A model generated the notes under the pieces. That model had not been told where the DNA came from and did not search any database. It saw nothing but the letters and a program-made list of their open reading frames with translations. A DNA stretch of 64,000 bases. Origin: Bifidobacterium breve DSM 20213 = JCM 1192. Its GTDB lineage: Bacteria > Actinomycetota > Actinomycetes > Actinomycetales > Bifidobacteriaceae. Location: the NCBI RefSeq assembly GCF_001025175.1, contig NZ_AP012324.1, positions 1,798,001 to 1,862,000 of the forward strand, written 5' to 3'. Shown piece by piece: positions 1 through 64,000 of the stretch. The position numbers and the translations under genes are program-made. Every line of letters starts with the position of its first letter. Positions within the stretch are counted from its first letter, which is position 1.

Positions 1-2
1 CC

Positions 3-902
3 GCGTGGAACGAGTCCGAACGCATCCTCGATTGTCTGTTGAACGCCACACGCCAGACTGTTATGCCATATGAGGTACTGGTGGTGGATAACCGATCAAC
101 GGATGACACCTGCGCAATCGTGGAGCGGTTCATTGCCGAACATCCCGAGGCGCCGGTCAAACTGCTGCACCAGAACGACGAGCAAGGGCTGATTCCCACC
201 CGCAATTTCGGCCTGAACGCCGCCACCGGCGATGTGCTGGGACGCTTTGACGCCGATTGCATGATTCGCCCCGATTGGGTTGAGGTGGTTTCCGGGATTT
301 TCACCGAGGATCCCGGGGCCATGGGCGCCACCGGACCGGTGATGTATTACGATATGCCCTCACGCCACTTCGGCCTGAGGAGCGACAATTCCCTGCGCAA
401 ACGCATGTACAAAGCCGACGGCGGCCAGCCGCTGCTGTTCGGCTCGAATATGGCTTTGCGCGCTTCCGCTTGGTATCAGATCGCCAACGAGGTGTGCCGG
501 GACAAAGCCGACGTGATGCATGAGGATATCGATATTTCGCTGCATTTGCTGGGCAAGGATTTGAAAACCGTATATTCGCCGCGCATGATTGCCGCGATGA
601 GCGCTCGACGCATGGATACGTCGCTCAGTTCGTTCCTGAACTATATGCGTCGATTCAAGAACACGTTCGATGCGCATCCACAGCATTGGCGCAAGCATAA
701 GCCGGAAATTCTCTTCACCGCCATGTATCCAGCAATGCATCTGTTCTATCCGGTATGGCAGAAAGTGCTGGACACTGCAGACATCAATCCGGCTGAGGCA
801 GCGTGGATCAACGAGCAGATGGAACTGGCCGAGACCGAAGGCAAGCAGCTCTACGCCGAGACGCCTACTGACGAGGTCTATGACGAGCGCCACGAGAAAT
901 AA
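3..902 (+). CDS. Family 2 glycosyltransferase, 5' end cut off by the window
   Basis: The reading frame is open from the first bases. Codons upstream of the TTG at 39 already read like a GT2 N-terminus (WNESERILDCLLNATRQ), so that TTG is internal and the true start lies before the window. Visible GT2 features are the nucleotide-binding DNRSTDDT, a DxD-like metal site in GRFDADC and a catalytic-region HEDIDISLHLL. The enzyme should move a sugar from a nucleotide-sugar donor to a glycan or lipid acceptor at the cytoplasmic face. No membrane segment is evident in the visible 299 residues. Acceptor and pathway cannot be read from the sequence. It converges on fucO across an inverted-repeat element. 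Confidence 0.85.
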   Translation, partial: AWNESERILDCLLNATRQTVMPYEVLVVDNRSTDDTCAIVERFIAEHPEAPVKLLHQNDEQGLIPTRNFGLNAATGDVLGRFDADCMIRPDWVEVVSGIFTEDPGAMGATGPVMYYDMPSRHFGLRSDNSLRKRMYKADGGQPLLFGSNMALRASAWYQIANEVCRDKADVMHEDIDISLHLLGKDLKTVYSPRMIAAMSARRMDTSLSSFLNYMRRFKNTFDAHPQHWRKHKPEILFTAMYPAMHLFYPVWQKVLDTADINPAEAAWINEQMELAETEGKQLYAETPTDEVYDERHEK

Positions 903-910
903 GTGGGCAT

Positions 911-1029
911 ATAGCGTTGCCCTCGCTGGCGGAGCTGTTAGCAAAGCTGACTGGGGGTGGCTACGGGAATACCGCAACCACCCCCAGTACGTCTCCGACG
1001 GACAGCCCCGCCAGCGGGGGCAACGCTAT
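911..1029. repeat. Paired inverted intergenic repeat, likely bidirectional terminator
   Basis: The ends are exact inverted copies (ATAGCGTTGCC at 911-921, GGCAACGCTAT at 1019-1029). Inside them lie inverted GCTGGCGG/CCGCCAGC and GGGGGTGG/CCACCCCC blocks, so the whole 119 bp can fold into one long hairpin. It sits between two convergent genes. It has the same plan as the elements at 35462-35584 and 48512-48621. Confidence 0.75.
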
Positions 1030-1037
1030 TGAGCAGA

Positions 1038-2189
1038 TCACATCAGCGAGGTGTAGATCTTCAGGATGTCCTCTTCGGTGGCCTGACGCGGGTTGCCCGG
1101 TGTGCACACGTCGTTGAAGGCATCGTGGGCCAGCGGAGCCAGATCGGCCTCGGTGGCACCGACCTCGGAGATCGTGGTCGGGTTCTTCAGATCCACGGTG
1201 AGCTTGTGGACGGCCTGCACGGCCTCCTCACGCACCTTCTCCAGATCGCCGGTGTAGGCATCCTCAACGCCGAAGGCATCGGCGATGTCACGGTACTTCT
1301 CACCAGTGAAGTCCTTGTTGTATTCCATGACCGGAGCCAGCAGAATACCGTTGGCCACACCGTGGGCCACGCCCAGACGACCGCCCAGCGGGTGGGCCAT
1401 GCCGTGCACCAGACCGAGGCCGACGTTGGAGTAAGCCATACCGGTGATGTAGGAGGCGTAGGCCATCTGCTCGCCGGCCGGGATATCGCCATCGGCGGAC
1501 TTGGCCAGGTTCTTGGCAATCATGCGGATGGTCTGCATGGACAGGCAGTCAGACAGGCTCCAAGCACCCGGGGTGATGTAGCCCTCGATGGCGTGGGTCA
1601 GGGCATCCAGACCGGTGGCCACCTTCAGGCCGCGCGGCATGGAGTCGGTCAGATCCGGGTCCACAAAAGCGACAATCGGGATGTCATGCGGGTCGACGGC
1701 CACGAACTTACGCTTGTTGGCGGTATCGGTGACCACATAGTTGATGGTGGTCTCGGAGGCGGTGCCAGCGGTGGTGGGCACGCCGAAGATCGGGACGGAC
1801 GGGTTCTTGGTGTCGGCCACGCCCTCGAGGGAGAGCACGTCGGCGAACTCCGGGTTGGCGGTGATGATGCCGATGCCCTTGCAGGTATCCTGCGGGGAAC
1901 CGCCGCCCAGACCAATCAGGAAGTCGGCGCCGGATTCGGCGAACTTGGCCACGCCATCCTTGATGCACTCGACCGGCGGGTTCGGCTTGACGTTGGAGAA
2001 CACCTCATAGGGCAGGCCGGCCTCGTCCAAAACCTTGGTGACCTTCTCCGCCGTGCCGGTCTCCAGGAGCACCGGGTCGGTGACGATGAACGCCTTCGTG
2101 AAGCCATGCTGCTTGGCAACAGCCGGAATCTCCTTGATGGCGCCGCGACCGAAGTATGCAGTCTGGTTGAAAATCATGCGATAGACCAT
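1038..2189 (-). CDS. fucO: Iron-containing alcohol dehydrogenase, lactaldehyde reductase type
   Basis: The 383-residue product matches the usual length of group III iron-dependent alcohol dehydrogenases. The nucleotide-binding GLGGGSPQDTCKGIG and the metal-binding stretch GLVHGMAHPLGGRLGVAHG with GLDALTHAIEGY are all present. It should reduce lactaldehyde to 1,2-propanediol with NADH in the cytoplasm, which in bifidobacteria serves fucose/rhamnose use and redox balance. The frame is open upstream to 2402, but the start at 2189 has AAGGAG at good distance and fits FucO-type N-termini. No fucose genes adjoin it; two palindromes upstream suggest its own regulation. Confidence 0.9.
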   Translation of the reverse strand: MVYRMIFNQTAYFGRGAIKEIPAVAKQHGFTKAFIVTDPVLLETGTAEKVTKVLDEAGLPYEVFSNVKPNPPVECIKDGVAKFAESGADFLIGLGGGSPQDTCKGIGIITANPEFADVLSLEGVADTKNPSVPIFGVPTTAGTASETTINYVVTDTANKRKFVAVDPHDIPIVAFVDPDLTDSMPRGLKVATGLDALTHAIEGYITPGAWSLSDCLSMQTIRMIAKNLAKSADGDIPAGEQMAYASYITGMAYSNVGLGLVHGMAHPLGGRLGVAHGVANGILLAPVMEYNKDFTGEKYRDIADAFGVEDAYTGDLEKVREEAVQAVHKLTVDLKNPTTISEVGATEADLAPLAHDAFNDVCTPGNPRQATEEDILKIYTSLM

Positions 2190-2274
2190 AAGTGCTCTCC
2201 TTTTGAGCTCGTTCATTAACCGATGAGTCACTCTGTCATTGAGCGGTTCAACGGTTCTCCAGTGTACTCCGAAT

Positions 2275-2286
2275 GTTAACGTTAAC
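2275..2286. promoter_or_regulatory. 12-bp perfect palindrome, candidate fucO operator
   Basis: GTTAACGTTAAC is fully self-complementary and lies 86 bp upstream of the fucO start. Its AACGTT core is of the kind bound by LacI-family proteins. No binding protein can be named from this window. Confidence 0.45.
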
Positions 2287-2345
2287 CTGAAAACACGCTG
2301 AAAAAACAACGCTGAAAATAATGTCAAGAACGGCGAAATTCCGCG

Positions 2346-2370
2346 CTTATTGAGATTCTGTCTCAATAAG
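2346..2370. promoter_or_regulatory. Perfect inverted repeat upstream of fucO
   Basis: CTTATTGAGA and TCTCAATAAG form 10-bp arms around a 5-bp centre. It stands alone in the fucO-cfa divergent region, without a T-tract, which favours a dimeric repressor or activator site over a terminator. The remainder of 2190-2540 shows no other clear feature. Confidence 0.45.
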
Positions 2371-2540
2371 TCGCAGCGATAAGAAACGAGGGAGTCCGGC
2401 ATACGGGGCGCACCTGACCAATTCCATCAGCCGAACGCGAACGGGGTCATCAGATGACTCGCTCACCGTTTTCTACTTCTAGAAGAGGACTAAGATACGT
2501 CGCAGTTGGGGTGATCACAGGTAGTGGAATGAGGTAGATA

Positions 2541-3845
2541 ATGGCAAACGGCAAGGCTATGACGGTCGGCGAGATGGCATCCCTATTTCTCGATCCCGCC
2601 ACCCCTGTTCGCATCGACGCTTTCGATGGCTCTCATTTCGGACCGGCAGACGCCGATCTGAAAGTCAACGTCGCCACCCCGAATTGCATGTATCAGCTGC
2701 TCGCTCATCCGAGCGAAATCGGTATTGTGCGCGCGTATATTCTGGGCGATTTTGGCGTGGAAGGCATCGACTATGCCGATCCGTACCCTGCCATGCGCAA
2801 GCTGATTTCCCTGTCCAAGTACGTCAAGCCGCTCACTCCTGCTTCCATCGCCCGCGTATCCGCAGGAATACTCAGCCATGGCTTCAAGAAGCCGCCGGTG
2901 CCTTCCACCGAGGGACCGAGCAAGTTCGCCCGCATTAAGCGCGGCCTGATGCCACATACCGAAAAGGCCGATTCGGAAACCGTCAGCTTCCATTACGACA
3001 TGTCTAACGAGTTCTATGCCGACTTCCTAGGTCCGTCCATGACCTACACCTGCGCGGTGTTCGACAACGAGCATATGAGCCTTGAAGACGCGCAGGCCAA
3101 CAAGCTGCGCCTGATTCTCGACAAGCTGGATCTGAAGCCAGGCGAACGACTGCTCGATATCGGCTGCGGATGGGGTTCGATGGTCATCACCGCAGCCCGC
3201 CGCGGCATCAAGGCGCTGGGCGTCACGCTGTCCAAGGAACAGGCCGCATACGCCAACGAGTGGATCGCCCGTGAGGGATTGCAGGATCTGGCCGAGGTAC
3301 GCGTGCAGGATTATCGCGAGGTGCCTGAGCATGACTTCGATGGCATCTGCTCAATCGGCATGATGGAACACGTGGGCGTCAAGAACTACCAAAGCTACTT
3401 CGAGGAGATGTTCCGCCTGCTGAAGCCGATGGGCCGCTTGGTGAACCACCAGATCACCATCAGCCATGACAAGCCACACGGCAAGCCCGGCACCGACGAA
3501 TTCCTCGATCGCTACATCTTCCCGGATGGCGACCTCGGCGCGCCCGGCTTCATCGAATCATGCATTCATGACGCCGGTTTCAACGTGGTGCACCAGGAGA
3601 ACCTGCGTCAGCATTACGCGCTCACCCTGCATCACTGGAACCAGAATCTCTCCGAGCACTGGGATGACGCGGTCAAGCAGGTCGGATTCGAGCGTGCCAA
3701 GGTGTGGGGCATGTATATGGCCGCCTGCGCCCTGAACTTCGAGCTCGACGGCATTCAAATTCACCAGTTCCTGGCCGCCAAGCCAGACCGCGTGGGCCAC
3801 CCGGACGGCAAGTGGTATCCGTTGCGCCAATGGTGGCAGGCCTGA
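2541..3845 (+). CDS. cfa: Cyclopropane-fatty-acyl-phospholipid synthase
   Basis: The 434-residue protein has the CFA synthase layout: an N-terminal lipid-binding region, then FHYDMSNEFYADFLG and MTYTCAVF, the S-adenosylmethionine site LLDIGCGWGSM, and ICSIGMMEHVG. It transfers a methylene group from SAM to double bonds of membrane phospholipid acyl chains, raising acid and stress tolerance. The ATG at 2541 follows GAGG at the proper distance. It is monocistronic and ends at a shared bidirectional hairpin. Cyclopropane fatty acids are typical bifidobacterial lipids, so this is expected housekeeping. Confidence 0.94.
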   Translation: MANGKAMTVGEMASLFLDPATPVRIDAFDGSHFGPADADLKVNVATPNCMYQLLAHPSEIGIVRAYILGDFGVEGIDYADPYPAMRKLISLSKYVKPLTPASIARVSAGILSHGFKKPPVPSTEGPSKFARIKRGLMPHTEKADSETVSFHYDMSNEFYADFLGPSMTYTCAVFDNEHMSLEDAQANKLRLILDKLDLKPGERLLDIGCGWGSMVITAARRGIKALGVTLSKEQAAYANEWIAREGLQDLAEVRVQDYREVPEHDFDGICSIGMMEHVGVKNYQSYFEEMFRLLKPMGRLVNHQITISHDKPHGKPGTDEFLDRYIFPDGDLGAPGFIESCIHDAGFNVVHQENLRQHYALTLHHWNQNLSEHWDDAVKQVGFERAKVWGMYMAACALNFELDGIQIHQFLAAKPDRVGHPDGKWYPLRQWWQA

Positions 3846-3861
3846 CACCCCTCGCAACAAC

Positions 3862-3890
3862 GAAAAGCCCCGCATCATGCAGGGCTTTTC
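3862..3890. terminator. Bidirectional terminator between cfa and tRNA-Phe
   Basis: GAAAAGCCC and GGGCTTTTC flank an 11-nt loop. The A and T runs at both ends let it stop transcription from cfa and from the opposing tRNA pair. Confidence 0.85.
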
Positions 3891-3892
3891 TG

Positions 3893-3968
3893 TGGTGGCT
3901 CCGAGCGGCATCGATCCGCTGACCTAGCGATTTTCAGTCGCTCGCTCTACCAACTGAGCTACAGAGCC
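3893..3968 (-). tRNA. tRNA-Phe (GAA)
   Basis: The minus strand folds as a 76-nt cloverleaf. The acceptor GGCTCTG pairs with CGGAGCC, the anticodon loop is CTGAAAA giving GAA, and the 3' CCA is encoded. It is downstream of tRNA-Asp in the same direction and probably co-transcribed. Confidence 0.96.
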
Positions 3969-3981
3969 AGTGAACAGTCGA

Positions 3982-4003
3982 AAGCCCGGACAAAACCGGG
4001 CTT
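3982..4003 (-). other. Hairpin between two tRNA genes
   Basis: AAGCCCGG and CCGGGCTT enclose a 6-nt loop between tRNA-Asp and tRNA-Phe. It may be a processing signal or a weak terminator; its T-rich tail is short. Confidence 0.5.
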
Positions 4004-4017
4004 CATAACCATTCCAG

Positions 4018-4091
4018 CGACCCCGGCCGGACTTGAACCGGTGACCTCCGCCGTGACAGGGCGGCGCTCTAACCAACTGAGCTACGGGGCC
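4018..4091 (-). tRNA. tRNA-Asp (GTC)
   Basis: A 74-nt cloverleaf with acceptor GGCCCCG/CGGGGTC, anticodon stem CCGCC/GGCGG and loop CTGTCAC giving GTC. The discriminator is G. CCA is not encoded. Confidence 0.95.
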
Positions 4092-4385
4092 ATGTTGTTT
4101 CTGTCATGCGACAGACAACAGATGTATATCTTATATGAAATTAGCAACCTCGCAAACCACGGCGTGTTTCGCGATATTGCAGCGTTTCCGGCACTTGGCA
4201 TATTCGTTGTGAATACCTGTAATTTCGCGACTCGCACTGACCGGCACCGCCGATTGCAGATATCCTCTAGGTAACTGGCTTGCTATGGTGAGTGATGCAA
4301 CATATCAGCGACCCAAATGAATAGCAACACCATGAGTGAGACGCGCAACGTTACTCCAGGCAGCTCCAACCATTCCGAGGAACAT

Positions 4386-5255
4386 ATGACAGACCCGATG
4401 ACTACCCCCACGACTGCCGGCGTGGCTCACGCCACCACCGCTAATGCGAGCGCCACGCATCCACACCCATTGCACAAAGTGCTCTCCTTTGTGCGACGCT
4501 CCGGAAGGCTTGACGACCGCCTGCAGCGCGCATGGGACAACTATGCCGACACGTATCTGCTCGATATCACCACTGGCAATCTGCTGGACGTACGCGAAGG
4601 CGTGACGCTCAACCGCAATTTCGTCGCACAGCATTGGGGCAACGACAACCCGCTCATTGTGGAAATCGGCACCGGCCAGGGCGAGAATGTGGTCGCCGCA
4701 GCGGCGGCCCACCCCGAAACGAACTTCCTGGCGCTCGAAGTTTACGACCCCGGCGTGGCCCACACGTTGCTGCTGGCGGGCAAGCAAGGGCTGCCCAATA
4801 TCCGAGTGGCACAGGTCAACGCGCCTGAACTGTTTAAGGTCACCGAGCCCGGCACTGTGGCTGAGGTATGGACGTTCTTCCCCGATCCGTGGCCCAAGAA
4901 GAAGCACCATAAACGCCGTATCGTTCAGGTTGGCATGTCGGACGACATCCACCGCGCACTGGTCGAAAACGGGCTGTGGCGCATCGCCACCGATATCGAG
5001 GATTACGCCTTGCATGTGCACGAGGTGATGGATCATCTTGATGGCTGGACTAACTTGGGAGGCGTCACCGTCAGTCTTCCTGTGGAGCACGTGGGCAAGG
5101 GCAACGCAGACATGGCCGCCGATATGCCGCACGCTGACTTCAAGGAATCCGAACGGTTCGAGGGCCGTGTGCTCACCAACTTCGAGAAGAAGGGACTGGC
5201 AGCCGGCCGAGTGATTCACGATTTCACGTATCAGGCAGTACCGGTCTCCCGATAA
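4386..5255 (+). CDS. trmB: tRNA (guanine-N7)-methyltransferase
   Basis: TrmB methylates G46 in the variable loop of tRNAs using SAM. The SAM motif is [11 protein letters not shown] and the family signature [16 protein letters not shown] is intact. The frame is open to an ATG at 4317, but only the ATG at 4386 has a ribosome site (GAGGAA, six bases away), giving 289 residues. The first 40 residues are low in complexity and rich in Thr, Ala and His, so the catalytic domain begins near [16 protein letters not shown]. Its place between tRNA genes suits its role but is probably coincidental. Confidence 0.92.
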
Positions 5256-5341
5256 GCGGGCATCCGCGGCACGTCCGACACACGGGCGTGTCGCGGATTT
5301 GCATAAAACCGATTCCTTCATTAAAGTAGCTCAAGTTGTTC

Positions 5342-5413
5342 GCCCCCATCGTCTAACGGTTAGGACACCAGACTTTCAATCTGACAACGAGAGTTCGACT
5401 CTCTCTGGGGGTA
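5342..5413 (+). tRNA. tRNA-Glu (TTC)
   Basis: A 72-nt cloverleaf with acceptor GCCCCCA/TGGGGGT and anticodon loop CTTTCAA giving TTC. CCA is not fully encoded. A phage-type integrase remnant lies just downstream, consistent with this tRNA gene having served as an integration site. Confidence 0.95.
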
Positions 5414-5420
5414 CCGCATA

Positions 5421-5457
5421 GAAGAGCCTTGGAAACGTTGAGATTCCAAGGCTCTTC
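5421..5457 (+). terminator. tRNA-Glu terminator hairpin
   Basis: GAAGAGCCTTGGA is matched by TCCAAGGCTCTTC 8-14 bases after the tRNA. This is a long stem that should end the transcript. A duplicated att site would be expected near here, but no second tRNA-Glu 3' end is seen in the window. Confidence 0.75.
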
Positions 5458-5509
5458 GCATATTCATCGTGCTAGACGCCACCGTTTTGCAAGGTTTTTG
5501 CAAGGCGTT

Positions 5510-5815
5510 CTACTCGTTGCTATCGCCTTCGGTGTCCAATGCCTCGCCGTATTCGTCCAGATCGGAGTCGTACAGGTCGGCGTATGTCTCCATCGTCTGC
5601 GCGAACGTATGGTGTCCGGCTATCCGCTGCACTAGTTTCGGGTTGACACCGGCATGGATAGCCAGACTCACCGCCGTATGCCTTAGATCATGTGGGGTCA
5701 TGTAGTCGGGTACGCCCTCGGTCTTCTCGACGGACACGGTGAGCCAGCCGGTGCGACTGTCGGGATGACGCATGTAGTCGTCCTTGGTCAGGTTGGCTGG
5801 ATTGGCTACAATGCA
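5510..5815 (-). pseudogene. Tyrosine recombinase (integrase), C-terminal remnant
   Basis: About 100 codons remain, ending in EGDSNE. They contain PHDLRHTAVSLAIHAG with the catalytic Arg and His, GHHTFAQTMETYADLY with the second His and the nucleophile Tyr, and a standard integrase tail. An in-frame stop at 5816-5818 cuts off everything upstream, so the DNA-binding and first catalytic arginine regions are gone. The ATG at 5773 lies in the middle of conserved sequence and is unlikely to be a real start. Its position facing tRNA-Glu marks an old site-specific integration event at the edge of the HMO gene island. Confidence 0.85.
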
Positions 5816-6210
5816 TTAGACAGTCCGATGAGGGACGAACGACATGAGATCTGAGGCCGACGATGGCCGGCCCGAAACATCCCCGGATACCGGAGCCCGA
5901 AGGAATTCACCGAACAAGGACTCGTCCTCTAAGAAACTGTCCAACACACCGCTGCCAATCCATCGTCGCCCGCAGGTTCAGGCACGGAAACAACGCCGCC
6001 GGCCGCCACTCCGGCACGATGCAACCCGTCGATGCCGAGGACGCCGACGCGGATGCCGTCGAAACCGCGGAGCCGGTTCCCAGCGGACAATCCGCGGTCT
6101 GACCGAAGCGACAGAGACCGCTCTCCGCCGCGATGATTCTTCCGGCCGGACGACAATCCGACCGGGACCCCGACGGCTCTCTTCCTTCTTCTCTCCCCGT
6201 CGGGCATGGC
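5816..6210. other. GC-rich stretch with no supportable gene
   Basis: Several overlapping frames are open on both strands, but all give Arg/Pro/Ser-rich compositions with no recognisable motif or ribosome site. I read this as eroded mobile DNA between the integrase remnant and the lactose permease terminator. Confidence 0.5.
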
Positions 6211-6254
6211 AACGGCCCTGCGCCAACGGTTCAAACCGTTAACGCAGGGCCGTT
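6211..6254 (-). terminator. lacS terminator
   Basis: AACGGCCCTGCG pairs with CGCAGGGCCGTT, and an inner AACGG/CCGTT stem extends it. It lies 20 bases beyond the lacS stop. Confidence 0.75.
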
Positions 6255-6273
6255 CCCTCGCTGCTCGGACTCT

Positions 6274-7755
6274 TTACTGCTTGTCGGTTTCCTCGGAGGC
6301 GAGTCGTTCTTCGAGCTGTTCGACGATGTGGTCGTGCATGTTCTCGTCAATCTTAACGGCCAGGAGGAAGACGAGGAGGCTGGCGACGATACCGGCGAGC
6401 GGCAGGTAGTAGGCGCAGGTCTTGAACGTGCGAATGTTCGCGGCGGTCATGTCGGCGGCGGTGGCGTTGCCGACCATTCCGGCGGCGACGACCACGAAGC
6501 CCACGATGCCGTTGGACAGGGCGCCAGCGATCTTGTCGAGCATCGGGCGCACGGAGAGGGTGACGGCCTCGTTGCGCTTGCCGGTCTTGAGCTGTCCGTA
6601 TTCGATGGAGTCGGTCATGCTCAGGATGGCGGTCATCTGGATGGTCTGCGCGGGAAGGTAGAAGAGGACGAGCGCGACGATGACGACGGGCAGGTTCATG
6701 GGCGCGATGATGAACAGCGTGTAGCCGGCGATCATGAGCGCCATGCCGGCGGTGTACAGCCAGCGGCGCGGAATGCGGCGGTTGAGCACCGGGTAGAGGG
6801 GCGTGGTGACCAGTCCGGTGATGACCGGGATGACGCCGGCGATGGAGAAGCTGTCCGGGGCGCCGAGCACGTATTTGAACTGGTAGAAGAGCACGCCGGT
6901 GGTGGCGACGTTGGCCACGGAGTACAGCAAGTAGCTCAGGGCGACCCACAGGAGCTGGTCGTTCTGGGCGATGGCCTTGAACGCCTCGATGGGGTTGCCG
7001 TTGGCCTCGGCCTTGGCGCGCAGCTCGCCCTGGTTCTCTCGGGTGCCGAACGCGACGCTCCACGCGGTGAACAAGCCGAGCACGGCAATGATGATGGCGA
7101 ACGCCGCCCAGCCGGTGCGGCCCTGCTCCCACTGGCCGGTGAACTTCCAGGTGAACCAGCTGACGACGGGCACGACGATGACGGTGACGCCGTTGTAGCC
7201 GATGGATCCGGTGAACGCGCCGAGCGCGGTGTACGTGCTGCGCTCGTGCGAGTCGGAGGAAATCGCGGGGATCATGCCCCAGTACGAGATGTCGCGCAGC
7301 GAGTAGATCACGTCGAGCAGGATGAACACGATGACGAACAGGACCATGAACACGCCGGTGTTCACGTCCACGAGGCCGAACAGGCCGGTGAACACCATGA
7401 TCAGCAGGATGCCGGGCACGATGCCGCCGATGAACTGCCAGGGACGGAACCGGCCCCATCGGGTGTTCGTGTTGTCCACGAGGTTGCCGAGCAGCGGGTC
7501 GAGGAAGATCTCCGCGATGCGGATGACCACTATGAGTCCGGTGATCACCGCGATGAGGCGCTTGGCCAGCGTCTTGTCCACATCGATGAACAGCGCGGTG
7601 GTCACGAATGTGATGAAGAACGTGCTCATCGTGTTGTAGAACGCGGCCTGGCCCAGGTTGCCGAATGCGTATGCGATCTTCTGCCCCATGTTTCCTGAAG
7701 GCGTGGCATGCGGCTGTTCCGACGTCGCCATGCGCTGTGTGGTGGATCCGCTCAT
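6274..7755 (-). CDS. lacS: GPH-family sugar:cation symporter, probable lactose permease
   Basis: The 493-residue integral membrane protein has about 12 hydrophobic segments and the glycoside-pentoside-hexuronide family signature DPLLGNLVDNTNTRWGRFRP near residues 80-100. No EIIA-like domain is attached at the C-terminus, unlike streptococcal LacS. It should import lactose or related beta-galactosides with a cation. The start at 7755 follows AAGGAGG ten bases upstream; the frame is open to 7959 but without a ribosome site. It is divergent from the beta-galactosidase gene, and an operator-like site overlaps its promoter. I recall the same pair as lacS-lacZ6 in B. breve. Confidence 0.88.
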   Translation of the reverse strand: MSGSTTQRMATSEQPHATPSGNMGQKIAYAFGNLGQAAFYNTMSTFFITFVTTALFIDVDKTLAKRLIAVITGLIVVIRIAEIFLDPLLGNLVDNTNTRWGRFRPWQFIGGIVPGILLIMVFTGLFGLVDVNTGVFMVLFVIVFILLDVIYSLRDISYWGMIPAISSDSHERSTYTALGAFTGSIGYNGVTVIVVPVVSWFTWKFTGQWEQGRTGWAAFAIIIAVLGLFTAWSVAFGTRENQGELRAKAEANGNPIEAFKAIAQNDQLLWVALSYLLYSVANVATTGVLFYQFKYVLGAPDSFSIAGVIPVITGLVTTPLYPVLNRRIPRRWLYTAGMALMIAGYTLFIIAPMNLPVVIVALVLFYLPAQTIQMTAILSMTDSIEYGQLKTGKRNEAVTLSVRPMLDKIAGALSNGIVGFVVVAAGMVGNATAADMTAANIRTFKTCAYYLPLAGIVASLLVFLLAVKIDENMHDHIVEQLEERLASEETDKQ

Positions 7756-7824
7756 GGTGTGGTGGCCTCCTTGCGACCTATAAAGAATCCGTACGCGGGA
7801 ACCGCTCCAATCCCGCAAAACTTC

Positions 7825-7860
7825 AGTATAGAACTTTCTTGAAAAAGTAAAAAAATTTAC
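7825..7860 (-). promoter_or_regulatory. lacS promoter with overlapping LacI-type operator
   Basis: On the minus strand, TATACT (7825-7830) makes a good -10. The palindrome GTAAA-AAAA-TTTAC (7847-7860) covers the -35 position. The same half-sites recur at 8018-8031 and 12489-12506, supporting repression by the LacI protein encoded at 11458-12468. Confidence 0.6.
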
Positions 7861-8017
7861 CGCGTGTCGCAAATCATGCCAACGTTTTGCAACCAGCACT
7901 CCGTGTGGATGAGTAAGGTTTGAAGCTTGCTTGATGTGCTTGGGTCTTAAGAAATCCACGTATTTTGCATGTTGTAGGCCTTATGCCGCGAGATGCTGGA
8001 AAAATTTGCGCAATCAA

Positions 8018-8031
8018 GTAAAAATATTTAT
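8018..8031 (+). promoter_or_regulatory. LacI-type operator upstream of lacZ
   Basis: GTAAA-AATA-TTTAT differs by one base from the perfect lacS site. It lies about 90 bp before the beta-galactosidase start, next to an AT-rich stretch (TTATTATATAAGG) that probably holds the -10. Confidence 0.55.
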
Positions 8032-8044
8032 CCTTATTATATAA

Positions 8045-11257
<3,213 letters not shown>

Positions 11258-11265
11258 CCGGCAAC

Positions 11266-11297
11266 GGGCGGCGGCATGCACCATCATGCCGCCGCCC
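11266..11297 (+). terminator. lacZ terminator
   Basis: GGGCGGCGGCATG and CATGCCGCCGCCC form a 13-bp perfect stem with a 6-nt loop eight bases after the lacZ stop. Confidence 0.8.
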
Positions 11298-11319
11298 GTA
11301 CCCGTATATATTCATATTC

Positions 11320-11445
11320 CCCAAACACAACAACGACATCAACCAGGTGCCGACCCACTGCATCACGCAGGGCATCGGCACGGTGCTCAAGGCCCGCCAC
11401 CTCGTGCTGCTCGCATTCGGCGCGGGCAAGGCCGCGAGCCAGTGC
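11320..11445 (+). pseudogene. Glucosamine-6-phosphate deaminase (nagB) fragment
   Basis: Between the lacZ terminator and the lacI stop, the plus strand encodes HNNDINQVPTHCITQGIG followed by TVLKARHLVLLAFGAGKA. This matches the conserved NagB segment NNDVNQVP...T.G.GT.L.A....L...G..KA. About 40 codons survive, with no start, no active-site parts and no ribosome site, so it is a gene fossil. It implies that the ancestral locus, or the donor of this island, linked beta-galactoside use to GlcNAc catabolism. Confidence 0.75.
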
Positions 11446-11457
11446 CGTCCGTCTTCG

Positions 11458-12468
11458 TCAATTCATCATGGCCGAGGGGACAAAACTGGCTCGCGGCACC
11501 AGCTCGGTCGTCAGCAGAATGTGCCGTCGCACCCGACGCTCATGCTTCAACCCATCGATCAGGGTGGAGAATGCCATGCGCGCCAACTCCCTTTGATCGA
11601 TTGCATATGAGCTCAGCGACGGTGACGTGTACCGAGCGATCGACTGGTTGTTCACGCTTACCACGGCCAACTCGTCAGGAACCGCCACGCGTAGCGCGTT
11701 CAATGCTTGCAATGCCCCCACCGCGAGCACATCAGCCGCCACGATCAGACCGTCGGGCATGGTGCCTGTCCCGCGATGGTCAGAAACCAATTGCTCCGCG
11801 AGACGATAGCCGTTCTCCACGGTGAACGTGCCGGACGAATACACCAGCCCGTCCGTTTCCAATCTCAAGTGAGTAGCCCACTGACGGAACGACAGCTCGC
11901 GGATATCCTCCGGATAATCATGCGTACCCATGATGCTGCCTACGCCGCCAAGAAACGCGACACGCTTGCGGCCCGTCGCGATCATTGCATCCAGAGCGTC
12001 CAGCATCGTCTGCGACAGATCGGGTCGCACCGAATCGAACAGATGAGGCGCCGGATTCGTGTCGATACACACGCCATGAGGCAGCACCGCGTGCAACGCA
12101 CGTAAATCCGCCTCGGGGAACACCGTGGCACCCACGGTGATGAACCCGTCGAACTCCGATGCGCGCTCCGTCAGCTCATGTATGGAACGGATGGATGCGG
12201 GAGGGTCCAATTCCATCGATTCCGCGCACTCCGCAAGGACTTTCCGCAGATCGGCGAAGTATACATCCTGTAGCTCCTCCCCAGACGGAGGCGCATCCAG
12301 CACTGCGATCGCAGGGCGGAACACGTTGCGATACCCCAGCTCTTCGCATACACGCAGCACACGCCGCCGCGTCTCCTCCTTGATGGAGAACGATGAGTCG
12401 TTCAGCAGACGCGACACCGTGCTCTGCGACACCCCGGCCCGTTCCGCGACTTCCTTGAGCGTGGCCAT
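11458..12468 (-). CDS. LacI-family transcriptional repressor of the lac module
   Basis: The 336-residue protein starts MATLKEVAERAGVSQ with a standard LacI helix-turn-helix (STVSRLLN) and hinge. A periplasmic-binding-protein-like sugar domain follows. The start at 12468 has GGGGAGG nine bases upstream. A palindrome 20 bases before the start (12489-12506) resembles sites in front of lacS and lacZ, so it probably represses itself and both lac genes until a galactoside is bound. Its nearest structural genes point to lactose or its products as inducer. That is inference from context. Confidence 0.88.
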   Translation of the reverse strand: MATLKEVAERAGVSQSTVSRLLNDSSFSIKEETRRRVLRVCEELGYRNVFRPAIAVLDAPPSGEELQDVYFADLRKVLAECAESMELDPPASIRSIHELTERASEFDGFITVGATVFPEADLRALHAVLPHGVCIDTNPAPHLFDSVRPDLSQTMLDALDAMIATGRKRVAFLGGVGSIMGTHDYPEDIRELSFRQWATHLRLETDGLVYSSGTFTVENGYRLAEQLVSDHRGTGTMPDGLIVAADVLAVGALQALNALRVAVPDELAVVSVNNQSIARYTSPSLSSYAIDQRELARMAFSTLIDGLKHERRVRRHILLTTELVPRASFVPSAMMN

Positions 12469-12488
12469 GACATCCTCCCCGCAAACTT

Positions 12489-12506
12489 TAGTAAAGGGTT
12501 TTACTA
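12489..12506 (-). promoter_or_regulatory. LacI-type operator in front of lacI
   Basis: TAGTAAA-GGGT-TTTACTA has perfect 7-bp arms. Its inner GTAAA-N4-TTTAC equals the lacS site. The position just before the ribosome site fits autoregulation. Confidence 0.65.
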
Positions 12507-12548
12507 CAGCATAACCCGAGATTTGCAAGATGCCCCGTTGCCCGCTGT

Positions 12549-12760
12549 CTATTTAGAAGTGCAACGCCCTTGTTTGTCGGTTAATTCTAGCAGTTCGTCG
12601 GCGAACGCCTCGGCCGGCGTGCGGTAGCCGAGCACCCACATGGGACGGTTGTTGATCTCGTCCACGATGGCCTGCACGTCGGCGGCCATGGACGGTTCGA
12701 TGCGGGAGCGTTTGGGCAGGTAGCGGCGGATCACGCCGTTGCGGTTCCCGTCGTGCGGGT
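12549..12760 (-). pseudogene. IS30-family transposase, C-terminal remnant
   Basis: The residues GNRNGVIRRYLPKRS, then DVQAIVDEINNRPMWVLGY and RTPAEAFADEL, are the conserved end of IS30 transposases. The catalytic DDE domain and the N-terminal helix-turn-helix are missing and no second inverted repeat is evident. It separates the lac module from the nah module and shows that this boundary has been rearranged by insertion elements. Confidence 0.85.
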
Positions 12761-12887
12761 GTCCATCATGTCGTTCATGTCCATCGGTCCTTTCCATGTG
12801 GTTTCCATTTCGGACACCACCCGCCTGCCATGCGCGCAGCGCATGGCCCGGGGCCGTGTTCCCGCTCCGATAATAATGAATGCAAAA

Positions 12888-12922
12888 GCACCCTACCCCG
12901 GAAGGAGATTGGGGTAGGGTGC
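12888..12922 (-). terminator. nahS terminator
   Basis: GCACCCTACCCC and GGGGTAGGGTGC make a 12-bp stem. On the minus strand it is followed by TTTTGC, about 50 bases beyond the nahS stop. Confidence 0.85.
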
Positions 12923-12973
12923 CTATCTTTGTCGACGGAAGATACCGACGTTATTCACCGTTTGGATTATTGG

Positions 12974-14299
12974 TCACTGAACGGTGAAGCCTTGATCCTT
13001 GGCGTAATCCTTTAGAGCCTTCTGCCAGTTGTCTGCGGCTGTTCTGAAGGAGGTTTTGCCCTCGAAGAACGATCCCATGCTGTCGCCGTAGATGGAGCGG
13101 GCGTAGGGTTCGAAGGGCAGGAACTCCCATTTGCCGGTGACATCCTTGGCGGCTTGGGAGAAGATCTCGTTGTATTTCTGTCCTCCGAAGAACTCGTTGT
13201 CGCTGCCGTCGGTGTTCTTGAGCGTGGTCCTGGTGAGGAAGTCCTTCTGGTTGAGGGTCTTGGTGGTGGCGGGGAAGCTGCCGTTGGATACGCGGGCGTC
13301 GATGCCTTCGTCGTTGGTGGTGACGTATTCGACGAACTTTTTGGCGGCGTCGAGTTTGCCGTCGGGGATCTTCTTGGCGATGGCTAGTCCGCTGCCGCCG
13401 TATTCGCCGTTGATGGGCGTTCCGTCGATGGTGGGCAGGAGGGCTACGCGGAATTTGCCGGTGGCTTGGGGCACGCCCTGCAGGAGGTTGTTGGCCATCC
13501 ATGCGCCGCTGATGAGACTGGCGATGGAGCCGCCACCCAGTGACTTCATCCAATCGTCGGTCCAGCTCTTCGTGTGGACGTCGATGAGGTCTTCGTCGCG
13601 CATCTTCTGCCAGAGGTCCATGAACCGCTGGGCGCCTTTGTCCTTGGTGATATTGATGGTCAGTTTGTCGTCGTTGAGTTTGTAGGCGTGGCCGCCCATA
13701 GCCCACATCATCGCGTTGAACAGGCCACCGTCGCCGGAGTCGGAGGTGATGTAGGAGCCGGTGGCGCGGATCTTCTTCGCGTCTTCGTAGAACTCGTCCC
13801 AGGTGGCCGGTGGTTCGCTGATGCCGGCCTTGTCGAACACGTCCTTGTCGTAGAAGTAGGCCATGGGGCCCGAGTCGGCGGGCATCGCGTACAGGCCGCC
13901 GTTGATGTTCACGGAGTTCCATGTGCCGGGGGTGAACGTGTCCTTGAGCTTGGCGGTGTCGTAGACCTTGCTCAGGTCCATGAGCGTGTCCGAATGCACG
14001 AACTGCGGGATGGCGAGGTATTCGATCAGGGTGACGTCAGGCAGACCGCTGCCGGCTTGGGCCGCGTTGTTGAGTGCGGTGTAGGTCTCGTTGGGTTGGC
14101 CGACGTTGCTCACCTTCACCGTGATGTCAGGATTGGCCTTCATGAAGGATTTGGCGGCGCGATTGATGCTGGTGTCCCACGACCATACCGTCAGTTCGGT
14201 CTTGCCCGAGCTTGTGGTCGTGTTGCCGCATCCCGCGAGAGGGATGAGCAGGGCTCCGATGGCAGCCGTGGCTATGACTGCGCGCGTGGTGTTGTTCAT
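12974..14299 (-). CDS. nahS: ABC sugar-binding lipoprotein NahS
   Basis: The 441-residue family 1 solute-binding protein begins with a lipoprotein signal (hydrophobic stretch then IPLAGC at the lipobox) and is anchored on the outer face of the membrane. Typical cluster features follow: ELTVWSWD near the mature N-terminus and a conserved GPMAYFYDKDVFDKAG. It should capture an HMO or N-acetylhexosamine-containing sugar. No intact permease or ATPase is adjacent; only a broken permease remains at 15633-15994, so it must use permeases encoded elsewhere or be non-functional in uptake. The start at 14299 is chosen because it yields a proper signal peptide. Symbol from recalled B. breve nahS-nahR-nahA order. 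Confidence 0.85.
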   Translation of the reverse strand: MNNTTRAVIATAAIGALLIPLAGCGNTTTSSGKTELTVWSWDTSINRAAKSFMKANPDITVKVSNVGQPNETYTALNNAAQAGSGLPDVTLIEYLAIPQFVHSDTLMDLSKVYDTAKLKDTFTPGTWNSVNINGGLYAMPADSGPMAYFYDKDVFDKAGISEPPATWDEFYEDAKKIRATGSYITSDSGDGGLFNAMMWAMGGHAYKLNDDKLTINITKDKGAQRFMDLWQKMRDEDLIDVHTKSWTDDWMKSLGGGSIASLISGAWMANNLLQGVPQATGKFRVALLPTIDGTPINGEYGGSGLAIAKKIPDGKLDAAKKFVEYVTTNDEGIDARVSNGSFPATTKTLNQKDFLTRTTLKNTDGSDNEFFGGQKYNEIFSQAAKDVTGKWEFLPFEPYARSIYGDSMGSFFEGKTSFRTAADNWQKALKDYAKDQGFTVQ

Positions 14300-14528
14300 G
14301 TTGGTCTTCTTTCCGTGCCTGACCGTCTCTGGCCGTAGCAACTACTTTGTTTGGACGTCGAGCATAATTATGTACAGAGATGGGAAACTCGTCAAAACAC
14401 CAGCGTTTTCATATTGTCAGTCCCCTGATGGGCGCTATTCTGAAAGCCGTTCGAGGATGACGCCGGGATGTCTGTCCCGATAATGTGATTCCGCATTTCC
14501 GCAATCGTCTCACCCGAGGATGGCTCCC
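14300..14528. promoter_or_regulatory. nahS-nahR divergent control region
   Basis: This intergenic stretch must hold both promoters. A 10-bp palindrome CATAATTATG (14363-14372) lies in the middle and can serve as the nahS -10 (CATAAT on the minus strand) or as a NahR half-site. A ROK repressor usually binds such a shared region. No second exact copy was found before nahA. Confidence 0.4.
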
Positions 14529-15704
14529 ATGTACGCTAAATCCAATCCCAGCGACGCAAGGGCCAACAACCGCAGACTGTTGTTCCGGCTGCTGTTCCCC
14601 GACCGGCAACTGTCGCGCGCCGACCTATGCAAGGAGACGGGGCTCTCGCGCGCCACTGCGACGGACGTGACCGGCGAGATGATCGACGACGGCCTGCTAC
14701 GTGAACTGGGGTCGGGGAAACGGGATGGCCGTGGCAAGCCGGGCACCTTGCTGGCCATCGATACGGATGTGCTTCGTCTGATATGCATCGATCTGTCGCA
14801 CCCGTATGTGATGACCGGTGCCGTGATGGATCTGCGGGCCAGAATCGTGGAGCGTCGCGAACGTGTGCTTGATGATGGCGACCGGGTCGATCTCGACGAT
14901 GTGCTCTCGCTTGTGGGCCAGATGATCCGGCTTGCCAGTTCGGGGCTTGTCGGCATCGGCGTCGCAGTCCCCGGCGTGGTCTCCGGCGCGGGGAGGGTGA
15001 TCTCCAGTTCCAATCTCGGCTGGGACGACGTGGAGCTTCGCGACATGCTCGAAGGCGAGTTCTCGCTGCCGGCCCGAGTGGACAACGACGCGAACGCCGC
15101 GCTGCTCGCCGACCACTTCCTCGGGCACGGCAATCCCAACTGCCTGCTTGTGCAGATCACCCGGGGCATCGGCGCGTCGGTGCTGCTGAACGACGAGTTC
15201 GTGGATGGCGACGACCATGCGGCCGGCGAGATCGGCCATGTTGTGATCGACCCGAACGGTCCGGCATGCACCTGCGGCAAGCGCGGCTGCCTGGAGACCT
15301 ACGTCTCCGCCATCGCGTTGCGCGACCGCATTCGCCGGGACCCGAATCGGCGCGCGGACATCCTGGCCGAAGCTGGTGCGAGGCTCGGCGAAGCTCTGGC
15401 CATGCCGGTGAGCCTGCTGAATCTTCATGACATCGCCGTCTACGGACCTCCCGACATCGTCGGCGAGACGCTGCTCAATGCATGCGACGAGACCGTCAAC
15501 TCCTTGTCACGGAACGACTACCAGAGCGGTATGCGGGTGCGTCGGTGTGAGCTCGGCGACGACGCCACTCTGCGAGGGCAGGCGGTCTCCGTGCTGCGCG
15601 AGATCGTGGGCGGGCGCGGGCTGTACGCGGCGACCACGCAGGTGGACAAGTCCTGCTTTGAGGCGGCCCAGCTGGACGGCTGCTCAAAGCTGCGCTGCTA
15701 CTAG
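14529..15704 (+). CDS. nahR: ROK-family transcriptional regulator NahR, C-terminus altered by a fusion
   Basis: An N-terminal winged helix (LSRADLCKETGLSRATATDV) precedes a ROK sugar-sensing domain with the zinc signature CTCGKRGCLE and GIGVAVPGVVS. ATG 14520 overlaps the GAGG ribosome site, so ATG 14529 is the better start, giving 391 residues. The last 24 codons (TTQVDKSCFEAAQLDGCSK onward) are not ROK sequence. They match the EAA loop of an ABC sugar permease, in frame, and end at a TAG inside that former permease gene. A deletion has therefore joined nahR to a permease fragment. It probably represses nahS and nahA. Confidence 0.85.
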   Translation: MYAKSNPSDARANNRRLLFRLLFPDRQLSRADLCKETGLSRATATDVTGEMIDDGLLRELGSGKRDGRGKPGTLLAIDTDVLRLICIDLSHPYVMTGAVMDLRARIVERRERVLDDGDRVDLDDVLSLVGQMIRLASSGLVGIGVAVPGVVSGAGRVISSSNLGWDDVELRDMLEGEFSLPARVDNDANAALLADHFLGHGNPNCLLVQITRGIGASVLLNDEFVDGDDHAAGEIGHVVIDPNGPACTCGKRGCLETYVSAIALRDRIRRDPNRRADILAEAGARLGEALAMPVSLLNLHDIAVYGPPDIVGETLLNACDETVNSLSRNDYQSGMRVRRCELGDDATLRGQAVSVLREIVGGRGLYAATTQVDKSCFEAAQLDGCSKLRCY

Positions 15705-15994
15705 CAGATCACCGTGCCGCCGATCAAGCCGAGCCTGATAGTCATCACGATGCCGTCGGTGATCTGGGACTTCAACGTGTTCAACCAGATCTGGCTCGTC
15801 TCCCAGGGAGGCCCCCGCGAGACGACCGCGACAATCGGCATCTTCACCTATAAGAAGGCGTTCGTGTCGTTCGGCGTGGCGGCACCGGCACCGGCGCCGC
15901 CACGAGCGTGCTGGTCACGCTCATCCTGCTCGCCCTGACGAGCGTGTACATCCGCTACCTGCTCAATCCGTGGAGGACCTGCGACCACGAATAG
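15633..15994 (+). pseudogene. ABC sugar permease (MalF type), C-terminal remnant
   Basis: Starting inside the nahR frame, the sequence encodes the EAA-loop FEAAQLDGCSKLRCY, a TAG at 15702, then QITVPPIKPSLIVITMPSV and IWDFNVFNQIWLVSQGGP. Near 15885, in a GGCACCGGCACCGG run, the frame slips. The true tail (TSVLVTLILLALTSVYIRYL) continues in another frame to the stop at 15992-15994. A nonsense codon and a frameshift plus loss of about two thirds of the gene make it dead. It is the likely former partner of NahS. Confidence 0.85.
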
Positions 15995-16009
15995 GGCAAC
16001 CGCAAACCA

Positions 16010-16048
16010 CGGCGTCGGGACCATCTCCGTACAATGGCCCCGACGCCG
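16010..16048 (+). terminator. Hairpin between permease remnant and nahA
   Basis: CGGCGTCGGG and CCCGACGCCG enclose a 19-nt loop. There is no T-run after it, so it may be an imperfect terminator that partly insulates nahA from nahR transcription. Confidence 0.5.
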
Positions 16049-16116
16049 CACACGCCATCTCAGGACCGAACGAAACCCAAAACAATCCTTAGCGTCATCC
16101 CAAGAAAGGAACCTCC

Positions 16117-18138
16117 ATGAACGGTCAAACATCTCTGCAAGGATGGACCATCATCCCCATGCCGCAAACCATGCAGCATAAAGCGAACATCGCATTGCTG
16201 CCAATGTGCGGACGAATCAACGAAGCGCGCGCAGTCGGTGACGATCGGCACATACTTGCCGTGCAGCTCATCGACGACATCCGCGCAGCCACCGGATTGG
16301 AATGGGATATCGCCACCGGCGACCGCTGGCCGGGATTCATCACCTTGACGACCTTTGACGACCCCCATGCACACCCGTCCGGTGCATATACGCTCGATGT
16401 CACCCCGGACGGCGTGACCGTAGCGGGAGCGGATTTCGAGGGTGTGCGTAACGGCGTGCAGACTTTGCGTCAGCTCATCCGCCAATGCGGCGCCGCCCTG
16501 CCCTGCCTGCACATCGAGGACCGACCCGCCTTCGAAACGCGCGGCTACTACCTCGACGTCACCCGCGGGCGCGTCCCCACCCTCGACTGGCTCAAACACT
16601 GGGCCGACAAGCTCTGCCTGTACAAATACAACCAGCTCCAGCTCTACATCGAACACACCTTCGCGTTCGACTCGATGAGCGAGACCTGGCGCGGTTCCAG
16701 CCCGCTCACCCCGCGCGACATCCTCGAATTCGACGACTACTGCGCCGAGCGCGGCATCGAGCTGGTCCCGTCGGTCTCCACGTTCGGACACCTCTACATG
16801 GCCCTGCGCACGCAATCCCTGCGCGACCTCGGCGAGTTCCCCGAAACCGCCGACGAGCCGTTCGGGTTCATCGACCGCATGCACCACCACACATTGAACA
16901 TCGGCGACGACCACGCCTTCGCCCTGTCGTGCCGGCTCATCGACGACTACCTGCAACTGTTCCGCTCCAACAAATTCAACATCTGCGCCGACGAGACCTT
17001 CGACCTCGGCAAGGGCCGGTCCAAGCCCCTCGCCGACCGCATCGGCGTCGCGGCCATGTACGCCGACTACGTCACCCGCCTGTGCCGCCACCTCGAAGCC
17101 CAGGGCAGACGGCCGATGATGTGGGGCGACATCGCCCTCGAACACCCCGAGATCCTCGACCGGCTCCCCGAAACCGTCACCCTGCTCAACTGGCAGTACG
17201 ACCCTCAGGTCACGGACGAGAAGATCCGCACCGTCGCCGAATCCGGTGCCAAGCAGATCGTATGCCCGGCCGTATGGTGCTGGAACGCGCTCCTGCCGCG
17301 CATCGACGACGCCTGGAGCAACATCACCCGCATGGCCCGCTACGGCAGGCAATACGGCGCCCAGGGCATGCTTGTCACCGACTGGGGCGACTTCGGCCAT
17401 GTCAACGACCCACGCATGGCCATCCCCGGCATGATCATCGGTGCACAGGAATCATGGAACCCGGGACGAATCCCGGATGAGGCCGACATGCTCCGCCGTA
17501 TCTCCCAACTCGAATACCACGACGCCAGCGGAGAACTGCTTGATATTCTTACGCATGCAAGTCATGCGGCCAGTTTCGAATGGAACCACCTGATCACTTG
17601 GCTGGAACTTGATGACGGACAAGGCGGAGTCAACACCGGGGTCCTGCAAACCATCCCGGGACTGCTGCCGGAAAACGAACGACCGGACGATGTGATCCGT
17701 TCCCTCCAGAACGAAAGCAAGACACCGTCACTTGCGGAATCCCGACGAATGCTGCTCCGCTATCTGAAACACCGCATCACGCTCGGCGAAACCGCAGATC
17801 ACCTTCTGCAGGCCAGCGCCCGTCGAATCTCCGCGATCACCGCGACCGCAGGACCGCGGAACGCAGGAAACGCCGCTGCATTCCGCATAGCCGTCGAGGG
17901 GCAGCGACTGCTGAACCGGGTTGGCCTCCGGCTTGCGTCCGAGACCGGGATCACTGACACTTTGCAGCCGAACACCACATCTCAACATGACGATGAGGCG
18001 AACCTTGCTGAAGCATTGGAGATCTGGATGGAGGCGTATGCGACGCAATGGAGCACGGTCAGCCGAGACTCCGAACTCCGTCGTCTGCAAGATACGGTGT
18101 GGAAGTTAACGGACCATCTGCGCTTCCAATCCGTCTGA
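16117..18138 (+). CDS. nahA: Intracellular beta-N-acetylhexosaminidase, GH20
   Basis: The 673-residue enzyme has the GH20 alpha/beta domain followed by the TIM barrel. The catalytic Asp292-Glu293 pair lies in NICADETFDLGKG and enables substrate-assisted cleavage via the N-acetyl group. There is no signal peptide, so it removes non-reducing GlcNAc from imported oligosaccharides such as lacto-N-triose II, leaving lactose for LacZ. The ATG follows AAAGGAACC. The family often carries GGDE at the active site; here ICADE replaces it, as in intracellular bifidobacterial GH20 enzymes. About 250 residues follow the barrel without a recognised domain. It ends in a strong terminator. Confidence 0.9.
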   Translation: MNGQTSLQGWTIIPMPQTMQHKANIALLPMCGRINEARAVGDDRHILAVQLIDDIRAATGLEWDIATGDRWPGFITLTTFDDPHAHPSGAYTLDVTPDGVTVAGADFEGVRNGVQTLRQLIRQCGAALPCLHIEDRPAFETRGYYLDVTRGRVPTLDWLKHWADKLCLYKYNQLQLYIEHTFAFDSMSETWRGSSPLTPRDILEFDDYCAERGIELVPSVSTFGHLYMALRTQSLRDLGEFPETADEPFGFIDRMHHHTLNIGDDHAFALSCRLIDDYLQLFRSNKFNICADETFDLGKGRSKPLADRIGVAAMYADYVTRLCRHLEAQGRRPMMWGDIALEHPEILDRLPETVTLLNWQYDPQVTDEKIRTVAESGAKQIVCPAVWCWNALLPRIDDAWSNITRMARYGRQYGAQGMLVTDWGDFGHVNDPRMAIPGMIIGAQESWNPGRIPDEADMLRRISQLEYHDASGELLDILTHASHAASFEWNHLITWLELDDGQGGVNTGVLQTIPGLLPENERPDDVIRSLQNESKTPSLAESRRMLLRYLKHRITLGETADHLLQASARRISAITATAGPRNAGNAAAFRIAVEGQRLLNRVGLRLASETGITDTLQPNTTSQHDDEANLAEALEIWMEAYATQWSTVSRDSELRRLQDTVWKLTDHLRFQSV

Positions 18139-18173
18139 GGCTGCGATTGTGAGATTTCGACCAATCAGATAGC

Positions 18174-18216
18174 GAAATGCCGTGAGGGACCAGATTCAGA
18201 TCCCTCACGGCATTTC
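18174..18216 (+). terminator. nahA terminator
   Basis: GAAATGCCGTGAGGGA is perfectly matched by TCCCTCACGGCATTTC, a 16-bp stem 36 bases after the nahA stop. Confidence 0.85.
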
Positions 18217-18309
18217 CTATACGAAGGTGTGTCACGTATCGCGAGGGGGCGGTGACGTTTTGTTGGACTTCGTTGTCTGAATGGTCGTTCGCAACGATAG
18301 CACGCACGT

Positions 18310-18460
18310 TCAGGCGACGAGCATGCCGTCGTAGCGGTCGATGACCGGCGGCAGGTACATCTTGCCCGCCGGGATCCCGGACTCGGTAATGTCCGTGACC
18401 CACAGCTCGTTCGGGTTCGCGGCGCGGGTTCGGGCGAATCCGGCGTCTGGCACAAGACCG
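18310..18460 (-). pseudogene. IS3-family transposase fragment
   Basis: The minus strand encodes FARTRAANPNELWVTDITES and GIPAGKMYLPPVIDRYDGML, the first catalytic-Asp region (WVTDIT) of IS3/IS150-type OrfB. Stops on both sides leave only about 50 codons. It marks the right edge of the rearranged nah region. Confidence 0.8.
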
Positions 18461-18573
18461 TCATCTGCTGGCTCGTCCTGGTCGTATACCTGTACATCCA
18501 ATGCGAAAACTATGCGTTCGCCGCCCTGCCGCTCCTCGTGTTCGCTGCCTCGAAGGTGAGGCGCGAGCGCTGA
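18437..18573 (+). pseudogene. C-terminal fragment of an unknown membrane protein
   Basis: Reading plus-strand from within the IS3 fragment, the frame gives GVWHKTVICWLVLVVYLYI then a second hydrophobic run ALPLLVFAASKVRRER and a stop, followed by a hairpin at 18579-18607. Two membrane segments with a positive tail and a downstream terminator look like the real end of a gene whose front was lost at the IS junction. I do not recognise the family. Confidence 0.35.
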
Positions 18574-18578
18574 TTCCT

Positions 18579-18607
18579 CGCGGGCCGACGCATCGACGCG
18601 GCCCGCG
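18579..18607 (+). terminator. Hairpin after membrane-protein remnant
   Basis: CGCGGGCC and GGCCCGCG form an 8-bp stem with a 13-nt loop, placed six bases after the stop of the fragment. Confidence 0.5.
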
Positions 18608-18651
18608 ATGGATCAAAATCCAGAATAACCGACATTCGCCGCTGTTCCGTC

Positions 18652-18751
18652 TTTCGCCCAAGGCGTATTCTCCCCGTATCTTGAGGTGCATCATGTATTG
18701 TCGCGGCTAACTAACCGGCGAAACGCGGCATGTTTCGCATTTTGGGCGAAA
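18652..18751 (+). promoter_or_regulatory. Leader with two inverted repeats before the ABC operon
   Basis: TTTCGCCCAA (18652-18661) is inverted as TTGGGCGAAA (18742-18751). Nested between them are GCGAAAC (18718-18724) and GTTTCGC (18732-18738). The last copy ends about 25 bases before the first permease start, so these could be operator sites or alternative RNA hairpins. The rest of 18217-18776 is covered by the remnants listed. Confidence 0.4.
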
Positions 18752-18776
18752 AGCCCAAGGCCCACAGGAGGTATTG

Positions 18777-20144
18777 ATGACGTTCGTTGCACGGTCGGTG
18801 CGCTATGTGCTCAGAAAACGAGTGCGAACCATAGTGCTCCTCATAGTACTGACCATCATAACGGCGAGTATGCTATCCACGATCGCGGTTTCTCGGGCAG
18901 CTCAACAGGCCGCCGGACGAATCGAGAAGGAAGCGGTCGGTGGATTCGTGCTGGCCAGCAACCTGCAGGGCAGCATGCTCACGCCTCGCGGAGGCGGCAT
19001 GGTGCGTCCCGCCGACGTGCGCCGGATCGCCCAACTGCCCGGGGTCGATTCGTATATGGTCCGTCAGAACGCCACCGCCGATCTCGTGGGGGCGAATGTG
19101 GCGAAGGTCCCCGGCGGCGATGATTACGATGCGACCAAGGAGCAGCAGTTCGGCAACGCCGCCAACGTCATAGGCACGAATGATTCGTCGAAACTCAACG
19201 TGTTCACGTCGCGCACGCTCGGCATGGCCGAAGGACGACACCTGAAGGCCTCCGACAAGTACACGTCGATGATCCATGAGGATCTCGCCAAAGCCAACGG
19301 GCTCAAAGTCGGAGACACGCTCACGCTCAAGGCCAACGCCTACGACGCCGACAACGAATCACATTCGACGGCGACCGTCAAGACCACCATCGTGGGCATA
19401 TTCAAGGGCGACAGCGCCAGAAAGGTATCCAGCCGAGCGGAACTCACCGCCAACACCATCTACACCGATCTGGATACCACACGCGATCTGTACCAGTACA
19501 AGGACGGCAAGGAAATATACCAGGACGCCACCTTCGTGCTGTCCAAAGGCGTTGACGTGGAGAAGACCATGGATGCCGCGAAGAAACTCCCGGTGGATTG
19601 GAACAACTATCAGATCACGCGCAACGACCAGTATTCGTCGAGCATGCTGCATGCCGCCCGCGGCGTGCGCTCCATGATGCGCGGCGCCCTGATCGGCGTG
19701 ACCGTCTCGGCCGTGCTCGTGCTCAGTCTCATGCTGCTGCTGTGGATGAACGACCGCCGTCAGGAGATGGGCATACTGGTGTCCCTTGGCGTCGGCAAGC
19801 CCTCCCTGGTCGCCCAATACCTCACCGAGATGATGCTGATCGGTCTGCCGTCCCTTGCCCTCGGCTGGCTGTGCGCGCAGGGAATGGCCCAATGGCTCGG
19901 CACCACGGCGCTCCATTCCGTGAACGCCTCCGCGGCGAAGGAGCTGAGCAGCATGGGGCAGGTCGGCGGCGATCTTGAATCCAGCATGTCGGTGCGCACC
20001 CTGGATTCGCTCACGGTGTCGGTCGACGGGACCGCCATGCTGTACGTGGCGCTCGGACTGTTGGCGGTGATGCTGGTGTGCGTCGCGGTGGCGTGCATGC
20101 CGATGCTGCGCAAATCGCCGCGAGACCTGTCGGAGATTCGATGA
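18777..20144 (+). CDS. FtsX/MacB-type ABC transporter permease (first)
   Basis: The 455-residue protein has one membrane segment near residues 15-40, a large extracytoplasmic domain, and three more segments near 295-320, 345-370 and 415-440, the typical FtsX/LolE layout. The start at 18777 follows AGGAGG. It begins an operon with a second permease (four-base ATGA overlap) and an ATPase. Such exporters move peptides, antibiotics or lipoproteins, or work mechanically on the cell wall. No regulator or bacteriocin gene is adjacent, so the substrate is unknown. Confidence 0.85.
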   Translation: MTFVARSVRYVLRKRVRTIVLLIVLTIITASMLSTIAVSRAAQQAAGRIEKEAVGGFVLASNLQGSMLTPRGGGMVRPADVRRIAQLPGVDSYMVRQNATADLVGANVAKVPGGDDYDATKEQQFGNAANVIGTNDSSKLNVFTSRTLGMAEGRHLKASDKYTSMIHEDLAKANGLKVGDTLTLKANAYDADNESHSTATVKTTIVGIFKGDSARKVSSRAELTANTIYTDLDTTRDLYQYKDGKEIYQDATFVLSKGVDVEKTMDAAKKLPVDWNNYQITRNDQYSSSMLHAARGVRSMMRGALIGVTVSAVLVLSLMLLLWMNDRRQEMGILVSLGVGKPSLVAQYLTEMMLIGLPSLALGWLCAQGMAQWLGTTALHSVNASAAKELSSMGQVGGDLESSMSVRTLDSLTVSVDGTAMLYVALGLLAVMLVCVAVACMPMLRKSPRDLSEIR

Positions 20145-21364
20145 TGAGCATGAATGTGTGGAAGCGTGCCACGTTGGCGATCGTGCGCAAGCCGGTACGC
20201 AGCGGCATCATCGGTCTGCTGATGCTGATGGTCTTCACGAGCCTGGTGGCGCAGGTCGGAGTCTCGACGGCCCTGCGTACCATGTCCGACAGCATCGGCG
20301 CGGGCATGGGCATAGGGTTTACCGTCAGCGCCGGCGAGAATCCCATCAGCGCCGAGGAGGCGAGCCGGTTCTCGCGTATCCCCGGTGTGACGAAGACCGC
20401 CTATGCGACGAAGACCTTGGCGCAGGTGGATGGCGCGCGTCCGGTCATGCCCCGGCAGGGCCCCCGACTGGACTCCGATCTGGCCATGCAGGTCAGCGTG
20501 CTGGGCACCACCGATTCCTCATTGTCCGAGGAATTCCAGAGTGGCCTGTACCGCTTGGAGCAGGGCCGCCACATCTCGGGCGACGGCGACAATGTGCTGG
20601 TCCACCGCGACTTCGCGCTGCAGAACGGCCTATCGGTCGGCTCGACATTCCGTCTCCGGCAGGAGGGGCGCAACGCCACGGTGCGTGTGGCCGGGATCTT
20701 CTCCGGCAACGTGCAGGCCCAAAGCCCCCTGCCCTCGGACACTTCCGAGAACCTCATCTATTCGGGCAGGCGAGTGACCTCCGCTCTGACCGGAAACGAC
20801 CAGATCGGCATGATCCGATGCCTGTCGGATAATCCGCAGGACCTGTCCGCGGCGGTCAGTCAGGCCAAGACCATGGCCGGCGGCAAGTACGACGTCACCG
20901 ACGATTCGGCCCGGCTCTCCGGCGTCCTGCAATCCGTGCAGACGGTGCGTGATCTGGTGCGCATGGTGCTGCTGTCCGTCTGCCTCGCGGACGTACTGGT
21001 GCTGGCGATGGCGCTGGTCTTCTGGATTCGTTCACGCATCCATGAGATAGGCACGCTTCTTGCCCTCGGCATCGGCAAGATGCGGATTGTCGCACAACTC
21101 GCCATCGAAACCGGACTCATGGCGGCGGTCGCCGCCCTGTGTTCGCTGGGCACCGGCGCCATGCTGTCGGGATACGTGTCTTCCCGACTGTTGCGCGATT
21201 CGGGCGTCGCGCCGCTGGAATCGTTGCATGTGGAGGCCTTGCCGCCTGAGCAGACGATGCTCATCCTGCTGCTCGGATGCGCGGTCATCGCCGTGGCCCT
21301 TGCCGTGTCATGCGCCGCCGTGCTGTCCAAATCCCCGAAATCCATTCTTTCCTCTATGCGTTAG
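20141..21364 (+). CDS. FtsX/MacB-type ABC transporter permease (second)
   Basis: This 407-residue paralogue of the preceding permease has the same layout: one N-terminal membrane segment, a large external domain and three C-terminal segments. Its ATG at 20141 overlaps the previous stop (ATGA), implying translational coupling and a heterodimeric channel. The closing cytoplasmic tail SKSPKSILSSMR parallels RKSPRDLSEIR in the first permease, showing duplication. Confidence 0.85.
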   Translation: MMSMNVWKRATLAIVRKPVRSGIIGLLMLMVFTSLVAQVGVSTALRTMSDSIGAGMGIGFTVSAGENPISAEEASRFSRIPGVTKTAYATKTLAQVDGARPVMPRQGPRLDSDLAMQVSVLGTTDSSLSEEFQSGLYRLEQGRHISGDGDNVLVHRDFALQNGLSVGSTFRLRQEGRNATVRVAGIFSGNVQAQSPLPSDTSENLIYSGRRVTSALTGNDQIGMIRCLSDNPQDLSAAVSQAKTMAGGKYDVTDDSARLSGVLQSVQTVRDLVRMVLLSVCLADVLVLAMALVFWIRSRIHEIGTLLALGIGKMRIVAQLAIETGLMAAVAALCSLGTGAMLSGYVSSRLLRDSGVAPLESLHVEALPPEQTMLILLLGCAVIAVALAVSCAAVLSKSPKSILSSMR

Positions 21365-21376
21365 GAGTCACCAATC

Positions 21377-22012
21377 ATGTCTAACTGTCTGCAACTGGAC
21401 CACGTCGATTACGCCTACGGCGCGGCGAAGATCCTTGTTCTTTCGGATGTCAGCGCGGATTTCGAATCCGGGAAGATGTATGCGATCACCGGCCCGTCCG
21501 GCGCCGGCAAGAGCACGCTGCTGTCGCTGCTGGCCGGCCTGGACGCCCCCTCCCGGGGAGTGGTTCGCTTCGAAGGGGAGGACATCGCCGCATCGGGCTA
21601 TGCGAAGCACCGTCGGGAGCACGTGTCCCTGGTGTTCCAGGACCATAACCTGATCGACTACCTCACCCCCGAAGAGAACCTGCGGCTGGTCAGCACCAAG
21701 GCCGACATGAAGATCCTCGAGGAACTGGGTTTGAGCCGTGAGGAATCCAAACGCAACATCATGCACCTGTCGGGCGGCCAGCGTCAACGGGTGGCGGTCG
21801 GCCGCGCGCTGGTCGCGCCGGGCCGCGCGATTCTCGCGGACGAGCCGACGGGCAGCCTCGACCCGGAGATGACCGACGAGGTGATTCATCTGCTGCAGCA
21901 CGCCGCCCATCAGATCGGCAAATGCGTGATCGTGGTGACGCATTCCAAGCGCGTCGCCGACTCCGCCGATGTCGTGCTGCGTCTCAGGAACAAGAAACTG
22001 ACCCGGGCGTGA
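21377..22012 (+). CDS. ABC transporter ATPase, LolD/MacB type
   Basis: The 211-residue ATPase contains Walker A GPSGAGKSTLL, signature LSGGQRQRV, and Walker B ILADEPTGSLD. It starts 12 bases after the second permease with GGAG as ribosome site and drives the FtsX-type pair. Length and motifs fit the MacB/LolD class of exporters. It is the last gene of the three-gene operon, ahead of an 8-bp tandem repeat and a terminator. Confidence 0.92.
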   Translation: MSNCLQLDHVDYAYGAAKILVLSDVSADFESGKMYAITGPSGAGKSTLLSLLAGLDAPSRGVVRFEGEDIAASGYAKHRREHVSLVFQDHNLIDYLTPEENLRLVSTKADMKILEELGLSREESKRNIMHLSGGQRQRVAVGRALVAPGRAILADEPTGSLDPEMTDEVIHLLQHAAHQIGKCVIVVTHSKRVADSADVVLRLRNKKLTRA

Positions 22013-22046
22013 CCAGTCTGAGCCGGGCGGCACCCATACACCGCTT

Positions 22047-22110
22047 CGGCATTTCGGCATTTCGGCACTCCGGCACTCCGGCACTCCGGCACCCCGGCAC
22101 CCCGGCGACC
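22047..22110. repeat. 8-bp tandem repeat, eight units
   Basis: Eight consecutive octamers read CGGCATTT x2, CGGCACTC x3, CGGCACCC x2, CGGCGACC x1. All keep the CGGC start while the second half changes in steps, a graded pattern typical of slippage-made repeats. The last units also form the left arm of the terminator that follows. Confidence 0.85.
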
Positions 22111-22132
22111 CACTCGCGTTGCCGGGGTGCCG
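22095..22132 (+). terminator. Terminator of the ABC exporter operon
   Basis: CGGCACCCCGGC (22095-22106) is matched by GCCGGGGTGCCG (22121-22132), followed by TATTCGTT. Confidence 0.7.
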
Positions 22133-22230
22133 TATTCGTTCTGAGCCATAATGTGCGTGATAGTGGAACCATGCCAGTGATGAATGATGAAGTGCCCGGC
22201 GTGGCCGGCATAGAGAGGGAAACAACCAGC

Positions 22231-22449
22231 ATGGCACACGACGGCACCCGATTCACGTCGTCGCATGGATCATCCGATGGCCACTCGGTCACGACACCCA
22301 CACGCAACACCAACCGCTGGCTGCCGGCTCTCAAAGCGGCCTTCCCGCTCACCATCCCCATCTGCTTGGGATTCCTGTTTCTTGGAGCCTCCTATGGCAT
22401 TCTTAGCGGCACAATCGTGTACATGCTGCTGGTGCAGCTGGTGTTCTGA
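22231..22449 (+). pseudogene. AzlC/AzlD-like transporter remnant
   Basis: A short frame encodes a polar leader and then ALKAAFPLTIPICLGFLFLG, the first conserved segment of AzlC branched-chain amino acid exporters. It then jumps to LSGTIVYMLLVQLVF and stops. That ending resembles the last segment of an AzlC or AzlD protein, so an internal in-frame deletion seems to have removed almost the entire gene or gene pair. A 72-residue product from ATG 22231 (AGAGGGAAAC upstream) could still be made but would not be a transporter. Confidence 0.6.
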
Positions 22450-22452
22450 GAA

Positions 22453-22499
22453 CTCCCCTCAGTCCGCTACGCGGACAGCTCCCCTCAGAGAGGGGAGCC
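22453..22499. repeat. Intergenic palindromic repeat, single unit
   Basis: CTCCCCTCAGTC, a small GTCCGC/GCGGAC hairpin, then GACAGCTCCCCTC and a second GGCTCCCC-type hairpin. It matches one half of the paired elements at 35462-35584 and 48512-48621. Confidence 0.8.
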
Positions 22500-22505
22500 A
22501 AAAAC

Positions 22506-23024
22506 TCACAATTGTTGGGCCACCCAGTCGACGATATAGGGCGCGACTTCCTCGATCTGGTCAATCGCGACCTCGAACTCATGCTGTCCGCCGTACCACG
22601 GGTCGACCAAGTCAATCTGATCCTCACGTCCAGGCTTCGGCTTGGGCAGGTTCGGATCGAAGCTGCGGTACATATGCACTTCAGCACGCTTGCCGGCAGG
22701 CAGCATGCGCAGCAGCGAGCGCATATGCGAGGCGGTCATCGGCAGGAACAAGTCGGTACGCTCGATTTCCTCGCGGGAGATGCGATGAGCAAAATGATCG
22801 CGCGGGATCTCGTCGCCATATCCACGCTCGCGCAGCACGCGCACGGCACGCGGGTCAATCGGATGGCTCCATTCCTCATCGGAAACACCACTGGACTCCA
22901 CATCCACCTGATCACCCAGTCCGCGCTCATTGAAGAAGTGGCGCAAGATAATCTCTCCCATGGGGGAACGGCAGATATTGCCGGTGCAAACGGTCATTAC
23001 GGTATAGGGCTGAGTGTCAGTCAT
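22506..23024 (-). CDS. Low-molecular-weight protein tyrosine phosphatase
   Basis: The P-loop CTGNICRS begins at Cys13 with Arg19, and the general-acid loop is DPWYGG. It dephosphorylates phosphotyrosine in the cytoplasm. In related organisms such enzymes control exopolysaccharide synthesis, but no polysaccharide genes adjoin it here. The start at 23024 gives 172 residues; a slightly longer form from 23054 is possible, but neither has a strong ribosome site. The family is usually 150-170 residues. The gene probably stands alone, with dfrA 115 bases upstream on the same strand. Confidence 0.88.
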   Translation of the reverse strand: MTDTQPYTVMTVCTGNICRSPMGEIILRHFFNERGLGDQVDVESSGVSDEEWSHPIDPRAVRVLRERGYGDEIPRDHFAHRISREEIERTDLFLPMTASHMRSLLRMLPAGKRAEVHMYRSFDPNLPKPKPGREDQIDLVDPWYGGQHEFEVAIDQIEEVAPYIVDWVAQQL

Positions 23025-23139
23025 CACGGTCTCATTCTTAATCGGGGCCATCACTGGCCAGTACGGATTATCACACGGTGGGTAATATGCAGAACCTCGT
23101 CAGGCGGCCGAACCATCAACCGTCAACGAGGTCGCTGCA

Positions 23140-23802
23140 TCACTTGGTCTTGCGCAAGATGCGGAAACGGTACGCGGCGATGCCGGGCTCGTCCTTCGCG
23201 GGCGTGAGCCACTCCCCCGCTTCAGCTTCATGCCAAAGCCCTGCTTCAACCAGCGATTCGACATCCGGAGCATAGGCATCGGCATCCACAGTGGCGTCAA
23301 GATCGGTCACATAGGCCTTATCCGCAAACGGCAGCGCCTCGGAGAACAGCTGTGCACCTCCGATGACCCAAATCTCGGAACGATCCAGACCGTCATCCGG
23401 AATCGCCTCCTGACGAGCCAGATCAAGCGCATCATCAAGGCCGGTGACCACGGTCGCCCCCGGCGCACGATACATCGGATCATGGGAAATCACAATGTTG
23501 TCACGGTTGGGCAACGGACGGTACTTCACACCAAGCGATTCCCAGGTCTTACGGCCCATAATCACCGGATGAGAGACGGTCAGCTCCTTGAAATGCTTCA
23601 TGTCTTCAGCGCAATGCCAAGGCATACCGCCGTTGAGCCCGATGGCACCAGCGCGACCTTCCTTGTCGCGGGCCTGAGCCCAAATAAGATTCACCGAGAA
23701 AGTCTTGGGGAAATCATCGCCCCAGTCTTCTTCAGTGGCAGACAGCCCGGCAGATCCGGGCTCGGGTTCGTGATAGCCGCTACGGCTACTGTCATGCTCC
23801 AT
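23140..23802 (-). CDS. dfrA: Dihydrofolate reductase
   Basis: The 220-residue protein reduces dihydrofolate to tetrahydrofolate with NADPH. Hallmarks are NLIWAQARD near residue 37, GLNGGMPWHCAEDMKHFK with the catalytic acidic residue, VIMGRKTWESLG and the C-terminal EIWVIGGAQLF. About 35 acidic N-terminal residues precede the domain, an extension over the 160-residue norm. It starts after AAAAGGAG. It lies 117 bases downstream of thyA on the same strand, the usual pairing, because ThyA produces the dihydrofolate it recycles. Confidence 0.95.
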   Translation of the reverse strand: MEHDSSRSGYHEPEPGSAGLSATEEDWGDDFPKTFSVNLIWAQARDKEGRAGAIGLNGGMPWHCAEDMKHFKELTVSHPVIMGRKTWESLGVKYRPLPNRDNIVISHDPMYRAPGATVVTGLDDALDLARQEAIPDDGLDRSEIWVIGGAQLFSEALPFADKAYVTDLDATVDADAYAPDVESLVEAGLWHEAEAGEWLTPAKDEPGIAAYRFRILRKTK

Positions 23803-23862
23803 TTCGCTGTACTCCTTTTGGATTGCGGAACTGGGCCTTAGTGTAGTGGACAGCGCAGACTC

Positions 23863-23880
23863 GGGCCGCGTTCACGGCCC
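23863..23880 (-). other. Hairpin in the thyA-dfrA gap
   Basis: GGGCCG and CGGCCC enclose six bases between thyA and dfrA. It may attenuate read-through or stabilise the upstream message. Confidence 0.4.
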
Positions 23881-23919
23881 AAGTTTTATGCCCTGCGGAC
23901 AATGCCTGGTCAGACAATA

Positions 23920-24792
23920 TCAGACAGCAACAGGCGCCTTGATGGTGGGGTGATGCTGGTATCCGACGATGGTGAAGTCCTCATACTGGTAATCGAACAA
24001 GGAATCAGCCTTGCGGATTTCAATGGTCGGGTAAGGGTACGGGTCGCGGCTCAGCTGCTCCAGGAACTGGTCGACATGGTTGTCGTAGACGTGGCAGTCA
24101 CCACCGGTCCAGACGAATTCGCCAGGTTCAAGACCAGCCTGCTGGGCCATCATCATGGTCAGCAACGAGTAGGAAGCGATATTGAACGGCACGCCAAGGA
24201 ACATGTCGCAGGAACGCTGGTACAGCTGGCAGGAGAGCTTGCCATTGGCCACGTAGAACTGGAACAGCGCATGGCAGGGAGGCAACGCCATCTTCTCCAC
24301 CTCGGCCGGGTTCCACGCGGAGACGACCATACGGCGGGAATCGGGATGATTCTTGATCAGATCAAGCACATTGGAAATCTGGTCGATGGTGCGGTTCGGA
24401 TCCTCAGGAGTGGGAGCCGGCCAGGAACGCCACTGCACGCCGTAGACCGGGCCCAAATCGCCGTTCTCATCCGCCCATTCATCCCAGATGTGGACGTTAT
24501 GCTCCAGCAGCCAATTGATATTCGAAGAGCCCTTGAGGAACCACAGCAGCTCGTAGGCCAGCCCTTTGAAGAACACCGTTTTGGTGGTCAGCAGTGGGAA
24601 ATACTGGGACAAGTCGAAACGCATTTGCTGCCCGAACAGGGAAATCGTACCGGTTCCGGTGCGATCGGACTTCAGCGTGCCTTCGGTCAGAATCTTGCGT
24701 ACCAGATTCTCATACGGCATGGGAATGTCGGTTTGGGGGCGCGCAGGAATACGGGAACGGATATCTGCAAGTTGTTCTTCGGTCAAAGCCAT
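23920..24792 (-). CDS. thyA: Thymidylate synthase
   Basis: ThyA methylates dUMP to dTMP using methylenetetrahydrofolate. The 290-residue protein has the active-site Cys173 in [24 protein letters not shown] near the dUMP phosphate site, and [11 protein letters not shown]. The ATG at 24792 is preferred over a GTG two codons upstream. The end has the expected [21 protein letters not shown]-type close. Together with dfrA it forms a classic nucleotide/folate pair. Confidence 0.96.
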
Positions 24793-24924
24793 ACGCACCA
24801 GTGTAGCTTAGAGGCATAATAGAGACGTCCACATAAACGGGAGCACCGGTCACGAACCGTGCTTCCCCGCCGGTATCGGTCGATAGAGCCAGTTCGCCGA
24901 CGGATGAAATGAAAGAGGATAGCC

Positions 24925-25338
24925 ATGGGTAAGCGACTGTGGGTTGAGCGCAACAAGGACGGTTCATGGGATGCGTTCAGCGATGACGGCGCGCACATCA
25001 AGTTCGGCAAGGATCGCGGCCAGTTCACGCCGGGTGATCTGATGAAGGTCGCGCTGGCTGGTTGCGCGGCACTGTCCAGCCAGTTCGCCATCGAACACAC
25101 GCTGGGTGAAGGCAAGGGCGCCAAGATTGTGGTGGATGGCACCTATGACGCCGACGGCGACGCCTACACCGGCTTTGACGAGCAAGTGGTGATCGATGCT
25201 TCCGACGCAGGCTTGAGCGATGAGGACGCCGACAAGCTCAAGGAGCGCGTCACCCGTCACATCGACAAGGGCTGCACGGTCAAGCACACATACGTGCAGG
25301 AAACCCCGGTGCGCATGAGCGTCACCGTCAAGCACTGA
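24925..25338 (+). CDS. OsmC/Ohr-family peroxiredoxin-like protein
   Basis: The 137-residue protein fits the OsmC fold. The two redox cysteines appear in KVALAGCAALSS and in DKGCTVKHTY. Such proteins reduce organic hydroperoxides in the cytoplasm, useful in an anaerobe without catalase. The ATG follows AAAGAGGA. It is divergent from thyA and convergent with the Usp gene; no regulator adjoins it. Confidence 0.88.
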   Translation: MGKRLWVERNKDGSWDAFSDDGAHIKFGKDRGQFTPGDLMKVALAGCAALSSQFAIEHTLGEGKGAKIVVDGTYDADGDAYTGFDEQVVIDASDAGLSDEDADKLKERVTRHIDKGCTVKHTYVQETPVRMSVTVKH

Positions 25339-25347
25339 GACTTACTT

Positions 25348-25415
25348 GGCTCCCCTGAGGCTGAGCCGTGAAGCAGACAGCCCAGTGAGCTGTCTGTAGG
25401 CGAAGCCTGAGAGAG
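25348..25415. repeat. Degenerate intergenic palindromic repeat
   Basis: GGCTCCCCTGAGGCTGAGCC, GCAGACAGC...GCTGTCTG and GGCGAAGCC hairpins recall the CTCCCCTCAGTC/GACAGCTCCC family, but with many changes. Confidence 0.55.
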
Positions 25416-25444
25416 ACGACAGTTGAACGAAAGCAGAAAAAACG

Positions 25445-25469
25445 AAGAGGCTCCCATTGGGAGCCTCTT
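25445..25469. terminator. Bidirectional terminator between OsmC and Usp genes
   Basis: AAGAGGCTCCC and GGGAGCCTCTT make an 11-bp stem with a 3-nt loop, with A-rich and T-rich flanks serving both converging genes. Confidence 0.88.
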
Positions 25470-25482
25470 TCCGTATTGAGAC

Positions 25483-26520
25483 TTACTGCCGATCAGGATC
25501 GATGGTTTCCTCGATCTTCTTGGCCACCTCGGGCTCGGCCTTGGTCACCGGAATCTCCTCGACGCCGGCAATCTCCTCCAACGACTTGGTGGGCACATCA
25601 GCAGGCGAGCTCGGCACGGTGTCAAGACGAGACTCAGCAGCCTCCACATACTTGCGCGGCACCACATACACCGGTCCGGCTGCATGCTGCAGCAGTCCCT
25701 GACTGGTGGAACCCAGCAGCAGACCGGTGAAGCCACCGCGGCCACGAGAGCCTACAACCACTACATCATGGTCGAAGCTAGCCTTGGTCAACGCACTGAC
25801 GGCCGGGCCGGAGACGATCTGCTTATTGATCTTCAGGTCAGGATGGGCCTCCTGCAGGGGCTTGATACGCACCTCAAGGTCTTCCTTGTAGGATTCCATG
25901 ACCGCGTCTTCGCCGTCAACGCCCTTCAGGTTCGGCACAGCGGACATCACATCCAGCTCTGCGCCCCAGACGGCAGCAAAGTCGGCGGCAATCTCCAGAG
26001 CCTTCAGACCCCACTTGGATTCGTCGGAACCGACAGCCACCTTGGTGATGGTGTTGTTCAAGTGCATCAGGTTACCGTCATCATCGGTGTACGGAACCAC
26101 CACAATCGGGCAGTATGCATATGCCGGCAGCGACGAAGACGTGGTGCCCAGCAGACGCTCGGCCAAGCCTCCCTTGCCGCGGTTGCCGATAACGATGAGG
26201 TTGTAGTTGCGCGATAGTTCGACGAACACCGAAGCGGGATCGCCCGTGACGATTAGTGTGGCAGCTTCCACACCCTGCTCATCTGCGATGGCCTTGGCCT
26301 TGGACAGAATCTCCTGAGCATCGGAATGCGCGGCGTTGTCATCCCCCATCGCCGTATATGTGGCATCGAACGATACAGCAGCATAGCTCGGCAGGGAATA
26401 CGCGCAGACAATCTGCAACGTGAGTCCGGCATGCTTGGCATAATTCGCGGCCCACCATGTTGCCTTATAGCTGGCATGCGACCCGTCAACACCGACGAGA
26501 ATGGCCTTGTCGTTAATCAT
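25483..26520 (-). CDS. Universal stress protein, tandem UspA domains
   Basis: The 345-residue protein has two Usp domains, each beginning with a beta strand and Asp (AILVGVDGS; VAVGSDESKWG). Each ends with the ATP-binding G-x2-G-x9-G-S/T motif (GNRGKGGLAERLLGTTSSS and GSRGRGGFTGLLLGSTSQG). Tandem Usps bind ATP and modulate stress survival; the precise target is unknown. The start at 26520 has AAGGAGG ahead of it. The C-terminal 50 residues are acidic and rich in Pro and Glu, beyond the usual fold. Confidence 0.92.
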   Translation of the reverse strand: MINDKAILVGVDGSHASYKATWWAANYAKHAGLTLQIVCAYSLPSYAAVSFDATYTAMGDDNAAHSDAQEILSKAKAIADEQGVEAATLIVTGDPASVFVELSRNYNLIVIGNRGKGGLAERLLGTTSSSLPAYAYCPIVVVPYTDDDGNLMHLNNTITKVAVGSDESKWGLKALEIAADFAAVWGAELDVMSAVPNLKGVDGEDAVMESYKEDLEVRIKPLQEAHPDLKINKQIVSGPAVSALTKASFDHDVVVVGSRGRGGFTGLLLGSTSQGLLQHAAGPVYVVPRKYVEAAESRLDTVPSSPADVPTKSLEEIAGVEEIPVTKAEPEVAKKIEETIDPDRQ

Positions 26521-26699
26521 GACGACCTCCTTGAAGTTATTGCGATATGTAATATCGCGTACTTTCAACAATACCCCGCGACACTCGGATTTGCTGGCAA
26601 ACTCAGCCGAAAAAGAACAACACGGAATTTTGCTGGACATGTCTCGCTTTGCCGTGGAATACTTCTCCCCACTCCATACAGCGCTGGTAAAAACGCAAA

Positions 26700-26723
26700 A
26701 AGCGCGCCCCGAGGGACGCGCTT
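26700..26723 (-). terminator. Terminator of the first NlpC/P60 gene
   Basis: On the minus strand AAGCGCGTCC pairs with GGGGCGCGCTT and is followed by TTTGCGTTTTT. Confidence 0.85.
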
Positions 26724-26740
26724 CATAAGAGCAATGCGAG

Positions 26741-27466
26741 CTACAGCACGCGGCGAATGGAATATCCGCCGGAGAACACGGAAGTGCTGGTCACCTGCGT
26801 TCCCAAGCCAGGAGACAGTGCGTTCATGACCAGACCATTGCCGATATAGATAGCTGCATGAGTGCCATTGGCAACGATATCGCCTGGCTGCGCTTGTGCG
26901 AGACTACCGACAGCAGTGCCCACACCGGCTTGTGCGCCGGAGGAGTGCGGCAGGGAGATGCCGAATTGCGCGTATACGTACTGCACAAAGCCGGAGCAAT
27001 CCCAACCAGAGGGAGTGTTGCCGCCATACACATAGGGATAGCCGCTGAATTGGGAAGCAAAGCGGGCCACATCAGCACCGGAACCAGTGGCGCTGCCTAA
27101 ATCAACCTGCGGAATCGCGGCACGTTGTGCCGAACGGCTCGCGGCCTGGGTCTGCGATGCCTGGGCCTGAGCGGCGGCCTGCTCTTCGGCGGCCTTACGA
27201 GCTGCGGCATCCTTTTCAGCCTGAGACTGCGTCTGCGGCACATCAAGGCTTTCCACATCACCCCAACTGGAATTGTCATCAGTGGAGGTGGCAGTCGATT
27301 CGGCAAGAATGTTCTTCTTGACCGTCGTCACTTTCGGGAAAGAGCGAGAAGACACCACAGCAGTGCCCATATCGGCAGCGTTGACCGTCGGCGTCACACA
27401 GGCGAACATTGCGGCAGCGGCCGCAATCGTCACCAATGTAGAAGCAATGTATTTAGCATTCATCAT
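26741..27466 (-). CDS. Secreted NlpC/P60 cell-wall endopeptidase
   Basis: A signal peptide (residues 1-30, ending TVNAA) leads to a 241-residue exported protein. An Ala/Gln/Glu-rich linker of coiled-coil character (about 80-120) joins it to an NlpC/P60 domain with catalytic Cys157 in GWDCSGFVQYVY and His203 in GTHAAIYIGN. It should cleave peptidoglycan stem peptides, probably D-Glu to diamino-acid bonds, during cell separation. The block STDDNSSWGDVES...VPQTQS near residue 60-80 is nearly identical in the next gene, so the two share a duplicated front half. The ribosome site is weak; the start is chosen for the signal peptide. Confidence 0.88.
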   Translation of the reverse strand: MMNAKYIASTLVTIAAAAAMFACVTPTVNAADMGTAVVSSRSFPKVTTVKKNILAESTATSTDDNSSWGDVESLDVPQTQSQAEKDAAARKAAEEQAAAQAQASQTQAASRSAQRAAIPQVDLGSATGSGADVARFASQFSGYPYVYGGNTPSGWDCSGFVQYVYAQFGISLPHSSGAQAGVGTAVGSLAQAQPGDIVANGTHAAIYIGNGLVMNALSPGLGTQVTSTSVFSGGYSIRRVL

Positions 27467-27574
27467 CAACACGGAACTGTAACACACCCGGGGCAATCTT
27501 CACCAGTCGAGCACAGCATCAACCGACTGGTCTCATAGGCAACACGCCGAAGCATCAATCAGCCCTATAACGCA

Positions 27575-27607
27575 ATCGACTCCGACGCTGACGCAATCGG
27601 AGTCGAT
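27575..27607 (-). terminator. Terminator of the second peptidase gene
   Basis: ATCGACTCCGA and TCGGAGTCGAT form perfect 11-bp arms with an 11-nt loop just beyond the stop at 27626. Confidence 0.65.
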
Positions 27608-27625
27608 GTATAAAGCCTTTGGCGC

Positions 27626-28363
27626 TTACGGAATGCGCACCACCATGGTCAGGCGATTAGGCAACGTGCCGGCAAGCGCCACAACGCCGCCGGTCCAACC
27701 ACCGTGAATGGCTTTGCCGCCTCCCACATAAAGACCAACATGATCATAGTGAGCGCCGCCATTGGTACCGTTGGTGTACTTGTAAATCAGGATATCGCCC
27801 GGCTGCAGCGAACCATCGGTCACCACATAGCCACCGGGAACATTGGCATACTGTTCCGGCCATCCATGGAAGCTGATACCACGGGCAGCCAGCGCGGCAG
27901 ACACCAGAGCGGTGCAGTCCATCGCACTGCCGATCAAGGAGTACGCACGATCAACGGATGCCGCAGCACCAGCGGAAACACCGGCACCGGTATCGGCATA
28001 GCTCAACGAAGTACGAGCCTGGCTACGGCTGGCTGCAGCGGATTGAGCCTGAGCCGCTTGAGCGGCGTCCTGCTCCTTAGCGGCCTGCTCTTCGGCGGCC
28101 TTACGAGCTGCGGCTTCTTTTTCGGCCGGAGACTGCGTCTGTGGCACATTCAAGCTTTCCACATCACCCCAGCTGGAATTGTCATCAGTGGAGGTGGAAG
28201 TAGCTTCGGCGGTCAGGTTACGACGAACCTGCGAGTAGGACGGGAACGACTTCGTAGAGGTCACTGTGCCTTCATCGGCGGAGGCTGCGGGAACAACAGC
28301 AAACAGACATGCCACCGCCACACAGGACGCGAAAACAGAAGAAAGTGCTGATTTTGCCTTCAT
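27626..28363 (-). CDS. Secreted NlpC/P60-like peptidase, paralogue with divergent catalytic domain
   Basis: The 245-residue protein has a signal peptide (MKAKSALSSVFASC..., cut after VPAASA). Its middle is almost identical to that of the preceding peptidase. The C-terminal domain differs: Cys150 in GSAMDCTALVSAAL and His208 in HYDHVGLYVGG suggest a more distant C40 member. It should act on peptidoglycan outside the cell. Same-strand neighbours are two other hydrolases, each with its own terminator, so regulation is probably separate. The duplication plus domain exchange is the notable point. Confidence 0.82.
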   Translation of the reverse strand: MKAKSALSSVFASCVAVACLFAVVPAASADEGTVTSTKSFPSYSQVRRNLTAEATSTSTDDNSSWGDVESLNVPQTQSPAEKEAAARKAAEEQAAKEQDAAQAAQAQSAAASRSQARTSLSYADTGAGVSAGAAASVDRAYSLIGSAMDCTALVSAALAARGISFHGWPEQYANVPGGYVVTDGSLQPGDILIYKYTNGTNGGAHYDHVGLYVGGGKAIHGGWTGGVVALAGTLPNRLTMVVRIP

Positions 28364-28464
28364 AAATCCTTCACCTTACACCGTGCCGGTTAATGGCCCA
28401 AAATGCGATGCCGTCTGCTCCCATTGGGAACATTGGATTTCTTCGGCGTGCCGAATGCGCCAGA

Positions 28465-29424
28465 TCAGTAATGAATGTACTGCAGCGAGCCAGCCTCAGC
28501 AGCAGTGAACGAACGCGAGGAGATAACACCCAAACCCTTCACATTGGATTCGGATATCTCGATGGAACCATCGGCGTTGATCTTCTCGACCACGGCGACA
28601 TGCCCATAGTAGGAATCAGCGCCTTGCTGGCCGGGCTGGAACACCACGACGTCGCCCACATGGCGAGGCGTGCTGTCCACCCAGTAGCCCAGCGCGCTGG
28701 CGCTGGAGGCCCACTGACCACCGTTACCGAAGCTGCCACCAACCGGCAGACCCAGCTCGGTGCGGCGCTGATAGGCGTACCACGTGCACTGACCCCACGG
28801 GTAAGTGTTTGACGCGCTCCTGCCTACAGCATGGTTCGGATTGAAACCAGCAGGCAGCACCGACTGATCCCCGTCCATCCACGCGGCAACCACCGGGTTG
28901 TTGGCGGTGTTGTGGTTCATCAAGTCGGTATTCAACGAGCTGTCCGAGTTGCTCAGGCCCCAGCCGCCCTCGTTGGAGGACTGCGTGGCATTGGCCGCGG
29001 ATTCATTCAAATCGGTACGGGCCTCGGAACGGGAAGCGGAGCTCACATCGGTGACGCGCTTAATCTGCGTAGTCGTAGTGGCCGCATCGGCAAGCACCGG
29101 GGAATTCTCTTCAGTGTTGGCAAAAGCCATTGCAGTGGCGGCAGTGCCGGCCAAAGCTGCCAGAGAGGCAGAAGCAAGAATATGGCTGCGACGTTCAGCC
29201 GCGCGGGCGGCCTGACGAATAGAACGACGGGTCTGCGGAGCGATTTCGTTAATCTTCTCAGCTACCGCGGGATCAAGACCCAGCACGGCGGCATCGCTGC
29301 CGGCAGCTTGCATGGCACGAACGGCGCGAGCACGATGGGACCCTTTACCGGAGGCAAAAAATACCTTCGCTAAGCTGAACTGCTGGCGCGAGACCTTGGT
29401 CGCCTTGTGCGAAGCATGCTTCAT
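28465..29424 (-). CDS. Secreted CHAP-domain amidase/peptidase
   Basis: The 319-residue protein starts with about 80 basic, Ala/Arg-rich residues, then a single hydrophobic segment (83-103) that acts as a late signal or anchor. A CHAP domain follows with Cys213 in YPWGQCTWYAY and His275 in YGHVAVVE. CHAP enzymes cut peptidoglycan amide bonds. The long cationic cytoplasmic head before the signal is unusual. The start at 29424 follows AAGGAG. The spacer SSASRSEARTDLNESA resembles linker segments in the two neighbouring peptidases. Confidence 0.88.
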   Translation of the reverse strand: MKHASHKATKVSRQQFSLAKVFFASGKGSHRARAVRAMQAAGSDAAVLGLDPAVAEKINEIAPQTRRSIRQAARAAERRSHILASASLAALAGTAATAMAFANTEENSPVLADAATTTTQIKRVTDVSSASRSEARTDLNESAANATQSSNEGGWGLSNSDSSLNTDLMNHNTANNPVVAAWMDGDQSVLPAGFNPNHAVGRSASNTYPWGQCTWYAYQRRTELGLPVGGSFGNGGQWASSASALGYWVDSTPRHVGDVVVFQPGQQGADSYYGHVAVVEKINADGSIEISESNVKGLGVISSRSFTAAEAGSLQYIHY

Positions 29425-29677
29425 ACTGTAAAAACTCCTTGGATGGGCTCACGGGCACCTGATATGGGCGTCACCGTTCCGTCACAATTTGCTACTGTAC
29501 AACGAACTGGGGCCAATGCCCAAACGCATAGCCTACACTTCGGGTGCATCAAACGTTTTACTTCGTGTCCTGAAATCACCGGAAAAGTGCTTCATTCCAA
29601 CCGTTTACCGCCTATTGTTCATCCGATTATCGGAAAAGTTATGACACAGCTCCCCCACTCTGGCTACCCTTGGAATC

Positions 29678-30814
29678 ATGACAGTGAACATTCCCGCATC
29701 GCTTAAACCCAGTGACGGCCGTTTCGGCTCTGGCCCCAGCAAGATTCGCACGGAGCAAATCGCCGCGCTCGGCGCCGGCGCCACCACGCTGCTCGGTACT
29801 TCGCATCGCCAGACTCCAGTCAAGCAATTGGTCGGCTCGATTCGCGAAGGGCTCACCGAATTCTTCCACCTGCCGGAAGGCTATGAAATCGCCTTGGGCA
29901 ATGGTGGTGCCAGTGCGTTCTGGGAAATCGCCTGCGCATCGTTGATTACCCGCCGCGCCGCATTCGGCACGTACGGCTCGTTCAGTGCGAAGTTCGCCGC
30001 CTCCGCAGCCAACGCACCATTCCTTGAGGATCCGGTGTTGTTCGCCGGCGAGCCCGGCACCTATCGTCTGCCTGAGCTCACCGAGGGCGTGGACACTTAC
30101 TGCTGGGCCCACAATGAGACCTCCACCGGCGTTGCAGCGCCGATTCGCCGTGTGCCGGAAAGCTTGGAAGCTGGCGCGTTGACTGTTATCGACGGCACAA
30201 GTGCGGCAGGCGCCCTGCCGGTGGATATCAGCCAGACCGACGTCTATTACTTCTCCCCGCAGAAGGCCTTCGGCTCCGATGGCGGCCTGTGGGTGGCAGC
30301 GCTCTCTCCCGCCGCCATCGACCGTGCGGCAGGTGTTGAGTCCAGCGCACACCTCGAAGGCGCACGCCGCTGGGTGCCTCCGTTCCTCTCATTGACCAGC
30401 GCACTCAACAATTCCCGCAAGGATCAGACGCTGAACACGCCGGCCGTGGCCACACTCATCATGATGGAGAATCAGGTGCGCTGGCTGAACAACAACGGCG
30501 GGCTCGACTGGGCCATCGCTCGTTGCGCCAAGTCCGCTTCCATTCTGTACTCCTGGGCCGAGCGTTCCGACTATGCACAGCCGTTCGTCTCCGATCCGGA
30601 AGCACGCTCGAGCGCAGTGGCCACTATTGATCTGGACGAGCAGGTTCCGGCAAGTCAGGTGCTTGCCATTCTGCGAGAGAACGGCATCGTCGACTGCGCC
30701 GGATACCGCAAGCTGGGGCGCAACCAGCTGCGTGTCGGCGTGTTCCCGTCTGTGGAACCGTCTGACGTCACTGCTCTGACCGCATGCATTGACTATGTGG
30801 TCGAGCATATGTAG
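29678..30814 (+). CDS. serC: Phosphoserine aminotransferase
   Basis: SerC converts 3-phosphohydroxypyruvate plus glutamate to phosphoserine, a step in serine and pyridoxal phosphate synthesis. The 378-residue protein has the start GRFGSGPSKIR, the PLP lysine K196 in YYFSPQKAFGSDGGLW, and a C-terminus matching the actinobacterial SerC group. The ATG at 29678 is supported by the conserved N-terminus rather than by a strong ribosome site. It is monocistronic, with a strong terminator 34 bases on. Confidence 0.94.
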   Translation: MTVNIPASLKPSDGRFGSGPSKIRTEQIAALGAGATTLLGTSHRQTPVKQLVGSIREGLTEFFHLPEGYEIALGNGGASAFWEIACASLITRRAAFGTYGSFSAKFAASAANAPFLEDPVLFAGEPGTYRLPELTEGVDTYCWAHNETSTGVAAPIRRVPESLEAGALTVIDGTSAAGALPVDISQTDVYYFSPQKAFGSDGGLWVAALSPAAIDRAAGVESSAHLEGARRWVPPFLSLTSALNNSRKDQTLNTPAVATLIMMENQVRWLNNNGGLDWAIARCAKSASILYSWAERSDYAQPFVSDPEARSSAVATIDLDEQVPASQVLAILRENGIVDCAGYRKLGRNQLRVGVFPSVEPSDVTALTACIDYVVEHM

Positions 30815-30847
30815 CGCAATCGTATCCAGCGATTCATCGACGTACAG

Positions 30848-30880
30848 GAGAGGGGCATGTATAGCCCCTCTCATTTTTTT
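30848..30880 (+). terminator. serC terminator
   Basis: GAGAGGGGC and GCCCCTCTC enclose seven bases and are followed by ATTTTTTT, a textbook intrinsic terminator. Confidence 0.92.
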
Positions 30881-30909
30881 GACGTTCCTGTTTACTATTG
30901 TCGTTGAGT

Positions 30910-31164
30910 ATGAAGTTCGCACCCATTATCGACCCAGCCGTCCGCAAACCCGCACCCAAACCCGTGCGAGTGGATTTGCGTAAGGCATTTGGCATGGGTA
31001 CGGGCCTGTGGGCTGTGGCGCTGGTCATCGCCCTGATTCTACTGGCGTTTAATCACAGCACCCTTCCGCTGGTCATCATGTGCGCTGCTGGCGTGATTAT
31101 CGGCGTGCTGCTGCTGATTTGGGAACACTTCGACCGCTGGGACTACCGCCGTCTCGGTCAATGA
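30910..31164 (+). CDS. Small DUF2530-like membrane protein
   Basis: The 84-residue protein has a polar Pro/Lys-rich start (DPAVRKPAPKPVRVDLRK) and two membrane segments near residues 30-48 and 52-70. It ends WEHFDRWDYRRLGQ. This pattern matches the actinobacterial DUF2530 family, of unknown function. The frame extends a little upstream, but ATG 30910 is closest to a possible -10 (TACTAT at 30893), which would make the message nearly leaderless. Its stop directly abuts the stop of the opposing kinase gene. Confidence 0.65.
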   Translation: MKFAPIIDPAVRKPAPKPVRVDLRKAFGMGTGLWAVALVIALILLAFNHSTLPLVIMCAAGVIIGVLLLIWEHFDRWDYRRLGQ

Positions 31165-32358
31165 TCATTGGGCCAACGGCAGTGTCAGACTGAACGTGCT
31201 GCCCTGTCCCGGCGCACTCCATACGGATACGTCACCGTGATGCGTCAGCGCCACATGCTTGACAATGGCCAGACCCAAGCCAACGCCATCCGCAGTACGT
31301 TCGCTCTGCGAGGAGCCACGATAGAACCGCTCGAAGATACGAGCTTGGTCTTTCTTGGCAATGCCCACGCCTTGGTCGATGACTCGGATTACCGCCTGCT
31401 CTCCATCCTTGGATTTGACCGCGGACACACTCACCGTGCCATTCGCCGGAGAGTATCCGATGGCGTTTTCCATAAGCTTGGTCACGGCACTGTCGATCTG
31501 GTCGGTCTCGCCGTTGATCACCAAGTCTTCATCGCCGGCGACATTGAGCTGGACTTTGGACTGGGCAGCCAGAGGTTCGAGACGTTCGGCCACTTGCCGC
31601 AATTGTCCCATCACATTCAGTCGGTTGGCCGAAGACGGCGTAATAGGCTCCTGCGCACGGATCAGCAGCAGCAAATCAGATACCATGTGGTTGAGCTTGC
31701 TGCAGCTGGATTTCACCTGCCGCGCATCGTCCATCACCTGTCGCTCATCAAGGTTTCCCGCCTCCAAAGAATCAGCAAGCTTGGCCAGGGCATCAGTGGG
31801 GCTGAGCAACTGTTCAGACACGTTCGTAATGAATGAATCACGCACCTGGGAGAACCGAATCGCCTCACTTACATCGGCAATCAACACCACGATGAAATGC
31901 TCATTGATGCGCCCCACAGTAACTTTCAGCCAGTTCGGTCGATGCACCGATCGTGTCTCTACATGATTGATTCTGTTCTCGGCGCTGTCGTACCGTTCGG
32001 GAGTGGCGGTGGTCAAATCGAACTGACGTTTGCCGCCGGTCTGCCGCACCTCATGCACGGCATTTAATACCTCTTGCTCCGCAATGGCATCGTCCGAGAC
32101 CACACCCAATCGGTAGGCGGACGGAGAGCAACGCACCACATCATCATTGTCATCAATCACTATGGATGTGGTCGGCAGCATGGAGAGCAAGGCCGCGGTA
32201 TCGTCGCACAGGTCGTCATCCTCGTCATCGTCGATGAGCGGGGAATCCAAGGAAATGCGATGCGTCACGAATCCCACCACCAGTACAACGACTAGTACCA
32301 GCAACACAACGGCCGCAACAATGAGGGCAGCCACAACAGGAAACGGCATCGATGTCAT
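31165..32358 (-). CDS. Sensor histidine kinase-like protein lacking the phosphoacceptor His
   Basis: The 397-residue protein has one membrane segment (5-32), a PAS-like region, a dimerisation helix and a HATPase domain. The architecture resembles SenX3/PhoR phosphate sensors, and it is divergent from phoU. The ATPase boxes are intact: MENAIGYSPANG, VIDQGVGIAKKDQ, FERFYRG and GVGLGLAIVK. The H-box, normally F-x-N-V-S-H-E-L-x-T-P, reads FITNVSEQLLSP, with Glu182 (codon at 31813-31815) where His belongs. No response regulator gene lies beside it. It may be a pseudokinase that binds ATP but cannot autophosphorylate at the usual site. Confidence 0.85.
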   Translation of the reverse strand: MTSMPFPVVAALIVAAVVLLVLVVVLVVGFVTHRISLDSPLIDDDEDDDLCDDTAALLSMLPTTSIVIDDNDDVVRCSPSAYRLGVVSDDAIAEQEVLNAVHEVRQTGGKRQFDLTTATPERYDSAENRINHVETRSVHRPNWLKVTVGRINEHFIVVLIADVSEAIRFSQVRDSFITNVSEQLLSPTDALAKLADSLEAGNLDERQVMDDARQVKSSCSKLNHMVSDLLLLIRAQEPITPSSANRLNVMGQLRQVAERLEPLAAQSKVQLNVAGDEDLVINGETDQIDSAVTKLMENAIGYSPANGTVSVSAVKSKDGEQAVIRVIDQGVGIAKKDQARIFERFYRGSSQSERTADGVGLGLAIVKHVALTHHGDVSVWSAPGQGSTFSLTLPLAQ

Positions 32359-32549
32359 ACTTTCATTGTTCCACACGTGCGGCGGCATTCACGTGCGACC
32401 GGCACGCCGATAACATGAATTTCAGGTGAACAACCCAATGAACAGTAGAACAACTTGAGGTTGCCATTATCTACATTGAAGTAGGAACGGAATGCTGGAA
32501 TAATACACTGATACAGGTTGCACAACGAGAAGCATGAAAGGCTGGAGAA

Positions 32550-33224
32550 ATGCGCGTTATTTTTAACGAGGAGCTGAAGCAGGTTGCCGATGACCTCGAC
32601 CGCATGGCGCAAGATGTGCGCAAAGCGATCAAAGGAGCTGGGGATGCTCTGCTGAATCAGGACGTTGAAGCCGCTCAAACCGTGATTGATGGCGACATCG
32701 AAATCGATGCTTTGGAGTCCTCCGTTCTCGACCAGTGCGTGAAGCTGCTCGCCAAGCAGAATCCGGTGGCCACCGATCTGCGCGTGGTGGTTTCCACCAT
32801 GCGTCTGGCCTCCACATTCGAGCGTATGGGCGATTTGGCCCGTCACGTGGCCGAAGCCGCACGCCGCACGTACCCGGCTGCCGCAATCCCGGAATCCGCT
32901 CAACCGGTATTTGCCGACATGGTCGCGTTCCTGGACAACACCGCCGATCAGCTGGTGGCCATGCTCACCGACCGCGATGCCAAGACCGCTGAGGCCATCA
33001 TTCTGGCCGATGACAAGCTGGACGAGCTGCATCACCGGACCTTCGACCTGGCGCTGTCCGACGAGATCACTCGTCAGCAGACCGTAGACATCGTGCTGCT
33101 GGGCCGCTTCCTGGAGCGCCTTGGCGATCACGCCGTGTCCGCCGCCCGCCGTGTGGTCTACATCGTCTCCGGCTTCGACCCCACCAAGGAGCCGACCCGC
33201 GACGAAGGCACCGACATCGACTGA
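32550..33224 (+). CDS. phoU: Phosphate transport system regulator PhoU
   Basis: The 224-residue all-helical protein carries two PhoU repeats with the metal-binding pattern E/D-x3-D-x3-E/D (for example MRLASTFERMGDLARHV and GRFLERLGDHAVSA). PhoU links the Pst phosphate transporter with the phosphate-sensing kinase and represses it when phosphate is plentiful. The ATG follows GGAGAA. It is divergent from the SenX3-like protein, the usual bifidobacterial partner, though pst genes are not in view. Confidence 0.93.
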   Translation: MRVIFNEELKQVADDLDRMAQDVRKAIKGAGDALLNQDVEAAQTVIDGDIEIDALESSVLDQCVKLLAKQNPVATDLRVVVSTMRLASTFERMGDLARHVAEAARRTYPAAAIPESAQPVFADMVAFLDNTADQLVAMLTDRDAKTAEAIILADDKLDELHHRTFDLALSDEITRQQTVDIVLLGRFLERLGDHAVSAARRVVYIVSGFDPTKEPTRDEGTDID

Positions 33225-33266
33225 TAATTGAACACTTATCCTCCTGTGGCTTGAGGAGGATGCCCG

Positions 33267-33306
33267 AAAAGCGGCGATCCGGCTACGGCTGGACGCCGTT
33301 TTTTTG
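33267..33306 (+). terminator. phoU terminator
   Basis: AGCGGCGATCCGGC and GCTGGACGCCG fold into an interrupted stem followed by TTTTTTTG. Confidence 0.8.
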
Positions 33307-33334
33307 TTGCTTTTAGGCGGTGCACCGGCATATC

Positions 33335-33493
33335 CACCACGTAGCAAATGTCTCACCACGTAGTGAATCTCCCACCACGATGTCAGCCGAATTTTGCATT
33401 TCGCGGAATTCCGCCGTTTTGGGACACCACGTGGTGGGCATTTCACAACGTCGTGGGTATTTCACCTCGCGGTGGGGAGTTCGCTTCGTGGTG
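33335..33493. repeat. 19-bp phased convergent repeat array
   Basis: CACCACG occurs at 33335, 33354 and 33373, exactly 19 bp apart. Its inverse CGTGGTG (or CGTCGTG, CGCGGTG) occurs at 33430, 33449, 33468 and 33487, again exactly 19 bp apart. A perfect CACCACGTGGTG sits at 33425-33436. The 12-bp spacers are also related (GTGAAAT-type on both sides). The two arrays face each other across a unique AT-richer 50-bp centre. No reading frame explains it. The remaining bases of 33225-33593 are two terminators. Confidence 0.9.
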
Positions 33494-33535
33494 GAGCGGC
33501 ACAAACCGTTTGAAACTTGTTTCGGCATAGCAAAA

Positions 33536-33564
33536 GGGAGTCGCACGATAATTGTGCGACTCCC
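33536..33564 (-). terminator. gpmA terminator
   Basis: GGGAGTCGCAC and GTGCGACTCCC form an 11-bp stem with a 7-nt loop. On the minus strand it is followed by TTTTGC. Confidence 0.88.
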
Positions 33565-33593
33565 CTAATGCTTACCGTATTAGCGGCTTAGGC

Positions 33594-34334
33594 TCACTCC
33601 TGGCCCTGAGCAGCGACAGCGGCGGCACCGGCGGCGGCAGCCTCCGGGTCCAGATACTCACCACGCGGCTTGATCGGCTTGAAGTTCTCGTCCAGCTCGT
33701 AGAGCAGCGGGATAGCGGTCGGGATGTTGACCTTGGCGATCTCATCCTCGGACAGGTTGTCCAGCATCTTGACGATGGCACGCAGGCTGTTGCCGTGAGC
33801 AGCAATCAACACGGTCTTACCAGCGCGCAGCTCCGGCTCGATGGCGGACTCGAAGTACGGCTTCACACGCTCAACAACGTTGGCCAGGCACTCGGCTTCC
33901 GGAACCGGATCGCCGGCGTAGCGCGGGTCGTTATTCTGGGCGTACTGGTCGTTCGGGTCGATCTCGGGCGGCGGAGTGGCGTAGGAACGGCGCCACAGCA
34001 TGAACTTCTCGTCACCGTACTCTTCGCGAATCTCGGTCTTGTTCTTGCCCTGCAGAGCGCCGTAGTGACGCTCGTTGAGACGCCAATCACGCTGAACCGG
34101 AATCCACAGGCGATCTGCGGCATCCAGAGCGATGTTGGCAGTGTTGATGGCGCGACGCAGCAGGGAGGTGAACACGATGTCCGGAAGGACGTTCTTCTCC
34201 TTGAGCAGCTCGCCGCCACGCTTGGCTTCGGCTTCACCCTGCTCGGTCAGCGGTACGTCGACCCAGCCGGTGAACTGGTTGGTTTTATTCCATGCGCTCT
34301 GTCCATGACGGAGCAGTACTAATTTATAAGTCAT
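33594..34334 (-). CDS. gpmA: Phosphoglycerate mutase, 2,3-bisphosphoglycerate-dependent
   Basis: GpmA interconverts 3- and 2-phosphoglycerate in the cytoplasm in the lower half of the bifid shunt. Hallmarks in the 246-residue protein are [12 protein letters not shown] with phospho-His10, [11 protein letters not shown], and [11 protein letters not shown] with the second His. The start at 34334 gives the conserved [11 protein letters not shown]-terminus; the frame extends ten codons further without support. The C-terminal tail after GEYLDPEA is Ala-rich. It ends at a strong terminator beyond which lies the 19-bp array. Confidence 0.95.
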
Positions 34335-34424
34335 ACGGTTCAGTCTACAGCCGTATGCCGCCAAACACGAGTATCCGTCTTAGATATTTCATCTCAATTA
34401 GGTCACAACGCCGCGTTCCTTTTC

Positions 34425-34470
34425 CCGGCTCCCTTCCCAAGGGGAGCTGCCAGCGTAGCTGACTGAGGGA
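34425..34470. repeat. Intergenic palindromic repeat, single unit
   Basis: GGCTCCCTTCCCAAGGGGAGC hairpin halves, then AGCGTAGCTGACTGAGGG: the same order of blocks as the left half of the 35462 element. It abuts the menA stop and may be its terminator. Confidence 0.7.
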
Positions 34471-34471
34471 A

Positions 34472-35437
34472 TTACAGCGCTACGGAAAGTGCGAGCACCA
34501 CTGCGAACAGCAGCGTCTGGAAGCTGGCCGCACCCAAAGCGGGACCAAATGCATGCTTCTTGACGCTGGAAATCATGCGCACCGGCACACCCGCTCCAGA
34601 GAGCAGCAGCACCACACCCCACGGCCACCATAATGTGCCGCACATCAGTAGGGCAATAATCCATGCAATAACACAGCACACAATCAGCAACGTGCGTGCG
34701 CCGGACTCCCCCATACGCACGGCCAGCGTACGTTTGTTATGTTCGCGGTCTTCGTCGATATCACGTAGGTTGTTCACCATCAGTATGTGGCAGGAGAACA
34801 ATCCTGCCGCCACGGCACCCAGCAGACCGCCGACATCCACCATGCCACACAGCGCATATTCGGTGCCCAACACTGCGGCCAGACCGAAGAACAGGAACAC
34901 GCCGACCTCTCCAAGACCGACATAACCGTACGGATGCTTGCCACCGGTGTAGAACCAGCCGGCCACTAGCGAGGCCGCACCCACGGCAAACAGCCACCAT
35001 GCTTGGGAAATCACGATGGCGGCAATGCCGCAGACGCAGGCGATACCTGCACAGATGATTGCCGCAATGAATACGTGCTTGGCCGGCACCAGACCGGATT
35101 CGGTCAACCGCTGCGGTTTGCCGGATTGCGATTCACTACCGCCACGTCCGGCATCGGTACCGCGAACGCCATCGGAGTAATCATTCGCATAGTTGACGGC
35201 GATTTGCAGGAACAGCGCCACCAACAGGCACAGGAAAGTCACCATCCAGAACCGACCCAACAGCAGATCCTGCTGCGCCCGGTTCACGGCGCAATAAGCC
35301 GGCTCAGGATAGATTGCGACGCAGGTGCCCATCTGCTCGATATGCACACGAGCCATCGCCGCACCCACCATCACCGAGGCGATGGAGGCGGCCAACGTCT
35401 TGGGACGCGCACCCTTGAGCCACAAACCAATGGACAT
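34472..35437 (-). CDS. menA: UbiA-family prenyltransferase, MenA-like
   Basis: The 321-residue membrane protein has about eight hydrophobic segments and both aspartate motifs of UbiA enzymes: NYANDYSDGVRGTD and DIDEDREHNKRT. These bind the prenyl diphosphate through Mg. The family closest in layout is 1,4-dihydroxy-2-naphthoate prenyltransferase, which makes demethylmenaquinone. No other menaquinone gene is in the window, and bifidobacteria are not known to respire, so either the acceptor differs or precursors are taken up. The start at 35437 follows AGAAGG. Annotation as MenA is by similarity of motifs only. Confidence 0.8.
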   Translation of the reverse strand: MSIGLWLKGARPKTLAASIASVMVGAAMARVHIEQMGTCVAIYPEPAYCAVNRAQQDLLLGRFWMVTFLCLLVALFLQIAVNYANDYSDGVRGTDAGRGGSESQSGKPQRLTESGLVPAKHVFIAAIICAGIACVCGIAAIVISQAWWLFAVGAASLVAGWFYTGGKHPYGYVGLGEVGVFLFFGLAAVLGTEYALCGMVDVGGLLGAVAAGLFSCHILMVNNLRDIDEDREHNKRTLAVRMGESGARTLLIVCCVIAWIIALLMCGTLWWPWGVVLLLSGAGVPVRMISSVKKHAFGPALGAASFQTLLFAVVLALSVAL

Positions 35438-35461
35438 AAGCAACCTTCTTTCCGATATAAC

Positions 35462-35584
35462 TCGGCTCCCCTCTCTGAGAGGAGCTGTCACCGTAAGTGA
35501 CTGAGGGGAGTCGCTGGCGGTATCACCCTTCGACTCCCCTCAGTCTCACTTCGTTCGACAGCTCCCCTCACCCGAGGGGAGCCG
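35462..35584. repeat. Paired inverted intergenic repeat
   Basis: A left half (GGCTCCCCTCTCTGAGAGGAGC, then GTAAGTGACTGAGGGGAGTC) and a right half (GACTCCCCTCAGTCTCACTT, then GACAGCTCCCCTCACCCGAG) are inverted around a GC spacer. Each half contains two hairpins, and the pair can also form one long stem. It lies between lysS and menA. Confidence 0.85.
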
Positions 35585-35594
35585 GAAATAGGTT

Positions 35595-37277
35595 TCAGCC
35601 AACCAGCGGCTTGACCAGCGGGAAGGTGATGGTCTCGCGAATCGTGGCACCGGTCAGCGCGATAAGCAGTCGGTCAATGCCCATGCCCATGCCGCCTGCC
35701 GGGGGCATGCCCACACCAAGGGCCTCGAGGAAGTCCTCATCAATATCGCAGGCTTCCTCGTCACCGGCGAGCGCGTCCTTGGCCTGAGCCACGAAGCGTT
35801 CGCGCTGCACGATCGGATCGTTGAGCTCGGAGTAGCCAGTGGCCAGCTCGAAGCCGCGCACGTAGAGATCCCACTTCTCCACCACGCCGGGCTTGGTGCG
35901 GTGCCCCTTGACCAGCGGGGAGGTTTCAACCGGGAAGTCACGCACGAAAGTGGGCTCGTAGAGCTTGTCCTCGTAGAAGTGCTCCCACAGGTGCTCGACG
36001 AGCTTGCCGTGGTTCTCCACGTCGTCACGCTCCACACCGAGCTTGTCGGCGATCTCGCCCAGATGCTCCACGGAGGTACCGGGGTGCTCGGGGCCGCCGT
36101 TCGGCACGATTTCCTCGCCCAATGCCTCGGACAGGGAGTCGTACATGCTGATGGTCTTCCATTCGCCGCCGAAGTCGTATTCAGTGCCGTCGAGCAGCGT
36201 GACCTTGTGCGAACCGTAGACGTCCATAGCGGTCTGCTGCACGAGTTCCTTGACCAGCTGGCCGATGGAATCATAGGTGCCGTAGGCCTGGTAGGCCTCG
36301 ACCATAGTGAACTCGGGAGCATGGGTGGCGTCGACGCCCTCGTTGCGGAAATCGCGGTTGATCTCGAACACACGGTCGATGCCGCCGACCAGGCAGCGCT
36401 TGAGGAACAGTTCCGGGGCGATGCGCAGGTACAGATCCAGGTCGAAGGCGTTCATGTGCGTGGTGAACGGACGGGCGGCCGCGCCACCGTGCAGGGTCTG
36501 CAGCATCGGGGTTTCGACCTCGAGGAAGTCGTGGGCATCGAAGGTGCGACGCAGGGATGCCACGGCCTTGGAACGATTGCGCACCATGTTGCGAATGTTC
36601 TCGTCCGCGATCATGCCGATGTACGGCTTGCGGGTGCGGGTGTCTTCGTTCAGATCCTTGTGCAGGGCCGGCAGCGGCTGCAGAGCCTTGGATGCGATGG
36701 CCCATTCGGTGGCGAATACGGACAGCTCACCGGTCTTGGAAGCGATGACGCGACCCTTCAGGTACAGATGATCGCCAAGGTCAACGAGCTGCTTGAACTG
36801 CTTCAAGGAGTCGGCTCCGATCTCCTTCTTGGAGATCATGCCCTGAATCCTGGTGCCGTCGCCGGCGGACAGCTGCACGAAGCACAGGCCGCCAGCGTTG
36901 CGCAGGAACAGCACGCGGCCGGCGATGCCGACCATGTCTTCGGTCTCCTGGCCAGCTTCGAGCTTGCCGTCGTACTTGGCGCGTACCTCTTCGATGGTGT
37001 TGGTCACATCAAGGTGCACCGGGTAGGGGGCAATGCCGGACTCAAGCATCATCGCGCGCTTGGCCACGCGCATCTGCACCTGCTCGGGGTGACCCAGCGG
37101 GCCGAACTCCTTATTGGAGGGATCCACAGCCTCGTCCAGCGTGGCGCCGGACTTGATTTTCTCACGGATAGTGGCATCCTGCTTGAGCAGCATTTCCGCA
37201 CGCTCAACAGTGCTCATCTGCGGGACTGCCGGGGTTTCGTTCTCAGTATTTTCAGTGTTCTCAACAACTTCAGCCAT
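35595..37277 (-). CDS. lysS: Lysyl-tRNA synthetase, class II
   Basis: LysS charges tRNA-Lys with lysine. The 560-residue enzyme has an anticodon-binding OB fold (about 100-200) and class II motifs: FLEVETPMLQTLHGGAAARP (motif 1 region), FEINRDFRNEGVDATHAPEF (motif 2) and GMGMGIDRLLIAL (motif 3). About 60 acidic residues precede the domain, an extension common in actinobacteria. No strong ribosome site precedes the ATG at 37277, but no alternative fits better. It is transcribed away from tRNA-Pro. Confidence 0.96.
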   Translation of the reverse strand: MAEVVENTENTENETPAVPQMSTVERAEMLLKQDATIREKIKSGATLDEAVDPSNKEFGPLGHPEQVQMRVAKRAMMLESGIAPYPVHLDVTNTIEEVRAKYDGKLEAGQETEDMVGIAGRVLFLRNAGGLCFVQLSAGDGTRIQGMISKKEIGADSLKQFKQLVDLGDHLYLKGRVIASKTGELSVFATEWAIASKALQPLPALHKDLNEDTRTRKPYIGMIADENIRNMVRNRSKAVASLRRTFDAHDFLEVETPMLQTLHGGAAARPFTTHMNAFDLDLYLRIAPELFLKRCLVGGIDRVFEINRDFRNEGVDATHAPEFTMVEAYQAYGTYDSIGQLVKELVQQTAMDVYGSHKVTLLDGTEYDFGGEWKTISMYDSLSEALGEEIVPNGGPEHPGTSVEHLGEIADKLGVERDDVENHGKLVEHLWEHFYEDKLYEPTFVRDFPVETSPLVKGHRTKPGVVEKWDLYVRGFELATGYSELNDPIVQRERFVAQAKDALAGDEEACDIDEDFLEALGVGMPPAGGMGMGIDRLLIALTGATIRETITFPLVKPLVG

Positions 37278-37371
37278 GGTTCATCAGTGTACGCAAAGCC
37301 TACGATTAAGAACGACATGCCGAGTTGCTTTGTCCAGCACCATAATGTAATATCTACGACTGTTGCCAAAA

Positions 37372-37445
<74 letters not shown>

Positions 37446-37450
37446 CCCAT

Positions 37451-37489
37451 AAGGAGAAACGTTGATTTTTCAACGTTTCTCCTTTTTTT
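37451..37489 (+). terminator. tRNA-Pro terminator
   Basis: AAGGAGAAACGTTGA and TCAACGTTTCTCCTT form a 15-bp stem with a 4-nt loop, then TTTTT. Confidence 0.93.
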
Positions 37490-37554
37490 GTTTTATCCTC
37501 ACCAAGTATCACTATCCACATCATTATTTTGGGTTCCGAGACTTAAAGAAAGTC

Positions 37555-37610
37555 GGCGGATTCTAGTGGTGGTTGCAACACCTGTGTTGCAACCACCACT
37601 AGAATCCGCC
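37555..37610. repeat. Near-gapless 27-bp perfect inverted repeat
   Basis: The 27 bases from 37555 (GGCGGATTCTAG...) are repeated exactly in reverse complement from 37584 to 37610, with only CT between them. No T-run follows on either strand. It is the most perfect palindrome in the window and can extrude as a cruciform. It stands before a permease remnant in a 580-bp stretch that holds no intact gene. Confidence 0.95.
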
Positions 37611-37699
37611 AATCAACGGTTCCATCCACCGACGCAATGGCAATATCTTCGGGAATGCGCATTTGCACCCAGACAGACTTCTTGGTCGATCGAGCACCA

Positions 37700-37912
37700 C
37701 CACATGCCATCGCTCCACAAGTAGCCGCATTTTTCGCAGCTCAAACTAACAATATCGGAACAGGCGCCGCAGCTGCGTTGCTCGCAGCACTGCCCGTCAT
37801 CATTGCCTATCTATTTCTTCAGCGATATTTCATTGCTGGAATGGTTGCAGGTGTCGAAAAAACATTATTCAAGTGCAGCACGACTCTGAATAAATACCGG
37901 CACAAGGAATAA
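37700..37912 (+). pseudogene. ABC sugar permease (MalG type), C-terminal remnant
   Basis: The frame open from about 37637 encodes VAAFFAAQTNNIGTGAAAAL, then LAALPVIIAYLFLQRYFIAG and MVAGVEKT before a short foreign tail and stop. This is the last transmembrane segment and closing motif of MalG-type permeases, as seen in gltC here. No EAA loop or earlier segments are present, and there is no ribosome site. Confidence 0.8.
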
Positions 37913-38026
37913 GCATTCAAAGCAACACATGCTCATGGCATTGTTGATGGCGCACCGTAACATATCGCCCGAATCAATCGATCGCTGCTTCCGTATGCAA
38001 TACCGTGAAATCTCATGAGAGGAAAT

Positions 38027-39217
38027 ATGAAGAAGAGCTTGCTTGCGCTGGCCTCAGGCGCATTCATTCTCGGCGCCGCCGAGTTCGTGATGATGGGCAT
38101 TCTGCCGCAGGCCGCAGCCGCCACCGGCGTGGACATCCCTACCGCCGGCCACTATATTTCCGCGTATGCCATCGGCGTGTGTTTCGGCACATTGATTCTG
38201 GTGTTCGGCCGCAAAGTGCCACCAAAGGATCTCATTATTGCGTTCATGGTTATCGCCTTGATGGGTAACCTGTTCTCCGCATTCTCAGCCAACGCTGCCA
38301 TGCTCGTCATTGCGCGATTCATCTCCGGTCTGCCGCACGGCGCATTCTTCGGCACCGCCACGCTTATCGCCAAAACCCTGGCCGATAAAGGCAAAGAGGC
38401 GCAGGCCGTATCCATAATGGTCACGGGACAAACTTTGGCCAATATGTTGGGCGTGCCGGCAGGCACCTTGATGGCCGAGTTTCTCTCCTGGCGTCTTGCC
38501 TTCGGCATTCTGGCCGCATGGGCCGCAATGACGATAGTGCTGTCACTGGCATGGATTCCATTCGTGGCACCAATCAAAGATGCCGGCATCGCCGGTCAGT
38601 TCAAATTCCTCACTCGCCGAGGCCCCTGGGTGATCTTGGCTGCCGTGTTCACTGGCAACGCAGGCGTGTTCTGCTGGTGGAGCTACATCTCTCCCTGGCT
38701 GCAAAAGACTGGTGGCTGGTCATCTTCCCTCGTACCAATGCTGATGATGCTCGCCGGATTCGGCATGGTAGTTGGCGGCATCATCGGTGGCCGTATTACC
38801 GATCGGTGGCGTCATGCCGGCACTGCCGCTCTCGGCCAGTCCATCTCCTGCATTGGTCTGCTGCTTGTGGTGCTGCTGCCCGGCAACCATGGCACTACCG
38901 CGTTGTTGACGTTCTGGATTGCATTCGGATTGTTCTTCATCTCCGCACCGCAACAATTGCTGATGACCGAGGCCGGTCAGGGAGGCGGCGAACTCATTGC
39001 AGGAGCCGCCGTACAAGTGGCATTCAATTTTGGCAATGCCATCGGCTCGATTGTGGGCGGTGCTATGCTCACTTCATTCTCCATGAACTACCGCTTCACC
39101 GGTTTGGGTGGCGTTCCTCTCACCCTGCTCGCAGTCGGCCTGCTCACGTTCTACTCATGGCGATGCGAAACGGACACCGAGGCCATCCATCGCATGCGTG
39201 AAATCAAGGTCGACTGA
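38027..39217 (+). CDS. MFS drug/sugar efflux transporter, DHA1 (AraJ-like)
   Basis: The 396-residue protein has 12 predicted membrane segments and the DHA1 features FILGAAEFVMMGILP (segment 1) and FISGLPHGAFFGTA (segment 4). The family includes AraJ, YdhP and other exporters of sugars or drugs. The ATG at 38027 has GAGAGGAAAT directly ahead and is preferred over ATG 38015. The substrate cannot be inferred. It is monocistronic. Confidence 0.86.
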   Translation: MKKSLLALASGAFILGAAEFVMMGILPQAAAATGVDIPTAGHYISAYAIGVCFGTLILVFGRKVPPKDLIIAFMVIALMGNLFSAFSANAAMLVIARFISGLPHGAFFGTATLIAKTLADKGKEAQAVSIMVTGQTLANMLGVPAGTLMAEFLSWRLAFGILAAWAAMTIVLSLAWIPFVAPIKDAGIAGQFKFLTRRGPWVILAAVFTGNAGVFCWWSYISPWLQKTGGWSSSLVPMLMMLAGFGMVVGGIIGGRITDRWRHAGTAALGQSISCIGLLLVVLLPGNHGTTALLTFWIAFGLFFISAPQQLLMTEAGQGGGELIAGAAVQVAFNFGNAIGSIVGGAMLTSFSMNYRFTGLGGVPLTLLAVGLLTFYSWRCETDTEAIHRMREIKVD

Positions 39218-39300
39218 GACCAAGCTCACAGCCTATTCCCTGACGTGTCTGTGCACAGTATTAATAGACTGGAATCAGACGCGATTCAGGGAGGTCTCTC

Positions 39301-41502
39301 GTGGCTGACGAAGAAGCATTGCTCAAACAATTTGCCGCACAATTCGCTCACGGCCCGAATGATGCTGACGACACAGACGCAGCGGCCGCGGCACAACACG
39401 CGAACAACCCAAAAAATCAGGCCGCGACCAACGCCGAACAATCGTCAACGAGCTTTGACACCCAACAATTCCTGAACGGATTGGACGCGATTTTCGACCG
39501 TCATGCGGCCGCCACCGAAGCCGGCCCGTATTTGGAACAGGCGATGGTTGACGCAGAGAATGCCGGCGATGAAGCCGGACTGTTGACCGTACTCAACGAA
39601 ACAATGGGCTTCTACCGTTCGCAAGGACGTCATAAGGACAACCAGTGGATCGTGCAGCGAGCTCTGGAACTGGCCGCTCGCATGGGCCTGACCACCGGCA
39701 CATCCGAAGCATGGGCCACCACGCTCATCAACTGCGCCACCGCCATGCGCGCCGCCAAGCAATATGACCAGGCCGAAGACCTCTACCACCAGGCCCAGGA
39801 TGTATGCCGTCATTCGCTGGCGCCCACCGACCGCAGACTTGCGGCGCTTCACAATAACCTCTCAATGCTCTACAGCGAAACGAACCGACCGGATAAGGCC
39901 GAGCTTGAGCTGCGCGAAGCACTCCGCATCATCGAAGCATCGAGCGTGAACCCGGACGAGGATATCGATGTGGCCAGCTCGCATACAAATCTGGCGCTGA
40001 CCTTGCTGACCGAGCACAAGCTGGAAGGCGCCCACTGGCACGCGGCCAAGGCATTGGATATCTATAAGACCGGTCATCTGGAGCATTCCGCACATTACGC
40101 CTCCGCATTGGCCGGCTACGCGCAGGTATGCTTTGCCGAAAAGCGATATGCAGATGCCGTCGCCGGGTACCGTCATGCGCTGGACGTGATCGAGGAATGC
40201 TACGGCAAGGACACCGATTACTGGCGTATCACCGAAGACAATCTGCGGCAGGCCGAGTCTCAGGCACAAGCCGCGGGTATCGATATCGTTCCGAATGACA
40301 CTACGGATGCAACCACTGCGTCCGCACAGGAAGCGACCAACGCCGGCACCTCTCGCCAAAATTCCACCGATGCACCAGTCATGCCGACTGCCTTGGTATC
40401 CGATTCCGCCGCAACCGCCACTTCTGTAGTTGGAATTTCCGGCCTGAAACTGGCCCGCGCTTTCTGGACGCAGGTCGGCAAACCGATGATCGCAGCCAAA
40501 TACCCGCAATACGTTGCTCGTATTGCCGTCGGTCTGGTGGGGCACGGATCGGAATGCTATGGGTTCGATGACGCATATTCGCAAGACCATGACTTCGGCC
40601 CGCGATTCTGCTTGTGGCTTTCCGATGAGGATTACACCGCCATAGGCGAGCAACTGCAGACCGATTATGACGCGCTGCCCCGAGACTTCAGCATTGACGC
40701 ACAAGGGCATGCGGTATTCTCCACGAATACCTCGGCTATTGCAACAGACCATGGCACTCCCTCCCCCGCCACTCCACGCGCACAGGGCGCAAACCGACGC
40801 GATGGCGTGTTCCGTATCGGTGATTTCTTCGAGTCGATCACCGGATACCGCACCGCTCCGGCACAGACTTCGCCTCACGAATGGTTGATGTTGGATGAGG
40901 CCACACTGGCCGCCGCCACTAATGGCGAGGTGTTTGCAGACCCCACCGGGCAATTCTCCAAGACCCGCCAAGGATTCAAAGATATGCCGGACGATGTGCG
41001 ACTGGCACTGATTTCCAAGCGTTTGGGCATGATCGCACAAGCCGGTCAATACAATCTGCCACGTTCGCTGAAACGTGGCGATGGCGCCGCCGCATGGCTG
41101 TCCATCCACGAGTTCGTGAATGCCGCCTCCTCATTGGTGTTTCTCATCAATGTGCCGATGGTGGCCGGCTATCTGCCGTACTACAAATGGCAGTTCGCGG
41201 CACTGCGCAAGCTGTCCAAATCGATGTTCGCGCTGCTGCCTGATGTGGCCGAACAACTGGAAAGCGTAATGCGTCTGAGCTCAGCGGCTTGCTACGGCGG
41301 CGCCGGTTTCGGCGAGGGCGGCAAGGGTTCCGCCCCGGCGATTGACCAAATCAACGGGATTGTGGAACATATCGCCGCAGAGATTGTCAAGGAACTCCAG
41401 AGGGAACACCTGACCACGTCAACCGAAACCTTCCTGGAATGGCAACGGCCTTACATTGAAGATCACATCGCCTCCGACGATCCAGTGCTCAAGAGTTTGT
41501 GA
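39301..41502 (+). CDS. TPR protein with C-terminal DUF4037 nucleotidyltransferase-like domain
   Basis: The 733-residue protein has an Ala/Asp-rich head, tetratricopeptide-like helices (about 90-320; for example AALHNNLSMLYSETNRPDKA and AKQYDQAEDLYHQA), a polar linker, and a DUF4037 region. DUF4037 begins near GHGSECYGFDDAYSQDHDFG, a nucleotidyltransferase-fold pattern with the S and paired Asp residues present. Translation probably starts at GTG 39301 after GGGAGG. The next gene, DUF4125, begins nine bases on, and the two families are usually neighbours. No function has been shown to my knowledge. Confidence 0.8.
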   Translation: MADEEALLKQFAAQFAHGPNDADDTDAAAAAQHANNPKNQAATNAEQSSTSFDTQQFLNGLDAIFDRHAAATEAGPYLEQAMVDAENAGDEAGLLTVLNETMGFYRSQGRHKDNQWIVQRALELAARMGLTTGTSEAWATTLINCATAMRAAKQYDQAEDLYHQAQDVCRHSLAPTDRRLAALHNNLSMLYSETNRPDKAELELREALRIIEASSVNPDEDIDVASSHTNLALTLLTEHKLEGAHWHAAKALDIYKTGHLEHSAHYASALAGYAQVCFAEKRYADAVAGYRHALDVIEECYGKDTDYWRITEDNLRQAESQAQAAGIDIVPNDTTDATTASAQEATNAGTSRQNSTDAPVMPTALVSDSAATATSVVGISGLKLARAFWTQVGKPMIAAKYPQYVARIAVGLVGHGSECYGFDDAYSQDHDFGPRFCLWLSDEDYTAIGEQLQTDYDALPRDFSIDAQGHAVFSTNTSAIATDHGTPSPATPRAQGANRRDGVFRIGDFFESITGYRTAPAQTSPHEWLMLDEATLAAATNGEVFADPTGQFSKTRQGFKDMPDDVRLALISKRLGMIAQAGQYNLPRSLKRGDGAAAWLSIHEFVNAASSLVFLINVPMVAGYLPYYKWQFAALRKLSKSMFALLPDVAEQLESVMRLSSAACYGGAGFGEGGKGSAPAIDQINGIVEHIAAEIVKELQREHLTTSTETFLEWQRPYIEDHIASDDPVLKSL

Positions 41503-41511
41503 GGCTCGAAG

Positions 41512-42144
41512 ATGACCGACAACCTTACCACCGACGAACTGCGTGAAACCATTGTGCACCATGAATGGAACCAATTTCAGCACACCAATAACGAGGGCGG
41601 CCGTGCCGCCTGCCAAGGCAATTGGCCGGTTTTCCACCAGATGCGTTTGGCCCAGTTCCTCACATGGGAACGGCCACTGCTCTCCAGCTACGCCGCTGAT
41701 TTGGACGAAGCCGACCACGTTGGCCGCAATCTCGTCACCGAAAAATACGGCCGCATGATGGCCTCCACCGCACCCGACGACTTCGCAAAGAACATCGAAC
41801 CGTACATTCCGCGCCTGACTGAATCTCGTGTGTCCAGGCAAGAACAGGTAATCGCCCAGCAAGTGGCGTGGGCCGCCGATTTCCGTTCGCGGTACCCAAA
41901 GCTTGGCGAGGCGATGCGCGTGCTGACCACCGCCGAGGACACGCCAACGACCACCTCATTTGAAACATATCTACGCGGCGAACTCGGCACATACTCCGAC
42001 ATGACTTTTGACCTCTATGAAGCGATGATCCGCGAACGAGCCGACACAACCCCTCAGCACAACATCACCGAAGAAACTTTGCTGAACACCGTGCAACTCG
42101 GCGGGTTCAGCACTCTTGACGAGGCCGAGGCGGCTCAACGCTGA
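41512..42144 (+). CDS. DUF4125 family protein
   Basis: The 210-residue soluble protein carries the DUF4125 signature: HHEWNQFQHTNNEGGRAACQ, FHQMRLAQFLTW, DLDEADHVGRNLVTEKYGRM. It follows the TPR-DUF4037 gene by nine bases and should be co-translated. DUF4125 proteins are found in gut Actinobacteria and Firmicutes beside DUF4037 proteins. One idea is a toxin-antitoxin-like or nucleotide-transfer pair, which is inference only. No catalytic residues are known. Confidence 0.8.
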   Translation: MTDNLTTDELRETIVHHEWNQFQHTNNEGGRAACQGNWPVFHQMRLAQFLTWERPLLSSYAADLDEADHVGRNLVTEKYGRMMASTAPDDFAKNIEPYIPRLTESRVSRQEQVIAQQVAWAADFRSRYPKLGEAMRVLTTAEDTPTTTSFETYLRGELGTYSDMTFDLYEAMIRERADTTPQHNITEETLLNTVQLGGFSTLDEAEAAQR

Positions 42145-42161
42145 CGCTGCGCGCACCACAA

Positions 42162-43886
42162 CTACAGGCTGAATAGACCCCAGAATGCCAGTGTAGTGCA
42201 TGTAGCGAGCGCTGCCACCACCATGATGATGCCGGCCGCACAGCGAGCGCCCATGATGTCTGCGCGGTGACGCCATAACCGCTCCGCGACCACGGCGAAC
42301 AGCAGTACCAGCACCACCGTCAATGCCTGCAATACCCGCCATCCGATGCCGAAAAGCCGCGGATGTGGCATAACATATACAGCCGCCACCCCTACGGCAC
42401 CCATATACCCGTACAGCAGTACGGTAATCACCATTATCGCAACGCCTAAGCCGGCAATAGGCCCTGCAACACTACGGGGCATGGCCCGCCACGCCAACAC
42501 AGGATTGGCATGCATCGCACGCCAATCGCGCAACGTGTACAGGCGGTTACCGTCAACAACTATTGCATTACGACGCCGGTGACGGTTGCCATCATCGTCA
42601 ACATGCGTACCGGCATCTCTCCGATACGGCTGATTCCATCCGGCAGGCATGTTTCGTCCTGGTACACGCCGACCCAACGCACCGCGCATGCGCAGCCAAT
42701 CCACAATATCCATGGCAATACCAAGTATGACCGCAATCAGCATAAGCACCGGCCCTGCAATCATGATGCCCGCCAACACACCAAGCGAGCCGATAATACC
42801 CGACTTGGTTTGCTGCGGTGCCGCAAACTGCTGATGAGGATGCACTCCGGCGATCTGTGGCGTGGCCCATCCGTCAGCCTGAGCGCCTGCGGCAATACCA
42901 TTCACCCAGTTCTCCAACGCCTGCGTATACCCTTGCGCCAACGGTAGATTCAGCGTGAACAGTCCCTTGCCGGCCCGCATCTGATGGTTGCCGACAAAGT
43001 ACCGCACAGTAACGTTCTCATTGCCTGCGCTGCGAGCCGCGTCAATGATGCGCTGCGCACCTTGCTCAATGGGCATGGCGGTGTCAGAAGCGCCGTAATT
43101 CACCAGAAGCGGCATGGTCAAAGAACGCAGGTAATGATCGGCATCGAAATCGGCATAGGCAAGATCAAAAGGAGCGTAGTTGAGCGACATGAGTTTGGCC
43201 GTGTCTTTGACCACAGGAGCGGGCGCGCCGGCTTCATGCATATAGGCGCTGACGGCCATGGCCATTTGCTCGCGACCTTTAAATACTGGTGCCGAAGTCA
43301 GGACGGCAAAAGCGATATCCTGCCGCTTGGATGCCAGAATCGTGGATATCCATGTGCCTTCGGATTCGGCGTAGATGCCGGTTTTTGCCGGATCGACGCC
43401 TGCAGTGCTACGCAACACATCCAAAGAACTGCTGTATTCGCGGGCGAATCGCTGGTAGTCGCGATGCAGCACGGTGTAATTGTCATTGCGCTTGGCCGGA
43501 ACCAGCGTCACAATACCGGCGGATGCCATAGCGTTGGCAATGTCGCCGAAGTCCTCGGCCCCGCTGGTGCCGGATCCATGGATGAACAGGCAGGCCGGGC
43601 GACTGCCAGGCGCATCAATCGGCTCCCGCAAGATGGCCGGCAACGTGACTCCATCGTCCACTTCAATAGACAACTTCGTTTCACGAGTGCGATATCTGCC
43701 CTCATGCGGAATGTCCGCATGAGCAGGAGCAATAGCGGGATCAGGCGAGGAAACGGCAATATGATCGCTATAAGGCCGAGTGCTCCACTGCGGCATCATC
43801 GCCCAGCCAAGCAGGGAGAACACTAACGCAATCACCACCGCAATCGCAGCGATATTCAGCACTCGCCGCACTGTGATCCGCGTCAT
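42162..43886 (-). CDS. Membrane-bound alpha/beta hydrolase with C-terminal multispan domain
   Basis: The 574-residue protein has an N-terminal anchor (12-32) and an external alpha/beta hydrolase domain (about 75-340) with LFIHGSGTSGAED (oxyanion region), the nucleophile elbow YAESEGTW and a late VGNHQM His. Four membrane segments follow in the last 200 residues. The AESEG elbow replaces Gly at the first position of GxSxG, as in some esterases. The start at 43886 follows GGGGGAGG. It may hydrolyse an ester at the outer surface. The added multispan region is not typical and its role is unknown. Confidence 0.78.
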   Translation of the reverse strand: MTRITVRRVLNIAAIAVVIALVFSLLGWAMMPQWSTRPYSDHIAVSSPDPAIAPAHADIPHEGRYRTRETKLSIEVDDGVTLPAILREPIDAPGSRPACLFIHGSGTSGAEDFGDIANAMASAGIVTLVPAKRNDNYTVLHRDYQRFAREYSSSLDVLRSTAGVDPAKTGIYAESEGTWISTILASKRQDIAFAVLTSAPVFKGREQMAMAVSAYMHEAGAPAPVVKDTAKLMSLNYAPFDLAYADFDADHYLRSLTMPLLVNYGASDTAMPIEQGAQRIIDAARSAGNENVTVRYFVGNHQMRAGKGLFTLNLPLAQGYTQALENWVNGIAAGAQADGWATPQIAGVHPHQQFAAPQQTKSGIIGSLGVLAGIMIAGPVLMLIAVILGIAMDIVDWLRMRGALGRRVPGRNMPAGWNQPYRRDAGTHVDDDGNRHRRRNAIVVDGNRLYTLRDWRAMHANPVLAWRAMPRSVAGPIAGLGVAIMVITVLLYGYMGAVGVAAVYVMPHPRLFGIGWRVLQALTVVLVLLFAVVAERLWRHRADIMGARCAAGIIMVVAALATCTTLAFWGLFSL

Positions 43887-43957
43887 CCGTTCTACCTCCC
43901 CCACAAGCATAGAACGCCTTACTTCAGATATCGCATAGTACCGAAGTATGATTTCTT

Positions 43958-43990
43958 AGCCCCTCAGTCAGCTGTGCTCGCAAAGGGGCT
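43958..43990. repeat. Short intergenic palindromic repeat
   Basis: AGCCCCTCAGTCAGCTG...CAAAGGGGCTT: half of the CCCTCAGTC family in shortened form. It lies between the hydrolase and the acidic membrane protein and probably terminates the latter. Confidence 0.55.
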
Positions 43991-44006
43991 TGCCAAACAA
44001 TACGAG

Positions 44007-44726
44007 TTATTTTTTCTTCACGGCGCCCATAATGGCCCACACGATAGCTATGGCCACCAAGACCACGCCCACTATTGCGCAGACAATAGCCACCAACACC
44101 TGCGGATCAGCGGCGAACTGTGTGATCAGCATATCGGGGAACGTCACGCCGAAGAACAACCCCAGTGCGCCAATCAATACGCCCAATAGACCGAAAACAA
44201 CGGTCAGTGTACTGATGCTGCTTTTCTTGGCAGGTTCCATCCTTGTGCTCGACTGAGACTGAGCATCCACATGCTGTGCGGATGAGGCGAATTCCGCATT
44301 AGGCGAAGTTCCAGATGCAGTCTGTTCATTCCCCGAGGAAGCGTTGCCCGCCGCATAGAGCGGAATGTCGCTTGCGGGCGGAATTGACGTATCGGCAACC
44401 GCCTCCAGAGGAATCGTCTTCTCGTGGTCGTCCGACACGATATCTTCAGATTCCTGATTGTCGTCAGCAGCCGGAATCACCGTCGTTGCCGAACCATCAG
44501 CCGCCGTAGTCATTGGCCGAGTCTCATCAATACTGCCGTCAACCACGGGCAGGGCCGAGGTCTCCACCGCATCTGCAGCTGTTGGCAGCACCTCGGTCTC
44601 AGCCGCCGTTTCATTATCGGGCGAATGCAGCACCTTGGTCTCGTCTGCATCGTCGGATACCGACAGCGGACGGGTCTTGGCCTGGTCTTCGATGGTCTTC
44701 AGTTCCTTGGTGTCGTCGCTCATCAT
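44007..44726 (-). CDS. Acidic Thr-repeat membrane protein coupled to PspC
   Basis: The 239-residue protein has a strongly acidic N-terminal 125 residues. In it a short unit T-x-[VIPA]-[LMIP] followed by an Asp recurs about eight times (KTRPLSVSDD, ETKVLHSPD, ETEVLPTAAD, ETSALPVVD, ETRPMTTAAD, TTVIPAADD, KTIPLEAVAD). A polar linker and two membrane segments (about 170-192 and 208-232) end in KKK. The ATGATG start overlaps the stop of the PspC gene, so translation is coupled. The repeated acidic threonines resemble Ser/Thr-kinase phospho-sites read by FHA domains. No family is recognised. Confidence 0.7.
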   Translation of the reverse strand: MMSDDTKELKTIEDQAKTRPLSVSDDADETKVLHSPDNETAAETEVLPTAADAVETSALPVVDGSIDETRPMTTAADGSATTVIPAADDNQESEDIVSDDHEKTIPLEAVADTSIPPASDIPLYAAGNASSGNEQTASGTSPNAEFASSAQHVDAQSQSSTRMEPAKKSSISTLTVVFGLLGVLIGALGLFFGVTFPDMLITQFAADPQVLVAIVCAIVGVVLVAIAIVWAIMGAVKKK

Positions 44727-46420
44727 TCTGCCTTTCCTGAGTCCTCGGTGTATCCGTTCGTCGTATCGAAGTTGTTCCTGAATTGCATATACGTCGACCC
44801 TTCCCAATCCGAGATATAGATCATATTCACCCGGGCGCCGGCCGAGAAGGGGATGTCTACGAGCAGCTCAGGGCCATTTGCCGGCATTTTGCTATCGTCC
44901 GTCATCCAGGCATAGTTGGTGTCATAGCTGTCGATGGAATACCCCTGATCGGTATCGGAAAACCCGATAAGGTCCACCGTGTCATATATCACCGCATACT
45001 TGCCGCCCATGCTGTTGCTGTACGTGTACCCGCGCCACGCACTGCCAATGCCGTAGGAGCACCCGTCAGGAAGAATGATGTGAACCTGAGCCTGAACCGC
45101 GGATATGGTGATGGTTCCCGCCGGGCAGTTGCTGATGGACGTATTGCCATTCGACAATTCCAGCTTATGAGGCGCATGGCTGCTTTCCCAATCCGACAGG
45201 TCAAGCACAGCCTGGCTGGAGTCGTAGTCGTCACCGGAGAACCATACGCCCCTCACGAGTTTATCGAATGTCCGTTGGCTGGAATCCGCATAAAACTGGT
45301 CGTTGACCTGCACCTGGTTCATACCATACGCGTCCACCGACGCATGGCCGCCAGCACTGGACAGCGTGATATCCGTGTAACTGATATTGGTATGCGTCGC
45401 ATCGTAATGGCGGATGGCATACGTACCGCTCGCGATAATCATGCACATCGCGCAGGCTCCGGCCATCAAGCCCAGCGGAATCAGTCCACCTGCACGACGC
45501 CCCTTGAATCCCAGCACAATGACAATCAGACCCATCACCACGCATACTGCGGAAATCCATATGGTGCCCACGCGCACGATGCCACTGACGTCCATGTCAT
45601 ATTCCCAAATCACCGCCATAACGGCAGCGAAAGAAATGAAGGACAGTCCCAATACGCTCAGCACCACAACCGGGCCGGCCGGCTTGCGGCGGGTGGAGGA
45701 ACGCGGCGCCGCAGCCGCGACAGGATTGGGCATTGCATACTTGCCCGCAGGGATGCCATCTACCGGCATCGCCGCAGAGCCGCTTGTGGGATTATACGGC
45801 CGCTGCCCCGCCTGCGGAACAGGCTGTGAAACATATGGAACCGACTGTGAAACAGGTTGTGAAACATATGGAGGCATCGTTGCAGACGGTTGCATAGAGG
45901 GGTTCGGTGCAAGGTTATTCGGATTATTCGGTCCGTTCGGATTATTCGGCGGCGCGGTGGACTGACCACCGTGGTACCCGAAACCGTATCCTTCCTGCTG
46001 ACGAACACCGCTTTGCGCAATCAGCCACAGCACCAGAGCGGCGAGCGCAATGCACACCCAGCCGGCGCCTGGAATCAGCACAGCCACAGCCATAAACAGG
46101 AAGCAGCCAAGACAATTCCAATCCCACTGGCCTTCAATCAAATCTTCGGCGAGAATCTGCCCGCTGCGCACATCGGGAATGAGAAACCATCCCATTGCGT
46201 ATAGCGCCGCGCCAAAACCAAAGAACAGCGTGGCCACAATCATCAGCGCACGCACTAATGTCGGACTCCAACCGAGACGCTGCGCGATACCACTGCATAC
46301 GCCGCCAATCCAACGATCATTGCCGCGGATTAATCCGGAAGAACGCACCCATGTAAAGAAACGCCGCGGAGCTTTGCCCGGCTGCGGCTGTTGATACGAA
46401 TTCATATGTGGACTGCTCAT
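44723..46420 (-). CDS. PspC-domain membrane protein with large external region
   Basis: The PspC domain (RWIGGVCSGIAQRLGWSPTL, residues about 35-90) is followed by membrane segments and a Pro/Asn/Gln-rich linker with repeated NPNGPNNPN and YVSQPV. Three further segments precede an external domain of about 200 residues rich in Asp, Ser and Tyr. The 565-residue protein probably senses envelope stress. It is divergent from a PspC-containing histidine kinase and its regulator, a LiaFSR-like arrangement, and its C-terminal part resembles LiaF-type adhesin-like folds. The start at 46420 follows GGAAGC. Confidence 0.8.
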   Translation of the reverse strand: MSSPHMNSYQQPQPGKAPRRFFTWVRSSGLIRGNDRWIGGVCSGIAQRLGWSPTLVRALMIVATLFFGFGAALYAMGWFLIPDVRSGQILAEDLIEGQWDWNCLGCFLFMAVAVLIPGAGWVCIALAALVLWLIAQSGVRQQEGYGFGYHGGQSTAPPNNPNGPNNPNNLAPNPSMQPSATMPPYVSQPVSQSVPYVSQPVPQAGQRPYNPTSGSAAMPVDGIPAGKYAMPNPVAAAAPRSSTRRKPAGPVVVLSVLGLSFISFAAVMAVIWEYDMDVSGIVRVGTIWISAVCVVMGLIVIVLGFKGRRAGGLIPLGLMAGACAMCMIIASGTYAIRHYDATHTNISYTDITLSSAGGHASVDAYGMNQVQVNDQFYADSSQRTFDKLVRGVWFSGDDYDSSQAVLDLSDWESSHAPHKLELSNGNTSISNCPAGTITISAVQAQVHIILPDGCSYGIGSAWRGYTYSNSMGGKYAVIYDTVDLIGFSDTDQGYSIDSYDTNYAWMTDDSKMPANGPELLVDIPFSAGARVNMIYISDWEGSTYMQFRNNFDTTNGYTEDSGKAE

Positions 46421-46533
46421 GCTTCCATTACACAGCCCGAACGCAACCACAAGGCTCGGGGAACACCCTGATTGTTCCCTGAACACCATGTAAAACCCCG
46501 GTTCCAAAGCCCTGAACGCGGCACAATAGAGAT

Positions 46534-47820
46534 ATGACATCAATTCCCGAACCGCTGCTGCCCGCGCGTATGCCGTTGACGCGACCCAAACGAGGCCGCT
46601 GGCTCACCGGCGTCTGCAAAGGCATCGCACTACATCTCGGCATTTCTGTGATGTGGGTTCGGCTGGCATTCATTGCACTGACCTGCTTGTATGGTGCCGG
46701 CATTATCGCCTATGTGTTCCTATGGATTTTCATGCCGGCCGGCGATCCTCAGGCTGTGGCAAGTGCGGAACATATACCAGTGGAGCAAGCTCCGCTCGCG
46801 CGGGGCAACCAGCCCGCACAGGCCGGCGTTGAAGACACGGCCGTCTCGGCTGAGTCATTATCCGAAGCCATCCAGCGCGCCCCGAAACCTGCGTTAGTGG
46901 CGTTGGCCGGGTTCGTGTTGCTGACCATCGGCCTGCTGCTGGTCGGCACCGGCGCTGATAGCCAACTCATCATTCCGCTGCTGCTTGGACTGGCCGGCAT
47001 AGCCTTGGCCTGGATGAATCTAAGCCCGAACGGCACACAGCTGCTCTCCATGCTGGGTGGCATCGCACTCATTTTCATGGGATGGGCCATATATGTGTCG
47101 AACGTGACCTACGTCGGGTGGGGCACCTCGCCACGTCGCATCATGCTCAGTGGATTCATTATGATTGCGTGCATTGTACTGGCGGTGATGCCATGGGCGA
47201 ATGCCATGCTACAAAGGCTTTCCCGCGAGCAGGCGTTGAAGGAGCGCGAGGAAGAGCGCGCGGACATGACCGCCCATCTGCATGATGGCGTGTTGCAGAC
47301 GCTGGCGCTCATCCAACTGCATTCCGAAGACCCCGCCACTGTGTTCACCCTGGCGCGCGGGCAAGAACGCGAGCTGCGCGAATGGCTGTATCAGGAACGT
47401 TCCACATCGGATCGTTCCGTCAGCGCCGGGCTGAAGCAGATCGCCGCCGAGGTTGAGGACGAACATGGCAAACCGATTGAGGTGGTCACTGTGGGCGATG
47501 CCCATCCAAGCGCCCAGACCGATGCGCTGTTGGACGCCACGCGTCAGGCGCTGGTCAATGCCGTCACACATGGCAGCGAGCCGATCTCCCTCTACTGCGA
47601 AGCTACAGATACGACGGTCGAAGTGTTCGTGCGCGACCACGGCGAAGGATTTGATATCGATACAATACCGCCAGACCGATTAGGCATCCGTGAGTCGATT
47701 ATCGGGCGTATCAAACGCCGCGGCGGTACAGTGGAAATCGTATCCAGAGCCGGCTGGGGCACCGAAGTGAGAATGCATATGCCGATTGCATTGAAATCGA
47801 CACAAGGAGAGCATCGATGA
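46534..47820 (+). CDS. Sensor histidine kinase with N-terminal PspC domain
   Basis: The 428-residue kinase combines a PspC domain (RWLTGVCKGIALHLGISVMW) with membrane segments. A HisKA_3 box follows, HLHDGVLQTLALIQ, with phosphoacceptor His250, and a compact HATPase with VFVRDHGEGFD and DRLGIRESIIGRI. This is the NarL-type/LiaS family. The stop overlaps the response regulator start (ATGA), so kinase and regulator are made together. The shared PspC domain with the divergent gene suggests they sense each other or the same membrane signal. Confidence 0.9.
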   Translation: MTSIPEPLLPARMPLTRPKRGRWLTGVCKGIALHLGISVMWVRLAFIALTCLYGAGIIAYVFLWIFMPAGDPQAVASAEHIPVEQAPLARGNQPAQAGVEDTAVSAESLSEAIQRAPKPALVALAGFVLLTIGLLLVGTGADSQLIIPLLLGLAGIALAWMNLSPNGTQLLSMLGGIALIFMGWAIYVSNVTYVGWGTSPRRIMLSGFIMIACIVLAVMPWANAMLQRLSREQALKEREEERADMTAHLHDGVLQTLALIQLHSEDPATVFTLARGQERELREWLYQERSTSDRSVSAGLKQIAAEVEDEHGKPIEVVTVGDAHPSAQTDALLDATRQALVNAVTHGSEPISLYCEATDTTVEVFVRDHGEGFDIDTIPPDRLGIRESIIGRIKRRGGTVEIVSRAGWGTEVRMHMPIALKSTQGEHR

Positions 47821-48500
47821 GTGAAGCTGCAGCAGACCGCATTCGCGTGGCGGTAGTGGATGACCACGAAATGTTTCGCGCCGGCGTGATTGCCACACTG
47901 CGAGACTCTTTTGATATCGTCGGCCAGGCGGCGGACGTGCCCGGCTCGGTGGCGATGATTGCCCAGACCAAACCACAAGTGGTATTGCTGGACGTGCACG
48001 TGCCGGGCGGCGAAGGTGGCGGCGGTGCCGAGATCCTTACCAAGTCACGCGCCTACTCCCCCGCTACTGTGTTTCTTGCGCTGTCGGTTTCGGATGCGCC
48101 TCAGGATGTGGGTTCGGTGATTCGCGCCGGCGCCCAGGGGTATGTGACCAAGACGATTACCGGAGCCGATTTGATTTCCTCCATCAAGCAGGTGCATGAG
48201 GGCTATGCCGTGTTTTCGCCGAAGCTGGCCGGATTCGTGCTTTCTGCATTCCAAGGTGTGCCGGCCGCCGGAGCCGATGGTGCCGCGCCTGTGCATGACG
48301 AGGAACTGGACAGACTTTCCGCCCGCGAACAAGAAGTCATGCGATTGATTGCCCGCGGATACACATATAAGGAAGTTGCCGTGGAACTGTTCATTTCGAT
48401 TAAGACGGTCGAAACGCACGTGAGCTCGGTGCTACGAAAACTTCAGCTTTCGAATCGCACCGAGCTCACGCGCTGGGCCGCCGATCGGCGGATTGTATGA
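47817..48500 (+). CDS. NarL/LiaR-type response regulator
   Basis: The 227-residue regulator has a receiver domain with DDHE at 15-18, phosphoacceptor Asp59 in LLDVHVPGG and Lys in YVTKTIT. A LuxR-type helix-turn-helix follows (LSAREQEVMRLIARGYTYKE, then VAVELFISIKTVETHV). The ATG lies in the kinase's ATGA overlap, with AAGGAGAG upstream. It probably controls the divergent PspC operon. The Gly-rich insertion GGEGGGGAE after Asp59 is slightly longer than usual. Confidence 0.93.
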   Translation: MSEAAADRIRVAVVDDHEMFRAGVIATLRDSFDIVGQAADVPGSVAMIAQTKPQVVLLDVHVPGGEGGGGAEILTKSRAYSPATVFLALSVSDAPQDVGSVIRAGAQGYVTKTITGADLISSIKQVHEGYAVFSPKLAGFVLSAFQGVPAAGADGAAPVHDEELDRLSAREQEVMRLIARGYTYKEVAVELFISIKTVETHVSSVLRKLQLSNRTELTRWAADRRIV

Positions 48501-48511
48501 GATATAAGAGA

Positions 48512-48621
48512 GCTCCCGTTGGCGGGAGCTGTCGGCGTAGCCGACTGAGGGTGGTCAACGTCATGCGGCACAAACCACCCTCAGTCTCACTTCGTTCGAC
48601 AGCTCCCGCCAGCGGGAGCTA
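48512..48621. repeat. Paired inverted intergenic repeat, likely bidirectional terminator
   Basis: Left: GAGCTCCCGTTGGCGGGAGC, GTCGGCGTAGCCGAC, TGAGGGTGG. Right: CCACCCTCAGTCTCACTTCG, GACAGCTCCCGCCAGCGGGA. The halves are inverted around AACGTCATGCGGCACAA. It separates the response regulator from the converging galE. Confidence 0.88.
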
Positions 48622-48625
48622 AAAA

Positions 48626-49648
48626 TCACTCGGCGTCGCGGAAACCGTTGGGGTTCTTGGTCTGCCAGTTGAGGGAGGAAGCGGCCATATCGTCGATGGT
48701 CAACTCGGCCTTCCAGTCCAGCTCCTTTGCGGCCTTGGAGGCATCGGCATAGCATGCAGCAATGTCACCGGGGCGACGAGGCTTGATCACGTACGGAATC
48801 GGGTGGCCGGCAGCCTTCTCGTAGGCCTTGATGACCTCGAGCACGGAGTAGCCGTGGCCGGTACCCAGGTTGTAGACGAACACGCCTTCCTTGTCGATGT
48901 GGTCGATAACGGCCACGTGGCCCTTGGCCAGGTCGACCACGTGGATGTAGTCGCGCACGCCGGTGCCGTCAGGGGTGTCGTAATCGTCGCCGTAGACCTG
49001 AACGGCCTTCAGCTCGCCAACCGCGACCTTGGCCACGTACGGGGTGAGGTTTGCCGGAATACCCTTCGGATCTTCGCCAAGCAGGCCGGACTCGTGAGCG
49101 CCAACCGGGTTGAAGTAACGCAGCAGCACGATGGTCCAGGACGGATCGGCCACGTGAACGTCGCGCAGGATCTGCTCTTGGAACAGCTTGGAAGTGCCGT
49201 ACGGGTTGGTGGTGCCGCCAGTCGGCGTTTCCTCGGTGATTGGCAGCTCCTTCGGGCTGCCGTACACGGTGGCGGAGGAGGAGAAGATGATCTTCTTGAC
49301 GTTGTGCTTCTTCATCACCTTGAGGAGCACGAGCGTGGAGTACAGGTTGTTGTCGTAGTATTCGATCGGCTTGGCTACGGACTCACCCACGGCCTTGAGA
49401 CCGGCGAAGTGAATGACCCAGTCGATGTTGTTTTCAGTGAAGACGCGCTCCATCAGAGCCTCGTCACGCACGTCGCCGTCGTAGCGCTTGACCGGCTTGC
49501 CGGTGATTTGCTCGACACGCTCAAGTGCCACCGGAGACGAATTGCCGTAGTTGTCCACGGAAATAACGTCATAGCCCTTGTTGAGCAGTTCGATGTCGGT
49601 ATGGGTAGCAATAAATCCAGCGCCGCCCGTAACCAGAACAGTGGTCAT
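48626..49648 (-). CDS. galE: UDP-glucose/UDP-GlcNAc 4-epimerase
   Basis: The 340-residue SDR enzyme has Rossmann motif VTGGAGFIATHTDIELL and active-site YGTSK. It interconverts UDP-glucose and UDP-galactose, and in the lnp pathway also UDP-GlcNAc and UDP-GalNAc (LnpD role). The start follows AAGGAGG. It is the last gene of the glt-lnp operon, 138 bases downstream of nahK. The uridylyltransferase gene, found between these two in B. longum as I recall, is absent. Confidence 0.93.
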   Translation of the reverse strand: MTTVLVTGGAGFIATHTDIELLNKGYDVISVDNYGNSSPVALERVEQITGKPVKRYDGDVRDEALMERVFTENNIDWVIHFAGLKAVGESVAKPIEYYDNNLYSTLVLLKVMKKHNVKKIIFSSSATVYGSPKELPITEETPTGGTTNPYGTSKLFQEQILRDVHVADPSWTIVLLRYFNPVGAHESGLLGEDPKGIPANLTPYVAKVAVGELKAVQVYGDDYDTPDGTGVRDYIHVVDLAKGHVAVIDHIDKEGVFVYNLGTGHGYSVLEVIKAYEKAAGHPIPYVIKPRRPGDIAACYADASKAAKELDWKAELTIDDMAASSLNWQTKNPNGFRDAE

Positions 49649-49786
49649 GTTTCCTCCTTGGGAAGGATGTTGCCTTCGGTTTCCTTCGCTGCCAACTTTA
49701 TCACAGATTGTGCCAAAATCGAACTTTTGCGCAAGTTTTCTGTTCGCTCGTGTTCATAAATGTGAACTATTGGCCGGGACTACGTT

Positions 49787-50908
<1,122 letters not shown>

Positions 50909-51016
50909 TTAAGTATATATACATAAATAGACATTGATATGATTTGCAACACCCGAGAACGAGCCACAACACCGTGGACGAACGCGCATACAGGGGTATC
51001 TGTTTTCAAAGATGCA

Positions 51017-51218
51017 CATTCTGGCCGTTGCAGAATGCTATCTGCTTTCAAAGAGGTACCGCGATGCGGAAAACCCAAGTATAGATGTTGATATTTCAAC
51101 GCCCATACTTGGATTTTCGACGAACTGGCACCCCTTTGAAAGCAGATAGCATTTTGCATGGGGACCGATGTACCTCTTTGAGGGGAGAAAGCCCTCTATT
51201 TTCCGCATTTCTCCCCTC
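51017..51218. repeat. Nested palindromes between lnbP and nahK
   Basis: AATGCTATCTGCTTTCAAAG (51034-51053) returns exactly inverted at 51134-51153. Inside lie CCAAGTAT/ATACTTGG and GTTGA/TCAAC, so the 120 bp forms one nested fold. CATTCTG/CAGAATG (51017-51037) and GAGGGGAGAAA/TTTCTCCCCTC (51180-51218) flank it. No coding capacity. It could process or attenuate the operon message after lnbP, or be a relic mobile repeat. Confidence 0.8.
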
Positions 51219-51233
51219 AGTGGACTAACTTTG

Positions 51234-53486
51234 TCAGTCGTTGCGCCAGGCGATGCCGCTGGGCTGGAGGTCGAAGGTCTCGCTCGACCCGTCGGCCAGG
51301 GTCACGGTGGTCGTCTGCGGCTGGTCGGTGTTGTTGACCACGCAGTACAAGCCCTGTCCGGGGAAGTGGGCGACCTCGCACTCCGGGTTGCTGGAGCTCC
51401 ACGCCGCGTACCGGTCCTCCTTGTGGCTGGCCCAGAACAGGGCACGTTCCAACAACCTGGCGTTGGCCGCCGAATACGGCAGGCCGGAGATATAGACGCC
51501 GCGGCCCTTGCCGTATTCGTTGGCCGCGAGCTGCACCTGGCCGTTGTCCGCGCGCAACAGGGTCACATCCTCGCTGACCGGATACGTATTCGCCACGGCT
51601 TCGCCGAAGTCGATGCCGCCCAACGGGGCGATGCCCTGGCCGCCGCCGCAGCCCGACAGGGGCGCACGGTAGCCGGCCCGCTCCCAGGCCCCGCGGGCCG
51701 CCGGGTCCACGGGCACGTCCGTGGTGATGAAATGCTCGGGTGTGACGGGCGGGAAGTACTTGTCCACCGACAGGGTCTGGAAGCGCTCCTCGTCCACGCC
51801 CAGCACGTCCGCCAGCTGGAAGAAGCGGCCCGCCTGGAAGCGCGGCAGCGAGCTCGGCTCGCCGACGCCCACCAGCGCGCCGCCGTCACGCACCCATGCG
51901 CGCAGGGTCTCCACGAGCTTCGGATTCGCCCACACGTCGCCACCGGTGAACGCCGTGTCCACCGGGCCGCCGTTGATGATCACGTCGACGTCCGGGTCGA
52001 CGCCGTGCTCGAGGATGTCATCGAAGCTGACGAACCTGACGTTGACGCGCATGCCGGACAGGGACTCCAGGATCCCGTAATACGAGTACGTCTGCTTGTT
52101 GGGCAGCGCGTGCGCCACGGTGAACGCCATCCAGGAGCGCATCCTGCCCCACGAGTTCAGGATCGCCACGTTCAATTCGCCCTCGGCGGCCACCCCGTCG
52201 GTGCGATCGTGGATGTCGCGGAACTCGTCCGCGATGTGCGTGACGGTGTCCACGAACTTCGGGAACTTCGCGGCCAGGGACAGGTAGCCGCCGTAGCCCA
52301 TGCGGGAGATCGGGGACCTGAGGATCGCGCGGCGGGCTTTGCGCCAGTTGTCGAGCCCCTCGATGCTCGGGTCGTTGCCCTCATAGAACGTGTCCGGGAA
52401 GAAGTACGGCAGGAAACGGCCCTCCGTGTATTTGACGCCGGGAATGTCCGCGATCATGCGGGTCGTGGTGCCGTCGCCGATCGAACCCACCACCGCATCC
52501 AAGCCCAGCTCGTCGAACCCGTCCTTGTAGGGTTCAGTGCCGATCCATTGGTCGCCCAGGAACATCATCGCCTCCTTGCCGGCCGCATGGGACATGTCCG
52601 CCAGCTGCTTGACGTTCTTGCGCACGAAGCCAGACAGGAAGTCGATCCAGTCGCGCTGGGCCTTTCTGGGCACACGCCATGCGCTGTTGTAGGCGCCACC
52701 ATCCACAAAGTCCTCAGGACGCAGACGATATCCATATTCCTTCTCGAAGTCGTCCAAGGCACGCGGGCTCACGGTGCAGGCACAGCCGAACCAGTCGACC
52801 ACCTTTTCGCGACGCTTGGCGTCGAACAGCAATGTGAACTGGTAGAAGAACGTGGTGAAACGCACCACATCAGTCTGCGGGCTGTCCTTCAGCCACCTCG
52901 CGAACGTGTCGAACACGAACTTTCGGGTGGCGGGATGGTAGATGTCGAACGGGATCTCGTGTTCCTTGTCGCCCCAGTCGTTGGTCAGATGGTTGTACAT
53001 CTCGACCGGATCCCAGATGATGTAGGCCAGGAACGAAACCGTGTACTCGTGCATCGGCACGGCAGCGGTCACGTGCACGGTATCCTCGCCCGCGTCCAGC
53101 GTCCACTGTTCGGGCGGCACGACTTCGCCCGTCGTGCGGTCCACGACCTCCCAATACCTGTGCGAGTCCGCGTCACGGTTCGGCTTGAGCTGCTCCTCGA
53201 AGAAACCATCCATCAACGGCACATCCACCGCATCCGACTCCGCCAGGATACGATCCGTCAGCAGGTACACCTGTGGCGTCTCGTCCATATGCAGAGTGAT
53301 CCACTCGTTATGCGCACGCGTCGGGAAATACGCACTGTATATCTTCTTGCCAAGAGCGAGCACATCCTCATCAAGATGCGTGCCATCCGAGTTGCGGATA
53401 GCATCTGCGCCCCACAATTCGGCAAGCTCCTTGGTCTTCTCAGCAAAATTCTCCTCACTCGGCAAAGTGAAGCGGCCAGTACTCAT
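51234..53486 (-). CDS. lnbP: 1,3-beta-galactosyl-N-acetylhexosamine phosphorylase, GH112
   Basis: This enzyme phosphorolyses lacto-N-biose or galacto-N-biose to galactose 1-phosphate and GlcNAc or GalNAc. The 750-residue length equals the family's, and the catalytic acid is Asp312 in FLGDQWIGTEPY. Other hallmarks are RFTLPSEENF at the start, FFYQFTLLFDAKRR and NGGPVDTAFTGGDVW. It is cytoplasmic, without a signal peptide. The ATG at 53486 follows AGGAGA. Upstream are the GltABC importer genes; downstream are nahK and galE. Confidence 0.96.
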   Translation of the reverse strand: MSTGRFTLPSEENFAEKTKELAELWGADAIRNSDGTHLDEDVLALGKKIYSAYFPTRAHNEWITLHMDETPQVYLLTDRILAESDAVDVPLMDGFFEEQLKPNRDADSHRYWEVVDRTTGEVVPPEQWTLDAGEDTVHVTAAVPMHEYTVSFLAYIIWDPVEMYNHLTNDWGDKEHEIPFDIYHPATRKFVFDTFARWLKDSPQTDVVRFTTFFYQFTLLFDAKRREKVVDWFGCACTVSPRALDDFEKEYGYRLRPEDFVDGGAYNSAWRVPRKAQRDWIDFLSGFVRKNVKQLADMSHAAGKEAMMFLGDQWIGTEPYKDGFDELGLDAVVGSIGDGTTTRMIADIPGVKYTEGRFLPYFFPDTFYEGNDPSIEGLDNWRKARRAILRSPISRMGYGGYLSLAAKFPKFVDTVTHIADEFRDIHDRTDGVAAEGELNVAILNSWGRMRSWMAFTVAHALPNKQTYSYYGILESLSGMRVNVRFVSFDDILEHGVDPDVDVIINGGPVDTAFTGGDVWANPKLVETLRAWVRDGGALVGVGEPSSLPRFQAGRFFQLADVLGVDEERFQTLSVDKYFPPVTPEHFITTDVPVDPAARGAWERAGYRAPLSGCGGGQGIAPLGGIDFGEAVANTYPVSEDVTLLRADNGQVQLAANEYGKGRGVYISGLPYSAANARLLERALFWASHKEDRYAAWSSSNPECEVAHFPGQGLYCVVNNTDQPQTTTVTLADGSSETFDLQPSGIAWRND

Positions 53487-53551
53487 GAGTTCTCCTCTAT
53501 AGAACGGTCGAATGGGAAAGCATGGCGACGAAATGCCACAACAAAAAATGG

Positions 53552-53690
53552 CCGGCGTCATCGCGGATTCTAGGGCCCTGACTGCGTAGATCCTTGACGC
53601 TACGGTGACGCCGGACGATTGCAATAATGTCACTCCGATAGAGAAGGGGCGTCGCCCGGCATCGGAAGGAGTGACATGTTATGCCGGGCG
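53552..53690 (-). other. Two hairpins between gltC and lnbP
   Basis: CCGGCGTCA/TGACGCCGG (53552-53614) and CGCCCGGCAT/ATGCCGGGCG (53653-53690) are perfect arms without a T-run. They probably tune read-through from the transporter into lnbP or protect mRNA ends. Confidence 0.6.
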
Positions 53691-53699
53691 GTGGATTAA

Positions 53700-54650
53700 T
53701 TAGCCCTTGACCGCACCGGCAGCCAAACCGGACTGCCAGTAGCGCTGGAGGCCGAGGAAGAGCACAATCACCGGCAGCACACCGAGCAAGGCACCCATCA
53801 TCAGGGCACCACGATCGGTGAACGTAGACAGCGAGACCATGCCATACAGACCCAAGGTCACCGGCTTCAGGGTGTCGGAAGACACCATCATCAACGGCAG
53901 CACGAAGTTGTTCCACGTGGCCACGAACAGGAACAGGAAGATTGTCACCATTGCCGGAGCCAGCAGGCGCAGCACAATAGTGAAGAAGATTCGTGCCTCG
54001 CTCGCACCATCAATGCGGGCCGCCTCGAGCAACTCATCAGGCACCGAGCTCTGCGCGTACGTGCGGCCCAGGAAGAAGCCGAACGGGGAGACGCAGCACG
54101 GGATGATGATGGAGAGCATCGTGTTGGTCAGGTGCAGGGTGTGGAAAATCGAGTACTGCGGGATGGTCAGCAGTGCGGCGGGCATCAGCATGCAAGCCAT
54201 GATGACGCCAATAGCCGCGTTCTTGCCGCGGAAGTTGAACTTCGCAGTGGCGTAGCCAGCCATCACAGACACGATGGTGCCGATCAATGCCGAGACGCCC
54301 GAATAAATCAGGGAGTTCAACACCCAGCGCCAGAAGTTGCCACGAGTCCAGCCAAGCAGCTTGGAATAGTTAGTGGCGATGGCATTGGGCAGCTGGTCAA
54401 GCGGCACAGCAAACCACATGCCGTTGCTACCGGTCATCTGGGCCGGCGTCTTGGTGGACGCGATGATGGCCCAGTAAATCGGGAACAGGAAGTAGATCAA
54501 CACCAGTACCAGCAGCACCACGGTGAGGGTCTTCACGGCCGCGGACGGTCGCATGGAGCGAGGCAAATCGTGTTGCGCAGCCTGACGCTGCTTTTCGAGC
54601 TTGCGCTCGGCCTTTTTGCGGGCGCGTTCTTCAACGGTTGCGGAGCTCAT
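53700..54650 (-). CDS. gltC: ABC permease for LNB/GNB, MalG type
   Basis: The 316-residue protein has six membrane segments and the EAA loop EAARIDGASEARIFFTIVL for ATPase contact, ending in LAAGAVKG typical of MalG permeases. The first 30 residues are a charged, Lys/Arg/Glu-rich tail. It overlaps gltB by one base. No ATPase gene accompanies the locus; bifidobacterial sugar importers commonly share an MsiK-like ATPase from elsewhere. Confidence 0.92.
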   Translation of the reverse strand: MSSATVEERARKKAERKLEKQRQAAQHDLPRSMRPSAAVKTLTVVLLVLVLIYFLFPIYWAIIASTKTPAQMTGSNGMWFAVPLDQLPNAIATNYSKLLGWTRGNFWRWVLNSLIYSGVSALIGTIVSVMAGYATAKFNFRGKNAAIGVIMACMLMPAALLTIPQYSIFHTLHLTNTMLSIIIPCCVSPFGFFLGRTYAQSSVPDELLEAARIDGASEARIFFTIVLRLLAPAMVTIFLFLFVATWNNFVLPLMMVSSDTLKPVTLGLYGMVSLSTFTDRGALMMGALLGVLPVIVLFLGLQRYWQSGLAAGAVKG

Positions 54651-55621
54651 TACTCGTTCACCTTCCTTTCGGCCAAGGTGTACAGCACGGCAAGCACACC
54701 TGCGATCAGAGCCATGACAATGGCGATGGCCGAAGCCGGACCGTCACCAGACGGGGTAATGCTGCCCTGAGAAGTGCTCATAGCCATCATCATCGGTGTA
54801 TACGACTTGGAAATACCCGGATCAGCCGTAGACATGATCTGCGGTTCGTTGAACAGCTGAATGGTGCCGACGATGGAAAGCAGCATGGCCAGCAGGGCCG
54901 CGCCACGCACGTTCGGCAGCTTAATCTTCGTGGCGATCTGCCAACCATTGGCGCCGTCGATACGGGCAGCCTCATAGAGGTCATGCGGGATGGCCTGCAA
55001 TGCGGCGAGGAAGATCAGCATGTTGTAGCCCGTGAAGGTCCATGTGGTGATGTTGGCCATCGAGCCGAGCACGATGTTCTTGTTGAAGAAGTCCACATTG
55101 ACGCCGATGGCGGCAAGTCCCTTGACGATCGGCGAGATTTGGCCGTTGTACAGGTAGACCCAGATAATCGAGGCCACGACGCCGGGGATGGCGTAGGGCA
55201 GGAAGTAGCCCAGACGGAAACCGGTGACATGCTTGACCACGAACGAGTCGATGACGATGGCCAACGCCAGTGCGGCGATGATCATGATCGGCACCTGAAT
55301 CAGGGTGTAGACCAGCACCCTGCCGACGCCGGACCAGAAGTTGCCGGAAGTAATAACATACTGGAAGTTCTGGAATCCTACGAATTTATTGACCAGCTCG
55401 CCACCGCCGTATGCGCCACCGCCCTCGGTGACCTGACGGAAGAAGCTGGAATAGATGGCCCAGATGATGGGCAAGATGAACACGAAAGCGAACAGGACGG
55501 CGAACGGTGCCATGAACGCCCAGCCGGTGCGGTTCTCGCGCTTCTGAGCGCCGGACCGCTTCGGCTTGGCGGCGGCACGCCTAGGTGCTTTGCCCTTCGC
55601 CTGAGTAGTGGATGCAGTCAT
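54650..55621 (-). CDS. gltB: ABC permease for LNB/GNB, MalF type
   Basis: The 323-residue protein has six membrane segments after a basic, Ala/Lys-rich N-terminus, and the EAA loop YEAARIDGANGWQIATKIKL. It pairs with GltC to form the channel for sugar delivered by GltA. The start at 55621 is inferred from the basic N-terminus; the open frame continues upstream through a region of hairpins that is unlikely to be coding. Confidence 0.92.
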   Translation of the reverse strand: MTASTTQAKGKAPRRAAAKPKRSGAQKRENRTGWAFMAPFAVLFAFVFILPIIWAIYSSFFRQVTEGGGAYGGGELVNKFVGFQNFQYVITSGNFWSGVGRVLVYTLIQVPIMIIAALALAIVIDSFVVKHVTGFRLGYFLPYAIPGVVASIIWVYLYNGQISPIVKGLAAIGVNVDFFNKNIVLGSMANITTWTFTGYNMLIFLAALQAIPHDLYEAARIDGANGWQIATKIKLPNVRGAALLAMLLSIVGTIQLFNEPQIMSTADPGISKSYTPMMMAMSTSQGSITPSGDGPASAIAIVMALIAGVLAVLYTLAERKVNE

Positions 55622-55705
55622 AATACAAAACCTGTCTTTGCAAAAACAGTAAAACAAATAACAAGGACCACAGCGCCCTTGCAGCAATACCCCCAAACAA
55701 TACGG

Positions 55706-55789
55706 AAGGCCGGAGTATGTGCCCCGGCCTTTCGCTATGATGATGCGAGGCATCGGAGGTCTTGGATGGCCGGCTATTTCAAGCCGGCC
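55706..55789 (-). other. Two hairpins between gltA and gltB
   Basis: AAGGCCGG/CCGGCCTT (55706-55731) and GGCCGGC/GCCGGCC (55768-55789). Such stems after the binding-protein gene commonly keep its mRNA in excess over the permease message. Confidence 0.6.
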
Positions 55790-55810
55790 CGTTGACAAGA
55801 CCTAGTGAGG

Positions 55811-57127
55811 TCACTCCTTGACGGACAGACCGAGGTTCTTCAGCGTATCCACCGAGGTCTTCTGAGCGGTGTCGAACACATCCGAAACCTTGGCAGAACC
55901 ATCGGCAGCCTTGGCGGCGGTCTGTTTCATTGCAGCGCCGACTGCGGAGAAGCCAGGCATGTAGGTGAAGTCACCCATGTTGTCGTTCGCGGCCTTGAAC
56001 TCAGCCATGACATCCTGTCCGCTGAAGTAGTCGGACCACTTCTGCGGGGTCTTGGCTTCCGCGGTGGTGGCGGCCACGACGAGGCCCTGGGAGACAAGGT
56101 CATCAACCTGGGTGTTGAACCAGTCAAGGAACTCCATGGCTTCGGCCGGGTGCTTGGAACCCTTGAGCACGGCCACACCGGAACCACCATCGGAGCCGGT
56201 CTTGGTGCCATTGCCGAACCAGTCACCGAGCTGGGTGACCTTCCACTCACCAGCACCAGTGCCACCGGCGGAATCGATGAACAGCGGGGCTTCCCAAGCG
56301 GCGGCCACGGTGCCGATCAGCTGACCGGACTGGATGGAGTTATCAAACGATGCATCCCAACGCGGGTTGGTGAGGGCGGCCTTGTTGTCGATCAGCTGCT
56401 GGTAGACATCGGCCACGGCCTTGGAGCCCTTGGTCTGGGTGTTGACAACCCAGGAGTTGCCGTCGACCTTGTACCACGGACCGGAAGCACCGGCCTGGCC
56501 GGACATCATCATCATGGCCTCATCAGGCTGGAAGGTCATGATGTACTTGCCCTGGGCAGCGGTCTTCTTGGCGGTCTCGATGAGCTCGTCAGCGGTCTTC
56601 GGCACGGTGATGCCGAGCTTCTCAAATTCAGCGGCGTTGTAGAAGTAAGTCAGCGGGCCGGTGTCCTGCGGCAGACCGTAGGTCTTGCCGCCCACCTGCA
56701 TCAGTGCGAACGGGCCGGAAGCGAAATCGTCCTTGTACTTGGCGGCCTCATCGGTGACATCCTGCAGAAGGCCCTTGGTGAAGACCTCGGGAACCTCGGC
56801 GTAACCGACCTGAGCCAGATCCGGCGCATTGCCAGCCTTAACGTCGGTCTCGAGCTTCTTGATCATTTCGGAGGCATTGCCATCGAACTTGGTGGCCTTG
56901 ACCTGAATGTTCGGGTGCTCCTTGTTCCACTTGGCCACAATGTCGTTGACCAAGGTCATGCCTTCGGAATCGGGCAGACGGTGCATATAGGTGATGTTGA
57001 CCACACCGCCATCGCTGCCGGACTTCGTGTCGCCAGCAGTGTCGCTGCCGCCGCAACCGGCCAAACCAATACCCATTGCTGCTACCGCGGCAAGAGCAGC
57101 CACGATGCGCTTGTTGTGCGATACCAT
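55811..57127 (-). CDS. gltA: LNB/GNB-binding lipoprotein
   Basis: The 438-residue family 1 binding protein has a lipoprotein signal ending GIGLAGC and then Gly/Ser/Asp-rich anchor residues. It delivers lacto-N-biose and galacto-N-biose to GltBC. Its fold signature INVTYMHRLPDSEGM-like start (NITYMHRLPDSEGMTLV) matches the gut GNB/LNB-binding group. The ATG follows AAGGAG. It is the first gene of the operon, with a consensus promoter upstream. Confidence 0.94.
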   Translation of the reverse strand: MVSHNKRIVAALAAVAAMGIGLAGCGGSDTAGDTKSGSDGGVVNITYMHRLPDSEGMTLVNDIVAKWNKEHPNIQVKATKFDGNASEMIKKLETDVKAGNAPDLAQVGYAEVPEVFTKGLLQDVTDEAAKYKDDFASGPFALMQVGGKTYGLPQDTGPLTYFYNAAEFEKLGITVPKTADELIETAKKTAAQGKYIMTFQPDEAMMMMSGQAGASGPWYKVDGNSWVVNTQTKGSKAVADVYQQLIDNKAALTNPRWDASFDNSIQSGQLIGTVAAAWEAPLFIDSAGGTGAGEWKVTQLGDWFGNGTKTGSDGGSGVAVLKGSKHPAEAMEFLDWFNTQVDDLVSQGLVVAATTAEAKTPQKWSDYFSGQDVMAEFKAANDNMGDFTYMPGFSAVGAAMKQTAAKAADGSAKVSDVFDTAQKTSVDTLKNLGLSVKE

Positions 57128-57180
57128 ATCTCTACTCCTTCGATAATGGCGTCATCACTCCTCTGTGACGACTGTTAATC

Positions 57181-57209
57181 AGTTTAGGCGCTCAAATCTT
57201 TATTGTCAA
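57181..57209 (-). promoter_or_regulatory. gltA operon promoter
   Basis: On the minus strand a perfect TTGACA (57204-57209) is followed 17 bases later by TAAACT (57181-57186). Just upstream, TTGTTAGTTAGGTTGACAA partly mirrors itself and may be an operator overlapping the -35. Confidence 0.75.
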
Positions 57210-57357
57210 CCTAACTAACAATTTCTGCGCGCCCCAGTGGAATAGTGACATTAACCCGGTTTGATTCCTTATTATGCTCGTTTTGTCATTTTATTAATAC
57301 TCCTTACAAAGCTACATACTTATGGTCTACCAGTGGACCATGCGTGAAATACGAAAA

Positions 57358-57379
57358 AGCCCCGGATTGCTCCGAGGCT
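57358..57379 (-). terminator. tRNA-Ser terminator
   Basis: On the minus strand AGCCTCGG and CCGGGGCT enclose AGCAAT and are followed by TTTTTC, 13 bases after the tRNA. Confidence 0.85.
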
Positions 57380-57392
57380 CATCGTTCACAGG

Positions 57393-57477
57393 CGGACAGA
57401 GCGAGATTCGAACTCGCGGAGGGTTGCCCCTCAACGGTTTTCAAGACCGTCTCTTTAGACCGCTCAGACATCTGTCC
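57393..57477 (-). tRNA. tRNA-Ser (TGA)
   Basis: An 85-nt cloverleaf with the long variable arm of class II tRNAs. Acceptor GGACAGA/TCTGTCC; anticodon loop CTTGAAA gives TGA. CCA is not encoded. It lies downstream of serS in the same direction. Confidence 0.95.
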
Positions 57478-57480
57478 TTA

Positions 57481-57513
57481 TGCACATGCGCATGTGCACG
57501 ATATTTGATTATA
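57481..57513 (-). promoter_or_regulatory. tRNA-Ser leader: -10 box and 18-bp palindrome
   Basis: TATAAT on the minus strand (57508-57513) precedes a perfect TGCACATGCGCATGTGCA palindrome (57481-57498) that ends three bases before the tRNA. The palindrome would be at the start of the transcript. Confidence 0.6.
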
Positions 57514-57602
57514 CAAAAGGGAAGGATTTGGGGAGCGGACACAGTCGCACTCCCCCATAAGCCTTACATGCAGCTAATCTGCCAGCGGGCCTGATGATGA
57601 AA

Positions 57603-58889
57603 TCAGGCCTCCCATTTAGTCGGCTCGATGACTTCCTTGCCGCCCATGTAGGCACGCATGGCCTTCGGAATCTCGATGGAGCCATCCTTCTGCTGATGGT
57701 TCTCCATGATGGCAACCAGCCAACGGGTGGTGGCCAGCGTGCCGTTGAGCGTGGAGACCGGGCGAGTGCCGCCGTCTTCCATACGCTCGCGGATGTTCAG
57801 ACGACGAGCCTGGTACTCGGTGCAGTTCGAGGTGGAAGTGAGCTCACGGTAACGGTTCTGGGTCGGCACCCAAGCCTCACAGTCGAACTTGCGGGCGGCG
57901 GAGGAGCCGAGATCGCCGGCGGCGGTGTCGATGATGCGGTATGGCACCTCGACCTTGGCGAGCATCTCCTGTTCCATAGCCAGCAGGTGCTCATGCTCCT
58001 TGTAGGAGTCCTCCTGCTTGGCGTAGACGAACATCTCCACCTTGTCGAACTGGTGGACGCGGATGATACCGGAGGTGTCCTTGCCTGCGGCGCCGGCCTC
58101 GCGGCGGTAGCAGGAGGACCAACCGCAGTAACGCAGCGGTCCATTGCCGAGGTCGAGAATCTCGTTCTCGTGCATGCCGGCGAGCGCCACTTCGGAAGTG
58201 CCGACCAGGTACTGGTCATCGGGCTCACGCAGGCGGTAGATCTCGTCGGCGTGGGAGTTCAGGAAGCCAGTGCCGCGCATGACTTCGGGGCGCACGAGCG
58301 TCGGGGTAATGGCCAGCGTGAAGCCGTGCTCCTCAGCCTGGTCAACGGCCATAGTGAGCATGGCAATCTGCATGCGGGCCACCTGGCCACGCAGGAAGTA
58401 GAAGCGGGAGCCGCCCACCTTGACACCGCGGCGCATGTCGATGCCAGCCACGCCGGTGCCGAGGGTCAGGTGATCCTTGGGCTCGAAACCTTCAGCCGCG
58501 AAGTCACGAATCTGGCCGACCTTCTTGACGACCACGTAATCGTCCTCGCCGCCCTCAGGAGCTTCCGGCTCCACAATGTTGGAGAGCTTCCACATGGCGG
58601 TGGTGTATTCCTCGGCAGCTGCATCGGCCTTGGACTTGAACTCGGCGACCTTCTGGGAGAGTTCCTTGGTTTCGGCGATAAGCTTGGCCTTTTCGTCAGC
58701 CGGGGCAGAGGCGACCTTCTTGCCGATTTCCTTCTGCTGGGCGCGGGCCTCTTCAAAAGCCTTGAGCGACTCACGACGGACAGTGTCGGAGGAAAGCACT
58801 TCGTCGACGAGTTCCACGGACTCGCCACGCTTGCGCTGGGATTCCTTGACGATATCGGTGTGTTCACGAATGAATTGAATATCAAGCAT
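57603..58889 (-). CDS. serS: Seryl-tRNA synthetase
   Basis: SerS charges tRNA-Ser and tRNA-Sec-type acceptors with serine. The 428-residue enzyme has the N-terminal coiled-coil arm (about 30-100, beginning LDIQFIREHTDIVKESQRKR) and class II motifs TPTLVRPEVMRGTGFL, SSCYRREAGAAGKDT and the C-terminal NGTLATTRWLVAIMENHQ. The start at 58889 gives the standard MLDIQFIREH N-terminus; the frame runs on upstream without support. Confidence 0.96.
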   Translation of the reverse strand: MLDIQFIREHTDIVKESQRKRGESVELVDEVLSSDTVRRESLKAFEEARAQQKEIGKKVASAPADEKAKLIAETKELSQKVAEFKSKADAAAEEYTTAMWKLSNIVEPEAPEGGEDDYVVVKKVGQIRDFAAEGFEPKDHLTLGTGVAGIDMRRGVKVGGSRFYFLRGQVARMQIAMLTMAVDQAEEHGFTLAITPTLVRPEVMRGTGFLNSHADEIYRLREPDDQYLVGTSEVALAGMHENEILDLGNGPLRYCGWSSCYRREAGAAGKDTSGIIRVHQFDKVEMFVYAKQEDSYKEHEHLLAMEQEMLAKVEVPYRIIDTAAGDLGSSAARKFDCEAWVPTQNRYRELTSTSNCTEYQARRLNIRERMEDGGTRPVSTLNGTLATTRWLVAIMENHQQKDGSIEIPKAMRAYMGGKEVIEPTKWEA

Positions 58890-59128
58890 GAGCACCAGAC
58901 TAGCCCCGCAAGCCGACACCCTCAACAAAGAAATAATAAGGAGTAGAGCATGCTCTCTCATACATCTTTTACGGCCGATGAAACCGCACTCGGACGGTAG
59001 CAAATTCCACCAGACGGAATCAGGGTGAATAATAATCTCGCTTAGAGTGGGCGCATTCCGTGCAGGAACTGTTCACGTACTTCCTGAATGCAGCGAAAAG
59101 AAGCCGTCTCACGCTAACAATAGGAATC

Positions 59129-60310
59129 ATGCCCCAGCCTGCGCTCACTGTATTTCTTGTTGTGGCCGCGATCGTTATCGTCGCGGTATGTGTTGCCATC
59201 ATCGTCATCGCGTTGCGGGCGCACCGTCGCCGCAAACTGGCCGAGACATTGGAGAAACGCAGGGATGACGAGGTGCAGTATGCGTTCGTGGTGAACCCAT
59301 CCAAGCCACAGGCCACCGCACGCAGGCTCCACATTCAGGAGTTCTGCAAAGCCAAGGGTCTGAATCGGGTGCGCTTCTACGACACCCAACTCGACAAGGA
59401 CGGACGTGACTGTGCGCTCGAGGCGCTCGAAGACGGCGCTGACGTGGTGATCGCGGTCGGAGGCGACGGCACTGTACGCACGGTGGCAAGCGCCGTATCC
59501 GGCACCGGCCACGCACTGGGCATTGTGCCTATTGGCACCGGCAATCTCTTTGCCCGCAATATGGGCATTCCTGTGGACGATATCGATGCGGCCCTGACCG
59601 TGGCCACATCGCACGGATCGCGCATGGTGGACATGGGCCGACTCACGCTGCTCGATCATCCCGAGGACGACCACGGCCATGCGTTCCTGATTATCGCCGG
59701 CATCGGCTTCGACGCCGCCATGATCGACGACACCGATCCGGACTTGAAGGCGAATATCAGCTGGCTGGCATACTTCGTGGGCGGCGTGAAAAACCTGTTC
59801 GCCCCGAAATTCCGCGGCAATTTGACTGTCACCAGCGCCGACGGCTCCACACACACCACCAATAATCTTGCATTTCGCACGGTGATGGCCGGCAATTGCG
59901 GGCAGATTCCCGTATTCTCGCTCATGCCCGCCGCGTCCTATGATGACGGCATCCTCGATTTTGAAATCATCGACACCACCGGCGGCATCCTGGGTTGGGC
60001 CAACCTGTTCGGCGACGTAGTGCACCAAACCATTATCGGCAAGCCTGAGCAGAACCCACTGTCCACCAACTCGACCATTGAGCAGGTGCAAGGTCTGAGC
60101 GCGGAAATCGTATTGGAAAAGCCAGCCAAGGCCCAGGTAGACGGCGATATGCTGCCGGAGACCAAACACATCCGATTCTCAGTAGATCACCGGGCTCTGA
60201 TCGTACGCGTACCCGATACTTCCGCACTGGAGAAAACCGCTCAGGTGGCGGCGCAGAACGCCACCGCTGATTTCGCAGAAACGACCGGCACCATCGAGCC
60301 GATTCGCTGA
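59129..60310 (+). CDS. Diacylglycerol kinase-like lipid kinase
   Basis: The 393-residue protein has an N-terminal membrane segment (6-30), a DAGK catalytic domain with VAVGGDGTVRTVAS and PIGTGNLFARNMG, and a YegS/LCB5-like C-terminal half. It should phosphorylate diacylglycerol or a related lipid at the membrane, recycling it into phospholipid or lipoteichoic acid metabolism. AGGAATC precedes the ATG at 59129. Preferred over the longer frame because the membrane segment starts here. It is convergent with fruT by one base. Confidence 0.9.
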   Translation: MPQPALTVFLVVAAIVIVAVCVAIIVIALRAHRRRKLAETLEKRRDDEVQYAFVVNPSKPQATARRLHIQEFCKAKGLNRVRFYDTQLDKDGRDCALEALEDGADVVIAVGGDGTVRTVASAVSGTGHALGIVPIGTGNLFARNMGIPVDDIDAALTVATSHGSRMVDMGRLTLLDHPEDDHGHAFLIIAGIGFDAAMIDDTDPDLKANISWLAYFVGGVKNLFAPKFRGNLTVTSADGSTHTTNNLAFRTVMAGNCGQIPVFSLMPAASYDDGILDFEIIDTTGGILGWANLFGDVVHQTIIGKPEQNPLSTNSTIEQVQGLSAEIVLEKPAKAQVDGDMLPETKHIRFSVDHRALIVRVPDTSALEKTAQVAAQNATADFAETTGTIEPIR

Positions 60311-60311
60311 T

Positions 60312-61205
60312 TCACTGGCCCATATGCGCCAGCTGCGGATGGTCGGGAATATCCGAGGAACGATTCTGATTCGTTTGATCCGTGACTCGTGCCACATGCA
60401 ATGTCAGGTAGGCAACCTCGTCTTCGGTCAGCGTGGTATCGAGGCGCAGCTCAATAAGGGATGCGATAAGTCTCGCGCATTTCGAGGCTTTTGCATAGGA
60501 GCTCATAATCGAGGAAACGATTGCATCCGGCTCCCTGCTGAGCTGCTCATGCTGATGAATACGTACGAACAAATACCGAAGATGGGTGATGAAACGGCCG
60601 ACATTAACCGAATGCTCATCCAGCTTGATGTTATAGGTGCTTTCGATGACAGCGAGCAACTGTTGGATGACACCGGTCATCATATACGTAGGAGAAAGGT
60701 CGCCTGTGGAGAAGCCGGCATTCACAAAATGCAGCGCAAAAGCAACGCTCTCGCTGGGATCCAGCGCATCGTCCAATCTACGGTTCAGCGCGGCGAGCAG
60801 TGCGCAGCCCTGCTGGTATTCACGCTTATACAGCGAACGAATTTCCGAGTTCAGCGGATACGGCACAGGCGGAATGCCGTTCTTGGCGCGGCGTAAAGCA
60901 CCGCACACATGATCCGCGAGCGCCATGACCAACGTCGAGCTTTGTGCAGCCTCTGAACTCAGGCCAACCTCATCCATGGTCTCGGAAATGAGACGAATGA
61001 TTTCAGGAGGAATATCGCCCAGCAACTGGGCCATATGGTCAGGGTCACGGCCTTGAGCCGGCACGAACACACGAGCCACTTTGGCATCGTCAACTGTCAT
61101 GCCGGGCTTGGCCTTGAACCCCAGACCCCGGCCGGTAAGGATGACTTCGCGCCCCCGATCCTTCGCCAGGACGACGTTGTTATTGAAGACGCGAAGTATT
61201 TCCAT
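60312..61205 (-). CDS. fruT: BglG/LicT-family antiterminator FruT
   Basis: The 297-residue protein has an RNA-binding CAT domain at the start (MEILRVFNNNVVLAKD, GRGLGFKAKPG) and two PRD domains with conserved His residues (for example MALADHVCGALRRA; FVRIHQHEQLS). When its PRDs are suitably phosphorylated by the PTS it binds the RAT hairpin in the fruA leader and prevents termination. The ATG follows GAAGGGATG. It is downstream of fruA in one operon. The order and names follow the recalled B. breve UCC2003 fru operon. Confidence 0.9.
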   Translation of the reverse strand: MEILRVFNNNVVLAKDRGREVILTGRGLGFKAKPGMTVDDAKVARVFVPAQGRDPDHMAQLLGDIPPEIIRLISETMDEVGLSSEAAQSSTLVMALADHVCGALRRAKNGIPPVPYPLNSEIRSLYKREYQQGCALLAALNRRLDDALDPSESVAFALHFVNAGFSTGDLSPTYMMTGVIQQLLAVIESTYNIKLDEHSVNVGRFITHLRYLFVRIHQHEQLSREPDAIVSSIMSSYAKASKCARLIASLIELRLDTTLTEDEVAYLTLHVARVTDQTNQNRSSDIPDHPQLAHMGQ

Positions 61206-61256
61206 GACATCCCTTCCGTTCGGGATCTTCGGGTTACGGTTGCGAACCGACCATGA

Positions 61257-63347
61257 TTACTGTTCGATGGCGATGACTTCGTCACCGGCCGCGACGTTCA
61301 CATCCGTCTTCGGAGTAACGGACTTGAGCGCTGCGGTGTTCAGTACCGTAACCAGCGTAGTGGTGCTGAATCCAGCCTTCTTGACTTCGTCGAGATCGAC
61401 AGTCGCCAACAGGTCACCGGCATTCACTCGGTCACCCTTGGCCACATTCACCACGAAACCATTGCCATTCATCTTAACCGTATCAATGCCGACGTGTACC
61501 AGCACTTCAATGCCATCGTCGGTCTTGAGACCAAAAGCATGGCCAGTCTCAGCAACGGTCTGCAGCACACCGGACACCGGAGCCTTAACCGTGCCGTCAA
61601 CCGGCTCGATGCCCACGCCCTCGCCGAGGGCACGAGAAGCGAACACCGGATCGCCGGCATCGTCAAGGGATACCACGTGGCCCGCAATCGGAGCGAACAC
61701 GGCGGAAGTGGCGGTCGCAGCGGCAGCCGGGGCATCGGCAACGGCAACAGCGGCGGTTGCGGTAGCGGTGGTGGCGTCACCACCGTTCACAGCCTTGGCG
61801 GACTGAGCCGCGGCACGGGCCTTGGCTTCGGCTTTCTGCTCCGGAGTGCGGTAGTCAAGCATGATAATCATAATCATGGCGGTGAAGAACGACACTGCGA
61901 TGGAGACGCCGTAAACCCACATCTGGTTGAACACCGGCACGGTGAGCAGCGAGGTGAAAGCGAATGCAGTGGTGGTCACGCCGTGCACGGTCTCGCCGGA
62001 GGCGACGGTGGCCGGGAAGAGCCAGCCCATGACGGCGATTACGACGCCGCCCACGCCGCAGCCGACCAGCATACGGGAGTAGATGAGCTTGTAACGCAGG
62101 TGGATGCCGTAAAGGCTCGGCTCGGAAACGCCACCGAGCAGGCCGGCGGCAAGAGCACCGATGGAGGTCTGGCGCATGTCCTTATCCTTGTCGCGGATGG
62201 AGAGGAACAGCACACCGGCAGTGGCACCGAAGCAGGCGAAGTTCCACACGCCCATCGGGCCCTGAATGAAGTCGTAGCCCAGGGTGTTGATGTTCATGAT
62301 CATCAGGGCGTTCAGCGGCCAGTGCAGACCCAGCGGCACCAGGAACGGGTACAGCAGCGGGATTGCGATGGCGAAGATGAACGGAGCGTGAGTGTTCATC
62401 CAGGCGAGTCCGGCGCCGAGGCCGTTGCCGGCCCACACACCGATAGGTCCGATGATGAAAGCGGTGAGCGCACCGACGATGATCATGGAGAAGAAGGGCA
62501 GGAAGACCATCTGGACGCTGTCCGGAATGATCTTCTTCAGACCGTGGTACACGACCGCGAGCACGGCGACCATCAGCAGCGGCACGAACACGTTGCCGGA
62601 GTAGTCGGACAGCTGCATCGGCAGACCGAACACCGTGGCGGTGCAGGAGGAGGTGCCCAGCGTGGTGTTCTCCACGCACTTGACGGCGTCGCCCCAAGTC
62701 TTGGTGTCAGACAGGGATGCGAACTGCGGGGTCATGAGCATGCCCATGATTGCGCCGCCCAGCCACGGATCCACCTTGAGCTTCTTGGCTGCATTGTAGG
62801 CGACCATAATCGGCAGGAAGTAGAACACACCCTTCCAGATGGCCTGCACGAACACCAGGCCGGTGGTGGCGGTGTCGTTCGGAATCAGGCCCAGGGAAAT
62901 GCACAGGTTGACAATTGCGATGATGATGGACGCGCCAAGCAACACACCCAGAATCGGACGGAAGGAGTCGGCCAGGTATTCGAAGAAGCTATCGAGCCAT
63001 GCGACCTTGCCGCGAGCCTTGGAACGAGCGGCGGCCTTGACCTCCGCATCAGTCGGCTCATCGGCATCGTCGTCAACGGTGCCGGCGCCGAGACCAGCCA
63101 TTTCTGGCAGGTGCATGATCTGCTCATACACGGAGGCGACCTGACCGCCGATAACGACCTGGTATCGGTCGCCGGACTGCGGCACGGCGCCCAGCACAAG
63201 CTTGTTGGCGTCGAGCGCGGCATTGTCAACCTTGCCGGCGTCATTGAGTTCAAAGCGCAGTCGCGTGGCGCAGTGCGTCAGCGACTTGATGTTGGCCGCG
63301 CCACCAACACTGGTGACGATTGCCTTGATATCGTCTTGATGCGACAT
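61257..63347 (-). CDS. fruA: PTS enzyme IIBCA, fructose-specific candidate
   Basis: The 696-residue protein has EIIB (phospho-Cys26 in THCATRLRFELND), a ten-segment EIIC (about 120-480) and EIIA (phospho-His618 in VLVHVGIDTVKMNG), the beta-glucoside order B-C-A. It imports and phosphorylates a sugar at the membrane. In B. breve the single EIIBCA homologue FruA was reported to transport fructose; the B. longum homologue was linked to glucose. The Ala/Thr/Val-rich linker before EIIA is long. Expression is controlled by a terminator/antiterminator leader. Confidence 0.88.
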   Translation of the reverse strand: MSHQDDIKAIVTSVGGAANIKSLTHCATRLRFELNDAGKVDNAALDANKLVLGAVPQSGDRYQVVIGGQVASVYEQIMHLPEMAGLGAGTVDDDADEPTDAEVKAAARSKARGKVAWLDSFFEYLADSFRPILGVLLGASIIIAIVNLCISLGLIPNDTATTGLVFVQAIWKGVFYFLPIMVAYNAAKKLKVDPWLGGAIMGMLMTPQFASLSDTKTWGDAVKCVENTTLGTSSCTATVFGLPMQLSDYSGNVFVPLLMVAVLAVVYHGLKKIIPDSVQMVFLPFFSMIIVGALTAFIIGPIGVWAGNGLGAGLAWMNTHAPFIFAIAIPLLYPFLVPLGLHWPLNALMIMNINTLGYDFIQGPMGVWNFACFGATAGVLFLSIRDKDKDMRQTSIGALAAGLLGGVSEPSLYGIHLRYKLIYSRMLVGCGVGGVVIAVMGWLFPATVASGETVHGVTTTAFAFTSLLTVPVFNQMWVYGVSIAVSFFTAMIMIIMLDYRTPEQKAEAKARAAAQSAKAVNGGDATTATATAAVAVADAPAAAATATSAVFAPIAGHVVSLDDAGDPVFASRALGEGVGIEPVDGTVKAPVSGVLQTVAETGHAFGLKTDDGIEVLVHVGIDTVKMNGNGFVVNVAKGDRVNAGDLLATVDLDEVKKAGFSTTTLVTVLNTAALKSVTPKTDVNVAAGDEVIAIEQ

Positions 63348-63454
63348 CTCTTACTCCATTCCTTTTCCACGGTTAAGCCAGTACCTACCAGAGAAACCAC
63401 CCTGTTCCTGAGCATCTGCGTTCCAGGAACCGGCAGTCACGCCAAATAACAGAA

Positions 63455-63514
63455 AAGACCTGAGATATGGACGCCATCATGAATACACATGACTACGTCA
63501 ACATCTCAGGTCTT
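63455..63514 (-). terminator. fruA leader terminator
   Basis: On the minus strand AAGACCTGAGAT (63503-63514) and ATCTCAGGTCTT (63455-63466) form a 12-bp stem with a 36-nt loop, followed by TTCTGTTATTT. It lies over 100 bases before the fruA start. Confidence 0.88.
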
Positions 63515-63538
63515 GCCTCAACATTTGAGTAGCAACCC
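63508..63538 (-). promoter_or_regulatory. RAT antiterminator site in the fruA leader
   Basis: The minus strand reads GGGTTGCTACT...GGCAAGACCT, matching the LicT-type RAT consensus. The last seven bases (63508-63514) also belong to the terminator's 5' arm, so the two RNA folds exclude each other. FruT is the obvious ligand. Confidence 0.88.
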
Positions 63539-63561
63539 TGCTAATTACTGACTGAACAGCG

Positions 63562-63590
63562 ACTATAACGAGCTGATAACAATCCGGCAA
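63562..63590 (-). promoter_or_regulatory. fruA promoter
   Basis: TATAGT (63562-63567) with a 17-base spacer to TTGCCG (63585-63590) on the minus strand, correctly placed to transcribe the RAT leader. 63591-63780 shows no gene I can support. Confidence 0.65.
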
Positions 63591-63780
63591 ATCACACATA
63601 TGGTCAAAGCCCGCCTATACCTCGAAACATAAGACGAGAGTAGGGAAGAACAGGCTTTAATCAGCGATGAACATCCGGCGTGTCTTTCTTGGACGGTACA
63701 TCCGCAATGAGACGGCACGCAAGCCTATGTTCAGGCTCTTTGCGCAAGCCGCGCGCCACCTTCATGCACTTATTCGCACA

Positions 63781-63795
63781 AAAGTTGACAACTTT
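63781..63795. promoter_or_regulatory. Palindromic operator candidate upstream of pgm
   Basis: AAAGTTG-A-CAACTTT is a perfect 7+1+7 palindrome that contains a consensus -35 (TTGACA), about 50 bases before the pgm start. A regulator binding here would block that promoter. Confidence 0.5.
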
Positions 63796-63842
63796 TAACA
63801 TAATCATGCCCAAAACGACAAAAAACGTGGCAGAATGAAAGT

Positions 63843-64000
63843 ATGGTAGCAAACAATGCGGGTCAACCCGCCACCCCAGCAGATCTGATCAATGTCGATG
63901 AGGTTATCGGCAAGTACTATGACCTCGTCCCCGACCCCAGCGTTCCCGAGCAGCGTGTCATCTTCGGCACCTCCGGTCACCGTGGATCGTCTCTGAAGAC
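63843..64000 (+). CDS. pgm: Phosphoglucomutase, 3' end cut off by the window
   Basis: The first 52 codons encode MVANNAGQPATPADLINVDE, then YDLVPDPSVPEQRVIFGTSG and HRGSSLK, a clear alpha-phosphoglucomutase N-terminus (FGTSGHRG is the family signature near the start). It interconverts glucose 1-phosphate and glucose 6-phosphate, feeding Leloir-pathway products into the bifid shunt. The catalytic serine lies beyond the window edge. Confidence 0.9.
   Translation, partial: MVANNAGQPATPADLINVDEVIGKYYDLVPDPSVPEQRVIFGTSGHRGSSLK

What the first reader, a model, noticed from the sequence alone, without database searches (positions are those of the whole stretch)
33335..33493. Two 19-bp phased arrays facing each other downstream of phoU
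Three CACCACG sites at exact 19-bp steps are followed, after a 50-bp centre, by four inverted CGTGGTG-type sites also at exact 19-bp steps, with CACCACGTGGTG at the inner edge of the right array. The intervening 12 bp are related on both sides (GTGAAAT near each site). Exact phase on both arms is unlikely by chance. It could be a cooperative protein-binding array, a nucleoid anchoring site, an iteron-like element or a large RNA structure. It lies between the phoU and gpmA terminators, where nothing needs it. I know of no description.
Basis: seen in the sequence. Interest (0 to 1): 0.78.

Follow-up and report, generated by a model that had tools for sequence, protein, structure and literature searches.

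The report
Phased repeat arrays paired with nuclease
The odd DNA pattern is one copy of an apparently undescribed family of scattered repeat elements in Bifidobacterium, whose repeat "words" differ between species but agree across each genome, and which sit beside a fast-changing DNA-cutting enzyme that probably recognises them.

Summary
Window 33335-33493 holds 3 + 4 inverted sites at exact 19-bp steps around a conserved core. It is not a lone array: the own genome (by size, from memory, B. breve) has 7 such elements, and the family is Bifidobacterium-wide (40 of 112 genomes). In 80 elements from 14 genomes, spacing is 19 bp in 244 of 276 steps and orientation is 436:0. Units are genome-specific: at the same phoU-gpmA locus B. 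longum has an element with different units. At 27 orthologous locus pairs, non-unit DNA keeps locus memory (P=0.0025) but units do not (P=0.80), which points to a trans-acting factor of diverging specificity. Best candidate: a 315-350-aa protein with a C-terminal Vsr/EDxHD homing-endonuclease-like domain. In 10 of 10 array genomes examined its gene lies in the aspS locus with an element at its 3' end; it is 49-64% identical between species where neighbours are 86-98%. Three ~30%-identical paralogs, one in B. breve, lie beside arrays with other units; two of these share the core. It works like a REPIN-RAYT system but is not one. Unproven: binding, cleavage, and B. breve's cognate enzyme for this element. 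RNA, parS and RAYT readings were tested and rejected.

The parts
33335..33346 (-). Left array unit 3 (outermost), CACCACGTAGCA
   Evidence: anchor -69
33354..33365 (-). Left array unit 2, CACCACGTAGTG
   Evidence: anchor -50
33373..33384 (-). Left array unit 1 (inner, degenerate), CACCACGATGTC
   Evidence: anchor -31
33385..33424 (+). Core region with left gap, shared by the whole family; its hallmark TTTCGCGGAATTCCGCCGTTTT is 33399-33420
33425..33436 (+). Right array unit 1, CACCACGTGGTG
   Evidence: anchor +24
33444..33455 (+). Right array unit 2, CACAACGTCGTG
   Evidence: anchor +43
33463..33474 (+). Right array unit 3, CACCTCGCGGTG
   Evidence: anchor +62
33482..33493 (+). Right array unit 4 (outermost, degenerate), CGCTTCGTGGTG
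   Evidence: anchor +81
32550..33224 (+). phoU, left neighbour (not part of the element)
33271..33306 (+). phoU terminator-like hairpin with T tract, left of the element
   Evidence: sequence
33536..33564 (-). gpmA terminator-like hairpin, right of the element
   Evidence: inverted repeat I2
33594..34334 (-). gpmA, right neighbour, convergent (not part of the element)

Best explanation
The feature is one copy of a non-autonomous, dispersed DNA element of about 160 bp: a conserved core flanked by two outward-facing inverted arrays of roughly 13-bp units at 19-bp pitch. It is the cis half of a two-part system. The likely trans half is a fast-evolving protein of 315-350 aa with a C-terminal Vsr/EDxHD homing-endonuclease-like catalytic domain. 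Inferred steps: its N-terminal region binds the arm units cooperatively along each arm, and the catalytic domain acts at or near the core. As the enzyme's specificity drifts, units at all loci are re-tuned to it (by selection, or by enzyme-driven copying of elements), which gives each species its own unit. Shown here: the cis family, its architecture, genome-specific units at orthologous loci, and linkage of enzyme genes to elements. Not shown: binding, cutting, copying, or any benefit to the host.
For: Architecture: 80 elements from 14 genomes, 19-bp steps 244/276, orientation 436:0, right gap 24 in 73/80, left gap 31-32 in 69/80 or 42 in 6/80. Units at 27 orthologous pairs of different unit type are no more alike than with loci shuffled (P=0.80), while non-unit DNA is (P=0.0025); within-genome unit identity 0.82 against 0.59 between types. 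Enzyme gene in the aspS locus with an element overlapping or within about 115 bp of its 3' end in G017, G089, G105, G104, G110, G085, G066, G092, G124 and B. aesculapii. Enzyme 49-64% identical to the B. longum copy while aspS and the next genes are 86-98%; pairs with the same unit type 91-100% for rousetti/callitrichos and G104/G092. D208, E219, D221, H225, D235 and K238 are invariant in 12 homologs, paralogs included. C-terminal fold match to I-Bth0305I 3r3p (prob 1.00, TMt 0.73). Paralogs of about 30% identity in B. breve, G005 and G104 each lie beside arrays with a different unit; B. breve has four copies of that second type in 864 kb, one beside the paralog, with related cores.
Against: No binding or cleavage was tested. 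The ten aspS-locus cases are one shared ancestral locus, so independent associations number about four. G017 keeps well-conserved arrays although its enzyme gene is frameshifted. No known DNA-binding domain was recognised in the N-terminal region. Foldseek E-values are weak (about 0.1). Cores beside the G104 paralog are only weakly similar. Five of 11 B. longum elements share one gap sequence, so some whole-element copying or conversion also happens.
Confidence: 0.6

Rival explanations
1. The arrays are bound by another, unidentified species-specific DNA-binding protein; the nuclease gene is merely a neighbour that shares the aspS locus by descent.
For: The aspS linkage is one inherited locus; B. 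breve has 7 elements but no enzyme there; G017's enzyme gene is broken while its arrays stay conserved.
Against: Three distant paralogs at other loci are also beside arrays, each with its own unit; the enzyme evolves far faster than its neighbours, as a factor of drifting specificity should.
Confidence: 0.2
2. The arrays are chromosome-organising or transcription-insulating sites between convergent genes, bound by a nucleoid protein, in the way of Noc, RacA or ParB sites.
For: Convergent gaps 39/84 against 22/239 (p=2e-12), divergent avoided; none of 18 elements in B. breve and B. longum lies in the terminus-proximal quarter.
Against: G110 has elements near mid-contig; loci come and go (3 of 19 at phoU-gpmA); parS is separate; species-specific units are unusual for such systems.
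Confidence: 0.1
3. The element acts as RNA: a long hairpin or bidirectional terminator at 3' ends.
For: Strong predicted folds on both strands (z about -6); location at 3' ends.
Against: No G-U preference among arm mismatches (63 against 71); fixed 19-bp phase with a one-turn jump; core palindrome often broken; units shared across loci; no Rfam family.
Confidence: 0.05
4. The elements are inert miniature transposon (MITE or REP-type) copies spread in bursts in each species.
For: Multi-copy, extragenic, gain and loss at loci, clusters in G110, shared gap sequences in B. longum.
Against: Inert copies would keep old units at orthologous loci; they do not. No RAYT in the own genome; no transposase linked.
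Confidence: 0.05

Closest known systems
REPIN-RAYT systems (PMC3116915, PMC8049555)
   Same: Dispersed extragenic elements of two inverted repeat parts around a spacer; lineage-specific repeat sequence; a single-copy, vertically inherited trans gene of nuclease/transposase type with elements beside it
   Different: Units are 13-bp near-palindromes in 19-bp phased arrays instead of a GTAG-tagged hairpin; the enzyme is Vsr/EDxHD-like instead of HUH tyrosine; no RAYT in the own genome
EDxHD homing endonucleases (I-Bth0305I; PMC3943268)
   Same: C-terminal catalytic fold and conserved acidic/His residues; I-Bth0305I dimerises on a target of nearly 60 bp (PMC3943268)
   Different: Not in an intron, intein or phage; the gene stays at a chromosomal locus and is associated with dispersed non-coding arrays
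GTAG/CGTC REP repeats (PMC3733652) and BIMEs
   Same: Extragenic, mostly beside tandem or convergent genes
   Different: No GTAG or CGTC tag and no loop; Bifidobacterium is not mentioned in that survey
parS-ParB, RacA/Noc sites and plasmid iteron or centromere arrays (from memory)
   Same: Phased or repeated sites bound cooperatively
   Different: Canonical parS is present separately; unit sequence varies by species; many changing loci; no rep or par gene beside them

Membership tests
REPIN-RAYT | Y1 (HUH) tyrosine transposase RAYT in the genome | tested here: not met
   PF01797: no hit in G000, only 7 of 112 genus genomes
REPIN-RAYT | REP hairpin with GTAG tag | tested here: not met
   Unit consensus has no loop and no conserved GTAG
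REPIN-RAYT | Two inverted repeats around a spacer, dispersed and extragenic | tested here: met
   Inverted arrays around a core, intergenic
REPIN-RAYT | Vertically inherited trans gene with elements beside it | tested here: met
   A different enzyme class, but at the same aspS locus in 10 genomes
EDxHD/Vsr-like endonuclease | Catalytic fold and residues | tested here: met
   3r3p match prob 1.00, TMt 0.73; PF04480 above its cut-off in 4 of 5 aspS-type proteins, PF18741 below its cut-off; invariant D, ExDGDxH, D, K
EDxHD/Vsr-like homing endonuclease | Homing: cleaves the empty allele and copies its own gene | not testable with these tools
   Needs cleavage and mobility assays
MITE / IS derivative | Terminal inverted repeats, target duplication and a matching transposase | tested here: inconclusive
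   Clean empty gaps exist; insertion edges could not be resolved; no transposase identified
parS centromere | TGTTTCACGTGAAACA-like 16-mer | tested here: not met
   Three canonical parS near oriC, none in the arrays
Structured RNA of Rfam | Match to a known family | tested here: not met
   None

The most novel reading that the evidence does not exclude
A class of chromosomal repeat system not described before: a homing-endonuclease relative kept at one locus maintains, and co-evolves with, a population of dispersed phased arrays, so that a change in one protein's specificity re-writes target words at many unlinked loci. Several independent enzyme/array lineages coexist in the genus, and two unit families in one B. 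breve genome.
Probability: 0.5. Interest if true: 0.88.

Novelty: new variant of a known kind. Interest (0 to 1): 0.8.

Why it matters
It gives a natural record of protein-DNA specificity change: the same loci in sister species carry the same element with different recognition words, and the candidate enzyme changes with them. That makes co-evolution of a DNA-binding enzyme with many dispersed targets directly testable in common gut bacteria. It would also add a second enzyme class, besides RAYT transposases, that maintains non-coding repeat populations in bacterial chromosomes. The elements favour gaps between convergent genes, so they also bear on how 3' regions of Bifidobacterium genomes are annotated.

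Tried and rejected
RNA structure as the selected property (no G-U excess; no Rfam match). parS/ParB. RAYT. A chromosome-positioning role: an origin bias seen in the first, incomplete list weakened when complete lists were made, and G110 contradicts it. Regulon: neighbours are unrelated, largely housekeeping genes. Whole-element gene conversion as the main cause of unit homogeneity, although some occurs in B. longum. Decay of B. breve arrays after enzyme loss: unit identity 0.75 is low, but equal to G110 and B. callitrichos, which have the enzyme, so not decisive. Systematic terminators between genes and elements: my simple finder was too insensitive. Phage or plasmid origin: no copies of arrays or enzyme in the plasmid, phage or IMG/VR collections. 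The pattern had a 20-bp step by my mistake and was rerun correctly. Some other cores found by pattern have co-axial single hairpins or unrelated arms; these were set aside. Literature searches found no description.

Full report
WHAT IS THERE. The window has three left units and four inverted right units at exact 19-bp steps, well above resampled sequence (43/49 against at most 33). Units are 12-14-bp near-palindromes and the centre contains CGCGGAATTCCGCCGTTTT. Neighbours are phoU and gpmA, convergent, with a terminator-like hairpin on each side of the element.

IT IS A DISPERSED FAMILY. A DNA search of the own genome found further copies; the sequence profile R1 gives seven, at 87.7, 251.4, 352.5, 667.9, 1585.5, 1831.4 (this one) and 1903.6 kb. 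The core pattern is found in 26 of 112 genus genomes with no control hits, and R1 in 40 of 112. Outside the genus there is one weak partial hit among 248 genomes sampled across the order. An array pattern scanned over 84,980 species hits only Bifidobacterium (65 stretches: aesculapii, hapali, stellenboschense, callitrichos, rousetti, panos, platyrrhinorum, simiiventris). No copies were found in plasmids, phages or IMG/VR.

ARCHITECTURE. In 80 elements from 14 genomes: 19-bp steps 244/276 (20 bp in 28), orientation outward 436:0, core-to-right gap 24 in 73/80, core-to-left gap 31-32 in 69/80 and 42 in 6/80, that is plus about one helical turn. The consensus core is AATTGGCGGAATTCCGCCGTTTTG with a TTTT tract further left. 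Arm mismatches show no G-U preference, so the constraint is on DNA. No unit pairs of family quality occur outside elements in 879 kb of the own genome. Elements prefer convergent gaps (39/84 against 22/239 intergenic spaces of at least 200 bp, p=2e-12) and avoid divergent ones (5/84 against 64/239, p=2e-5).

UNITS BELONG TO THE GENOME, NOT TO THE LOCUS. Units: B. breve CACNACGTGGTGGG; B. longum ACCGCCCCATGGG; callitrichos/rousetti ACCGCGYSATGGG; aesculapii/stellenboschense ACCGCACCATGGG; G005/G017/G089/G092 CCTACAYCATGGG; G104 CCTACACCGTGGG; G110 ACCGCGCGGTGG. At phoU-gpmA, B. breve and B. longum have the element at the same place with different units; G092 also has one; 16 other resolved gaps have none. 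One locus (L015, L181, L101, L185) holds elements in four species with four unit types. For 27 orthologous pairs of different unit type, non-unit DNA is more alike than with loci shuffled within genomes (P=0.0025) while units are not (P=0.80). Within genomes units are 0.82 alike and between types 0.59; non-unit DNA is 0.64 and 0.57. Whole-element conversion alone does not give this pattern; selection for a genome-wide binding specificity can. An exception that fits: G000 1585.5 kb carries B. longum-type units, nearly identical to the B. longum element at the same locus, as expected of recent transfer.

CANDIDATE TRANS FACTOR. At the aspS locus of B. aesculapii a gene lies between two elements. 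It has weak Pfam matches to MTES_1575 and DUF559 (for homologs). The same gene is present between aspS and the 'MTLEIL' gene, with an element overlapping or within about 115 bp of its 3' end, in ten array genomes. Three of these regions (G066, G092, G124) had been chosen only for containing close groups of elements. In the own genome that locus is about 210 bp wide, with neither gene nor element. The protein is 49-64% identical to the B. longum copy, while aspS is 94-98% and the next genes mostly 86-98% identical to the B. aesculapii ones. Pairs sharing a unit type are 91-100% identical for rousetti/callitrichos and G104/G092 and 71-79% for aesculapii/stellenboschense. The B. longum model (pLDDT 77, pTM 0.75) matches the I-Bth0305I catalytic domain (3r3p, prob 1.00, TMt 0.73) and NGO0050. 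E-values are weak (0.1-1), so the match rests on probability and TM-score together with the conserved residues. Viral matches are DUF559/Vsr nucleases, by the catalytic domain.

INDEPENDENT SUPPORT FROM PARALOGS. Homologs of about 30% identity in the own genome (1,864,106-1,865,170), in G005 and in G104 are each beside arrays with other units: GTGGGACAACATG, TGTCACGCGACG and TGGCGTGGCA. In the own genome the GTGGGACAACATG family has four copies in 864 kb (363.7, 432.3, 1863.6, 2193.2 kb), one beside the enzyme, with cores resembling the family core (P 0.002-0.02 each; G005 0.002; G104 weak, 0.04-0.10). So a second enzyme lineage has a second array type in the same B. breve genome.

HOW IT MOST LIKELY WORKS. 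Shown: cis family, phase, concerted unit turnover, gene linkage, intact catalytic residues. Inferred: the enzyme binds the unit arrays and acts at the core, which maintains or copies the elements, much as RAYTs maintain REPINs (PMC8049555). Whether the system is selfish, or domesticated for a role at convergent gaps, is open.

WEAK POINTS. There is no biochemistry. The aspS association is one ancestral locus plus three paralog loci. The enzyme cognate to the window's own unit type was not found in the 38% of the genome that was read. G017 has a broken enzyme gene with good arrays.

Noticed in passing
G000:C1 363.7, 432.3, 1863.6, 2193.2 kb (L126, L127, L151, L157): A second dispersed family in the own genome: paired inverted GTGGGACAACATG units around a related core, one copy beside a Vsr-like nuclease paralog.
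   Followed up: partly
L178 (G000:C1:1585452) and L170 (G085:C1:1581846): A B. breve element with B. longum-type units and near-identical flanking DNA, suggesting recent transfer between the two species.
   Followed up: partly
L285 8840-9853 (G017): The aspS-locus nuclease gene is split by a frameshift while arrays in that genome stay well conserved.
   Followed up: no
L299-L303 (G110, 3.16 Mb contig): Elements occur in tight clusters of 2-4 within a few hundred bases, unlike in the other genomes.
   Followed up: no
L038, L048-L051, L115, L116: Similar GGCGGAATTCCGCC cores flanked by single, co-axial inverted arms of unrelated sequence; may be further lineages of the same system or terminators.
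   Followed up: partly
L030, L118, L119 (G089, G036): Cores flanked by widely spaced copies of TTGCC..GG-like words; possibly other array types without a nuclease nearby.
   Followed up: no
G000:C1 2264285, 2266486, 2267216: Three exact canonical parS sites beside oriC in the own genome.
   Followed up: yes
G000:C1 and G085:C1, whole chromosomes: None of the 18 elements of B. breve and B. longum lies in the terminus-proximal quarter of the chromosome; G110 does not follow this.
   Followed up: partly
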